The notes under the pieces are model-generated. The model did not search any database. It was not told the origin of the DNA and saw only the letters and a list, made by a program, of their open reading frames with translations. From Cercospora beticola (lineage: Eukaryota; Ascomycota; Dothideomycetes; Mycosphaerellales; Mycosphaerellaceae): DNA of 64,000 bases. Made by a program: the position numbers and the translations under genes. Shown piece after piece: positions 1-64,000 of the stretch (the first letter of the stretch is position 1; every line of letters starts with the position of its first letter). The DNA lies in the NCBI RefSeq assembly GCF_033473495.1, contig NC_088936.1, forward strand, positions 2,108,001 to 2,172,000, given 5' to 3'.

Positions 1-2372
1 GGTTGGATATCATAATGTGTTTTGCGTTGGGCGACTGTGTTGTCGGTGTTCGCGACTGCTGAGTGCGGCACACTTCTGCTGCGTTTATTGCTGTTGTGGT
101 CCTAGACAGCAGCAAACATCCGTGGCCCGTGCCTCATTGTTCCTTGCAGACTCACAAACCGTGAGGTGTTTGCGTTCTTGAGGCAATGTGCTGAGCTTCT
201 GAACGCTGAAGTTGATTTGCCTCATGCTGCTTTGGCTTAGTCGTGGCGGTCTTTGTGTCGAAAGGAACGGAGTCATCGTTCAGATGGCAGCTCCGGCACA
301 CTTAGGTTCTTAAAGGGCGTCAGTAATGGCAGCCGAATCGGACAACGCTGACAAGGGGAAGACGGCTTTCAGTATAGGTATTAGAGTGATTGTCAAAGCC
401 CAAATATGCATGTTTTTACAGCGCAGTACTACTACTCTTTCAGGGCGGAGTGCGCTTCGGCAATGCTCATATCCAGCCAGCCGAAGCAGAAGTCATACTC
501 TGCGATGACTTTGTCACCGTATCTGAATGCACCCGCAGAAGGCATTGGCTGGCAGTTACGTGGCAGAGGTGTCCCTCTGCGTTCGAAGTTGATTGCGGGA
601 CACTTTTGCACCTGCATTGTCTGCCATCGATAAAATATCTCAATGTCCAGTGATGTTGAGCACGATGCAGCACCGTAACGCGAGATGAGACTTCTGTGGG
701 TTCCTGCTGGACTGATACAGCCGAGTTTCTGTCAGTAACACGATCGGAGTAGTAAGGCATTGAATGCGAAGGAGTCAACTCTGGCCTCTGTGATGGACGA
801 AGGGACACGGCCCCTGAATCTGCAAATCCCCGCTACCTCCTTCAGTAGCTGCAGCATAAAAGCTTTGAACGGCTTGCTGGAGCGGCTGGAATTGCACTAG
901 CCAGAATCCGTAGAATAATGATCGTTCCAGCGTGGTCAACCTTAAAATTGAGAACTTGAGAAGCCATGCAACTACTGCGGAGTACGACTATAATAAGAAG
1001 CGTGTAGTCGATGGTAAAGTTTCGGCTGGCTGAGTGGAGGTGGAACTGTCGCTTAACCTGCAGAAGCGTGCTGCGCAGCGTGGCGGCCCTGTACCAAAAG
1101 ACCCCGTTGTAGTGGGAAATGCCGCCTGGGTTGACGAAGCATTGCTGAAATACCAATCACTGCGTTGGGAGAAGATGGGTGCCAAGACTGAGGTCGTTGC
1201 AAGCGCAATGAATGCTACGTGGGATCAACTGGTCAGCCAGAGATGCTTTCGAAGTATTTTGCGAACAGGGAAGCTGTGGATGGGCCAAAGAGCGGCTCGG
1301 TGATGGCCAAGCGCTCAAGCACCTCATCATTCATGTGGAGGCAGTTGGCGTTCATGAAAAGCAACTCAAGTCTCGCGCTAGCACAGAGCGCTTTCAAAGG
1401 CTAGAGCGGCTTGCTTCGAAAAAGCCAATCACCTCGAGCCATTTGTGCTGCTTTATTTTATGTTCCGAAAATGTCATTTGCTGATTGGGTTGGCCGCTGG
1501 TCCGTCGTAAGACAAGTTTCCCGCCTGCTAAACGTGAAAATTGCCCTGAGCAGAGTCATGATACAAGGTCAGGCGGCAGAGCAATTACCAAAGTCGGTTG
1601 AACAGGATGTGAAGTCTCTCGGCCTTTGAGCTATGGACCAACCAGACAGCATCTTAGGTCGGTTGTGCCACTGGGCCCTGATTCTGGTTGTCAAACGATC
1701 AGCTGCACTTGCACTAGCTTTCTGCGGCCCGTCGCGCTAGAACATCTGATCGTCTCGTAGATGCTCCCACACCAATCCTTACCATTCGGAGCCGAGACGG
1801 TGACCCCAAATTTCGGCCTGCTCTCCTCTTTTCGGCCCGTGATGTCGGCCACGCCGACTAGACGGCCGAAGCGATCGCGGGAGAACGACAATAAGCCCAT
1901 CCTTCGTGTCCAGCGCGAACTGTATTAGATTAACGATGATGACTTGTCCTGGTACCTGCCTCAGTACCATTGGCGACTGAGCAGCCACTGGGTCCTGCGT
2001 GCTGCTGTAGCAATAAAGTTTGTCATTTGAAATGGTCATTGCGCGCAGTCTTCCGCTGCGTCGGTATTGCTTGGCAGGCCGGACGAGAGCCCTTCGCCGA
2101 AAGGAGTGCATGCGCAGCAGCTGACGACAAGCAATTGCCCTAAGGACATTTCTTGAGCTGGCTGAACGCCATGATATCGTCAAGGTCCCGTCCACGATGT
2201 GCGTCGGCTGATTTCATGCTGTTTCGATGGTATGCTTTGAATTTCTCTGTTGACAACGACTCTGGTCTTGAACGCTGCAAGCTCAATCATCGAATAAGAC
2301 GAATTCGTGGACCTCTGGGTATGCCAACGAATTCTGGACATTGATCGCGATCCACATCGCAAGAAACGCAGC
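1..2372. other. No confident gene
   Basis: Ordinary-composition DNA without RIP-like damage. Several frames are open for 60-110 codons on both strands, but none shows a recognisable domain, and near 400-640 three different frames look equally protein-like, so none is preferred. A possible frameshifted gene relic (1034-1430) is listed separately. It may hold an unrecognised multi-exon gene or be intergenic. Confidence 0.5.
1034..1430 (+). pseudogene. Possible frameshifted relic of a protein gene
   Basis: Two overlapping plus-strand frames both look protein-like. The first (from 1034) reads through WVDEALLKYQSLRWEKMGAK up to about position 1290. The second (from about 1230) continues with a run containing C-x4-C and H-x3-H spacing (CEQGSCGW ... 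LKHLIIHV) and a charged helical tail rich in K, R and E. No GT-AG intron of normal size joins them; a one-base frameshift around 1210-1290 would. The Cys/His spacing weakly resembles a C2H2-type finger. I do not recognise the family, and chance open frames remain possible. Confidence 0.22.
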
Positions 2373-2856
2373 ATGACCCAGCAAGAAACAAGGTCATGGT
2401 TTCACACTTCAAGCCGCTTGAGCCCTACCGGTTCTGGTCTGCCCAAAAGGAATCGAGCTGAGCTGCTCGAAGGCGTAAGTTGCGCTTCGTTCATAATATG
2501 CTTCGTGGTGCGCTTTGGATTGCTGACTGCCTTCAGTCATGTTCGACATCGTGGTCAGCTGTGCGTCGACCATATCCTGCGAGGGATTACGAGAAGCCGC
2601 ATTGGCAACCACCACCTGCCACACCAGTTGATGCCCAATACGCGCCATCAGGGCGCATGTCGGCAGCTCAGAAGTACGCAGAACAAAACTGCCGCATGAT
2701 GGCTGAGGGATCGGTAACTGACTCGAGAGCAGGTCGAATCAGCTCTGGGCACAAATAATGATTGTGGCAGACAAAAACGAAGCTCTCATGAAGACCCTGC
2801 TGGCGCGCATGGAAGCAATAGATCACCGGCTGGACCGGCTTGAGAATGTGAGCTGA
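2373..2856 (+). CDS. Candidate small protein with C-terminal coiled coil, three exons
   Basis: Proposed exons are 2373-2474, 2537-2732 and 2771-2856, giving about 127 codons. Intron 1 is convincing: GTAAGT donor, GCTGAC branch point 5' of a TTCAG acceptor, 62 bp, and both flanking frames stay open across a phase 0 junction. Intron 2 is weak, with a GTCGAA donor and only 38 bp. The predicted C terminus is a short amphipathic helix (LMKTLLARMEAIDHRLDRLE, a heptad-like pattern) that ends at a TGA at 2854-2856. The middle is proline-rich. I recognise no family. The third exon alone is also a 32-codon ORF from ATG 2758, so the coiled-coil segment could belong to a different model. Confidence 0.3.
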
Positions 2857-3330
2857 TTGAGGGTGCCTTTGCTTGTTGCGAGATCTGGATGCATGTACGG
2901 CGCGATAGTCGTTCGCACAAATGATAGAGGAATGCGGAGAATCGGCGTGGGCGCGTGGGAGGTCTCGATTGATTGCAATTGCAGGTTGGATCTGCTTTGG
3001 CAATCGGACACGCGAAGACGTGAGGACGCTAAGGACGTCACGCGCTATTCTGTATTGGGGTATGAAAGTGGAGACAATTTGCCCATGACTCGCGTAAGCA
3101 ACAGCGGCAGTTCGGTCTTTTGGACGACGACATCTCCAATAATGTGCCAAAGCACAGATCCTGTCTGCCTGGTGACACGGGGCTGATCGCAACACGAGAG
3201 TGAAATAGAGAGGCGGGAAGTCGAATCTAGCAGGTGTGCTCGCAAGCGACTCTCTACTTCCCCTCTCATTGCCACCACCAAGTCGTTGGGCTGTAACATT
3301 CGAGACCACAACATCGGGTCTGCGAATCGG
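2857..3330. other. Intergenic stretch downstream of the FMO gene
   Basis: No feature recognised. It lies 3' of the minus-strand monooxygenase. A 213-codon minus-strand open frame crosses it but has no domain and an uneven, arginine/serine-rich composition. Confidence 0.5.
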
Positions 3331-5006
3331 CTACACGAACCACAACGAATCCTTCTTTCGCTCGCTCGCTATCTCGAGCCCTTGCATTCCTATTGCCTCC
3401 TGGTCTCCGCCATGTTCGGGATACTTCCTGATATGCTCAATTGCCCATCTGGTCTGACTGTTCAAGATCGGCGGATGTTTGCCGTGCCCTTCGATATGCG
3501 GCAAGCCTGCGAAGCGATATAGCCACTCGAACCACTCCATCGTTTCGCCGTCATCCCAGTCAATCTGGTGAAATCTTCTGTGCTCCCTTCTTGTAAGCTC
3601 GATTCGGTTTTCTTCCCACTTCTTTTGCTCAGCATTGGATGGCATGGAGAAAGCGTTGTGACCTGACCAGAAGCGAGCTATCGCTATCGCTTGATATTCG
3701 AACGAGCGGAAAGTCAGCACCCGTGGAAATCCAACGAGCGCCAAAGTCGGTCGGCCACGTACGAAAGTATGTTGGTAATTATTGACAAGGCGCTGATTTT
3801 TGTAGTCGAATATCGGGGTCCCATTCCTCTTGTCCCAAAATGGGTAAGAAGCTTGGTAGCCTGTACAGTAGATCACGCGGTCGATGTCTTCCAGTGTTGA
3901 GCTATCTTCGAAAACAATGGTTCCATCCTTCCTGAATTCTGTGATGACAGGTTTCCAGAGCATGCCGTCGGGTGGCTCTCTGCCATCCCATCGACCTCTC
4001 GAGCGACGAGATACGTACAGCGGCCCTCTCAACAGCTTCGATGCAACGAGTTGATGCGCGACATCGTAGCCACTGGCCGAATTACCAATGACCAAGACTC
4101 GTTGATTTTCGTACACGCGAGGCGATCGATATGTCTTGGAATGTTGGACACGACCTGGAAACCTCGATAGCCAATCATCAAGTCCAGGAACATAAGGTAC
4201 AAATGGCACAGCATAGTGACCGTTCGCAATAACGACGGCATCAAATTCTTCTTCCCGCCATTCGTCGACACGTCTCGCTGCGTCGTGCTTGCGTAAAGTC
4301 AACTTCCATCGATCGTTGGCAATAGCAAGCACATTTTCCACTGTCGTTCGGGTATGGAGCAATTTGTCAAGTTGATGCCACGAGAAGTAGTTTTCAATAT
4401 ACTGCCTTGGAATATGGTGGGGTACGAAAGGTCCATATGCAAATGGCATATCGGAGAAGGACATCGCCCTAGAGTGGTCGTCAGATGATGCGTGAGCGTG
4501 AGGTAGCCTCATTTTCAGCTCAGACCAACGATCACAGCTCTGACTATGTGTTTGGGAAGACGAGGTAAGGAAATGGGAGGCATCACTCGCTGTGACTTAC
4601 ACATCTGGCACGTTTGTGCTGAGCAGGGTTAGCACACGCTTCTCGTACAGCCTTACCAAACGACTCACGTCAGTTCCTCATAGATGGGAGTCTTCTCGAA
4701 CCGATTCTGTGTAGATGGTGCTGTGATCGCCGGGAACTGCTGTGGCGGAGATATTGGCTGATCAATCTCAGGTGGTAAAGCGCCGGGTGTGATCGGTATA
4801 TCATCAGGATCTGCATCGTAGATCCAGGTGCCTCCTGCCGTTTCTCGACGTTCGAAGACCTTTATGGTATCGAAACCGTCCTCGGCGTGCAGAGCAGCAG
4901 CAGTAGCCGCGCCTGTTTATGGGAGTCAGAGCTTATGTAAGGATGCGTGTTAGATCCTCGTCTCACCGCTGGCACCAGCCCCAATGACCGCGACTTTACG
5001 GACCAT
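3331..5006 (-). CDS. Flavin-containing monooxygenase (class B FMO)
   Basis: Four exons on the minus strand: 4967-5006, 4669-4912, 4601-4618 and 3331-4537, joined in frame to 502 aa. The introns are 54, 50 and 63 bp with GTGAGA, GTGAGT and GTAAGT donors. Exon 3 is an 18-nt microexon. Residues 9-14 form the FAD-binding GxGxxG (GAGASG). Residues 227-237 match the FMO signature FxGxxxHxxxY (FPGRVQHSKTY). Residues 252-257 (GNSASG) are the NADPH-binding glycine motif, and YCTGY at about 324-328 is the ATGY-like motif. FMOs use NADPH and O2 to form a C4a-hydroperoxyflavin that oxygenates soft nucleophiles such as N or S, or carbonyl carbons; the substrate cannot be read from sequence. The length is normal for fungal FMOs and all motifs are intact. 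No biosynthetic cluster partner is visible next to it. Confidence 0.92.
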
Positions 5007-7558
5007 AGTCGTTGTTCGAATAAGCTTTGCCGTGTTCTGAAGACGGCTTTGTAACATAGGTCGTTGTGCTAAATGGCGTTGAAGTTGGACAGACAGGTGG
5101 TGTTGAGAGGTCGTACCAAGTAACGCCATCTAGGTATCGATTGCGTGCTAGAGCAGTCGTGCTTGATTGGCGATTCCAGTACTTTGGAAGAAGAATAAGC
5201 AGGTCGCATCTGCACTGCACATAGCACGTAATGGCCGCATCGAGCGCTTTGCGAGCGACGCAGATGGAGACTGCATGTCTGATGCAAGCAGTCTGCAGAG
5301 ATGAAAGCGACGCAATTCTGTGCCTAGCAACATTTATCAGAAGTCAGCTCTCCGGACGCCGCCGAACAACTTGGTCAGACGAAGTGCAGAGACGACATGG
5401 TAGAGCCATTGCGGCAGTGAGGACGAGCCGGCGCCGAATATCAGCAGTCAGCACAACAAACTATTTCAAGTTCTGATGCCCGTCACTGTCACGTTCGCAG
5501 AGCGCCAGCGTACGTTGTTGACATCGCACATTGTGTATCAAATGGCAGCATCTGGTGTATTAGCAAGAGCCTACTACGGCTCTGGTCGCCGGCCAGTGTC
5601 TCCTGTCGCCGAATAAGTTGTAACTCCAGCTCGTCCGAAGCTGTTGCCATTGCTGGCGCAGTTGTGTTAGAGATCGGCGTGAGACGGCCTCTGCCATAGC
5701 GTGATCCTGTCTCAATATATCGACTCTCTCCACACGCACAGACACCCGCAAGGCTTGGTCGGTGGACTGTGCTGCATCTTGACAGTTCTGTTTGTCTCTG
5801 GCCGCTCTCAGATGCACGAGGCACGGAAACGGTGTCTCGTATAGCCCAGCAGTGGGAGCATCTCCCATGCTCATAATGTCCGTGACGCATAGATGCGTGC
5901 CGCGCCCAGACCTCGCACAGTTCCTTGCTCTTTCAGAGGTCATCGAAACGTGTGTCATTGTCGCGATCAAGCTGCCTGGTCAGGAGGTCGATGGTGCTCC
6001 GCGAGTCCAGATTGGAAAGACTCCTGATGTGCGCGGAGTGTGTAGACAGTCGCACGTCCCGGACCCCTCGCGCATCCTGTCGTCGATGAAGCAGCCATCT
6101 CGCGGCAGTGTCAGGCTGTCAGCAGGAGACCGGGAGTGTTCCGAGCAGTGTACGAGAGAACACCATGGGGCCGCAGAGGGAGGGAAGAGAGCTAGAACTA
6201 TCGGTGCCTCGCACGGCCCATCCATTCCGCCGAGATTGGAACTTGCTGCCGAAACGTCACCGCGCGCTCTGCCTCGTACAACCGCATCGACCATCGGCCT
6301 CACTGACCACACAGCACATCGTGCCAACCGTGCCGCAGCGGCCAAGCGGTGGTTATCAATGAATGCTTTACTGTACAAAGTCACTAGCCGAGTGCCTCGG
6401 GGACTTCAGCACCACTAATGCATCCCGTTTGCACGAGCACATGATCGGAGCATTTTGCGAAGCATCAACGCCTCGCTGCAGGCCACTAACACGCAATCAG
6501 ATCCCTGGCGATACTTCGGCCATCTACAAAACTAGCAAGGCATTCTGAAACATGGACACTCACTTGCGCCGGAACGCCGCCTCTGCATGACATGCTCGAC
6601 ACGACAAGACCGCCTCGCTGGACTACTCCTGATCTGACTTGCGTGCGCCGTACAGTGGAAGCCTTCCTATTCACAGTACGAAGCCTACAGATTACGCTAT
6701 CAAGCGATGCGGAAGAGACACTGCGTTCCCGGCGGCCGCGCCCTGTAACTACACTGCTACGGTACTGCACTCGCGGCACTACTTCAGGCTTTTAGACGCA
6801 ACAAAGCGGATCCTCCTTCTCACAGGCGGACCGCGAGCCAATGCTTCAGTCGAACTCATATGCCGGCTCCAGACCAACGTGCCGCAATACTGGACGACCC
6901 CGTGATAAAGTACCTGGTTCAGTGCTTACAGTAGAGCCTTCAATCGAGGATATCGTTGATCGCAGTCACTACGTACTCGGCAATGCACAGACTGGTGATC
7001 AGGGTGTTTGACAAAAGAACACCGGATGTGATATGGCCAGAACAATGTCTGGGCTGCACAAGTTTTGTCGATTTACGGACAAAGTGAAAAGTCCATGGCC
7101 GATCAGCGCACTTAGCTCCACCAGGGAAATATTAACACCACGAACCCCAGCTGTGCTTGAGCACAAATACGTACATCCACCGAACGGTCCGGCTATACTC
7201 CGCTCGGCGCGCACTTCACCATTCCTATACTGCGTTAACTACTGCTCTCGATCTTGCGCCGTTTCAGTGGCACAGCGAGACCAGCGAGGATGGTGTCGCA
7301 ACTACGGCAGGGCCCTGTGCAACGCTCGACGCGACTCGAGCATCGCTCACAGCCTGGCTCCATGCTAACTATTCACAACCGATCGTAGGTCAAGCTCTAG
7401 CCATAGTCAACGCTTTCAGCAAGTCAAAGGCTCCGTGGTTTGTTCACAGCAGTAGCAATCGCCCTTTTTAGTCTTCCTTCATCTTGCTCCAGCGTGTTTG
7501 CTTTTCAGCGATCCCTTGTTCAGTTGCCGTTACAGCCCAGCAGATCATACCTTCACAG
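5007..7558. other. Long stretch without a recognisable gene
   Basis: About 2.5 kb between the divergent FMO and MOCOS-like genes. It should contain both promoters. Open frames of up to 208 codons exist on both strands near 5.8-6.4 kb, but they overlap antisense to each other, are rich in Arg/Ser/Ala and show no domain. No repeats, RNA genes or RIP-like composition were noticed. Confidence 0.5.
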
Positions 7559-9550
7559 ATGCCATCCGCTACCAAATCTGACGGCACACCCGTCGAGCGA
7601 CCCATGCCGCAACGGGACTCCAAGCTAGAGGTGCAGGACAGCATTGAATCGCTATTGCCAGTCGAATATCCGCAGTTGGCAGGCAAAACATATCTCGACC
7701 ATGCGGGAGCAACTGTAAGACCCTGGCGGCAACCCCAATTGGGCTAACGCAAGCTGATTCTTCTGAAGCAACCAGCCAAATCGCTCAACACTGCCATTTG
7801 CGAAGACATGACCAATAGCCTGTACGGCAACCCTCATTCAGAACATGGACCCTCAAAGCTCGCAGCGAAAAGGGTAGAAGACATACGCCTCAAAGCGCTA
7901 GAATTCTTTAATGCCGATCCGCAAGATTTTGACCTAATCTTCACTCAAAATACGACCGCAGCTGTCAAGTTGGTGCATGACTGCTTCCGGGACTATGCTG
8001 CAGCACCAGAGGGGAAGAATTGGTGGTATGGTTACCACAAGGATGCCCATACTTCGATAGTAGGAGTTCGAGAGGGGACCAGAATGCATAGGTGTTTCCG
8101 CAACGACCGCGAAGTGGAGCTTTGGATCGAAAGTAGGGGCTTGGGTGGATGTTCTCCCAACGACATTGGATTATTCGCGTACCCCGCACAATCGAACATG
8201 ACCGGAAAGCGTCTGCCTCTCGAATGGTAAGTCCGCTGACTCGAGTGTTGGCTTTGGTCGTCCCAGCTAACGAGCAATCGCAGGGCGCCAAGGATACGGA
8301 ACCGTGTCAAGGCCCACACTTACGTCTTGCTTGATGCCGCTGCCTACACATCTACTGCTCAGCTTGATCTTTCCGACGCAGCCGCAGCACCAGACTTTGT
8401 AACGCTTTCCTTTTACAAAATATTCGGCGCGCCCTACCTCGGATGCCTCATCGTCAAGAAATGTGCGTGGAAAGTAATGGAGTCGCGCAAGTATTTTGGA
8501 GGTGGCACTGTCGAGATGGTCATCGCTGTCAATGACTCCTGGGTCCAACAGAAAGGATCAATGCACTTACATGAACGCCTTGAAGACGGAACTCTCCCTC
8601 TTCGCCAGATCTTCGAGCTGGACCATGCCATCGACGTGCATCGCAAGCTTTATGGCCCGAATCCCATGAAGACCATCTCCACACACACAAGTCGCTTGAT
8701 CAAGAAACTTTATAAGGACCTTTCTGCGCTTCGTCACTCGAACGGCATGCCTGTCGTAAAGATCTACGAAGATCGAGGCGTTACCTTTGGTGATGCGAGC
8801 ACGCAAGGAGCGACCATCGCTTTCAACATCCAGAAGGACCGTGGCGGACTTGTGAAGTACTTCGACTTCGAGAAGGAGGCCAATGATGAAGACATTATGG
8901 TTCGTTCCGGCTCCTTGTGCAACCCGGGAGGAACAGCCACATACCTCGATTGGTCTCCGTCAGAGCTCAAAGAGGCATTCGTCTATGGCCACAAGTGCTC
9001 TGACCCTCAAGCTGAGTTCCAAGGCAAGCCTCTTGGTGTCATCCGGGCTTCCCTAGGGGCCATGAGCACCCAAGCCGACATCGACAGACTCGTCCGCTTC
9101 ATCAAGGAGAAATATATCGACCGGGTGTACGAGACAGGAGGACCAATTTCTATGCCACAGGATGTCAATCTCGACAGTCCTCCCAAGAAAGCTTCAGCGA
9201 CTGTCTTGCGCGTGTCGGACCATCGTCAAAAGGACTCGGTGTCATCAAACTTCACCGACGACAGCCTCTCTCCTCCAAAGCTATTCAACCCAAAGCGACA
9301 CAGCGCTATCTTGCCGCCACCTACTCCCAACACGGCCATTTTCCGTGATGAGATGAGCAAATCCGCCAAAGAAGTCGCAGCCAGCTTGAAGAGCGAACAA
9401 TCCCGTTTCCGCAAGTTCGGTCGAAGTATCGGAGAAGTCTTGAGAATTGGCTCCAGAAATAAGGGAACTCATGTCTGGTAAGTCCCTAAACCTTGGGACA
9501 AGAAGACCTTGAAAAATCGTAACAGCAGCGCAACCGGGGGAGGCTTCTAG
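7559..9550 (+). CDS. Molybdenum cofactor sulfurase-like protein (class V aminotransferase fold)
   Basis: Exons are 7559-7714, 7769-8226 and 8284 onward. Reading through exon 3 stops at TAA 9479-9481 (603 aa). A GTAAGT...AACAG intron at 9478-9525 would instead extend to TAG 9548-9550 (610 aa, tail SATGGGF). The fold is that of PLP-dependent cysteine desulfurases. The N-terminal TYLDHAGAT is the family opening motif, SLYGNPHS follows, the Schiff-base lysine lies in SFYKIFG (K about 250), and the persulfide cysteine lies in SLCNPG (C about 417). MOCOS proteins move sulfur from cysteine onto the Mo cofactor of xanthine dehydrogenase and aldehyde oxidase. Unlike full MOCOS, no MOSC domain follows. 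The last 120 or so residues are a Ser/Pro/Lys-rich tail, so the target may differ. An in-frame upstream ATG (7484) would add 25 residues. Confidence 0.88.
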
Positions 9551-10183
9551 TGTTTTGGTCACGAGCTTGACTTTGTGAGAGACGGCGAGGTTGAGCGTAG
9601 GACGGCGATTATGAGAGCTCGAAAAAACTAAAGTAGCGAGCGAGCATGAGACACGGCCGATGTTTATAACTTATGACGACTGCCACGAATTTGTTGCATT
9701 GTTATTGGCGCTTTGGAGCTGTAGATAGAGGGTATTAGTGCGAGCACGCAATTTATTTGAAGGTGACGCACATCGTGTGACTGTGTGACTAGTCGTGGTT
9801 TGGGTATCGGTCGCCGTTTCGTATTTCAGTTTTTCGCCTGCTCGAACGCATGCCATGGTCCTCACCGCATTGGATTCAGTCGCCGAAGCTGGGACAGGTC
9901 CGTCGCCGGTGGTCAGTAATCAGTGATTCAGAGTGCCTCGCCGTTTGTTGGATCTGTTCGGAATGAGAAGCAAGGTGTATAGAAATTTGCAAGGAGCATT
10001 GTATGGATTTATGCTGAGCTCTTTCTGTCACTCAATATGCCTATAGACATCCATAAATTCTTGAAGAACGCCAGACACCTCGCCATGCCGACTGCAAATC
10101 CACTGTGCAAGCAATTCCACGCAATGCAATCCCACACCCTACCATGAACCGTTCATATCCATTGATCATCGACTCATAGCTCC
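9551..10183. other. Convergent 3' intergenic region
   Basis: Lies between the 3' ends of the MOCOS-like gene (plus) and POL2 (minus). It presumably carries both polyadenylation regions. No gene or repeat is seen. Confidence 0.6.
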
Positions 10184-13100
10184 TCAGATTCCACTTTTGA
10201 ATCCTTTCACCACATCCTCCAACATCCTCAACCCATAGTAATTAGCCACGTTCTCGTAAACCCTCAGCTCCTTCACGATCCTCCCTTTATCGACTGTTCC
10301 CACCCACTCTCCTGCGCAAGCACAGTGCTCCATGAACTCATTCGTCCGGATTCTTGCACACTTCTTACACTTCAAATCCTGGCTCATCCATTGCAGGCTC
10401 AACTTGCTGACATCCGCGAGTAAACGCTCTTCGATAACGAGTCGGGAGAAGACATTCGAACAGTTTTCGCAATTGGGTGCCAGGGTGACTTCATTCGCAG
10501 AGGATGAAGGCACACTGAGATCGACATCGCGGCATAAATCGATGTCTCTGGGGACGCAGCATTCAGGACACGATAGCTGTTTCAGACAGAGACTACTGCT
10601 GGGATTGGTGAAACTTCCTTCGGATGAGAACTCTCGAATATCGAAAAGGTGGAGTAGGTCTTTGCGCAGTAGACGCGCCTCGAGCGTGATAGTTTTGTCG
10701 AGAGACAGGACTTGCATGAGGCTTTTCACGAGCTCGAGGGCAGGGTTCTGCGGGTTCAGGTGTGAGCCTGGCATTGTTGGGAACGTCCAATCACTCAAGA
10801 GTTCTTCGTGCAAGGCCTCAGTGCGTTGTCGCTTGATCAATTGCTGGATCTGTTTCAACAGTGGTTTCGAGAAGCTCTTCTGCAAAACCGTGCCTGGCGT
10901 GGTCTGGTCATCCTTCTCGGAGTTGAAAATGCTCGCGTGGATGGGCAGTTGAGTAGCCCTTGGAATCGCACCGTTGGTGATTCCAGCCGGTCGCTTGCGG
11001 CCGTGCATGAGCTCAATGTATTCGACAACCCATTGATTGAACACAGGCTGAAGGATCGACGGCAGGAAAGTGGCAATTTGCCAGTGCATGATCGTGTCAA
11101 GCGTCTGCTCATCTTCCTCCACCACCTGCACGCAACCCTTACCGCCATAGTTGAATTCATCATACCAAGCAAGAAAGTCCCAGTATTCCGTGATGGCCAA
11201 ATCCAGAAAGTGGAAAGCCGGCTTGGTCGAGATCGTCTTGAGGATGTATTGGCTGTATGCATACGCATTCCCAACTTCTGCCTTACTGGTCTGCAGAAGT
11301 AATCGACCAGCATTCGCGAACACAACGTGAGAGCCAACCCGTCGGAACTCAGACATGAGCTGTTGGAACGCCTTCCGAGACATGACTTGCACATAGTAGT
11401 GCAGGTTCCGGTCGTAAAGACGAGAAGATGGTGATTCGACCCACCGTACAAGATGCTGCACTAGCACATCGGCCATACTGCTTCCACCAGCGTCGCAAGC
11501 CTCCGACCACCATGAGCGGACCATCTCACGAAGCGCATTGATGCCCGCGGAGGCGAAGGCATTTTCTGACTGGATCGTATGCGAAGTTTCGTCCAAGGCA
11601 TCTTCTTGTGCTCCAGCAGCAGAGACGCCTAATGGATCTCCTCCTGCACCCTCTGCCTCATTCAGGACAGCAGAAGACAGGATCGTGTTGATCGCCAAGT
11701 TCTTGACACTGAGATCAATGCACACTGATGAGTAGGTGCCAGGATTGTTGACAGAAGGCATCTCCACGACTTCCATTCCACCCAAAATGTCGTCTTTTTC
11801 ATGGCCAGCATGGTCGGGTCTTGCATCGTGTGACCACCAGAGCACAACTTTTTCCTTCTGCAAGCGGCGCGCGTATGCAATGTCGATCAGGAAACGGGGT
11901 TCGTCGACTTCGAGGTTGCAGAGCGGCACATTCCCATAACGAGCGAATTCCAGTAAATGATTCACCCAGGAGCCGAGATCGAGGTAGTGGTTGACCAGTC
12001 TCTTCGCAACGAATGATTGCCACCCCAGAGGGGGAAGTTGTTTGTCAGTCTCATCGGGCTTCAGTCTTAGTGATGGGATGTTCTGCAGAATCGGCAGATC
12101 ATGCATCAGCATCGTCGCGGAATGCGATTGTAGCACCAGCATGATTGGCAAAGTCTCTTCTTTCTGCATCTTCTTGACGGCGTCTCCGAGTTCTTGCAAC
12201 GCCCGTCGTTGCGTTGTCACCTGAACTGTCTTGAAGTGCAAGCTCTCTTGGTACTCAATGGTCGTCTGCCAAGGTTGACCACCGGTCTGCTCAAGCTTGC
12301 GAGCGAGCATTTCTTCGTAGATGCGATCCACATTTGGCATCCCCTGCTCACTACGTGCCCGGTTGAGTACAATGATCTTTACGTCTGCTTTCGTTGACGA
12401 GAACAGAGCATATATCTGTCTATCCCCAGCTGAAATGTGGTACAGAGCCAGGTAGCTGAAATTCGCAGAAGCCATATATGGCTTTTTTGGTGGCACCGTG
12501 CGTAGTGTCGACAAATCGAAACCCTGCTCCAAACCTTTGCCCAGGACACCTCGTTGGCTCTCGTCGAATGTGCAGACACATCCTAGCTCAAGCATCGCAC
12601 GCACATCAAGAGGCACCTGCCGCTCGTACACACCCTCTACGCTGGAGTGATTGAAAAGCATCGATAGCTTCTCAATCTCCTTGACGTAAACTTGCTCAGG
12701 CATAGTGAGCTTGAACAGGTGCGTGCTAGGATGGCCGTTGGGCAAGGTGTGGTTGACGATCTTCTCGGCTTTCACACCATCGACGGAAACGTCAGGTAGG
12801 TCGTCCTCTTTCAGGTTGAGATATACTTGTCGGGGCACGACAACTTTCAGCTGGTGTACCTTTTTGTCAATAAGCACGAATGCTCTGACTTCTCCAGGCG
12901 AGTCGGTCTCTCGGAGTTGTAGCACTTGCCAATCTGTGGTGTACAGTAGTTCTGCTTGATTTCGGAAGAAGGTTCCAATAGCATCAGTAGCGTCTTGCCT
13001 CTTCTCACCAAAGAGTTGTCGCCGTCTCTTTCTGGCCGCCTTTTGGATCTTCCACTTTTTCTTCTGATACTTCAGCCACCCAACGTAGTCTTCCGTGATG

Positions 13101-16100
13101 CTCGGCATGACTTCAGGCAAGCTGTCGAATGGATTGACTGGCGCGATTGGCTCGTCTCTCACTTTCCGCTTCTGGCTCGCGACAATCTTTGCAGCAGCTG
13201 CGGGTTTGAGCTTTGACATCGGGGTCGCGCCGAAATCCTCCAGATCGCCACCTGATCGCAACGGCTGCCTGTTAGCATCCAGCTCCTTCAGCGGCTGTTT
13301 CTGGAACATGTCCGTCATTTTGACCTGTTGAAACTTGTCTTCTTTCTGAGCAATTCTGCGATTCAGCCATTCTGGATGTGCAACTCGAGGGACAGGATTC
13401 TTGATCTTCTGCAAAGCGGCAGGAATCGTGATGAGTTTCTGAATGACAGAGCCGAGGCGCTCAAGATAGTAGTCCCAGTCGATGAGGTCTCTGGGATCCA
13501 TGGAGCCAGGATCCTCCTTCAACCATTTGCGCAGATAATAACGTTTGATCGAGTCCTCGGCAGAGAGAATAGCAACCGGTACTGCTCGCTCGGTGACGGG
13601 CGCGTTCTTTGGCCGCGACGAGATGATGTATTTGCAGTTCAGACCCTTGTCCTTCACCATCTGCTCGCCCAGAAACTCGGCCAGACGCTTTGCTGTGGTG
13701 ATAGCAGTAGATTTCTGCGCACCATACTCCTCAAGTGTCTTCGTCATGCTTTTGTTCTCGCAAATTAAGTCGATCAGCTCCTCGTCTGCAAGCATGTTAC
13801 CGTGCGAGTAGAGTACATCGAGCCACTTGTTCGCGACTTTAGCAACAGCGCCATACGTCTCAGCGAGTGTACTGCCTTCCAAGAAGAACTTGAAAATCTG
13901 CTGCTGAAAGATCTTGATCAGCCTGAGCTCTCCTCTTCGCTTGACTTCGAAGCCTTTCAGCTCTGCAAGCGAGCCATCATCGTTGAACACTGCATACCGC
14001 TTCTTCAAGTTCTTGTCCTCCTCTTTCGACGTAGGCAAGATCATGGCCTTGTATGGACCGTCAACTTCGAAGAAGATCGAGTTGTCGCTGTGCTTTTCAT
14101 ACTTGAAACTCGAGGGATCCACTAGCTCTTCGTACTGGTGATTGGTGAACTTGGCGTGGACAAGGTGGTTCAACATCGCGCAAGGATATGAAATAGCCAG
14201 TTTCTTCCCACCCTTCATCTTGAACGCAAAGTTCTCTGGGAATGTTGCAGGCAAGATACACCAGATACCATCAGTATCAAGCTCCAATGGTCGACCAACC
14301 CGTTCAACAATCTGACGTGCCATTTGGATGATACGGGCACCAGTCAAGCAGGTCACACCGGCCATTTCGAGCGAATACCATCGTGATCCCTTCCGCATGA
14401 CATATCCGTAGAAGGAGTTCAGAATGACTTTGTGTGCAAGCTGCAAAGAGTCATACAGAATGATCATCTTCTTCGCTTCATCGATCTCACTTTGTGCTGC
14501 ACCAGATTTTTCGAGCTCGGAAGTTTTGCCCTTCCATACTTTCTGCTTGCCCTTGAAATCGTATCGACGATCACGGAAGTCTCTGACTGTGTGGACATAA
14601 AACGGGTTCTCGCGTTGGCAGATAATGGCCTCCCGTTCGATGGTCTTTGTTTCGTGGATTTTGTGGTAAATCTTTTTGCTGTAGTCCGTCAATCGTTTGC
14701 GAACATGGCCAGTCTGTTCATCAAGGCTCAGATCTTGAAATGCTCGAGTAGCGCTATTCGCGCCAAATTTGCCAGGGAACTTTTCGTTCTCAAGCGCGTG
14801 TCGAATCATGTTGTACTCGTCGCGCTTCGCGGGCAAGAACTCTCCTCTCCACGACCAAGGCAATCGCCGGTCACAGGTTTTCCCAGGCCGATTGAAGTCA
14901 CAGGCTGCACAATCCGCCTCGTCAATCATGCTGTCGGGCTGTAATCGATTCGTCGTCATGATGTTCGGATACATGGATGCGACGTCCAGATGGTATATCA
15001 GTGGCCGTTCGCTCCTGTTGGGTGTCGTCTTGAGCTGCATTAGTCGGTCTACGATTTGCGCCTTGATCTCATCATAGTTCTCGACATCTTCAAATTTCTT
15101 CTTCTCCTCGACTTCGATTGTGAAACGCAATGCGGCGTCCAGGCCGTCCAAAAGCTCATCGATAGCTGTGGTGTCAATTGCAAAATTGTTCGGGATATCA
15201 CTTCGGAACACACCGCATTCGATACTCTCAACGTGGCCACCAACATAGGTCTCTGAATCCAGCAGATGTCCTTCCCAGAAGGCCTCTCGAGGTTGCACGT
15301 GCTTGTTCGGGAGCACAATCCCTTTCTGGTATGCCTGCACCATGAGCAACATCTCACACAGAGTTCCTGTGCCTTTGCGAAGGCAGTCGTCTGGTCCCAG
15401 CGGAATGATTGTGCAGAGGGAGAAAATGAACGGATGCACATATTTCATGTACAGATAATAAGTTGCCACGGCATCAGAGACGGAGTACTCTGCAAGTGTC
15501 TGTGGCCGTTCCTGCGCGTATGGTGTCATGAGTTCTGGGTCCAGCTCGTCCGGATCGTAGCCCAACTTGGCAACTGTGACAGCCTTCAGACCTCGCGATC
15601 CCTGTGGCAGGTAAGAATCTCGATTGACCCACGCAAAGGCGTCCATATGTGCGCAGTGCGTAGATTGGTAGACGTCTTCGCTGTTTTTTCGAAAGCCGAT
15701 CTCTTGGTACATATCCAGCCCGTGAACACTCGCTCGTGCCTCCACGAAAGGCCAATCGAAGAAATCTCCGTTGTAAGTCACCATGACTGTGGGTCGAGCT
15801 TCCTTGATGCAGCTGAAGAATCTCTCGATTACAGCTTCCTCATTCGGCTCATTGAAGATCATGAAAGGTCCTTCGAATTCAGGCTTCGGAGTGTAGTCAA
15901 AGTCCTCGATGTCTTCAGAGACTATTTCACGATTGGTGATCAAGAAACCTTGCCCATCAATCATGTACGATATCATCATGATCTGGTCGATAGCTGCATC
16001 CGGGAACTTCAGCGGCAGTTTTGTCGTCTCAATATCGTAGGCCATTACCACAGGATCCGCTCGTGTTAACCGATCTTCCAGGCCGCTCAATGTAATGTGT

Positions 16101-16897
16101 CCATGCTTCGCCTCCACGTTGTACCACTTCCCTATCCGAATGTCCAAGTCAATGACGACTCGAACGTGGTAAGGCACATCGTATTCTCGAATGTCCTGTA
16201 TGAAATCGCTTGCGTCTGCAATACCACCAGGTCGTCGGTCTCGTTCCGGTTCGTGATGATCCTCGAACAGATCAAAGCCCGCATTGGCACTCGCAACCTC
16301 GGCGTATGTGTCCATAGCTGAAACTTTGCTCTTATTCGTCTCCGCGATTGGCAGTAGGACGCGCCGTACAGCCAGTAAATCGGTGACATTGGCGAATGTC
16401 AATTTGAGGAATGTCCTTCGATAGCCCAGCAGGTGATTTGGCATCTTCAGGTCCTCTTTCTCGACCCTCTCCACCCCTCTGACTAGCCCCTCATGGGCTC
16501 TTCTTACCCACTCTTCCACTTCTGCCTCTCGCCCTTTCTTCACGCCGATGAGAAAATAGGGCTGGTACTCGACGCTCGCCTTGAACTGTTCCCCATCGTC
16601 GCCAATGAAGTAGAAGTCCACAGCAGCTCTCCCGCCAGGAACTTTCTCATCTTCAATGGCGGTACTGTGCATATTTATGAGCCATCCTACGCGCCTTTTC
16701 CCCGCCTCGAAGCGCTCGAATCCTTGCGCTTCATCGATTTTGTGGGCAAGTCTCGTGGCTTCTATACGTTCGTTTTGTTGTGTCTGTTCGGAGGATCGCA
16801 AGGTCGAAGCATCGACCACTCGCACCTTGCCTGCTTTGAGTGTATTCGACTTGTTGGCGCCGAATTTGGAGCGGCCTTCTTTGCGGCGAACAGGCAT
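10184..16897 (-). CDS. POL2: DNA polymerase epsilon catalytic subunit
   Basis: One uninterrupted 2237-codon frame, the full length expected for Pol2 (about 2200-2290 aa). Proofreading exonuclease motifs are intact: Exo I DIETTK (D288, E290), Exo II TYNGDFFDW (D378) and Exo III YSVSDAVATYYLY (D475). Polymerase motifs are intact: motif A DVASMYPNIMTTNRLQP (D638), motif B KVILNSFYGY (about 823-832) and motif C ELDTDG (D874, D876). Cysteines 663, 666, 675 and 760 match the [4Fe-4S] ligands of Pol2 (C-x2-C-x8-C, then a distant C). A PIP-like QVKMTDMF lies in the mid-protein linker. The inactive C-terminal half follows and ends in two zinc modules (CPEC...CENC and CKKC...CAC). It is the leading-strand replicase, which also acts in the S-phase checkpoint. 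It shares a 299 bp divergent promoter with COX20. Confidence 0.98.
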   Translation of the reverse strand: MPVRRKEGRSKFGANKSNTLKAGKVRVVDASTLRSSEQTQQNERIEATRLAHKIDEAQGFERFEAGKRRVGWLINMHSTAIEDEKVPGGRAAVDFYFIGDDGEQFKASVEYQPYFLIGVKKGREAEVEEWVRRAHEGLVRGVERVEKEDLKMPNHLLGYRRTFLKLTFANVTDLLAVRRVLLPIAETNKSKVSAMDTYAEVASANAGFDLFEDHHEPERDRRPGGIADASDFIQDIREYDVPYHVRVVIDLDIRIGKWYNVEAKHGHITLSGLEDRLTRADPVVMAYDIETTKLPLKFPDAAIDQIMMISYMIDGQGFLITNREIVSEDIEDFDYTPKPEFEGPFMIFNEPNEEAVIERFFSCIKEARPTVMVTYNGDFFDWPFVEARASVHGLDMYQEIGFRKNSEDVYQSTHCAHMDAFAWVNRDSYLPQGSRGLKAVTVAKLGYDPDELDPELMTPYAQERPQTLAEYSVSDAVATYYLYMKYVHPFIFSLCTIIPLGPDDCLRKGTGTLCEMLLMVQAYQKGIVLPNKHVQPREAFWEGHLLDSETYVGGHVESIECGVFRSDIPNNFAIDTTAIDELLDGLDAALRFTIEVEEKKKFEDVENYDEIKAQIVDRLMQLKTTPNRSERPLIYHLDVASMYPNIMTTNRLQPDSMIDEADCAACDFNRPGKTCDRRLPWSWRGEFLPAKRDEYNMIRHALENEKFPGKFGANSATRAFQDLSLDEQTGHVRKRLTDYSKKIYHKIHETKTIEREAIICQRENPFYVHTVRDFRDRRYDFKGKQKVWKGKTSELEKSGAAQSEIDEAKKMIILYDSLQLAHKVILNSFYGYVMRKGSRWYSLEMAGVTCLTGARIIQMARQIVERVGRPLELDTDGIWCILPATFPENFAFKMKGGKKLAISYPCAMLNHLVHAKFTNHQYEELVDPSSFKYEKHSDNSIFFEVDGPYKAMILPTSKEEDKNLKKRYAVFNDDGSLAELKGFEVKRRGELRLIKIFQQQIFKFFLEGSTLAETYGAVAKVANKWLDVLYSHGNMLADEELIDLICENKSMTKTLEEYGAQKSTAITTAKRLAEFLGEQMVKDKGLNCKYIISSRPKNAPVTERAVPVAILSAEDSIKRYYLRKWLKEDPGSMDPRDLIDWDYYLERLGSVIQKLITIPAALQKIKNPVPRVAHPEWLNRRIAQKEDKFQQVKMTDMFQKQPLKELDANRQPLRSGGDLEDFGATPMSKLKPAAAAKIVASQKRKVRDEPIAPVNPFDSLPEVMPSITEDYVGWLKYQKKKWKIQKAARKRRRQLFGEKRQDATDAIGTFFRNQAELLYTTDWQVLQLRETDSPGEVRAFVLIDKKVHQLKVVVPRQVYLNLKEDDLPDVSVDGVKAEKIVNHTLPNGHPSTHLFKLTMPEQVYVKEIEKLSMLFNHSSVEGVYERQVPLDVRAMLELGCVCTFDESQRGVLGKGLEQGFDLSTLRTVPPKKPYMASANFSYLALYHISAGDRQIYALFSSTKADVKIIVLNRARSEQGMPNVDRIYEEMLARKLEQTGGQPWQTTIEYQESLHFKTVQVTTQRRALQELGDAVKKMQKEETLPIMLVLQSHSATMLMHDLPILQNIPSLRLKPDETDKQLPPLGWQSFVAKRLVNHYLDLGSWVNHLLEFARYGNVPLCNLEVDEPRFLIDIAYARRLQKEKVVLWWSHDARPDHAGHEKDDILGGMEVVEMPSVNNPGTYSSVCIDLSVKNLAINTILSSAVLNEAEGAGGDPLGVSAAGAQEDALDETSHTIQSENAFASAGINALREMVRSWWSEACDAGGSSMADVLVQHLVRWVESPSSRLYDRNLHYYVQVMSRKAFQQLMSEFRRVGSHVVFANAGRLLLQTSKAEVGNAYAYSQYILKTISTKPAFHFLDLAITEYWDFLAWYDEFNYGGKGCVQVVEEDEQTLDTIMHWQIATFLPSILQPVFNQWVVEYIELMHGRKRPAGITNGAIPRATQLPIHASIFNSEKDDQTTPGTVLQKSFSKPLLKQIQQLIKRQRTEALHEELLSDWTFPTMPGSHLNPQNPALELVKSLMQVLSLDKTITLEARLLRKDLLHLFDIREFSSEGSFTNPSSSLCLKQLSCPECCVPRDIDLCRDVDLSVPSSSANEVTLAPNCENCSNVFSRLVIEERLLADVSKLSLQWMSQDLKCKKCARIRTNEFMEHCACAGEWVGTVDKGRIVKELRVYENVANYYGLRMLEDVVKGFKSGI

Positions 16898-17196
16898 GGT
16901 GAAAAGTGTCGTGTGGTCGACAGCCGGTCGGGCTGCTACTTGAATCGTCTATGTGGTCATTTCTGTCGTTATTCGTGGCTCGGCGGCGGTGATGTTGCGT
17001 GGACTCGTTGTTTTTAGCGGATGTTGAAGTCGAGATGAGCGCTTCGCGTCAAAGCGCGTCGAAACACGCGACGCCTCCCATCAATGCAACGCGCTCTTTT
17101 GCATCGGGAAAGTGAACCGAGCTTAGTCAGCCACTATTTTCACATGCATCATCGATTCGCGATTCGCGACTGCTCGCGACTGCAATCCATTCAGCC
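16898..17196. promoter_or_regulatory. Divergent POL2/COX20 promoter with CGCG boxes
   Basis: The 299 bp separate the two start codons. Four MluI-cell-cycle-box-like hexamers (ACGCGN in either orientation) crowd into 51 bp: TCGCGT at 17044, GCGCGT at 17054, ACGCGA at 17066 and ACGCGC at 17089. In yeasts the MBF complex binds ACGCGN upstream of replication genes, which suits POL2. That these sites work this way here is inference. Confidence 0.45.
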
Positions 17197-17861
17197 ATGG
17201 CAGACGATACGCGGCAGTCCAACACCTCGCCCAAGGAGGACCTCTCCAAAGAGGCATTGACTGTGCATCCTGAGAACAAGCCATTTTCGGGATCACAATG
17301 GCAGACGGATCCCAAGGCTCAGACGATCAAACCTCCCGAGAATGCCAATCTCATGTCAGGCGGCACGCAGCATACTGCAGGTGGCAAGGAGCCTGAATTC
17401 AATCTGAAGAATGTCTTGACAACGGGGCGACCGATCACGGAGGTACATAAAGCGCCATGCGTAAGAGACAGTCTGTTGCAAGGGATGGGAGCGGGAGGGG
17501 TGATAGGAGCAACGAGGGCTATCTTTGGCAGTGAGTATCTGCGTACATAACTTTCCGGTGGTTGCGCTGACGTCTCCTTCCAGCACCTGTCTGGAAATCA
17601 TGCAATTGGGCTGTTGGATCCTTCTGCGTGGCAGCATTTGGCATGTATCAGTACTGCCTGTACCAAAGACAATCGGAGAAGGAGGGCATGATCAGGGCTA
17701 TGGAGATCTTGGACAAGAAGAGGTTGGAGAAGCAAATGAGAGAAGAGAGAAAACAGAAATTGAGGGAAGAGCGACGGGCGGCAAAGGAGAAAGAATTGGA
17801 TGCGCAGTACCAGGCTGCAAGCGACAAGCAAGATGGCAAAGCGTGGTATAAATTCTGGTGA
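17197..17861 (+). CDS. COX20: Cytochrome c oxidase assembly factor COX20
   Basis: Two exons, 17197-17530 and 17584-17861 (203 aa). The 53 bp intron has a GTGAGT donor, a GCTGAC branch point and a CCAG acceptor; the phase 1 junction restores the conserved IFGTPVWKSCNWAVGSF. COX20 is an inner-membrane protein that chaperones newly made Cox2 during complex IV assembly. Two glycine/alanine-rich membrane segments are visible, one ending at the exon junction (MGAGGVIGATRAIFG) and one after it (CNWAVGSFCVAAFGMYQYC), followed by a strongly charged K/R/E-rich helix facing away from the membrane. The long hydrophilic N terminus (about 90 aa) is normal for fungal orthologues. Confidence 0.93.
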
Positions 17862-18251
17862 CCGGATATGAACAAACAGGTCCTCTCCACTGTACATACT
17901 GTATCATACGACGATTACGATCGATGCTATCCAAGCTTCCAATGGCATGCAGCCGAGTCGAACCTCTCATCCCACAAGCGAGTACTCGGGTACAAAGGTT
18001 CTGCTTGCTAGCGAGAAGGCGGAGGATGTTGACCAAGCTGCGCAGGACAGAATCACATGTCATTCACTACTACATCGAGCAGTGAATCTGCGGTGCGCGC
18101 AGGTGAATGGCAGCAATCTCGGTGACGTCCTCTTTACTTGCTCCATTTCAATCCTGTGGTTGACCCGACTTTCAAGATCTCTGCTCTACGCACACATTTT
18201 GCGCCATCTTGCAGCATCCCTCCGAGTCACTCTCTAGACTCGAACATCGAT
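17862..18251. other. Intergenic, COX20 3' end to 2EXR promoter
   Basis: No gene seen. It separates two genes in the same orientation. Confidence 0.5.
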
Positions 18252-18920
18252 ATGGTGCAACCGACCAATTCAGTTCGAAAGCCAGCTTTCAGCAGCCCGG
18301 AGGTCCACGGCCAGGATGCATCGCCACTGTTCGGTCTTCCATGCGAGCTAAGAAACAGGTACATCGAGTTATACTTTATCATGCAACGCGGGCTAACGTT
18401 TCGCAGAATCTACAGACTGGTCCTCCTCGAGCAGGATGCTATACAAGTCGTCGACACCGGTTATGCTCGGCCAGGCCTTCTAACTACCTGTCAGCAAATT
18501 GCCAACGAATCCACGGCTATTTACTATGAGGAGAACAAGTTCGATGTCAGAGCATGGGACTACAACCCCCACTCACTGTACAACTTCGTTCGCGGAATCA
18601 ACGCCTTGGCCGAGCGTGGCCATTCAATGAAACCCAAGATGCGCCTCGCTATCAAGCCCTCTTCAACAAATTGGAAGAATGTTATGAAGTGGATGAAGCA
18701 CGTCTTCGATGGAAACATCCGTGGTGGCATATTTCCAGGAGGAGACCTTGACAGGGTCATTCCACAAATGCCAGGCATCACCGAACTCATTACAGTTCGC
18801 GCCATGTTGTCTACTGTGAAGGCTTTCAAGGGTAGAGCGTCTTGGAGCACCGTCGAGGAGGTGCTGAAAGCCCATCGCAAGATTCTGATCTCTCTCAAAC
18901 CAGCCTGGGCAGACGACTAA
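18252..18920 (+). CDS. 2EXR-type domain protein of unknown function
   Basis: Exons 18252-18358 and 18407-18920 encode 206 aa. The 48 bp intron has a GCTAAC branch point and a CGCAG acceptor. Splicing rebuilds the hallmark LPCELRNRIYRLVL, a motif very common in fungal proteins annotated as 2EXR or F-box-like (LPxELRNxIYxLVL). It is followed by LLTTCQQIANESTAIYYEEN, also typical (a family block with R/Q-I-x-x-E and YY/FY). The start is the first in-frame ATG after the upstream stop. Their biochemical role is not known. No signal peptide or membrane segment is visible. Confidence 0.85.
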   Translation: MVQPTNSVRKPAFSSPEVHGQDASPLFGLPCELRNRYIELYFIMQRGLTFRRIYRLVLLEQDAIQVVDTGYARPGLLTTCQQIANESTAIYYEENKFDVRAWDYNPHSLYNFVRGINALAERGHSMKPKMRLAIKPSSTNWKNVMKWMKHVFDGNIRGGIFPGGDLDRVIPQMPGITELITVRAMLSTVKAFKGRASWSTVEEVLKAHRKILISLKPAWADD

Positions 18921-19777
18921 AGTCAGAGACTCGAATGGCTGCTACTGGAGGATTCTGTACACGATCGAGATGTGAAGCTTCCCGCCCACAGCTGACATTG
19001 CGGACAACTCAGCGTCGCCGACAGAATACTCGTCGAAGAGCTTCTATCAATGGTCTAATTGGAATCAGTGCCTCGGGGATGAGTTCCGCGTCCACATTTG
19101 TGTACCAGCACAAGAGGGCAATTGGGACATGCCTGGTTCAGGATCGATGTGCGAACGCCGAAGCGCGGAGGATCGGACTCAAATGCTGACCCGAAGGAGC
19201 AAATATTCGTTCATGTTTATCAGGATGGCGGTGCGCAGAGTTTTGAACGTCCATCGAGAACTTCATAGAATGCAGTGTCGTGCGAGCGGCGACCAATGAA
19301 AACATACTGCAATCCTTCGAGTCGAGAGCCCTACGTTCATATTTCGATTTGACCTGGTTTAGTGTTTGGCCTTTCTGTCAGCGTTGCGATAGGTATGCGA
19401 TCTTATAGGTATCGAGGATTCGTGCCAAGTGTCTTGCCCTACATAGTCATAAAGCTGGAGGGATGCCAATAGGGAGCCAAGCAATAATAAGGTTGAGCTT
19501 ACGGCTGACATTCGTACTTATTTCTTACAACCCTAATTGAGCATATCGAGGATTCTGGTTTGCATTGCTGTCTCTGGCTCGCAGAGTCCTGCTGAGCTCG
19601 GAGATTGGACCTGAGCAATGGGATCAAGATCTCAGAAAGAAAGAGGTATATAAAACACGAGGACTGCGCACCAAGATGGCGTCCAGCAGCAACACGGGAA
19701 ACAGCAACAGAACTTATTTATTGGATCAACAGAGACCTCTTTGACACGTCCCAACCACAAAGATTCCACTCCCAACG
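18921..19777. other. Intergenic, promoter of secreted protein 1
   Basis: About 860 bp with no gene recognised. A clear TATA element (TATATAAAA, 19647-19655) lies 123 bp upstream of the next ATG. Confidence 0.55.
19647..19655 (+). promoter_or_regulatory. TATA box of secreted protein 1 gene
   Basis: TATATAAAA lies 123 bp before ATG 19778, leaving room for a roughly 90 nt 5' UTR. Strong TATA boxes are typical of highly inducible fungal genes. Confidence 0.5.
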
Positions 19778-20396
19778 ATGAAGACCTTCATTCTCCTCGG
19801 CCTCACGGCAGCGGCCTCTGCTATCGACATCGCCCTCTTCACGTTCCAGAACGGCTACAATGGCGGCTACAACTGCCCAGCGGGCAATGCACGTCGCGCC
19901 ATTTGCTCCAACGTAAACCCCAACGTACGTACAGCCCGTCTTCCCAAATAGATCAATCATCCTTCCCCATACTTTTGAAGGCTAACACTGCACCTACTAA
20001 CAGTCCTGCTGCGGCCTCCCCACCGGTGGCTTTCCCTCCATCGGTTTCTACGGCATCCCCGATAGCTGGAATCTCGAAGTCCGCGGCCACGAGGGCGGAA
20101 ATTGCGCCCGTACCAGGACAATTGATACAACTTTTGGCACGAATTTCAAATGTCTCGTGAATGGGCCATACACGGGAGCTGGCTACGGCTTCCGCTCGAG
20201 GAAGCGGAGCCCTGCTGTCAGCGAGGCAGGTGTCGCTGCATCCGAGGACTGTCAGATTCCGGACACGTTCATCACCGATGAGGGAAAGAAATTCGATCTC
20301 AAGGGGATGGATGGAGAGCAGGTTGCAGAATTCTTGCAGGATGGATTTGCTGGAAGTATCCCCAAGAAATTTGAGAAGTATGAGGTTGCCGCGTAG
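19778..20396 (+). CDS. Small secreted cysteine-containing protein 1
   Basis: Exons 19778-19924 and 20004-20396 encode 179 aa. The 79 bp intron has a GTACGT donor, GCTAAC or CTAAC branch points and an AACAG acceptor. A GTAAAC 12 nt upstream is an alternative in-frame donor. Residues 1-15 are a classic signal peptide (MKTFILLGLTAAASA). The mature part has seven cysteines, including an adjacent SCC pair, and a Gly/Asn/Tyr-rich start. A Kex2-type dibasic site (SRKRS) splits the protein into a Cys-rich N-terminal part and an acidic C-terminal part that holds a single Cys. I recognise no family; many fungal effector candidates share this design. Secretion is well supported, function unknown. Confidence 0.88.
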
Positions 20397-20602
20397 GCGC
20401 TGGAGGCGTGTGAGAGCGCTGAGCTGGTCGGAGATGCTCAGAACGACTTGTCTTGTGCTGTGCTGGCGTGTGCACGCGTCAAGCCTGGCATTTCCTGTCC
20501 TTACTGTGAGCCGTTCATTAGTGATAGATATGTGAAAATGTGTTGCTCGAGCCAATCTCATGCCATTCATCCTGCCTCCATATGTACACCTTTGAGAACC
20601 CA

Positions 20603-21285
20603 TTACATTTTACTCTTGACTTCCTCGAGCAGAGCCTTCAACTTATCCATATCTGGCTTCTGCTGTGGCCAGCCGATCTGCAAACCTTGCTGCTCGTCTG
20701 GCTTTGGAATGACGTGGAAGTGGACGTGGCCGACTTCTTGATGAGCCAATTTGCCGTTGTTCTGCAAGATGTTGTAGTTCTCGAGGCCTTGGGTCTTTTG
20801 CAGGGCAGAGGCAATGTTCTGTCATTTGCACGTGAGGTTAGCTTGAGAAATAGCCTTCATTGACGCACGAAGACTGACCTTGGCTACAGGAAGCAGCTCG
20901 GTGAGAGAGTCATCAGGGATATCTGTGAGTTTCTCGCCGTGGTGCTTTGGGATGATGAGCTGGAAAGCGTGAGTTGTGTATCGTGTCAACGAGCTCGGAC
21001 GTGGTTCGCGTTGGCCATCACGGTGGGCGGGGTGCGAACAGACATACCGCATGGCCGTACCTGCATACAATTTAGCTTCAATTCTGGATGTAATGCGTTA
21101 ATGCGTTAGACGACATTCCAGACTTACGCCAATGGATTGATATCCAGGAATGCCAGCGTCTTTGCGCTTTCGAAGAGCTTCATCGAGGGAATGTCACCTG
21201 TTCACCACTCAGCATTGGTATCGCACGCCGCGGGCTGCTTGGAAGTACCCTTGATGATCTTGCAGAAGATACAGTTGGCTGCCAT
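20603..21285 (-). CDS. HNT1: HIT-family nucleotide hydrolase (Hnt1/HINT-like)
   Basis: Five exons on the minus strand: 21249-21285, 21128-21197, 21048-21060, 20879-20959 and 20603-20818, all phases consistent, giving 138 aa. Exon 3 is a 13-nt microexon encoding most of the conserved (A)YGHA, so the motif [17 protein letters not shown] is assembled from three exons. The N-terminal [13 protein letters not shown] is the classic HINT zinc-site opening. The catalytic HIT triad is HVHFHVIPK near the C terminus. The family hydrolyses adenosine 5'-phosphoramidates (AMP-N substrates). The length is slightly above HINT because of a Pro/Gln/Lys-rich C-terminal extension, as in yeast Hnt1. Confidence 0.93.
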
Positions 21286-21525
21286 GATGCACTATTCTCG
21301 TTGTTTCGATTCCGGAAGTGGTAACTTGTTGTGTATACCATCCAATGCTTCTCACCTGTTGTCGATGCTGCGGAGGGGCAGTGCCAAGAACGGTGACACA
21401 AGAACCGGAACAGCTTCCAGGCGCTATCCGAGTCTAAAGATCGGCATACCATACAGTCCATCACTCTTTTGTCCGTCTACAACACCCTCCGGCGCGCCGA
21501 GCATCGATCCAGAGCAGCACGTCGT
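21286..21525. promoter_or_regulatory. Divergent HNT1/RING promoter
   Basis: A 240 bp gap between divergent start codons must hold both promoters. No distinct TATA or other motif was recognised. Confidence 0.4.
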
Positions 21526-22341
21526 ATGGATGATACGAACACATCTACTGCAAATCGCAACAACGCCGCCTCCCAGAAAGTGCAGGATGCCTGCACCATC
21601 TGCCTCGAACCAATCACCGAGCGAGCGGTAGCCACGCCATGCAACCATCTTTCTTTTGACTTCCTCTGTCTGGTGTCCTGGCTACAAGAGCAGTCATCAT
21701 GTCCTCTCTGCAAAGCTGCAGTGTTGGAAGTGCAATATGACTGGCGTGGACCTGACGACTACAAGACTTACCATGTACCATCGAAGGAGGACACTACCAG
21801 GCCGGTAGCCGGCTCGACGCACGCTCACCAGCCATACCGTAGACGCGCTCAGCTCAGGCGAGCCATATGTCCCATCCGACCGCCTGTAGACGACATCCTC
21901 GAACGCCGCCGCAGGGTCTACCGCGAGGGCCTACCCAGTCTTCACATCGGCGCAAACCGTATATCTCAGTACAAAGACTTTACCCAGCAAGACTTTCTTG
22001 CCTCAGACGAGCTGCAGACCAAAGCGAAGCAGTTCCTGCGACGGGAATTGAAGGTATTCGATTTTCTGGACAACAACCCTCGGGCGAGCAGTCGAGACTT
22101 TTTGATCGTCTACATCGTGTTTGTGCTCAAGAGTCACGAACTTCGAGGGGCGGACGGGAGGGCAGAGGATCTGGTGGCTGAGTTTTTGGGGAGAGAAAAT
22201 GCGAGTCTTTTACTGCATGAGATGGAAAGTTGGTTGAGAAGTCCATATCTGAGCTTGGAAGACTGGGACGGTGAAGTGCAGTATCCTGCTCCCAGAAGAG
22301 AGCTAGAAGAGAGGAGAACGGCGAAGAGACGAACTGGATGA
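21526..22341 (+). CDS. RING-type zinc finger protein (putative E3 ubiquitin ligase)
   Basis: Single exon of 271 aa from the first in-frame ATG; the open frame reaches further upstream only through a non-ATG codon. The RING lies near residues 22-65: CTICLEP, then PCNH, then LCLVSWLQ and CPLCK. This reads C-x2-C ... C-x-H ... C ... C-x2-C. The usual fourth cysteine (H-x2-C) is replaced: the sequence after the His is LSFDFLC. The rest has no known domain: an Arg-rich stretch (about 105-135), then a mostly helical region. RING proteins bring E2 enzymes to substrates; activity here is inferred from the fold only. Confidence 0.82.
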   Translation: MDDTNTSTANRNNAASQKVQDACTICLEPITERAVATPCNHLSFDFLCLVSWLQEQSSCPLCKAAVLEVQYDWRGPDDYKTYHVPSKEDTTRPVAGSTHAHQPYRRRAQLRRAICPIRPPVDDILERRRRVYREGLPSLHIGANRISQYKDFTQQDFLASDELQTKAKQFLRRELKVFDFLDNNPRASSRDFLIVYIVFVLKSHELRGADGRAEDLVAEFLGRENASLLLHEMESWLRSPYLSLEDWDGEVQYPAPRRELEERRTAKRRTG

Positions 22342-22533
22342 TGGCGAAGCAAGAGATGAAACAACTTTGTGTGACCTGATCCCGCAGCCGAAACGAAACG
22401 AAACAGACCGACACAGTCTGTGAGACCAAACACGAAGGGTGGATACCTCCTGCGGCCCATCTTCGCTTGCTTGTTTGAGCTGGAACAACAGTGGAGCAGC
22501 ATATTGGATTTGCAACTTGAGCCCTCCATCGAA

Positions 22534-22697
22534 GCATCGTTGGTTTAGTGGTAAAATCCGTCGTTGCCATCCACTTCACTTCGTCAGGAGATGAATAAGT
22601 GCGCCTCGACGGGCCCCGTGTTGTGAGTAGTAGCACCAGCATCATTATTACAGGACATGAAACTCTAACAGATCATCAGCGATTCACGGACGATGCA
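22534..22697 (+). tRNA. tRNA-Gly(GCC) with anticodon-loop intron and T-loop insertion
   Basis: After removal of two inserts the gene is a perfect 71-nt tRNA-Gly. The acceptor stem GCATCGT (22534-22540) pairs with ACGATGC (22690-22696), followed by discriminator A. The A box lies in the D-arm (TGGTTTAGTGG). The anticodon stem CGTCG (22559-22563) pairs with CGACG (22607-22611), with anticodon GCC at 22566-22568. The T-stem CCGTG (22616-22620) pairs with CACGG (22685-22689). Insert 1 (22570-22605, 36 nt) is a normal tRNA intron after position 37, with its own CACTT/AAGTG pairing. Insert 2 (22623-22679) splits the T-loop and is described separately. Pol III T-runs follow at 22710 and 22718. The gene lies 192 bp downstream of the RING stop codon on the same strand. 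Confidence 0.85.
22623..22679 (+). other. 57-bp spliceosomal-intron-like insertion in the tRNA T-loop
   Basis: Begins GTGAGT, contains CTAAC at 22665-22669 (branch A 11 nt before the end) and ends in CAG. Its length equals that of the protein-gene introns in this window. Removing it exactly joins TT to CGATT and restores a seven-base T-loop and the B box. It therefore looks like an intron insertion and not random decay. Confidence 0.75.
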
Positions 22698-22709
22698 ACT
22701 CGAATCAAC

Positions 22710-22722
22710 TTTTTGCCTTTTT
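22710..22722 (+). terminator. Pol III terminator T-runs after tRNA-Gly
   Basis: Two runs of five T (22710-22714 and 22718-22722) start 12 nt after the tRNA discriminator base, as expected for a Pol III unit. Confidence 0.6.
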
Positions 22723-23241
22723 CCACAAGTTCAGACAACGGTCGAAGCAGCGGAAGGCGAACCAGAGACACCTTTTTGCGTCTGTCGCCTCTTTTCTACG
22801 CGCAGATTAACCATTGGGGTCCGGCGTGTCCAAAAGCAAAATTTCACAGGGCTTGGCTTGTGCCAACTTTCTGTTTTGACATGGACCTCCGCTTCTGCAT
22901 CCGATGCACACAGACATCGTCCAGCTTATCACTCTATAGAGGGGTTATCTTGACAGGCAGGCGTATATCGCCGTCTCGAGGCCGACGTTGTGGCGATGCT
23001 GCAATGCGGTCACATTGGAATTTTCCCCACCGAATATCTTGGCACTTGTGCGAAGCTGGACATTACAGGGATTGCCACAAAAAGTCTTGATCATGCGAGG
23101 TCACTTGTTCGGCTGAAGTAGTTCTTATGGGCACTTCGTCCTATCTATGCATTCCCGCATCCCATCGACAAGCACGAGTTCCAGACAACTTCCACCACCA
23201 GCAAAACAACGAACAGCTATATTGCAGAGTCTTCCCTACGC
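22723..23241. other. Intergenic
   Basis: No gene or repeat recognised between the tRNA and the minus-strand secreted protein. Confidence 0.5.
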
Positions 23242-23624
23242 CTAAAAGCAGCAATAATTGGTCCCCCCGAACTCGCCCGCAAAGTACTTAGTACAACATT
23301 GCAGACATGTGTCACTTCCACAATCATCTGACTATTGCAGTTGAGATCGCGTCAGCCTAGTCGTGTCATCAGCAACGGTTTAGGATATTTGCTTACGTCT
23401 GGGCTGCAGTATTGAGTTCGCGGCACTGGGTAGTTCGAACAGTCCTCAGGCTGGGGAAATACTGGATCTCCATTTTTATTGATCGGATTGTCTGGATCGT
23501 CGTTGTTATCTGGATCATCGTTATTCTGATCTGGATCATCTGGAATCGTAATCCAGGGGAAAAAGTTGAATAATTGTGCAAAGGAGACAGTGGCAGCAGC
23601 CAGGAGAAGTAGGAGAAATTTCAT
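23242..23624 (-). CDS. Small secreted 8-cysteine protein 2
   Basis: Exons 23397-23624 and 23242-23331 (minus) encode 105 aa. The 65 bp intron has a GTAAGC donor, a GGCTGAC branch point and an AATAG acceptor. Without splicing the frame would stop 14 codons later and lose six of the eight cysteines. A signal peptide (MKFLLLLLAAATVSFA) is followed by an acidic Asp/Pro/Asn repeat linker (DDPD and NDDPDN units). The Cys-rich C terminus follows with spacing C-x10-C-x6-C-x4-C-x2-CC-x13-CC and ends in YCCF. Small size, secretion signal and even cysteine number fit an apoplastic effector-like protein. No family recognised. Confidence 0.85.
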
Positions 23625-24524
23625 TGCGGAGACTCTTGCGTCTCAGTCGTGAAGGTGTGAGTCAGTGTTGAGCAATTTATGTGTTCAAAGTTGGCGTCGA
23701 GGGCTTATGAAGCTGGTGCAAGACGAATGAGCGTGCAAGGAAGGCGTTCTTGTGCTGCTCGCTGCGGGCGCTGACGATGAATACCAACAGAGCATGGGTC
23801 AAACGCACAGTGGCATATCTGTGACTAAGAGCATGGTTGTGCCGTGGCTCCTGATGTTGGTTTCCACATACTACAGAGCATAAGCTCAAGAACCCACCGG
23901 GGCTCTCCTGCCAATAAGCTGCCCTAAACCGATTGTCAAAAGGGTTGCGGATTGCCGGAGAGCAAGATATACCATGCTTTTTGACCTCCGAATGCAAGTG
24001 ACAGACTGTAATGCCATCGGGACAATCCTGGATGTCACATTCGAATTCGTAATCAAAAGTCGATCTGCTGTGCGGGCGTTCGGCCGTGCGCAAGATCATG
24101 TCCTAACTTTGCTCGTTCAATCTCTAAATTTATTGAGTGAAGATAGCCACAGACACGGATTGGTCCCCCATGCGGCCATCAGATCTGGATCACAGCTATT
24201 TTTGTAGCACTGCTCTTTCTGTGAACTTCCGGTAAGCATTGTATCCTATCTGGCCAGATGCAGTATGCAGCCCAGCGACATGGAGAAGAGCAGCATGGAA
24301 ACGGGCAGAAAGTCTGCTATAAAAGCATCTGGATGACAAAAAATTGCACGGACATCATCAGCGGCGAGCAATTGTTCCGGTGCAACGATGAGTGTTGTAA
24401 TAGTTCTGACATCCGTCAATCTTCACGTGGCTCACACAGGCCGTGAATGGGACTAATGTAGACGACTCCGCAGAACAGGAAAGCCCCAGCCCTCTCCCAG
24501 TGACAAAGACAAAGTAAACCCTCT
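23625..24524. other. Intergenic
   Basis: 900 bp without a recognised gene. It contains the promoter of the minus-strand secreted protein 2. Confidence 0.5.
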
Positions 24525-25220
24525 TCAGCAATTGGTACCCAGAGTAGCAATCCCCTAAGATTCGAAGTTAGTGGAGGTTTCAGCTCTATAAGCATCAGAA
24601 TCGAGTCTTACGAGATCCAAGCAGCCCGATTTGCCACTGGTACCAGCCGCACTCTTGTCCTTTCCATTGACATTGACAGTACCGCCTCCGCCGGTATTTG
24701 TGCGTCCGCCAGTGTTCGTGTTCCTGTCGATGTCGACATCTGTTCTTGTTCTTGTGCCCGGATTGACTGTGGTCCCTGTCCGACTGGTAGAACCTCCTGA
24801 GTTGACGCGACCCGTCGCTGTGGTGGGTTGGAATGGATTCCAGCCGTCTTTGTTCAACGGATCACCGCCGGTGTGCCATGCTACGAATGATTCCGTTTCG
24901 GTGTCGGTTAAGTACCCCGATGTATGAGTTTCTTGGCGAGTGCCTCCAGAGCATTGGGCGAACACTCTCTTTCCCTCTTCGGTGAGGCAGTAGTCGTAGA
25001 TGTTGATGGAAGGACCTATAGGTGTACCGTAGCTGTAGTATGTGGCATAAGGATCCGAGACGTAATACGTGCTATAGTCCCAGTTCACTTGACGCTTTCG
25101 ATGGGCGGTCTTGGAGATCTGTAGCTTGTCGTCCGGGGAAGAGCTGTGAAGCCACAGCTGAGGAACTGGTAACGCGGTGGCAAGGCCTGTAACGAGTGAA
25201 AGTGCAATGATGACTCTCAT
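24525..25220 (-). CDS. Secreted Gly/Thr-rich protein 3 with Kex2 site
   Basis: Exons 24612-25220 and 24525-24554 (minus) encode 212 aa. The 57 bp intron has a GTAAGA donor, a CTAAC branch point and a CTTAG acceptor. The unspliced reading would end SDAYRAETSTNFES; the spliced one ends GIATLGTNC, adding a final cysteine (four in all). The signal peptide is MRVIIALSLVTGLATA. A Kex2-like RKR at about residues 41-43 releases a mature chain starting QVNWDYSTYY, rich in Tyr. The middle and C-terminal part is a low-complexity Thr/Gly/Arg/Asn linker (TGGRTNTGGG type), likely O-glycosylated. No family recognised; could be a wall or effector protein. Confidence 0.83.
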
Positions 25221-26132
25221 TGTCAGTATGCGAAAATTGGTAGAGAGCGTTGAGCCGCGGAAGGGAGAATTGAGTGCCTCAGAGGGCTATGTACTGTCGT
25301 TCCGCACGGCCTGTCATCGCTTTCACGGTAGCCTGGCACTCACAAGACTCTCCCGGGTTGCATCTTGTTTTGGTTAATTGCTTTCTATACGGATACATTG
25401 CATTGGCTTGGAACGAACATGTGCCTAACGCTTTGCTGACTGTTCGCCGGTTTGGTATAACGCACTCCATTTGACAGATCATTACAAGCTTTCAGCTGAT
25501 TCCACATCAACGCAGTGCAGGGGAGGTTTAAAATTGCTTCGACTCACCGCATGTCTTGAAATAGTTTGCTTCCTAACCTTTTGTCGATGTACTTGGCATT
25601 CCGCCACCTAGACATGTAGTGACAGGGATCTATATACTTCCTTACTGGGACTCGAGCGGCTTGCTCAGGTAGGGCTTCACCTGCAGTCCCATGGTTCCAG
25701 TTCGATGATATGGTATTTCCTTGGGGTCAGCCCAAAACAATCTGCGGTGCTGAGGCAAGTGCTGTTCGATGTCCTGCTGCTGCAATGCCGAGCTTAGTCT
25801 GAACAACAATCGCACTGCCCGGAAGGGCCCTAGACTGTCCGTTTAGTCACGGTCCGCTACGTCCGACCCAGTTTAAAGGAGACATTTGACCAATTACGAC
25901 GCCAGTGAAGACCCTTGGAGGTCTGGAAAGTCTAAAGTTGGTCTGGCCTGTTGAGTTCGCAGCGATGCAGGATAACCCGTACAATGCTTGTAGTGCAGCG
26001 AGCACGCTCCAAAGATACATGTACAGCCACGATCATGCAAAGTTGTAGCTACGCCCTAACACAAACTCAGTGGCTGTCTGTTTTGAAGATTATCGTCGGA
26101 CTCACGCTTAATATAGCCTACGGCTTTTCATC
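25221..26132. other. Intergenic between divergent secreted-protein genes
   Basis: No gene recognised. It contains both promoters; AT-rich TATA-like stretches are present but none is distinctive. Confidence 0.5.
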
Positions 26133-27101
26133 ATGAGCCCCCTCGCTCCAATGTCTGCCATTTTGCTTTGGCTTGCAGTTGCGCAAGCTCAATCCGGCGG
26201 CCCAAGGAGCTGTGCCGAGCTAGCTGACGACCCAGACGAGAAAGGCATCACCGGCGGGTAAGTCATTCTTACAAATGCGGGGATCGGAAGCGAATGGCGG
26301 CTTACCATGTAGCAGTTTCATCTCCAACGACGATTACTCTGTTTTAGTATGTTCAATTCATCGTTCCCTCTCGTTGCCATTGTCTCTGCGGTGAGCTTTG
26401 GGCACTAGCAGTAGACTGCCAGCTCATATCCGGTACCCCTTCTGATGGACATAGGCATACTGTGCCGACAAAGACGCCGACGACTCTTGCATCCTCCAAG
26501 AGTGTTCTGGGCCTAACTGTGCACTGATCTTAGGACCCACAGAAGTGAGCCTTTGTATTTGCGAAGAGGAGTGCATACCGACTCTGGCATGCACTACTCC
26601 TGGAAACAACAACATCACGGTCCAACAATTTTGTCCTGAACCGCCACCCAAAAAGGGTCCAAGAAATTGCAGTGAGCTCGCGGAGACGGGCTGGGATTTT
26701 GGGTAATCTATCGCTGCACTTGCGAGCATTCAGGTTGGTGTATCTGCTGACGACGATACAGATTTTTCTCCGATGAGTTTTATCAGGACGTGGTACGTCA
26801 ACCAGGTGATCTGGGTTCTCCTTGTTCGCCGGGCCATGAGAAATTTTCCAGCTTGCTGGCTGTATCGAAGCTGATGACAATATCATAGTTCTACTGCGCC
26901 AACGCAAGCGCAGAAGTGACAGTAGGATCAGACGATACCCCATTGGACGGAGACTTTTGTTTTCTGTTCTCCTGCTCCAAACCGGGCTGTGCGACGGCCA
27001 ATGGTGGAGAAGGGTATTGCAGTTGTCAAGGAGAAGTCTGCGGTATACCACACTCTTGTACGACTCCGCTAGGAACTTCTGTTAGTGGGCCGAATTGCTG
27101 A
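26133..27101 (+). CDS. Secreted protein 4 with tandem 10-cysteine domains
   Basis: Five exons: 26133-26257, 26316-26346, 26455-26702, 26762-26792 and 26889-27101, all phases consistent, giving 215 aa. A signal peptide (MSPLAPMSAILLWLAVAQAQ) is followed by two homologous modules of ten cysteines each. Module 1 runs from SCAELAD to VQQFC and module 2 from NCSELAE to SGPNC, joined by a PEPPPKKGP linker. Each module opens with CxELA, then a 31-nt exon coding for FISNDDYSVL or FFSDEFYQDV, then YCA. The intron positions and phases (2, then 0) are the same in both modules, so the duplication took the introns with it. Twenty cysteines in a short secreted chain suggests a disulfide-locked apoplastic protein. 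No family recognised. Confidence 0.88.
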
Positions 27102-27377
27102 ACGATCAAGCTGCGATTCTATGCAAAAGCGTGTTAGATTTCGAGACCAGGGATTCTGTATGAACGTTTGTGGATTACGAGACCTTCGCAGCACATATCA
27201 TCTTCTTTGTCATTTGGTGCCACCACCGCGTCGCGAAATCTCAACGCACTTGGGTGAGACCAGCGGCTTATAATCCTCTCAACAGCAAGATGATCATCAA
27301 CCTGCTAACACCCACTTCAAGAGAGCCCGCGATGGCACTGTCCAGGTGGGCTACAAGAGTGATCATTAAACTGCTTT

Positions 27378-28274
27378 TCACTTGGAGCCCGGGTTGTAAG
27401 CCATGACAATCTTCTGAATTTTGAAAACAGCATCTGTTGCTGGGGGTCCAACGCTCCAGTTCGGGTCGCCATTGCTATAGCATTGGAGTCAGCGTCTATT
27501 TCACTGGATCTTCAACTCAAGTCACAACTCACGCCCAATTGTTCCACACCCAGACAGCTTTAGTCGTGGTTGGCACGTTTGTGTCAAACGTGTACTGCGG
27601 CACGTCATCCACGAAGAAGGAAGTCAAGCCGTTCCTCCATTCGATGCTGTATTTGTGCACCTTGCTTGTCGCGTCCGCCGGAGGAACGCCAGGACCGCTT
27701 GTGCCAGGACTTCCGACAGCTTTGGTGTTTTGGTTCGTGTAGTACAGAGCACGTGCAATGCCAGGTCTTGTAAAGGCCAGTGAGTTTGGATCACTCAGCC
27801 ATTCGATATCAGACTCGTGGATTCCACCTGAGATGGAAGTATCGCCATCGTAAGAGAAGATACCTGGGCAAGTAAAATCAGCACGAGCGAACAGAATGTG
27901 GCTTTTCAGGCAGCGGGATACAACCTACCATTGCACACGCCGTGAGTCTCGGTCAGAATAGCCCAGGTGTCGACTCTGGCAGCCGAGACTGTGAACGTAG
28001 TCTGAACTTCTGCAGACCAGATCACTTGGTCGTTTTGCTGACCTCCTGGCACGAGGAGATTGAGAAAGCCGCCTTCGACGTACGACATTGATGGCTCGAA
28101 CTCGTGATCATAAGGAGCACCGACTGTCTTCGTGTCGTTGACTCTGGAGTAGTAATTTGCGAGACCTGTAGGCAGGGCATTTCCGGCGAATGCGAACGTA
28201 GTCGTACTGGCATACTGAGCTTGAGCCAGACGTGCGGCCGCAAGGACGGCGAAAGTAAGAGCTGGAGTAAGCAT
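27378..28274 (-). CDS. Secreted GH16-like glycoside hydrolase
   Basis: Exons 27929-28274, 27533-27863 and 27378-27474 (minus) encode 257 aa. Introns are 65 and 58 bp, with GTAGGT and GTGAGT donors and CCAG and ATAG acceptors. The start is the ATG that gives a good signal peptide (MLTPALTFAVLAAARLAQAQ); the frame extends further upstream only through a GTG codon. The concanavalin-A-like fold shows the GH16 catalytic signature ExDxE as HESDIEW (E132, D134, E136), plus WVWNNWANGDPNW near the end. GH16 enzymes cleave or transfer beta-1,3/1,4-glucans or related wall polymers by a retaining mechanism; the exact substrate is not decided. The length suits a single-domain enzyme without a GPI anchor. 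Confidence 0.88.
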
Positions 28275-30201
28275 ATTGATACACAGTCGGAATATTTTGT
28301 TAGCTGCCACCAGTACCTGCCTCTCTGCTTATATGCTACGGCCTTAACCACATGGTCTTCCTTCGCTGCAATAGCATGTATAGCAATAACATGCTGCAGT
28401 ACGCCAAGTGCATCCTGCGGCGAATCCAGACACATGAACATGTTGAGTACGGTCCAAATTGGGCCAAGGGCATTTATAAAGTGATCCCAACGGCATCTTC
28501 TTTCAATAGTGGCTTCAATATGCCGCTCGCGAGGTAAGATCTTGCGCAGCTTGCCAGTGGAAGCGAGCGAGCTCGATCCTTTGTAGGAGCGAAGGAATCG
28601 CCAACATGATGTATGCACTTCTTGTCCTATCATACCATCCTAGTGCCTGGCATGGTAGCATCAGTAATCCACAGCGGACAGCTCGGTCTTGCTGAGGTCG
28701 GCACGAGCATCCACTTCGCTTGCGCTTGGCAAAGTTAGTGGCGTCAAGAGTACAAAATACATCGTGTAATAAAAAGTGGATGTACGTCCTACGCCTGCCG
28801 CTTTTGGGATCAGGCCCGTTCCATCGCCGGATGTGCTGAAGTCTTTGTAGGGTCCTGCGGTGACGAATTGTCGTTCCTCTGCCCATCCTGCTGCATGTTG
28901 CTACAGTATGGGATTCTCCTGCCATGGCGTCGTGCTCCTTGTAGACAAATAGAGGCGCGTGGCGCAGGGCTATCGGTGGCTTGGTCTCTGCTTCAGGTCT
29001 CATGTTTCGAGGAGCGGAATTGTGGCTACGCTGCGGGTTTCCGCTCGTGAGCTCACGAAGACGGTCAACTCTCTACGACTGTGCACTCTTCGTTTTCAAG
29101 AACGCGTCTGGACGTGCGAGACGCAGCTGCGCCTGAACCATGGTCTGGAAGCAGTGCGAGGTCGAGAATGATAAGGGCGATCCCCCGGCAATCGCAATTG
29201 ATAGTGGTGTGGCAGACTACGCTGAACAGCAGATGTGGGGTGGAATCGACAACAGGTGATGAAGCTGGAAGCTTTCACGTCCAAAAGTCGACACTGTGCT
29301 TGTCTTGGCAACTGCGATGATCTTGCCTGTTCCCTTCCCTCCCAGCCGCTTCCTCCGAGCAAGCTGCCGGCACGGATGATCTATAGAGCGACGCAACGAC
29401 TGGCTGACCAGGAGAAGTGCACGGGGCTTCGTTATTCGCGAAGCAACGTATGAGCGTCAGTCGTACCGGAGCTTGCCGAGGTCCACGACGTAGCGAGTGA
29501 TTGAACCTGACGTGTTTGCAACTTTTAGCATAGCATGGGCTACTCGTAGACAAATTTAGCCGTGCGGAAACGAAGAGCAACAACACCGCTACGCAACCTC
29601 TGCTTAGCAGGTTGAGCCAAATGCGAGTCCGGCTTTAGCGTGCGCTGCACTAATTTGCGTCCGCTACAGCATAATTTTCATAAAGCACGAGCTCGTACTC
29701 ATGCTATCTTGATTGGCTGCAAGAGATGCTTTAGGTCCCCTTTTGTCGAAACTGTTGGATCCACATGTTGAACTCTGTTCGTGTTGTGTTGTGTTATGTT
29801 GTGTTGCGTTTTGGCATGGCTGGAATGTCTTCTGAACGGAAAGCGTAATACTCCTGCGATAGTTGGGACTCAATGCGTCGTTGAGCCGCAGGCTTCGTAT
29901 TGTGTGGAACAACCGTTCGATCATTTCCAAAGCCACAGTGTTCGAGAACGAAGCACAAGGTTAGCACTTAAGTCCTATCACCATCTCTCTATAACAGCTT
30001 ACAATGCAACATTTGTCAGCTAAAATGAACCAAGGAACCAGAATGGCGGCTCCGAAGTCATATACAGTCGGGCGTTGGACTGGGTTGGCCGCATTCAAAT
30101 CCTCGAACACTTTCTAAGATCCTCACAATCACTCTACCACTGCTCCGGCAATCTCAGCTTTTAACAACCGACGTTAGTCCATCAATCGACACGAAATCAA
30201 C
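28275..30201. other. Intergenic between GH16-like and SDR genes
   Basis: About 1.9 kb with no recognised gene. Open frames on the minus strand (for example 28515-29003) are Arg/His-rich and domainless. A short pentanucleotide repeat is listed separately. A TATA-like ATATAAG (rc of 28328-28336) lies about 55 bp upstream of the GH16 ATG. Confidence 0.5.
29781..29810 (+). repeat. Pentanucleotide microsatellite
   Basis: Six units of GTGTT, two with one substitution (ATGTT and GCGTT). Confidence 0.8.
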
Positions 30202-31194
30202 ATGGCAGACCGCTGGGCAGCAATTCACCAGAAGCCTCAAGGATTGGGCGATTCACGTCCAACCGCAAAGCAGATCGTAGAGGCAGAGAATCTCCAAGGC
30301 AAGTGGTCGGACAAGACCATCCTGATTACAGGATGTTCATCGGGTATCGGCATCGAAAGTGCTCGCGCCCTAGCAGATACTGGTGCCACTCTGTACTTGA
30401 CAGCTCGCGACTTGCCCAAGGCGCATGCGGCGCTGGGAGAATTGGCAAAGTCCGACAGGGTGCGAGTCCGCAAGCTGGATCTGGATGCTCTTGAGGACGT
30501 TCGAGTATTCGCGAAGGAGTTCCTGCTTGAATGTCCTAAGTTGAACATCCTCATCACCAATGCTGGCGTGATGGCATGTCCAGAGAAGCGCACAAAAGAT
30601 GGCTTCGAATATCAGTTCGGAACGAACCACCTCGCCCACTTCTTGCTCATCAACCTCCTCACCCCAGCACTGAAAGCAGCCGCAACGCCAGATTTCAATT
30701 CACGCATTGTGGTTCTCTCCTCACTCGCTCACAACTTCGGCTCCGTCCACTTCGACAACATCAACCTGGAAGGTGGCGCCTACGATCCCGTGGTCGCCTA
30801 TGCGCAGAGCAAGACCGCGAACCTCTGGACCGCCAACGCATTTGATCGAAAATACGCCAAAGATAACGTACGCGCCTGGTCTGTGCAGCCAGGAATGGTG
30901 CCTACCGATCTCACACGTCATTACACTGAGGACCAGAAGAATGGTTTCAGCGAGGACCCGTACTTTGCCAGTCTTCAGAAGAGTCCGCCACAGGGCGCTG
31001 CGACACAAGTCTGGGGCGCTGTTGCACAGGCACTTGAGGGACAAGGCGGCAAGTATCTCGAGGATTGCCAGATTATTCCCGCAAAGAAGGAGGGAGCCCA
31101 TGCATTTGCTCCTGGGTATGCGCCTTGGGCGTATGATCCGCAGTCGGAAGAGAGGCTGTGGGAGCTTTCGCTGAAGCTCACTGGTCTTGCTTAG
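30202..31194 (+). CDS. Short-chain dehydrogenase/reductase (retinol-dehydrogenase/WWOX-like)
   Basis: A single exon of 330 aa. The Rossmann cofactor motif TGCSSGIG lies at 43-50. NAG lies at 120-122. The catalytic serine is in VVLSSLAHN (about 173-174), and the catalytic YxxxK is YAQSK (Y200, K204). PGMVPTDL follows, as in classical SDRs. The extended N terminus (about 35 aa before the first strand) and the long C terminus resemble the retinol dehydrogenase/WWOX-like SDRs common in fungi. It reduces or oxidises a carbonyl/alcohol with NAD(P)(H); the substrate is unknown. It is the last intact gene, ending 120 bp before the RIP-damaged transposon block, yet its codons look undamaged. Confidence 0.92.
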   Translation: MADRWAAIHQKPQGLGDSRPTAKQIVEAENLQGKWSDKTILITGCSSGIGIESARALADTGATLYLTARDLPKAHAALGELAKSDRVRVRKLDLDALEDVRVFAKEFLLECPKLNILITNAGVMACPEKRTKDGFEYQFGTNHLAHFLLINLLTPALKAAATPDFNSRIVVLSSLAHNFGSVHFDNINLEGGAYDPVVAYAQSKTANLWTANAFDRKYAKDNVRAWSVQPGMVPTDLTRHYTEDQKNGFSEDPYFASLQKSPPQGAATQVWGAVAQALEGQGGKYLEDCQIIPAKKEGAHAFAPGYAPWAYDPQSEERLWELSLKLTGLA

Positions 31195-31314
31195 AGAACG
31201 GTGTGGCTACGAAAGTGGCGCCGAAGTCTTGATTCTTTGGGTCAGGTAGACCGAACTAGACTAGAACTAGTGTAAAATGTGCCACATGTATCCGGGGCTT
31301 CGTTAGACACTTCT

Positions 31315-31549
31315 CCCCTCGTACCGAGGGGTCTATAGCTAAACATGGAATCGAAATCTTATAGTAGGCTAAACGAGAAATGCCTAAGGCTTAAATATCG
31401 TACTAAAGTTCGCTAATTTTAATCGAAAAGCCGGCTACGTTATTCTATTTACGTAGGACTATATAAGACTATATAAACTCCTAACTTCGAGTAGACGATA
31501 TCGATAACGACGAGCTTTATCGGCTACGATCGAATAATAGCTCTATTAT
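31315..31549. mobile_element. Small TIR element, left arm
   Basis: The first about 55 bp (from CCCCTCGTACC to AGTAGGCT) match 50103-50161 at roughly three quarters of positions. Because the 49.7-52.8 kb segment is inverted (see findings), the two copies were originally inverted, as terminal inverted repeats. Element A is inserted between the arms at ATTAT. The total without A is about 380 bp, so this is a MITE-like non-autonomous element. It marks the left edge of the damaged block. Confidence 0.5.
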
Positions 31550-31733
31550 TATTACGACCTCGCCTACGATATAGTAGTAAACGGTCTTAATAGTACGTAA
31601 CGCCGTATATATGTCGTAGTACGGCACGTTCTACGATATACGTTTCTTATATTTAGTTACGCGTTCTCTCGCGCTCTCCTTAGATACCTTATTTTACGAC
31701 TTCTATTCTACTACGATATTATATACTATTATA
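31550..31733 (+). repeat. 5' LTR of element A
   Basis: 184 bp, TATTACGACC...TATTATA (RIP-altered TG...CA ends). It is the reverse complement of 50246-50429, which has the same length. Confidence 0.85.
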
Positions 31734-34425
31734 CTTCGTAAGACTAATCTATACGACTAGGTTTATATAGTTTATAGTTTATAGTAAGTCGCTACGATAA
31801 AGCGCGATATCGATAATTATATAGTATATAGTATAAATATAGTAGGTCGCTATATTAAGCGCGACTCTCTTTTTTTACGTATATAGTTTATAGTCTACTC
31901 GTTATCTTAATAATAGCGAAGCCGAGTAGTATTAGTAGTAAGAATAGCTACTACTACTCCTTCTACGTATCGCTTTTAAACGACTACGTCGAGTTATAAT
32001 TATAGACCTAGAGCTACGACCTAGATAGTAAGTTCGCTTAACGATAGAAGGCTATTAAAGAATAACTCGCTACTATCGAAGAAGCTACCGAACCTAAAGA
32101 AGAACCTATTAACCTTCTCGAGTTCTAACTTACTCTTACCGAATAAGACGAGATTACTTTCTAAAATAATACTAGTAAGGAAGTCTATATCTCTACTAAC
32201 TAGCTATAGAATCTAAGCGCTTTTAAGCTCTATAACTAAGTCCGAGCTACTCTAGAAAGTATATATACTATTATTCGTTACTTTTACTTCGATTACTATA
32301 TAGCTCTTTAGTAACTCGAAGGCCTTTAAGCTATATATAACCTTAATTAAGAGAAGTACTACGCCCTCTCTCGTTAAGCCGACTGCCTCGAAGCCGAGAA
32401 TACCTAGCTTAGTAATAACCTCGAAGAGTCTAGGAAGCGACTCGAAGATACGATAGGCCTCTCGTCCGATAATACTACTAAGAAAGTCGTTAAAGACCTT
32501 ATAGCTAATATTACCGAATTTAAGAAGATAGCTAAATATTACTATAACTATAGTAAGAACCTCGAAGCTAATATCGAGAAGCTTAAAGTATATATTATAT
32601 AGCTTAAGTAGTAAGAGTTAGTAGAGAGCTAGAATATAGATCTTATATTATTTATATTAAGGAAGGATAACGCTACTCTAATAAAGGAGAAAGCTGCTTT
32701 AAGTAAGGCTAATAAGAAGCTATAGAAGAAGATCGACGAGAGCTATAGTCGTAACTCCGATTATAATACGCGTCCGCGCTATCGTTCTCTATCTCTATAG
32801 TCGCGCTACTAGCGTAGTAATCTAGGTTCTAATAACTCCGACTCCGATTCTAATTCGAGTCGTAGCTCTAGCCGACTACCTAACTGCTCTTATAATAGCG
32901 GCTATAGTAATAGCCGTCGTAGTAATAGCTACGACCTATCTTATAGCCGCGACTATAATAGTATCTATAAGATACCTCGCTTTAAAATACTAGGCGTAGA
33001 CTCGGCCGTAACGACGCTATTATAGATCGACTCCCTTCTTAGGATCGGTATTTAGATAGCTCGTAGTATCTATTACCTAGAGAAGTTTAGTATAGATAGT
33101 AAGCCTCTATTCGATAAGTAGCTTCTTAACGTAGACTACTTCCTAGTAAATACTGTTTTCTAATTAGCCGATCGGGCTATAACTTAGCTCCTTACTACGA
33201 CTAAGAGCGACGTTCGCGTACTACTCGAACTCTATATTAATACTCGCCTCTCCTCGTTCGTTTAAAAGGGCTCTATTACTAACCTATTTACCTCTATCGA
33301 CGAGATACTTATCTTCCTAGTCGAGCGCTATAGCTAGCGCGATATTACTAGTAAGTCTTTTATAGATATATCTAAGCTTAAGTAGAAAGAGAGTTAACTA
33401 TTCTCCGAGTACTATACTAAGTTCTAGAGCCTACGCTCTCGCGTTACTATAACTAAGGAGATCGAGATATAGATACTCGAGAATTTACTTTATTATCGTT
33501 ACTAGAACCGACTAGTTAATAGTACGCTACCGACTACTCTTAAGGAGCTCGTTAATAAGCTATATAATATCGAGACTAGTTTTGTCTATTTTAACTAGAA
33601 TAAGAGAGACTCTAAGAAGGAGAGTAGTAATAACGCTAGTAATAATAATAATAGTAATAATAGTAATAGTAATAGTAGTAATAGTCGTAACTATAGTAAT
33701 AGATATAGTAGTAATACTACGTCCTCGTCTAATCTACTTCTATACGCCGACCTCCTCGATAAGTATAAGAACTTAAAGCCTCTATCCGAGGACTAGCGCG
33801 CCGGTTTAATCCGTAGTAGTTACTATCTCTACTACTACGAACTAAGTTACTACTCTCGTAATCCTACTTACGTTCTTAAGAAGTATATAGGCCCTAACGC
33901 TAACGCTATAATTATAGGCTCTAGCGCTAGTAATACCGCTAGTAATACTACTAGTACTACTTAGAACTAGGGAAATGCCTAGACCTTCTCTCGAGTACGA
34001 CGAGCGGAGGTTATAGTAATAAAGTTAATATATAGAAGATACTAAAGGTATACTTACTTACTATATTAGATATAGCTAAGAGCCTTAGAGTAATACTAGA
34101 GATTACCGACTAGTTTATTATAGATACTATAGTAAATAGTATCTAGGCTAAGGCCTACCTTAACTATAGTATAAACTCTCGTTATATTAACTTATCTTTC
34201 GTATATAAAAACAATTTCCCTTTAATTCTACTCGAATAGGCTAGGAAGCTTAGACTAGAGTCGGAAGTTACCGCCCTATTAGATATTACTGCCGTCGCCG
34301 AAGTTAAACTAGATATTAGCGACTATAGGGAGCTATTCTATACGTTTATTATATATTTAAGCTCTATATACGACCTTATACTTAGAAAAGGATAGTTTAA
34401 CTAATATAATCCTAATATTATATAG

Positions 34426-34655
34426 TATTAAATTGTATTCTCGTAGGCACTCGTCGGATAGATATAACGTAGTAGAAGTAGAGATAATAAGTAGGAACTA
34501 ACCGAGTTAATTATATTAGTTAGTTATAGGTTATATCTTACTCCTAAGATAAGTATTAGCTAAGTTATATAACCTAGTATTATATAACCTATATTACCTA
34601 ATTCTAATCTCTAAAGTATCCCTTAGAATATCTAACTAGACTATACTTTCTAATA
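34426..34655 (-). repeat. LTR of Copia D (left, 3' LTR)
   Basis: 230 bp, starts TATTAAATT and ends TTTCTAATA. It matches 40115-40344 with only scattered transition differences. Confidence 0.9.
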
Positions 34656-37600
34656 CTCCTACTTAGGCTAGATAGTCTTCTACCTGCCTTCTTGCATTTA
34701 AGTCTATCTCTATATATAGCTATACGAATCGGATTAAAACGACTAAAAACCCTATCGATAGAGTTTCTAACTAAAAACCCTAGTAGTAGGTTTTCTAGTT
34801 ACTTTCTTCTATTTATATATCTTATTCCTCCGCTTAGAACTAATCTCTTTAGAGCTAGAATCTTTTGCTTTTCCTTATATAAATTAGAGTTGTCTTATAA
34901 ACTCCTAAAACTATAGCCTATTCTTTAGTTTAGTTAGGCTATTAGTAACTATCTCTTTTGTTAGAACATATTCTACTATAACCTTCCTCTGCCGCTAGAG
35001 ATGTCTAATATAGTTATATATAATGTTAATATATTTAGATCTCTTATAGGTATATATATCCTTAATAAGAGTTAAAGCTACTTAGTTATCTCCTATAATT
35101 TATACTAGCCTTAGCTCTTTTACTATATTAGGATATACTTTTATAGTTAGTTAGAATAGGCATTCTCCTACTAACTCTATATAGTCTATCTCCTTTAAGA
35201 GTACTACTAGGAACTAAGATTGCTTTATATATATATTTATAGCTATATACTTAGCTTCTATTATTAATATTATAATAGACTTTTGCTTCCTGCTTATCTA
35301 AGAAACTAGAGCTCCGTAAAGGAAGAAGATGCTCCTAAGGATTAAGACTCTATCTACTTTATCTATTATATAGTTAGAGTCTAAATATCCTATTAGGCTT
35401 CCTCTATTTCTCCTAAATATTAATCCTAAGTCTTAGGATAACTTTAGGTATCTTACTAGTTTCTTTAGAGCTTATATATACCTCTTAGTCGGGTCTAAGA
35501 TATATAAGCTTAACTTTCTAAAAGAGAAAGTAATGTCTAGTCTTATTATAACTATAGGCTATATCTAGGTACTAGTTTAGCTTTAGTACTCTATTTTATT
35601 CCTTCTCTTATTATATAAGCCTATTAGTTTTAAGCTATTATAACTATCTATTAGTAAGAGAGTTAGGTTAGCTATCTCCTTAGTTATTCCTAGCTTTATA
35701 AGGTTCTCCTAGATAAAGTATTTCTAATTAAGCTTTAGAATCCTAGCTTATCTATCTCTTATTAACCTTATCCTAAGGATTTTCTCTAGTTCTCTAAGAT
35801 CCTTAATCTTAAATACTTTGCCTAGCTATTCCTTAAACTAAAGTATATCTTCTAGCTTTAGTACTATAATTAGAATATTATCTATATAGGTTAGGATTAG
35901 AATGTTCCTTTCCTAGTAGATAAGAAGGTATAGGTCTACTTCTAATTATATAAACCTAATCTGTTTTAACTTTAAGATATAGAGTTTGTTCTAGTCTCTT
36001 ACTACTTGCTTTAGTCTATATAGGCTTCTTAGGATTTATAGGACCGTATTAGGTAGAATCTTAACTCCTAGAAGTAGAATTATAAAGATTTCTTTCTAAA
36101 GCTTACTCTTAGTAAATATATTGTTTATATCTACTTAGTAAAGTTCTAGATTCTTTTTATAAACTATAGCTATAAATACTCTTAAGGTATTATACCTAAC
36201 TATTAGTATAAAGGTCTTTTAGAAATTAACTCTAAACTTCTAAGAGAAACTTCTTATAACTAGTCTTACTTTAAACTTCTTAATAGCTCTACTAATTAAT
36301 CTCTTTATATTAAATACCTACTTAGATATAATAAAGTTTGCTCTTTTAGGTAGAATAACCTCTATCTAGGTATTATTACTTCTTAATATAGTTAGTTCCT
36401 TTTAGACTATATCCTTCTATATATATCTCTATTTAGGATCCTAAATTGCCTCTTTATAGGACTTTAGAATAAATACCTTTTATCTCTATATAGAGACTTA
36501 AAAGGCAATTACTATAAATATAGATTCTTAAACCTCTAATAGAGCTTCCTAAATCTACTCCTATTCTTAGCTTTAGACTTAGCTAAGGAATACTCTATAG
36601 TACTTAGTACTTAGCTCCTCCTTCTATTTATATTCTCTCTATCTCTTCTAAAGTACTTATCTTATTACTATACTATAAGCTTTTAGCTCTAGGCCTAGTC
36701 TTTTATCTAAGATAGATCTCCTTCTCTTTTAGCTATAGGCTTAGTCTTAGTTCCTTTCCTAATTCTTATATCCTTATAGGTCCTACTATATAATATTTAA
36801 TCCTCTTGCTTTAGAATATAGTCTCCTACTAGTACTAGAACTAGCTTATCTATTAACTTCCTAGCTTAGCTTAGGTAGTTTAGTAGTTCTACTTTTCTCC
36901 TACTAGAGTTATAGTTCTCTAGAGTTTTCTTCTTCTAGATTCTCTATTCTCTAGTACTCCTCCTTATCCTTTAGTAGAGGTAGTAACTATATAAAGAGTA
37001 TTTAGTTAGGACTTATAGGTTTAGTTACTATAGCTATAAGTATAGTAGCTATAGAAGGTATAACTACTATTAGCTTCTTTAGAGGTCTACTAACTAGGTT
37101 TCTAATAGGTATACTACTTGCTTAATTAAGCTTAGGAATATTTAGCTCTATATCTCCTCCTTTCTTATACTTAAACTAAGTAGTAGTGCTATAGGCTTTA
37201 ATAGCCCTTATATTAGGCTCCTAGAAGAGCTATATTTTAGTAGTATTAGGAATATACCTAATAAATATAGTATCTTTGCTTCTATTTATTAGTTTGTCTA
37301 ATCTTATTCTAGCTAGGTAGGACTTAGGATCTATATAGACTACTGCTTTATAACTCTAAACTCTAAAGTATAATACTAAGAGTTAAATACCTAAGAAGGC
37401 TTCCTTAGGTAATACTTTAAATCTATTAATTTCTAGGCTATTAGGAAGGGAATTTCTAATAACTATATAGGCTACTAATACTTCTAGCTAGAATTTAATA
37501 GGTATATAGGTATCTTCTAGTATTGCTTTTATATAGTCTTTAGAGGTTTAGATTAACCTCTTAACTACTCTATTCTAGATAGAGTTATATACTTTAGTTA

Positions 37601-40114
37601 TATAGAAGGAAATTCTATATTCCTTCTCCTACTACTTTAGTATAGTAAGAAGCTCCCTTGCTCTATTACTCCTTATAATCTAGAGGGGGTTTCCTAATTA
37701 TAGCTTAGCTTTTACTTTCTAGTCTCTAAGGATACTTAGTATATCTTCTCTAGACTTTATTAGGAAAGTCTATTTCTTTCTTAAGAAGTTATTAACAATT
37801 TTAAGCTACTATTTATATTCTAATCTTAAGATAGGCAAAGGTCTATAGATATCGATAGAAATAAGTAATAACTTCTAGAGTTTTCTCTTAGTTTCCTTCT
37901 CTCTATATTTCTTTATTTTTACTAAGGAGTATACTCTATAAGGTTAGTGCTCCTTTAGAATAGAAATCTAAGCCTTTAAGTTAGATACTTTATATAGGTT
38001 TCTAAGAAGACTCTCTCTAAAGTATATAAGTCTTCTATACTAGAGCTCCTACTATTCTTAGAGCTTCTCTTAGGCTTTAAAGGTATAGGCTTTATTCTCT
38101 TAATTTTAATTAAGGCATAATATTACAAGCTCCTATAATATATTATTAATCTCCTTAATAAATAGTACTTCTCCTAATAGTTTTATCTAGATAACTAGTT
38201 TCCTAGATAATAAAATAAGTATAAATTTTAGTAGTTAAATACTATACTACTAGCTAAATTAGCTCTAAGAAATAAGATTTACTCCTAGGCTAAGTATAAA
38301 GAGAATATTCTTAAGAATAATCTATTTTCCTCTTTTCCTATCTATTACTATATTTCCTATATATATAGCTATTAGATAGCCCCTCCTAACCTTAATCTAC
38401 TTTTTCCTCTAAAGAGGTTTTAGTTCTCTAAAAAGTAATTCTTAGTTAGTTATATATAATAAAGTATAGGAGTTAAGTAGCTATTTTAATAGTATATACT
38501 TGCCTTTTGCTTCTATAGTTAAGTATATAACTTTATTAATATTATTATTCTCTAATAGAGATTAGGATACTTTAGATACTATAGAAGGTTCTATATCTTC
38601 TTAGGTAGTATATACCTTCTTAGAAAACTTCCTTAAAGTTTGTCTCTTCTTAAGAGATTAGACTTTTAAGTTAAGTTTCTTTACTATTTCTTTTAATGCT
38701 TCTCTATCTAGTAAAGATCTCCTCCTAAATATACTCTCTCTAGGTAGTATTCTTCTCTTCTCTACTCTACTAGCCTATTTTAAGTTAATAGTTCTCTTAG
38801 CTTTATTAAGATATAGATACTTAGTAATACCTCTAAAATGCTCTTCTCTATAAAGGTAGTATTTTAGCTTTATATATTATATGCCTCTACTCTTAGCAAA
38901 TATTACTATTTCTTAGGACTAGTTTAGTCTAGCTTTATAGGATTCTAGTAGCTATAGTATACTTTTATATACTATAGACTACTAGGTAAGGATTATATCC
39001 TTTATGCTTTAGTATACTTTAGGTAAGCTATTAAGGAGATACTTAAGTCTTCTCTCTAGTTTCTTATAGTATACTTCCTAAGGGTCTACCTCTATAATCC
39101 TTCTTGCTATACTAGCTAGCTATACTTATACTTTTCTAATTATTATGTCCTTAGTTATCTAAAAGTTTATAAACTCCTAGATATATACTATTATATATAT
39201 AGTATATACCTTGCTATACTTAGCTCTTATCTTCTTCTATATTTTTAAAGCTTGTCTCTCTTTAAGAATCTCTTCCTAGTTATCTTCTAATAGGTAGATT
39301 ATTATCTTATACCTAGTAGTTATATTAGCCTTAACCTATATTAAGTTGTTTCTTAAATGTCTTAGGCTAAAGATAGATAGTAATAACTTAATAGATAAGT
39401 TAGGTATTAGTTCTAAGATAACCTAAAATATATCCTTTAACTTAAAGTAGTTCTATAGTAGGCTAAACTATTGTTTCTAATTCTCCTTACTTAGTACTAG
39501 TATAGCTCTTTTCTTTCTAATTCTACTTATTAAATCTATTTTTATAAAATGAAATAAACAAATCTAAACTCTAGAAACATAAGCTCTTTTAATCTAATTA
39601 GTAGCTTCTAGATTTCTGCTTTCCTTAGTTACTAAGACTCTTCTCTTTTAGCTAAGATATTTAAGAACTCTTCTCTCTTAGAGGAGTTAGTTAAGTTCTT
39701 AGGTAGAGAACCTCTAAAAGATCTACCTTCTTAGAAGGGTACTACTAGCTAGTTCTAAGGTATTAGTAGTACTTAGTACTTAGGCCTAGTTTTATCTACT
39801 TAGGTACTATAGTCTAAGGCTAATCCTTTCCTCTTTATACTTCTTTAGTATACCTCTCTTTTAAAGTAGAGTATACCTTACTAGGCTTTTCTCTATTTTA
39901 CTTACTCTTTAGGGACTTCTAGCTTATAACTAGGATCTTCTAAAGCTTTAAGGCAGTATAGATAGGATATGCCTCTAGTCTCTCTTATACTCTTTTCCTG
40001 CTTCTCTATCTAGTTAATACTATAGGTCCTATAAGAGGTAATACGTATTACTTTAAGGATAAGAAGGCTAACTCTTTCTACTTAGGGCCTCTCTATAAAC
40101 CTAGGCTTATAACC

Positions 40115-40344
40115 TATTAAATTATATTCTCGTAGGCACTCGTCGAATAGGTATAACGTAGTAGAAGTAGAGACAATAAGTAGGAACTAACCGAGTTAAT
40201 TATGTTAGTTAGTTATAGGTTATATCTTACTCCTAAGATAAGTATTAGCTAAGTTATATAACCTAGTATTATATAACCTATATTACCTAATTCTAATCCC
40301 TAAAGTGTCTCTTAGAATATCTAACTAGACTATACTTTCTAATA
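40115..40344 (-). repeat. LTR of Copia D (right, 5' LTR)
   Basis: 230 bp, identical in length to the left LTR and followed by TSD TATAG. Confidence 0.9.
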
Positions 40345-42096
40345 TATAGCTAGATAATTATATTATCTTCCCGTATAAAGACTACCGAGAATATATAGTA
40401 TACCGCTCTATAGAAGTTTCTAGCGAGTATATCTCTAGTAGTAACCCGGTTACTAATATTAAAGAGATTAGCCCGACCGCGCTATACTATATAGCGCGTT
40501 AATAAGAGACTAAGGTTTATATAATATAGATAGCCGGACTAGACGAGAGGCGTTAAGTACCTCTCGATAGCCTAACTATATACGCGATAAGGACGATTAA
40601 GTCTTAAACTATACTATACCGAGAAGGTTCTACTACGATCGTAATTAATTAATACGTTAGATAAGCGTATACTAACGCTATAGCTACGGCCGACTTTAAG
40701 AAGTTTATAACTAGTACTATAAACTAGGTAGATCTAAAAGCGATTATAGACCGCCTACTAATAGAATACTAAGACTTTGCCGACCTATTCGATAGGCGCG
40801 AAGCCGATAAGCTACTACTATACCGTCCCGGCTTAGATTATAAAATCAAGCTTAAAGAAGGCGCTATTCTACTATTTAAACGACCTTATCCGATATTATA
40901 GTAGCAGAATAAGGTAATTAAGAAATAGATTAATAACTAGCTCGAGAAGAGCAATATATACGCTTCTATATCTCCTGCTATAGTACTAGTTCTTATTATT
41001 AAGAAGCCGAACGGAGGACTCTACGTATACCTTAATTATCGGAGTTTAAACGCGCTAATAATTAAGTCGCGCTATCTAATACTCTTAGTCTAGGAAACTC
41101 TCGACCGGATTGCCGGAAAGGAGTAGTTTACTAAGATAGACGTAATTATAGCGTTTAACTATATCTACGTCGCTACTAGAGATAAATAGAAGATAGCATT
41201 TACTACTAGATACGGATAGTTTAAGTATATAGTAATACCCTTTAGCCTTTATAACGTACTAGGTACTTTCTAAAGTTATATTAATAATACGCTAAAAGAG
41301 TTCCTTAATAACTTCTACTTAGCCTACCTAGATAACTATCTCGTCTTCTCTAATTTACGCGAATAGTATATATAGTATATTCGTCGCGTAATAGAGAGGC
41401 TTCGAGCCGCTAGCTTATAGCTAGATATTAATAAGTACGAGTTCTTCGTATATAAAACTAAGTACCTTAGTATAATTATTAGTCGTAATAGCGTTAGAAT
41501 AGACCTAGAGAAGGTTTAAGCTATATAAGATTAGTAAATACCTAGCTACGTTAAAGATATTTAAATATTCTTAGAGTTTATAAACTTCTACTATAAGTTT
41601 ATCGACAAGTTCGGTAGACTAGCGGCGCTACTAACCGCTCTTACTAAGAAGGAGGCTAATAGTATATCTAATAAAAAGAAATATATACTATTTAACTAGA
41701 CGACTAAGTACGAGGCTGCCTTCTAAGTACTAAAGGTCGCGTTCCTTAAGGCGCTAGTACTAGCTCTATTCCGACCTAGCTAGAAGATAATACTAGAAAT
41801 AGATGCTTCCGATTTTATTATAGCTATAGTAATCTCTTAGCAAAACCTAGATATAGGCGTATAGTACCTAGTAGCGTATATATCTAAGAAGATATTACTA
41901 GTAGAATATAACTACGAGATCTACGATAAGGAGTTACTAGCAATCGTATAAGCCTTTAAAGAATAGCGCTCTAAACTTATAATAGAGAGAGAGGAAGAAG
42001 ATAGCGACTTCGAGCGTTTCTAGAACGATAAATATATCTAAGTACTATCCGACTATAAGAACCTTAAGTATTTTATAATAACTAAATAGCTTAATC

Positions 42097-42264
42097 TATT
42101 ACGACTATAAGAACGGGTATATAGATAGAGAGACGAGTAGTCGTACGAAGTATCTAAGAGAGGCGCGGAGGCGCGAGAGACTAAATACTAGAAACGAGAG
42201 CGCTAAGCGCTAAGAAGTAAATAGATGCCTTAGGCATTAAGTAAACGGGTTACGTTTCGTAATA
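42097..42264 (-). repeat. Left LTR of element B
   Basis: 168 bp, TATTACGACTATAAG...CGTAATA; the same length as the other three LTRs of this family. Confidence 0.88.
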
Positions 42265-45200
42265 GTACCTCCCCTCCGGAAGAAGGAGCTCCTACGACGT
42301 TTAGAATAGTATATAGTATAGTCGTAGCGTACGTCTATCTATAGTTTATAATAGTAAACGTATTAGTATCTATAGGGACGATACCGCCGAAGCGCGTAGT
42401 AACTAAGCTAAGGTTATTATACGTACTAGCGAGCCTAACCTATATCGTACGTATAGCGGTAACCTTCGCAGTATTACGCAGAGGCTCTTAAAGCGGTATA
42501 GACCTATAAAGCGGTTTACTAGGCTGCCTTAATATTATTACTAGAGACTTATCGCGTTAATTTATAGTACTCGGCTCGTTAGAGGGACTATATTAGATTA
42601 TTAGTGCTACTAGGCTAGTTTCTGTCGGACTATTAAGTAATATAGGTAGTCGCGGTTTATTAGAATACCTATTATAAAAGGCCGATACTAACTCCTTACT
42701 ACTAGGGAGGATCTAACTCTATTTTATCTAAGACGACGTACTATCTATCTATAGTACCTTATAGTTAAGCGTACGCTAACGAACTTTCGCGTCGAGCACT
42801 CCTTAAACTTCCTATTCCTCTAAACTATCGCCGTTATATTCGACGATAACCGAGTATATAAGTAGAGCCTACTATTCTGCTATTCCTCTATAGGCAGGCC
42901 GTAATAGGCTTATATAGAACATATTATATATCCTTATTCCTTATATAAGTTTAAGCTCGTATACCCGGTACCTAATCTTCTTAACTACCTTAAATAGGCT
43001 AAGCTACTTCGAGTTAAGCTTCTTGCTTAGTCGTTTAGTCTTAATATATCGCGCATTAAGCTAGACTTTATCGCCTAGGCGATACTAAGAGAGTAGCGAT
43101 CGGTATACGTTCGAGTATTCGGTCGTTCGCTATTAAGAGAACTAATAAGCAGCTCGAAGTTCTTCTAGGACTACTTAGAGGAAGTCGTTAATCGTAGTAA
43201 GAGTATTAGCGAACTCGTTAGTATTATTAAGCTAAGGCACTTATTATACTATAACCTATAGACGGGAAGCTGCTACTATAGTTATATTTAGATACCTACC
43301 GGTATTAGCAAAGAAAGGGGTTATGCCCGTGCTTACGTTTATATAGTTGTTTAATACGAACTCGGCGTTAGGCAACTAGTCGACCTAGTCGTCCTACTAG
43401 TAGTTAATATATACGCGAAGGTACTGCTCGAGTGTCTAGTTAGTGCGCTTAGATTAGCTATTAGTCTTAGGATAGAAGGTAGTAGAGATATTCTATATAA
43501 TACTAAGCTATATATAGAGGTAGCGGAAGAACGCGCTAACCTACTATATACTATAGTCCGAAACGATAACCTTAGGCACTCTATATAGTAAAAATACGTA
43601 GCGATAGAATAGCTAAGCGGAATAGTCGCTATCTAAGCTATTAGTTAGGATAAAATAGACCTGTTTTAAGAGTATATCGGTTACTATTATAATATACTAA
43701 TAGGTAACCTTATCGATACGGCTTTTAGACTTTAGTAATTCTACGATAAAATCTACTAAAACTTGCTTCTAAACGTCTAGAGGCGTACGTATCGCAGATA
43801 GTATTCCTTAGTAGAGGAGTCTCGAAGGATTGCTACATTTTTAGGTATAATAACCTCTAAGGAAGGCAGCTATATCTCTTGCTATAGTCGGCTAATAGTA
43901 ATACTATCTCTATAGGAGTTTAAAGATACGGTAGATGCCTTAATAACCGGCCGTAGGACTATCGTAATATAGTTTAACTACGTATATTCTTAGATTCTTA
44001 TAGTCGGGGATATATAGGTTATTGCCTATATATAATTTCCTATCTTAGATCGTATATTCTAATACTATAATCTTCTATTATTTAATCTATTAGTTAGGGG
44101 CGCCGGAGTTTAAGTTACTTCGGAGTTAATTAAGGTGTTTCTTAATAGCGTTCGAATCGTAAGCTTCCTATAAGAGATTAGACGTAGTAGTCGTTTCTTC
44201 TCTGTCTAGGGATAGTATAGTAATTCCTATATCTTCCGTTCCCGCTACTAAGTAGTCGTCGTCGGATAGTATAGTAATTCCTATATCTTCTGTTCCTACT
44301 ACTAAGTAGTCGTCGTCCTTAGCGACTAGGTAATTATCGTCGTCGTTCTCTTTAACTACTAGACTATCTACGAGCGGAGTTTCTAGAGGCAGGCTATTAC
44401 CTAGTATAGGTTCGTTAACTTCGTCGGTCTCCGCTTAGGCCTATACTCGTATACGAGCGGCAAGATCTTCGTAGTTATTATAGTCCTAGGCAATCGTAAT
44501 AGCGAACGCTGTAACTATGTCTTTATTTTCTTCTACTTTCTTAATAATATCGAGATTACCTAGCTTAAGTATAGTCTAAAACTAGTATTGTAGCCTAGAG
44601 TTATTAACGCCCTCTAGCAAATCCTAAGAACGCTGCGTTAAACTATTAGGCTTCTCGCCTTATTTCCTAGGTCGGTACGTAATCTTAAAATTAAACTATA
44701 AAAGGAATTTAGCTTATCGCGCTTATCGGCGGTTTAGCTACTTCGTAGTTATAAACTATTCTAGATTCTTATAATCTAAGAGTACTTTAATATAGTCGAT
44801 ACCTATTAATTCCGGCTACTATTCTTTAAACGTCTTAATTACTACTAAGAGCTCCTTATCGTAGATATCGTAATTATACTCTTCTAGAGTTATCTTCTTA
44901 GAGAAGTAAGCGACTAGTCGAAGAATACTATTAGAGTAGAGTTGCGACAATATACTTATAGTAATATAATCGGAGGCGTCTATTTCGACCTAAGTTAGAA
45001 AGCCCGGGATAAAATATAATAGAATTAGTATAGAGGCGAACTTAGCCTTTAGTCTATTAAACGTAGTAGCGTAGGTATCTATCTATATCTATAACGCTTC
45101 TTTCCTAGTTAACTCTATAAGGCATTTAATAGTATCTATAAAGTTGTAGATAAATCTCCGGTAGAAGCCTATAAATCCTAGGAATACTAGGATGTCTTTA

Positions 45201-48200
45201 GCGTTCTTTAGTTATTCCTAGTTTAGAATAGCTTCTACTTTAGCTAGGTCTATCTCGATCCCCTCGGTAGTAATAATTAACTCGAGGAACTTAACGCGAT
45301 ATACGTAGAATTCGTATTTATTAATATCGATAGGCAGACCTATATCGCTTAGAGCCTAAAGTACCTTAGATATATATTACTTATATAATTCCTCGTCCTT
45401 AGAGTAGATAAGGATATTATCGAGGTATATAACGACGAATTCGTCTAGGAACTTCCTTAAGATACTATTTAGGTACTACTAGAAAGTACTAGGGCCGTTA
45501 TATAGGCCGAATAGTAGGACCTTATACTAGTATAGACCGTATCGTATAATAAATACTATTATCTATTTATCTCCTTTCTTTATACGGATATTATTAAATG
45601 CTATAATAATGTCGAGCTTAGTAAACTAACGCGCCTTTGCTAATTAGTCTAGTATCTCGTAGATTAATAGTATCGGGTACCTGTCCTTAATCGTTAGGGC
45701 GTTAAGAGCTCTATAGTTAACGTATACTCTTAGTCCTCTACCTAGCTTACGGACGATTAGTAGAGGCGACGAGGTACTAGATAATAATTCTTTAATTATT
45801 TCTTTAGCTAGCTCGTTATTAATATATTTCTTTATAACTACGAGCTGTTCTAGGCTTATCGCGTAAGCCTTCTTATACGGCGGGTTAGAACCCTCTTATA
45901 ATTAAATAGCGTAGTTAGAAGGTCTATATTCTAGTATTTTAAAGTCCGCTTTATAGCGGAAGACGTATATAAACTAGTAATACGTAGGCAATAGCTTGTC
46001 CTTAGGATCGGTTTTGCTACTATTGTTTATAAATTTCTCTATATCGTCGAGGTTTATAGTTCTTAACTCCTCTAGTAGTACTATCGTTATTACTAAGAGG
46101 TGTTCTTCCTCTCTTCGAAACTCGTATAGCTATATTATAAAGATATCTTCGTTAGCGGGTACGCGCTTTGCTATCTTAAGAAAGGCCTGCGCGCTAACTC
46201 GCTTAATATTACTCGTAGATATACTAGAGACGTTAGGCGGGTCGTATAGCTTCCTATCTTTAATAAGGAGTTTATAGACTATACCTCCTTAGTTATAGTT
46301 AAGGTAATAGTTTAGCGAGTTAAAGGCTATCGTATCCTCGCCGAACTTTAGTTCCGGGTTATAATTATAGAACTATATTATGCCTAGGACTATATTATAG
46401 GTTCTAAGTTCCGTAATATAGTAGTATTCTTCGTCTATATAGGTACCGATAGTTAGGCTAAGGCGAGCTATATATATTATTATCTTAATATAGCTATTAG
46501 CGAGGCGGAGTCGCTTTAGGGCTTATAGAGCGAATATATCTTTAATTTTATACGCTTTAATAAAAGAGAGTAAGACGAATAGAGATAAAGTACTAGTATT
46601 AAGAAGAGTCTTTGCTTTTAGTTTCGTTATGCTTATTACTATAGCGTTACTAATATAGCTAGTAAGCACTATATAGTTACTATACTTTAGGTCCTCGAGA
46701 GTATAGAGGTGTTTATCGTAGGTACCTTCCTTATTCGTATATCCTTTATTTATTAAGTTTAGAGCCTTAGATACGCGACTTAGTTCTAAGGCTGCCTATT
46801 TCCCTGCTCTAGCGCAGTAGTAATTATAAGAGGTAGGTTATTAGGTAGTAGTTAAGCCTATTAACTTATTATACTAAGCTAAGCAGCTTAACTACTATTA
46901 CGTAGGAAATTAGCTATTAGAGTATCTCGATCGATAGGGCCGAATAGGAACTTGCTCTTCGATTTCTCGAAGATATAGTCTCGGAAGTATATATACTATA
47001 GGTCGCGGTAGCGAGTGTAGAGGTTACTTATAGCGACCTAGGTACGGGTAGCTTTATCGAGTTTATAGAGGCCCTTATACTTTATAGGTATAATACGAGC
47101 AGCTTTCTCGATAGTTATAGTAGCGAGGTTACTATAGTCGCGTCGGTTCTAATCGCCGCGATTCGGGTTCGAATTCTAACTAGCGTAGTTACGGTTCTAG
47201 TTCCCGTTATTAGCGTAGCTATTACTACTCTAGTTCTAACTATTCTTATTATTACTACTATATTAATCTTTACGTTAGCCGGTAATCGTATAGCTAGCTT
47301 CCTAAGTGTCCTACTTACGACGAGCTCTACGAACGAACTCCTTATATAGAGTATCGATAAAGTCTTCGAGTGCCTTACGATATTATATAGTAAGTATATT
47401 CTATAGCTCGAGAGAGGTATAGTTAAGGACGCTAGTATAGGCGCTTAATCCTAGGTATTTTAGGTAGAAGTCGCTAAAGAGCTAGTTAGAGGCCTATATT
47501 AGAGACTTAAGTTCGACCCGAGCTTTAAACTAATCGTTTGCGTCGGCGTAGGCGCTATCGAAGCCTTACTATAGATCTTCGGTTAACTACTAGGCGATCG
47601 GGTTAAGTAGGTTAATATACTAGTTAACGTAGTCCTAAGGCTAGCCTTCGGTACGGCTCTTAACGTACGAGGCGATCTCTCGGAAAGAAGTTTAGAGGCA
47701 GAAGCTAGTAGCTAATTTTGCTATTATATCGCTACGCTAGATCTTATAGGTAGGGCTATTCTTAATAGTATTACCGAAGTCCGTACGACTCTTAAACTTA
47801 TTAGGATCCTTCTACTTCTTATCGACTTTAGAGTAGAAGTAGATAGAATATTACGAGTAAGTAGTAGAGGCAGCCGATACGCGAAGCACTACGAACTAAC
47901 CTATTAGTACCTACATGCCGGTATCTACTACGTACTAATTTATGTTATAGTACGCTCCTATAGTAGAGCCGGCGTATCGTAAGCGTAGTACTATATCGCC
48001 TTCTTCGTTATAACCTAGTTAAGCTATAGGTATTGCGGTCGTCTAAGTTTAACGAAGTAAGTTAAGTTATATATTAGTAGTAGAGAGTTGTCCTTAGACC
48101 TTACTAATCTCGCCTTCTGCTTAGTTAAGATCTTTGTTAAGCTATACGATACGCGAGTTTAGCTTATTACGAACTTTGTTCTTTTCGAGGTTAGCCGCGT

Positions 48201-49537
48201 CGACTTGCTATATTATCTTTACGAGTTCCTCGTTAATAGCTTCTTTATTAAGATAGTTAGTATAGACGTTATCGTCCTATTTATCCTCTAGCCTTACGAG
48301 TTTATTACGAAGCTCCTTAATTTCTACTTATATCTTCTCGAGGTTACCTTCGATACTAGTAGCGTACTTAGTCTTCTTACTTAAGCGCTTCTCGGCTTTC
48401 TTAATCTCCTTATATAGGCTATTACGCTCGTAACGCAAAGCTTTATTAGCTTTAAAGTTCTGCTCGACTATAAGCTAGAAGAGCTTAGGTCTCTTCTTAA
48501 TAGCTTCCTTAAACTCCTTAGAGCTACGAATATAAAGCTATCGGTCGTCGAAGTCTATAGCGCTAGTATCTTAATCGATATTATCTAACTTAGGAGGAAG
48601 TAACGTAGAGTTAATATAGCCTTTAAAGTCGACGATCGCGATATCGTCTTAGGTACGCGGGACATTAATCGAGATAAGAGTGTTAGCTATTGCTTCTTTA
48701 ATTAGTCGAGAGGGTAGGTTATCGCGTAGCTTAGATAAACTATCTAATAAGGCCTCTAAGATCGAGGCTTTTCGCTTTAGGGATATAGAGATAAACTCTA
48801 GCGCCTTCTTTAGAAGCTCGAAGGGGAAGCTCGTAGTATAATCGTACTTATATAGTAAGTCGTAGATCGCGTTATTAGAGCTATAGATCGATCCTAGTAG
48901 TATACGACGCTAACCGAGAAGGCCTATACTAAACGTACCCGGAGGTACTTATAGTATAAAGTATGCTCCTATGCCTAGCGTCGGTAGCTAATTCGTGCCG
49001 AGATAGTTCTTAGAGGGAGTTACGAACGACTCGAGATTAGCGGCCGTAAGTAGTGCAGTAGTAACTTTAGGTAGTAGCTACGGCTGCGACTAGGTTCGGC
49101 CTTCGGTATACGTCTACGAGTATTACTATAATATGCGCTCGCGGCGCTCGCGCTCGCGAGTCTCTTGTTCCTGCTCGCTAGCGTCTATTACGTCTTAGGC
49201 GTTTTAGACGCGCTAGAGTTTTAATAGGACTTAGTCGGTAATATTATAGTTACTTATAGTATAGTAGAAGGGTAGAGAGAGAAGCGACTATTATTACTTA
49301 CTATTACGCGTATAGCGTAAACAAACCTTAAGATAATAGGCAGCTTCTAGTCGTGCCTAGATAGTATATATACTTAGCTCTTATATAGGAAGTAGTATTA
49401 GGTAAACTCGAGTGCCTTCTAGTACTAGAGGAACTCGAGTACCCTTTGTCGCACTTTAGTTAGGAATGCGCCCTTTGTCGCGCGTATTATTAAGGGTTAA
49501 TACGCTTGTATTGCGTATTAAGAATAGTACGACTAAC

Positions 49538-49705
49538 TATTATAACTATAAGAACGGGTATGCAGATAGAGAGACGAGTAGTCGTACGAGGTATCTAAGA
49601 GAGGCGCAGAGGCGCGAGAGACTAAATACTAGAAACGAGGGCGCTAAGCGCTAAGAAGTAAATAGATGCCTTAGGCATTAAGTAAACGGGTTACGTTTCG
49701 TAATA
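49538..49705 (-). repeat. Right LTR of element B
   Basis: 168 bp, TATTATAACTATAAG...CGTAATA, followed by flank GACTA. Confidence 0.88.
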
Positions 49706-50102
49706 GACTACTTCTTTTACTTCTAACTTTTTTATAGCTTTAGATTCTACTATTACTTTTAAGTCTCTTACTAGAGTACTTTAACTTCTACTAGAAGTAC
49801 TTACTATTATATCCTCTAGCTTTTAGCTTTCTAGCTATAATATAAACTCGAGCTTATAACCTATTAAATTTAGAGGTTTAACTTATCTAGATATAGTAGA
49901 ATAAAGTAAAGTAAAACTCTCTATAATAAGTAGTTAGAGAGGCTTAGGTTTCTATCTACTATAAGCTTATAAAGAAATACTCTCTACTAAGAATTCCTAA
50001 AGTCTAAAGTACTACTTACTTAAAGTCTAACTATTAAATAGAAAGATATAGTATCTTTAGAATCTTATATTATAATATAGAGTTCTATTAGTCGGTACTC
50101 TA
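49706..50102 (-). mobile_element. Copia fragment H (LTR end and start of internal region)
   Basis: On the minus strand an LTR end (...TTTAATA) is followed by a primer-binding-like GGTTATAAGCTCGAG (rc of 49847-49861), the same type as Copia D and E but with a different LTR. It breaks off at GACTA next to element B. Its continuation is probably 60268-60368, beyond element C, once the inversion is undone. It is heavily mutated. Confidence 0.5.
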
Positions 50103-50245
50103 CTCCTCGCCTAAGCTCGAGAAATCTAGCTAAATATAGAATCGAGATTTTATAGTAAGCTATATATTAAATTCGACCTCTAGGTTATAAACTATCTTTA
50201 AATACTTTAATACTAAGATATATCGTTCTAAGTAGGTACTATAAT
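50103..50245. mobile_element. Small TIR element, right arm (inverted)
   Basis: Begins CTCCTCGCCTAAG and matches 31315-31370. The arm ends at ATAAT (rc ATTAT), which is the far TSD of element A. Confidence 0.5.
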
Positions 50246-50429
50246 TATAATAGTATATAATATCGTAGTAGAATAGAAGTCGTAAGATAAGGTATCTAAG
50301 GAGAGCGCGAGAGAACGCGCGACTAAATATAAGAAACGCGTATTATAGAACGTGCCGTACTACGATATATATATAGCGTTACGTACTATTAAGACCGTTT
50401 ACTACTATATCGTAGGCGAGGTCGTAATA
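50246..50429 (-). repeat. 3' LTR of element A (inverted)
   Basis: 184 bp, reverse complement of 31550-31733 apart from transition-type differences. Confidence 0.85.
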
Positions 50430-52778
50430 CTACCTCCCTCTAAACCTACCTCTATCCTTAGAGGTAGAGGTTAACTAATTAGAGCTTTAGAAATACCTCT
50501 AACTTATTATTAGCCGTACTAAACGCCTTGTTTACTAATCTAAACTCCTTAATCTAAGTCCTACTATTCCGGCGTATCGCTAACTTAGCCTATCTAGTAC
50601 TTATACGCGTAGTCTACTATATCGTGCTCGTTACTAGCCTCTACTAGGCAACTACTAGTCTCTACTAGTATACTTATACTAGAAGTACTACTCTAAGAAC
50701 TAGCGCTTCTATATAGGTCTAAACTTAGTATAGGTACCTACTAATCCTCTTAGAGCCTTAGCGTAAAGCAGCTTGCCCGTATCGTAGTATAGTCTAGAGT
50801 CGAGATAGTGCTCGCTCGTATAGAGGCTAAAGCCGACGAACGTATTATACGTCGCGCCTCTACGCTCGGAGTAATATACTAATCCTTACTAGGTTCGCTA
50901 AACTCCTTTACTTCTATCGTCTAGTTAGAGTTAGAGTATATAGATATACTATCGAGTTGCCTTATATAGAACGCTACTAGTTCTTCGGATATACCTTAAA
51001 GAGATTCTATAGGCTCCTAAGTTAGCTTAGTATAACCTGTCTATTTTACCTTAAATATTAGCTTCGGCTCTCTACCTAGCTGTCTCTATTATCCGCGTAC
51101 TAGTTGCCGAATAGTACTATTAGTAATCTCTTTAACCTTCTATTCTTCCTCTATTCTATCTTCTTATATAACTTCGATCGGTAGTAGTAGGCCGGCTACT
51201 AGCGAGTCTTACCTTAGTAGCGGATCGTTATCGGCTTTACGTAAGAGGTTAGAGTAGAAGACTAGGTATTTCTAAATATTAGGTAGTAGATTAATACGGT
51301 AGGCGTTACGTAGAAGTACTTCTAGCACTTTATATAGCCTAGAGAATTTAAAGTCGAGTTTCTTAGCGAGTCTATACGTCGACTAATTCTTAGTACTAAT
51401 ATAAACAAGGTTACCTACTTAGTAAGTAGGGGCAGGCAGCCTATATTAGTTAGTATTATCGGCTTAAAGCGCTTATACTAAGTATATATTCTATCGAACG
51501 AACTCGTAGATCTAGTTTAGCTGCGTACCGTACGTATTAGTAGCTACGAAGTCGATTCGGAGCTAGCCTAGTAGAATTACTCTATACGCGGCTTTAGTAT
51601 TAGCTAAGTTAGTACTACTAGCTAGGCGTAGATTATAACTATAGTTAGCGAAGAATAGTAAGACTATCGTAACTTTAGAGGCGTAGTTATTAATCGCAAA
51701 CTCGGCTATAGGCAGGAAATCTACCTAGTCTATCTAAGTATAATTATAGAACGAACGAAGGTACTATTCTAGTCCTTTATTAGAGTTCTTAGACTGTCCG
51801 TCGGTTTCGAAGTAGAACGCTATAGATAGTTTCTACTTAATTCCTAGGATTATACTAACTCTCTTAAAGAACGTCGAAAGCTAGTTAGTACCTCTATCGA
51901 TTACTATAGTTTAGTATAGCCTATACTATAATATAACGTATTTAATAAATAGGCGAGCTACGTATTTAGCGTTAAGCTTCTAGGCTAGTACGAAATGTCT
52001 CTCCTTTATTAAACGGTCTATAATTATTAGAATATTCTTATAAGTAACTCTCTTAACGCTTTTACTTAGTAGTAAGTCGACGATAAAGTCTATAGCTATA
52101 TCCTACTATAGTTTATATAGTACCGGCAATAGTACTAGGAGTCTACTATATACTTAGTAGGTTGCTTTCGTTATATAATATACCTTATAATTACGGATAT
52201 AGCGCTTAACTATCTATTAGGCGTATAGCTATATATACGTCCTTATAACTAGTTCGAATATCTTCGCGATACCTAGGTAGCCTACGAGAGTAGTATTATA
52301 ATAGCTACGAATAATCTCTATACGAGCGAGATATATCGGTTCGGAGTTAGTCGGCAGAATTAGTAAGCTTAACTCGCCGTAGTAGTTAGTAATAAAAAAC
52401 CTATCTTATTATAGCCGGACTAACGCTTAATCGATCTTATACCGACGTAGTATATCTACTATTTCGCCTTTCTAGAATTACTATAAGGCTTAAAGGACTA
52501 CTAGCTCCTAGTATAGTTATTCTATTATTTTAGATAGTAGAGAGAGTTCTAGAACATCCTCTTTAAGAGTTATCGTAGCTACTACGAGTAGGTTAAGGCG
52601 GTGTTCTAGAAGTAGTACCTAATTCTAATACTAATTTCGTAGGTTATCTAGAGATAATAGAAGGTCCTAGGATCTCCTCGTTAGGCTATTAGGTTTAGTA
52701 CCTTAAACGCTAGGTCTATATATAATCTTAAAGTTAAATTATAATAAGAACTTAGCCTATCTCGCTTGTCGACGATTA
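50246..52778 (-). mobile_element. Gypsy element A, 3' part, inverted
   Basis: Minus strand. It starts at the right edge with the RNase H segment RRQAR (rc near 52770), which continues exactly where the 5' part of A stops. Integrase follows (about 51.5-52.1 kb), then a chromodomain (about 51.0 kb), a polypurine tract (rc of CTACCTCCCTCT, 50430-50441) and the 184 bp 3' LTR (50246-50429). The outer flank ATAAT is the reverse complement of A's TSD ATTAT, and the inner flank GATTA is the reverse complement of TAATC at the other break. So this is the other half of A, turned around. Confidence 0.85.
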
Positions 52779-52946
52779 TGTTACGAAACGTAACCCGTTT
52801 ACTTAATACCTAAGGCATCTATTTACTTCTTAGCGCTTAGCGCTCTCGTTTCTAGTATTTAGTCTCTCGCGCCTCCGCGCCTCTCTTAGATACTTCGTAC
52901 GACTACTCGTCTCTCTATCTATATACCCGTTCTTATAGTCGTAATA
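52779..52946 (+). repeat. 5' LTR of element C
   Basis: 168 bp. It is the only copy in the family that keeps the canonical TG start (TGTTACGAAACG). Confidence 0.88.
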
Positions 52947-55900
52947 GTTAGTCGTACTATTCTTAATACGTAGCACAAGCGTATTAACTCTTAATAATAC
53001 GCGCGACAAAGAGCGTATTTCTAACTAAAGTACGACAAAGGGCACTCGAGTTCCTCTAGTACTAGAAGGCACTCGAGTTTACCTAATACTACTTCCTATA
53101 TAAGAGCTAAGTATATATACTATCTAGGTACGACTAGAAGCTACCTATTATCTTAAGGTTTGTTTACGCTATACGCGTAATAGTAAGTAATAATAGTCGC
53201 TTTCCTCTCTACCCTTCTACTCTACTATAAGTAACTATAATATTACCGACTAAGTCCTATTAAAACTCTAGCGCGTCTAAAACGCCTAAGACGTAATAGA
53301 CGCTAGCAAGTAGGAATAAAAGACTCGCGAGCGCGAGCGCCGCGAGCGTATATTATAGCAATACTTATAGACGTATACCGAAGGCCGAACCTAGTCGTAG
53401 CCTAAAGTTACTACCGTACTACTTACGGCCGCTAATCTCGAGTCGTTCGTAACTCCCTCTAAGAACTATCTCGGCACGAATTAGCTACCGACGCTAGGCA
53501 TAGGAGCGCACTTTATACTATAAGCACCTCCGGGTACGTTTAGTATAGGCCTTCTCGGTTAGCGTCGTATACTACTAGGATCGATCTATAGTCCTAATAA
53601 CGCGATCTACGACTTACTATATAAGCACGATTATACTATAGGCTTCCTCTTCGAGCTTCTAAAGAAGGCGCTAGAGTTTATCTCTATATCTCTAAAGCGA
53701 AAAGCCTCGATCTTAGAGGCCTTATTAGATAGTTTATCTAAGCTACGCGATAACCTGCCCTCTCGACTAATTAAAAACGTAATAGCTAATACTCTTATCT
53801 CGATTAATATCCCGCGTACCTAAGATAATAGCGCGATCGTCGATTTTAGAGGCTATATTAACTCCGCGTTACTTCCTTCTAAGTTAGATAATATCGATTA
53901 AGATACCGGCGCTATAGATTTCGACGACCGATAGCTTTATATTCGTAGCTCTAAGGAGTTTAAGGAAGCCGTTAAGAAGAGACCTAAGCTCTTCTAGCTT
54001 ATAGTCGAGCAGAACTTTAAAGCTAATAAAGCCTTACGTTACGAGCGTAATAGCCTATATAAGGAGATTAAGAAAGCCGAGAAGCGCTTAAGCAAGAAGA
54101 CTAAGTATACTACTAGTATCGAAAGTAACTTCGAGAAGGTATAAGCAGAAATTAAGAAGCTTCGTAATAAACTCGTAAGGCTAGAGGATAAATAGGACGA
54201 TAACGTCTATACTAACTATCTTAATAAAGAAGCTATTAACGAGGAACTCGTAAAGATAATATAGCAAGTCGACGCGGCTAACCTCGAAAAGAACAAAGTT
54301 CGTAATAAGCTAAACTCGCGTATCGTATAGCTTAATAAAGATCTTAACTAAGTAGAAGGCGAGATTAGTAAGGTCTAAGGACAACTCTCTACTACTAATA
54401 TATAACTTAACTTACTTCGTTAAACTTAGACGACCGCAATACCTATAGCTTAACTAGGTTATAACGAAGAAGGCGACGTAGTACTACGTTTACGATACGC
54501 TAGCTCGACTATAGGAGCGTACTATAACATAAATTAGCACGTAGTAGATACCGGTACGTAGGTACTAATAGGTTAGTTTATAGTGCCTCGCGTATTAGCT
54601 GCCTCTACTACTTACTCGTAATATTCTATCTACTTCTACTCTAAAGTCGATAAGAAGTAGAAGGATCCTAATAAGTTTAAGAGTCGTACGGACTTCGGTA
54701 ATACTATTAAGAATAGCCCTACCTATAAGATCTAGCGTAGCGATATAATAGCAAAATTAGCTACTAGCTTCTGCCTCTAAACTTCTTTCCGAGAGATCGC
54801 CTCGTACGTTAAGAGCCGTACCGAAGGCTAGCCTTAGGACTACGTTAACTAGTATATTAACCTACTTAACCCGATCGCCTAGTAGTTAACCGAAGATCTA
54901 TAGTAAGGCTTCGATAGCGCCTACGCCGACGCAAACGATTAGTTTAAAGCTCGGGTCGAACTTAAGTCTCTAATATAGGCCTCTAACTAGCTCTTTAGCG
55001 ACTTCTACCTAAAATACCTAGGATTAAGCGCCTATACTAGCGTCCTTAACTATACCTCTCTCGAGCTATAGAATATACTTACTATATAATATCGTAAGGC
55101 ACTCGAAGACTTTATCGATACTCTATATAAGGAGTTCGTTCGTAGAGCTCGTCGTAAGTAGGACACTTAGGAAGCTAGCTATACGATTACCGGCTAACGT
55201 AAAGATTAATATAGTAGTAATAATAAGAATAGTTAGAACTAGAGTAGTAATAGCTACGCTAATAACGGGAACTAGAACCGTAACTACGCTAGTTAGAATT
55301 CGAACCCGAATCGCGGCGATTAGAACCGACGCGACTATAGTAACCTCGCTACTATAACTATCGAGAAAGCTGCTCGTATTATACCTATAAAGTATAAGGG
55401 CCTCTATAAACTCGATAAAGCTACCCGTACCTAGGTCGCTATAAGTAACCTCTACACTCGCTACCGCGACCTATAGTATATATACTTCCGAGACTATATC
55501 TTCGAGAAATCGAAGAGCAAGTTCCTATTCGGCCCTATCGATCGAGATACTCTAATAGCTAATTTCCTACGTAATAGTAGTTAAGCTGCTTAGCTTAGTA
55601 TAATAAGTTAATAGGCTTAACTACTACCTAATAACCTACCTCTTATAATTACTACTGCGCTAGAGCAGGGAAATAGGCAGCCTTAGAACTAAGTCGCGTA
55701 TCTAAGGCTCTAAACTTAATAAATAAAGGATATACGAATAAGGAAGGTACCTACGATAAACACCTCTATACTCTCGAGGACCTAAAGTATAGTAACTATA
55801 TAGTGCTTACTAGCTATATTAGTAACGCTATAGTAATAAGTATAACGAAACTAAAAGCAAAGACTCTTCTTAATACTAGTACTTTATCTCTATTCGTCTT

Positions 55901-58900
55901 ACTCTCTTTTATTAAAGCGTATAAAATTAAAGATATATTCGCTCTATAAGCCCTAAAGCGACTCCGCCTCGCTAATAGCTATATTAAGATAATAATATAT
56001 ATAGCTCGCCTTAGCCTAACTATCGGTACCTATATAGACGAAGAATACTACTATATTACGGAACTTAGAACCTATAATATAGTCCTAGGCATAATATAGT
56101 TCTATAATTATAACCCGGAACTAAAGTTCGGCGAGGATACAATAGCCTTTAACTCGCTAAACTATTACCTTAACTATAACTAAGGAGGTATAGTCTATAA
56201 ACTCCTTATTAAAGATAGGAAGCTATACGACCCGCCTAACGTCTCTAGTATATCTACGAGTAATATTAAGCGAGTTAGCGCGCAGGCCTTTCTTAAGATA
56301 GTAAAGCGCGTACCCGCTAACGAAGATATCTTTATAATATAGCTATACGAGTTTCGAAGAGAGGAAGAACACCTCTTAGTAATAACGATAGTACTACTAG
56401 AGGAGTTAAGAACTATAAACCTCGACGATATAGAGAAATTTATAAACAATAGTAGCAAAACCGATCCTAAGGACAAGCTATTGCCTACGTATTACTAGTT
56501 TATATACGTCTTCCGCTATAAAGCGGACTTTAAAATACTAGAATATAGACCTTCTAACTACGCTATTTAATTATAAGAGGGTTCTAACCCGCCGTATAAG
56601 AAGGCTTACGCGATAAGCCTAGAATAGCTCGTAGTTATAAAGAAATATATTAATAACGAGCTAGCTAAAGAAATAATTAAAGAATTATTATCTAGCACCT
56701 CGTCGCCTCTACTAATCGTCCGTAAGCTAGGTAGAGGACTAAGAGTATACGTTAACTATAGAGCTCTTAACGCTCTAACGATTAAGGATAGGTACCCGAT
56801 ACTATTAATCCGCGAGACACTAGACCGATTAGCAAAGGCGCGTTAGTTTACTAAGCTCGACATTATTATAGTATTTAACAACATCCGTATAAAGAAAGGA
56901 GATAAATAGATAATAGTATTTATTATATAATATAGTCTATACTAGTATAAGGTCCTGCTATTCGGCCTATATAACGGCCCTAGCACTTTCTAGCGACACC
57001 TAAATAGTATCTTAAGGAAGTTCCTAGACGAATTCGTCGTCGTATACCTCGATAATATCCTTATCTACTCTAAGGACGAAGAATTATATAAGCAATATAT
57101 ATCTAAGGTGCTTTAGGCTCTAAGCGATATAGGTCTGCCTATCGATATTAATAAATACGAATTCTACGTATATCGCGTTAAGTTCCTCGAGTTAATTATT
57201 ACTACCGAGGGGATCGAGATAGACCTAGCTAAAGTAGAAGCTATTCTGAACTAGGAATAACTAAAGAACGCTAAAGACATCCTAGTATTCCTAGGATTTG
57301 TAGGCTTCTACCGGAGATTTATCTATAACTTTATAGGTACTATTAAATGCCTTATAGAGTTAACTAGGAAAGAAGCGTTATAGATATAGACAGATGCCTA
57401 CGCTACTACGTTTAATAGACTAAAGGCTAAGTTCGCCTCTATACTAATTCTATTATATTTTATCCCGAGCCTTCTAACTTAGGTCGAAATAGACGCCTCC
57501 GATTATATTACTATAGGTATGTTGTCGCAACTCTACTCTAACGGCATTCTTCGACTAGTCGCTTACTTCTCTAAGAAGATAACCCCGGAAGAGTACAATT
57601 ACGATATCTACGATAAGGAGCTCTTAGTAGTAATTAAGACGTTTAAAGAATAGTAGCCGGAATTAATAGGTATCGACTATATTAAAGTGCTCTTAGATTA
57701 TAAGAATCTAGAATAGTTTATAACTATAAAGCAGCTAAACCGCCGACAAGCGCGATAGGCTAAATTCCTTTTATAGTTTAACTTTAAGATTACGTACCGA
57801 CCCGGGAAACAAGGCGAGAAGCCTAATAGTTTAACGCGGCGTTCTTAGGATTTGCTAGAGGGCGTTAACGACCCTAGGCTATAATACTAGTTTTAGACTA
57901 TACTTAAGCTAGGCAATCTCGACATTATTAAGAAAGTAGAAGAAAATAAAGATATAGTTACGGCGTTCGCTATTGCGATTACCTAGGACTATAACGACTA
58001 CGAAGATCTTGCCGCTCGTATATAAGCGTAGGCCTAAAAGGAAACCGACGAAGTTAACGAACCTATACTAGGCGATAGCCTACTTCTAGAAACCCCGCTC
58101 GCAGATAGTCCGGTAGCCGCTAAGGACGACAACTACTTAGTAGTAGGAACGGAAGATATAGGAATTACCGTACCGTCTCTAGACGGGAGAGAAACGACTA
58201 CTACGTCTAATCTCTTATAGGAAGCTTACGATTCGAACGCTATTAAGAAATACCTTAATTAACTCCGAAGTAACCTAAACTCCGGCGCCTCTAACTAATA
58301 GATTAAATAACAGAAGATTATAGCATTAGAATGCACGATCTAAGATAGGAAATTATATATAGGCAGCAACCTATATATCTCCGACTATAAGAATCTAAGA
58401 ATATACGTAGTTAAACTATATTACGACAGTCCTACGGCCGGTTATTAAGGCATCTACTATACCTTTAAACTCCTATAGAGATAGTATTACTATTAGCCGA
58501 CTATAGTAAGAGATATAGCTACTTTCCTTAGAGGGTATTATACCTATAAACGTAGTAACTCTTCGAGACTCCTCTACTAAGGAACACTATCTACGATACG
58601 CACGCCCCTAGACGTTTAGAAGCAAGTTTTAGTAGATTTTATCGTAGAATTGCTAAAGTCTAAAAGCCGTATCGACAAAGTTATCTATTAGTATATTATA
58701 ATAGTAACCGATATGCTCTCGAAACAGGTCTATTTTATCCTAACTAATAGCTTAGATAGCGACTATTCCGCTTAGCTATTCTATCGCTACGTATTTTTAC
58801 TATATAGAGTGCCTAAGGTTATCGTTTCGGACCGTAGTATATAGTAGGTTAGCGCGTTCTTCCGCTATCTCTATATACGGCTTAGTATTATATAGAATAT

Positions 58901-60099
58901 CTCTACTGCCTTCTATCCTAAGACTAATAGCTAATCTAAGCGTACTAACTAGACACTCGAGCAGTACCTTCGCGTATACGTTAACTACTAGTAGGACGAC
59001 TAGGTCGACTAGTTGCCTAACGCCGAGTTCGTATTAAATAACTACGTAAACGCAAGTATAGGCATAACTCCTTTCTTTGCTAATACCGGTAGGTATCTAA
59101 ACATAACTATAGTAGCAGCTCCCCGTCTATAGGTTATAGTATAATAAGTGCCTTAGCTTAATAATACTAACGAGTTCGCTAATACTCTTACTATAATTAA
59201 CGACTTCCTCTAAGTAGTCCTAGAAGAACTTCGAGCTGCTTATTAGTTCTCTTAGTAGCGAACGACCGAATACTCGAACGTATACCGATCGCTACCCTCT
59301 TAGTATCGCCTAGGCGATAAAGTCTAGCTTAATGCGCGATATATTAAGACTAAACGACTAAGCAAGAAGCTTAACTCGAAGTAGCTTAGCCTATTTAAGG
59401 TAGTTAAGAAGATTAGGCACCGGGTATACGAGCTTAAACTTATATAAGGAATAAGGATATATAATGTGTTCTATATAAGTCTATTACGGCCTACCTATAA
59501 AGGAATAGTAGGATAGTAGACTCTACCCGTATACCCGGTTATCGTCGAACGTAACGGCGATAGTTTAGAGGAATAGGAAGTTTAAGGAGTGCTCGACGCG
59601 AAAGTTCGTTAGCGTACGCTTAACTATAAGGTACTATAAACAGATAGCATATCGTCTTAGATAAAATAGAGTTAGATCCTCTCCGGTAGTAAGGAGTTAG
59701 TATCGGCCTTTTATAATAGGTATTCTAACAAACCGCGACTACCTATATTACTTAATAGTCCGACAGAAACTAGCCTAGTAGCACTAATAATCTAATATAG
59801 TCCCTCTAACGAGCCGAGTACTATAAATTAACGCGATAAGTCTCTAGTAATAATATTAAGGCAGCCTAGTAAACCGCTTTATAGGTCTATACCGCTTTAA
59901 GAGCCTCTGCGTAATACTGCGAAGGTTACCGCCGTACGCACGATATAGGTTAGGCTCGGTAGTATATATAATAACCTTAGTATTATCCCTATAGATACTA
60001 ATACGTTTACCGTTGCAAACTATAGATAGACGTACGTTGCGACTGCGCCGTATACTATTCTAAACGTCGTAGGAGCTCCTTCTTCCGGAGGGGGGGTAC

Positions 60100-60267
60100 T
60101 ATTACGAAACGTAACCCGTTTACTTAATGCCTAAGGCATCTATTTACTTCTTAGCGCTTGGCGCCCTCGTTTCTAGTATTTAGTCTCTCGCGCCTCCGCG
60201 CCTCTCTTAGATACCTCGTACGACTACTCGTCTCTCTATCTATATACCCGTTCTTATAGTTATAATA
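60100..60267 (+). repeat. 3' LTR of element C
   Basis: 168 bp, starts TATTACGAAAC and ends ATAATA, followed by TAGTC. Confidence 0.88.
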
Positions 60268-60368
60268 TAGTCTTATAAATATAAACTAGATAGTAGAAAG
60301 AATAGTATATATAGATAGATAGAATATCTAATATATATTAGTTCTAAGTAGAAGAATATACTATATAG
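60268..60368. mobile_element. Short fragment, probably the rest of Copia H
   Basis: Starts with TAGTC, the partner of the GACTA beside element B. The sequence is AT-rich with AGATAG repeats. Assignment to H depends on the inversion model. Confidence 0.35.
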
Positions 60369-60520
60369 TATTAAATTATATTCTCGTAGGCACTCGTCGA
60401 ATAGATATAATATAGTAGAAGTAGAGATAATAAGTAGGAACTAACCGAGTTAATTATATTAGTTAGTTATAGGTTATATCTTACTCCTAAGATAGGTATT
60501 AGCTAAGTTATATAACCTAG
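60369..60520 (-). repeat. Truncated Copia LTR of the D/E family
   Basis: 152 bp match the first two thirds of the 230 bp D LTR (TATTAAATT...AACCTAG). It is preceded by TATAG, the same pentamer as D's target site, and is cut off at the right by AGATAGATAG. Confidence 0.75.
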
Positions 60521-61005
60521 TAGATAGATAGATAACTCTTATACGCTAGTCTACCTCTTTTAACTAGAGTAAGTAGTACGCCCTATATTTTTCGTAAGTA
60601 GAAAAGCTCTCGTACTAGTACTTTAGTAGAAAAACCTCCTTATATCTTTATATTTTATAGTAAGCTCTATATAGCCTACCGCTTCTATAGTTTCTAGTTC
60701 TCCTTAGGACAATTTATATTATCTTAATAGTTTATTAGATCCTTTATAATATAGTTTTCCTTAGTTATTTCTTATATTATTAAGTACTTAGGAGCCCGAT
60801 CCTCTTACCTACTAGATTAGAGACTCTAGCCTATATATATAGTCTTTATCTCTATACTAGTATCTATATTAATCCTATATCTAACTCTTGCTTGCTAGTT
60901 TCTAGAGTAGGTATCTCCCTATATAAATCCTACTTAGATTTTAACCTTCCTTAGTACCTAGTTATATAACCTATATCTAGAGAAATTCTAGTTTTTATAG
61001 AATAT
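60521..61005. other. Unassigned RIP-damaged sequence
   Basis: AT-rich repeat-like DNA between the truncated LTR and Copia E. I could not match it to the other elements in the window. Confidence 0.4.
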
Positions 61006-61235
61006 TATTAGAAAGTGCAGTCTAGTTAGATATTCTAAGGGACACTTTAGGGATTAGAATTAGGTAATATAGGTTATATAATACTAGGTTATATAACTTA
61101 GCTAATACTTATCTTAAGAGTAAGATATAACCTATAACTAACTAATATAATTAACTCGGTTAGTTCCTACTTATTGTCTCTACTTCTACTACGTTATACC
61201 TATCCGACGAGTGCCTACGAGAATATAATTTAATA
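61006..61235 (+). repeat. 5' LTR of Copia E
   Basis: 230 bp, TATTAGAAAG...TTTAATA; the reverse complement of D's LTRs and the same length. Confidence 0.88.
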
Positions 61236-64000
61236 GGTTATAAGCCCGGGTTTATAGAGAGGCCCTAAGTAGAAAGAGTTAGCCTTCTTATCCTTAAAGT
61301 AATACGTATTACCTCTTATAGGACCTATAGTATTAACTAGATAGAGAAGCAGGAAAAGAGTATAAGAGAGACTAGAGGCATATCCTATCTATACTGCCTT
61401 AAAGCTTTAGAAGATCCTAGTTATAAGCTAGAAGTCCCTAAAGGGCAAGTAAGATAAAGAAAAGCCTAGTAAGACATACTCTGCTTTAAAAGAGAGGTAT
61501 ACTAAAGGAGTATAAAGAGGAAAGGATTAGCCTTAGACTATAGTACCTAAGTAGATAAGACTAGGCCTAAGTACTAAGTACTACTAACACCTTAGAACTA
61601 GCTAGTAGTACTCTTCTAAGAAGGTAGATCTTTTAGAAGTTCTCTACCTAAGAACCTAACTAACTCCTCTAAAAGAGAAGAGTCCTTAGATACCTTAGCT
61701 AAGAGAGAAGAGTCTTAGTAACTAGAGAAGGCAGAAATCTAGAAGCTACTAATTAGATTAAAAGAGCTTATATTTCTAGAGTTTAGATTTATTTATTTAA
61801 TTTTATAAAAATAGATTTAATAAGTAGAATTAGAAAGAAAAGAGCTATACTAGTACTAAGTAAGGAGAATTAGAGACAATAGTTTAGCCTACTATAGGAC
61901 TACCTTAAGTTAAAGGATATATTTTAGGTTATCTTAGAACTAATACCTAACTTATCTATTAAGTTATTACTATCTATCTTTAGCCTAAGACATTTAAGAA
62001 ACAACCTAATATAGGTTAAGGCTAATATAACTACTAGGTATAAGATAATAATCTACCTATTAGAAAATAACTAGGAAGAGGTCCTTAAGGAGAAATAAGC
62101 TTTAAAGATATAAGAGAAGATAAGAGCTAAGTATAGCAAGGTATATACTATATATATAATAGTATATATCTAGGAGTTTATAAACTTTTAGATAACTAAG
62201 GATATAATAATTAGAAAAGCATAGGTATAGCTAGCTAGTATAGTAAGAAGGATTATAGAGGTAGACCCTTAGGAAGTATACTATAAGAAACTAGAGAGGA
62301 GACTTAAGCATCTCCTTAATAGCTTACCTAAAGTATACTAAAGCATAAAGGATATAATCCTTACCTAGTAGTCTATAGTATATAAAAGTATACTATAGCT
62401 ACTAGAATCCTATAAAGCTAGACTAAACTAGTCCTAAGAAATAGTAATATTTGCTAAGAGTAGAGGCATATAATATATAAAGCTAAAATACTACCTTTAT
62501 AGAGAAGAGCATTTTAGAGGTATTACTAAGTATCTATATCTTAATAAAGCTAAGAGAACTATTAACTTAAAATAGGCTAATAGAGTAGAGAAGAGAAGAT
62601 TACTACTTAGAGAGAGTATCTTTAGAAGGAGATCTTTACTAAATAGAGAAGTATTAAAAGAAATAGTAAAGAAACTTAACCTAAAAGTCTAATCTCTTAA
62701 GAAGAGATAAAGCTTAAGGAAGTTTTCTAAGAAAGTATATACTACCTAAGAAGATATAGAACCTTCTATAGTATCTAAAGTATCCTAATCTCTATTAGAG
62801 GATAATAATATTAATAAAGTTATATACTTAACTATAGAAGCAAAAGGCAAGTATATACTATTAAAATAGCTACTTAACTCCTATACTTTATTATATATAA
62901 CTAACTAAGAATTACTTTTTAGAGAACTAAAACCTCTTTAGAGGAAAAAGTAGATTAAGGTTAGGAGGGGCTATCTAATAGCTATATATATAGGAAATAT
63001 AGTAATAGATAGGAAAAGAGGAAAATAGATTATTCTTAAGAATATTCTCTTCGTATCTAGCCTAGGAGTAAATCTTGTATCTTAGAGCTAATTTAGCTAG
63101 TAGTATAGTATTTAACTACTAAAATTTATACTTATTTTATTATCTAGGAAACTAGTTATCTAGATAAAACTATTAGAAGGAGTACTATTTATTAAGGAGA
63201 TTAATAATATATTATAGAAGCTTATAATATTATACCTTAATTAAAATTAAGAGAATAAAGCCTATACCTTTAAAGTCTAAAAGAAGCTCTAAGAATAGTA
63301 GGAGCTCTAGTATAGAAGACTTATATACTTTAGAGAGAGTCTTCTTAGAAACCTATATAAAGTATCTAACTTAAAAGCTTAGATTTCTATTCTAAAGGAG
63401 TACTAACCTTATAGAGTATACTCCTTAGCAAAGATAAAGAAATATAGAGAGAAGGAAACTAAGAGAAAACTCTAGAGGTTATTACTTATTTCTATCGATA
63501 TCTATAGACCTTTACCTATCTTAAGATTAGGATATAAATAGTAGCTTAAGATTATTAACAACTTCTTAAGAAAGAAATAGACTTTCCTAATAAAGTCTAG
63601 AGAAGATATACTAAGTATCCTTAGAGACTAGAAGATAAAAGCTAAGCTATAATTAGGAAACCCTCTCTAGATTATAAGGAGTAATAGAGCAAGAGAGCTT
63701 CTTACTATACTAAAGTAGTAGGAGAAGGAATATAGAATTTCCTTCTATATAACTAAAGTATATAACTCTATCTAGAATAGAGTAGTTAAGAGGTTAATCT
63801 AAACCTCTAAAGACTATATAAAAGCAATACTAGAAGATACCTATATACCTATTAAATTCTAGCTAGAAGTATTAGTAGCCTATATAGTTATTAGAAATTC
63901 CCTTCCTAATAGCCTAGAAATTAATAGATTTAAAGTATTACCTAAGGAAGCCTTCTTAGGTATTTAACTCTTAGTATTATACTTTAGAGTTTAGAGTTAT
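61006..64000 (+). mobile_element. Copia element E, 5' part, cut by window edge
   Basis: A 230 bp 5' LTR (61006-61235) is followed directly by the primer-binding-like GGTTATAAGCCCGGG. The gag relic (about 61.8-62.5 kb) has a CCHC knuckle with cysteines turned to tyrosine (KYYLYREEH near 62480). The integrase starts about 63480 (SIDIYRPLPI) and includes IRSNRARELL and YNSI-NRVVKR. The last bases match, in reverse, about 37.36 kb of D, so RT/RNase H and the 3' LTR lie beyond the window. It is the opposed copy of D's family. Confidence 0.85.

Follow-up and report, generated by a model that had tools for sequence, protein, structure and literature searches.

GT–AG inserts with the anatomy of spliceosomal introns interrupt 27 or more nuclear tRNA genes in the fungus Cercospora beticola

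How might a cell obtain a normal tRNA from a gene whose T loop is broken by what looks like an mRNA intron? The question is raised by a tRNA-Gly(GCC) gene on the forward strand of the window analysed here, a 64,000-nucleotide stretch of the Cercospora beticola genome (contig NC_088936.1, positions 2,108,001 to 2,172,000). Introns of nuclear tRNA genes are taken to be the task of the tRNA splicing endonuclease, and this gene (window positions 22534–22697, + strand, both introns included) does contain one of the ordinary kind. Exon 1 (22534–22569), which reaches base 37 and has an intact A box, is followed, as the initial annotation had stated, at the usual site after base 37 by an anticodon-loop intron of 36 nt (22570–22605; identified with ARAGORN). 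Exon 2 (22606–22622) runs from the 3′ strand of the anticodon stem to T-loop base 55 and exon 3 (22680–22697) from T-loop base 56 to the discriminator, all three exons being delimited by direct reading and ARAGORN. Direct reading also bears out that a 57-nt insert (22623–22679) lies exactly between bases 55 and 56. This insert begins with GTGAGT, ends with ATCAG and contains a branch-site-like CTAAC (22665–22669), whose A at 22668 is 11 nt before the insert end and whose CTAA is invariant in a six-row alignment. The B box is indeed split, its best unspliced match of 8/11 being no better than that of shuffled sequence. Upstream, a TATA-like CATATT occupies 22500–22505 (−34 to −29 relative to the tRNA start); downstream, two T5 runs (22710–22714 and 22718–22722) resemble Pol III terminators. 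Given the native sequence, ARAGORN finds no correct tRNA and under one setting reports a false, longer one; after deletion of 22623–22679, it calls tRNA-Gly(gcc), including an anticodon intron of 36 nt. Across the whole window, neither standard ARAGORN nor Rfam at the gathering score gives a match.

A search of the window’s own genome (G000, 36.07 Mb in 10 contigs) yielded five tRNA-Gly(GCC) genes. Three have a T-loop insert at 55/56 (57, 56 and 52 nt) with the same splice-site anatomy, and two lack it. The initial annotation had allowed that scattered stem mutations in other family members would mark a dead tRNA copy and that the 57-mer might prove to be part of an mRNA intron elsewhere. Neither was observed: exon sequences match across all five copies, and no second copy of the 57-mer was found in the genome. 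Two of the copies, L002 and L003, have most of the anticodon intron in common and differ by the exact presence or absence of the insert, which points to precise gain or loss. Around these genes we also observed a lone tRNA-Gly 3′ half with its own T-loop intron (L046), downstream of the unsplit L003 (G000:C9:1838927-1839215), and, by eye, partial or inverted copies of the tRNA-Gly 5′ half directly upstream of both L004 and L002.

The window gene is one of many. Our final table holds 27 split tRNA genes with 34 GT–AG inserts at 16 positions in the 36-Mb genome, the gene and insert numbers being lower bounds, and strongly supports, on a wider scale, the spliceosomal-type intron that had been proposed for the tRNA-Gly T loop. 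As assigned by our reading of the joined cloverleaf, the inserts lie at 4/5 (four inserts), 14/15 (two), 16/17 (two), 18/19 (one), 25/26 (two), 45/46 (one), the variable arm (one), 50/51 (two), 51/52 (one), 53/54 (three), 55/56 (five), 58/59 (one), 65/66 (two), 68/69 (five), 70/71 (one) and 72/73 (one). The same positions (4/5, 55/56 and 68/69) recur across unrelated isotypes. For example, pattern searches revealed the 55/56 T-loop insert in tRNA-Ser(CGA) and tRNA-Leu(AAG) as well. Three tRNA-Phe genes are split at 53/54, one of them additionally at 25/26. No gene has more than two inserts, the anticodon intron not counted, and many of the split genes have an ordinary anticodon intron at the usual place.

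Members of the set came from several searches. With the Rfam tRNA model, 62 of 905 first-look candidates were scored and 44 matches obtained; we read 15 of these as split. One of the tRNA-Phe genes was found in this way and the two others by pattern searches, most of whose remaining matches were not tRNAs and whose control patterns matched equally often or more. A probe of fungal tRNA sequences hit four genes, all of them split (tRNA-Pro(AGG) and three tRNA-Ile(AAT)), and a second tRNA-Cys was recovered through a joined-exon search. In a removal screen, we deleted singly each stretch of 45–75 nt that opens with a GT-type start, contains a branch-like motif and ends in AG, and submitted the remainder to ARAGORN. 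Twelve of the 56 tRNA loci screened came from insert-aware searches. Such GT–AG deletions improved 22 of the 56, whereas deletions defined by a mirrored motif improved two (228 versus 236 candidates); for the 44 loci known from the Rfam model only, the corresponding numbers were 15 and two. Some entries call for comment. Leu(CAA), L038, improved in the screen under the wrong isotype. Once joined, Leu(CAA), Cys_b and Ile_b were given other anticodons by ARAGORN, and we named Cys_b and Ile_b by comparison with paralogues and Leu(CAA) by comparison. Weak members are the 72/73 insert of Pro(AGG), recognized by anatomy alone with zero score gain, the 51/52 insert of Ile_c (GTGAAT), identified by eye, and Ala(TGC), which retains one acceptor mismatch. 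The isotype of a Met(CAT)-like pair (L039 and L059) is uncertain; the long anticodon introns of these two genes look alike by eye, including a hairpin, and their spliceosomal-type inserts differ. Excluded from the counts are L053, which improved in the screen and was rejected, the fragment L046, and the tRNA-Ser(GCT)-like L087 (G000:C6:1925427), in which two GT–AG inserts are present and completing the 5′ acceptor strand would take a further insert with a non-AG end.

The inserts are 54.9 ± 2.4 nt long (range 51–61, n = 34). GT–AG ends are present in all 34, G at +5 in 33 and CTRAY in 30, and the best branch-like A lies 10–14 nt from the end. The ends and the branch motif are partly selected for, because many inserts were found by searches requiring both. 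Neither the narrow length range nor the branch distance was imposed by the searches: their length limits extended beyond the sizes observed, and the screens allowed branch distances above 20 nt. A size like that of mRNA introns in the window, asserted in the initial annotation, stands when many loci are pooled and is weakly visible in the window itself. Among 69 fetched loci, which overlap in part and total 212,540 bases (exact repeats counted once and the tRNA hits at their centres masked), intron-like patterns show a clear excess over a mirror control only at 46–61 nt (45 to 13); the window by itself gives a weak excess, which appears at another length as well (10 to 5 at 51–61 nt, 11 to 5 at 80–99 nt). 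By sequence, then, the inserts would qualify as U2-type introns in having GT–AG ends with a 5′ consensus, a branch site and a host-like length, the last gauged from patterns rather than from annotated mRNA introns. A group I or group II intron was considered and rejected, as such introns comprise hundreds of bases and a catalytic core, in contrast to the 51–61 nt of the inserts, and the window has no Rfam match.

With the inserts taken out, the cloverleaf of the split genes is intact. When 13 split genes were submitted whole, ARAGORN called none correctly, failing to find 12 and misnaming the other; with exons joined, it called a tRNA in 12 of the 13. After joining, acceptor stems have 7/7 pairs in 26 of the 27 genes and T stems 5/5 pairs in all 27, G-T pairs being counted. 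For the 12 inserts in or beside the acceptor stem, reading through yields 3–7 of 7 pairs (7 for one of them) and joining yields 7 (6 in Ala). Paralogue exons are identical at 59–67 of 67 sites (the first 34 and last 33 bases), and the cores of same-position inserts have 53–73% identity, compared with 47–53% for shuffles. Moreover, stems have been preserved by two-sided pair changes that bracket an insert, at 7-66 in initiator Met, 6-67 in Phe and 5-68 in Cys (around the 45/46 insert, which one copy has), and by two-sided T-stem changes outside inserts (three in initiator Met and one in Cys).

For several isotypes, split genes are the only ones that we found. Joined-exon searches of the genome revealed no unsplit copy of Phe (3/3 split), Cys (2/2) or initiator Met (2/2), nor of Ile(AAT) (3/3) or the Met-like pair (2/2), nor of Leu(AAG), Leu(CAG), Leu(CAA), Ser(CGA), Ser(TGA), Pro(AGG), Arg(CCT) and Ala(TGC), each with its one gene split. 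The same searches did recover unsplit Gly(GCC) (two copies), Ser(AGA) (one) and Val(AAC) (one), and unsplit genes should be easier to detect than split ones, as they give longer matches. Unseen copies are possible, because the genome searches score best candidates only and because one Phe gene was missed by a search with its own exons; another search missed two known short-exon split genes. We also noted a tRNA-Ile gene with anticodon GAT (L013, G000:C7:2750480-2750551), an anticodon unusual in nuclear tRNA-Ile genes; it may substitute for split Ile. Among the best candidates scored in the genome searches, no substitute appeared for Phe, Cys or initiator Met.

Inserts of this kind are not confined to tRNAs. 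U6 is a Pol III RNA, and the genome has two U6 snRNA genes: L094, which is unsplit, and L089 (G000:C7:2731380-2731780), which is split three times by GT–AG inserts that are 49, 50 and 52 nt long. The alignment score of the second gene with the unsplit one is 139 when joined, as against 49 when unjoined. Thus, a Pol III RNA gene in this genome does carry such introns. A check of 5S rRNA for inserts turned up two full-length copies.

We conclude that the inserts are very probably true spliceosomal (U2-type, GT–AG) introns in working tRNA genes, at least 34 of them in at least 27 nuclear genes. For the route from gene to tRNA, we infer splicing by the spliceosome and transcription by Pol III in the following order. 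Pol III would initiate at the upstream TATA element, helped by the A box and whatever survives of the B box, and would transcribe the whole split gene. The spliceosome would then excise the GT–AG intron or introns of 51–61 nt, after which the cloverleaf could form. Next, the tRNA splicing endonuclease would remove the ordinary anticodon intron where one is present, and trimming of the ends would give a normal tRNA. It is likely, although with somewhat less assurance, that the only initiator tRNA-Met, tRNA-Phe and tRNA-Cys genes found, and many others, yield a tRNA only once the spliceosome has processed their Pol III transcript, on which the endonuclease often acts as well.

Which polymerase transcribes these genes is the point at which a different reading fares best. 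Extending the initial annotation’s suggestion of readthrough from a RING gene, the tRNAs could be parts of Pol II transcripts that are spliced by the spliceosome and from which they are then excised. The RING gene does end 192 bp upstream of the window gene on the same strand. In the 12 T-arm-split genes, the B box is whole in three Ile genes, matches at 9/11 in four genes (three Phe and one Arg), and is lost in the five genes split at 55/56. A score of 9/11 is reached by about a fifth of shuffled sequences, and in Phe and Arg it arises partly because the insert’s own AG or GT supplies bases; by raw count, and again with bases from the insert, genes split in the D loop retain most of the A box. 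Against Pol II, a TATA or ATAT at −45 to −22 is found in split and unsplit genes alike (15 of 27 and 14 of 28, three organelle-like loci being left out of the unsplit set), compared with a frequency of 9% in random stretches (for the split genes, p is about 1e-9), and T runs follow most of the genes. Four or more T within 60 nt downstream occur in 22 of the 27 split and all 28 unsplit genes; the five exceptions are the Met-like pair and three Ile genes for which less than 60 nt of downstream sequence was fetched. The U6 gene, moreover, has the same kind of intron in a Pol III RNA. On this evidence, we consider a Pol II origin unlikely in general and readthrough from the RING gene less likely for the window gene, and favour Pol III as the polymerase of the split genes, given their upstream TATA words and downstream T runs. 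For the red alga Cyanidioschyzon merolae, TATA-led, TFIIIC-independent tRNA transcription has been proposed, and such transcription is reported in vitro for yeast TATA-box genes (PMC3978253). Loss of TFIIIC as the cause of tolerated inserts is unsupported here, since the genome encodes a TFIIIC B-block protein. As a separate observation, AT-rich, organelle-like tRNAs (L022, L030 and L033) cluster in a large contig at G000:C2:3502591-3503121, perhaps an inserted mitochondrial segment.

Given Pol III transcription followed by spliceosomal splicing as our preferred account, a further question is how the introns arrived. Introner-like elements are spliceosomal introns gained in fungal genomes, and the initial annotation had raised a recent insertion of this type. 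The exact presence or absence of the insert in the close Gly copies L002 and L003 would agree with mobile introns having entered tRNA genes recently. Nevertheless, same-position inserts of paralogues have diverged almost to the identity of shuffled sequence, and the 17 inserts (out of 34) that were searched against the genome each returned themselves and nothing else, which makes a recent introner burst very unlikely; although both phenomena would be gains of spliceosomal introns, the repeated family is lacking among those 17.

Still less probable is removal of the inserts by the endonuclease as archaeal-type bulge-helix-bulge introns at odd positions. Such introns are reported for Cyanidioschyzon merolae, where, according to PMC3978253, tRNA genes are TATA-led and contain odd-position introns, several per gene; the same source describes many tRNA introns of the Guillardia theta nucleomorph as being without a defined bulge-helix-bulge motif. 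The endonuclease reading fails for our inserts because none of 29 junctions has the canonical central helix of four pairs; three pairs form at 3 of the 29 (10%), as they do in 8% of partner-shuffled inserts. The five other junctions of the 34 have too short an exon for this check. This reading also gives no reason for the GT–AG ends, the branch motif or the tight length, and ordinary anticodon introns exist besides the inserts. That the split genes are dead tRNA copies hit by insertions, as fragments of tRNA-Gly near three Gly copies might suggest, is scarcely credible in view of the matching exons of all five Gly(GCC) copies, the paired changes that preserve stems, and genome searches in which unsplit Phe, Cys and initiator Met copies were not found.

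Read as spliceosomal introns in Pol III-transcribed tRNA genes, the inserts have partial counterparts in other systems. Spliceosomal introns are carried by rRNA genes of ascomycetes, where an RNA of the translation machinery is likewise interrupted by mRNA-type introns, the host there being rRNA and here tRNA. For one fungus, such introns of nuclear rDNA have been listed (PMC11782384). Fungal U6 snRNA and U3 snoRNA introns are also of mRNA type and reside in small structured RNAs, of which U6 is made by Pol III, and a 2017 paper names U3 and U6 as the only small structured RNAs so far known to be often interrupted by introns (PMC5832005). By contrast, the hosts here are tRNAs, with 27 genes, 16 positions and as many as two inserts per gene in addition to the anticodon intron. 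Cyanidioschyzon merolae, the Guillardia theta nucleomorph and some Crenarchaeota resemble our fungus in having ectopic and multiple tRNA introns, which are treated as bulge-helix-bulge or endonuclease-type (PMC3978253), whereas the inserts described here have GT–AG ends and a branch site and are without the canonical motif. From canonical anticodon-loop introns they differ in both position and anatomy. Searches of open-licence PMC papers brought up, among the matches listed, no tRNA gene described as carrying a spliceosomal intron, in line with the initial annotation’s view that tRNA genes with mRNA-type introns are an undescribed class. Introns of this type are known and would act as those of U6 do; what appears new is that they reside in tRNA genes, on this scale, and that key tRNAs would depend on them.

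If this account is correct, this fungus cannot translate without its spliceosome, and tRNA introns include a further class. A block to splicing would directly halt translation, because dozens of tRNAs would need the spliceosome to restore them, and the cell could couple tRNA supply to splicing capacity. Several processes would become open to testing: the action of the spliceosome on short Pol III transcripts, the joining of tRNA pieces as small as 4 nt, the handling of broken internal promoters by Pol III, and the entry of introns into genes without a reading frame. More practically, standard tRNA finders would miss or misname a large share of such a tRNA set.

Elsewhere in the window, a long open frame on the − strand (10187–16948) corresponds to the catalytic subunit of DNA polymerase epsilon, whose unequal scores with known structures, along with the intron anatomy, make a fungal source likely. 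It matches two full-length PDB chain groups, presumably the budding yeast and human enzymes, at 2348 versus 2047 bits.
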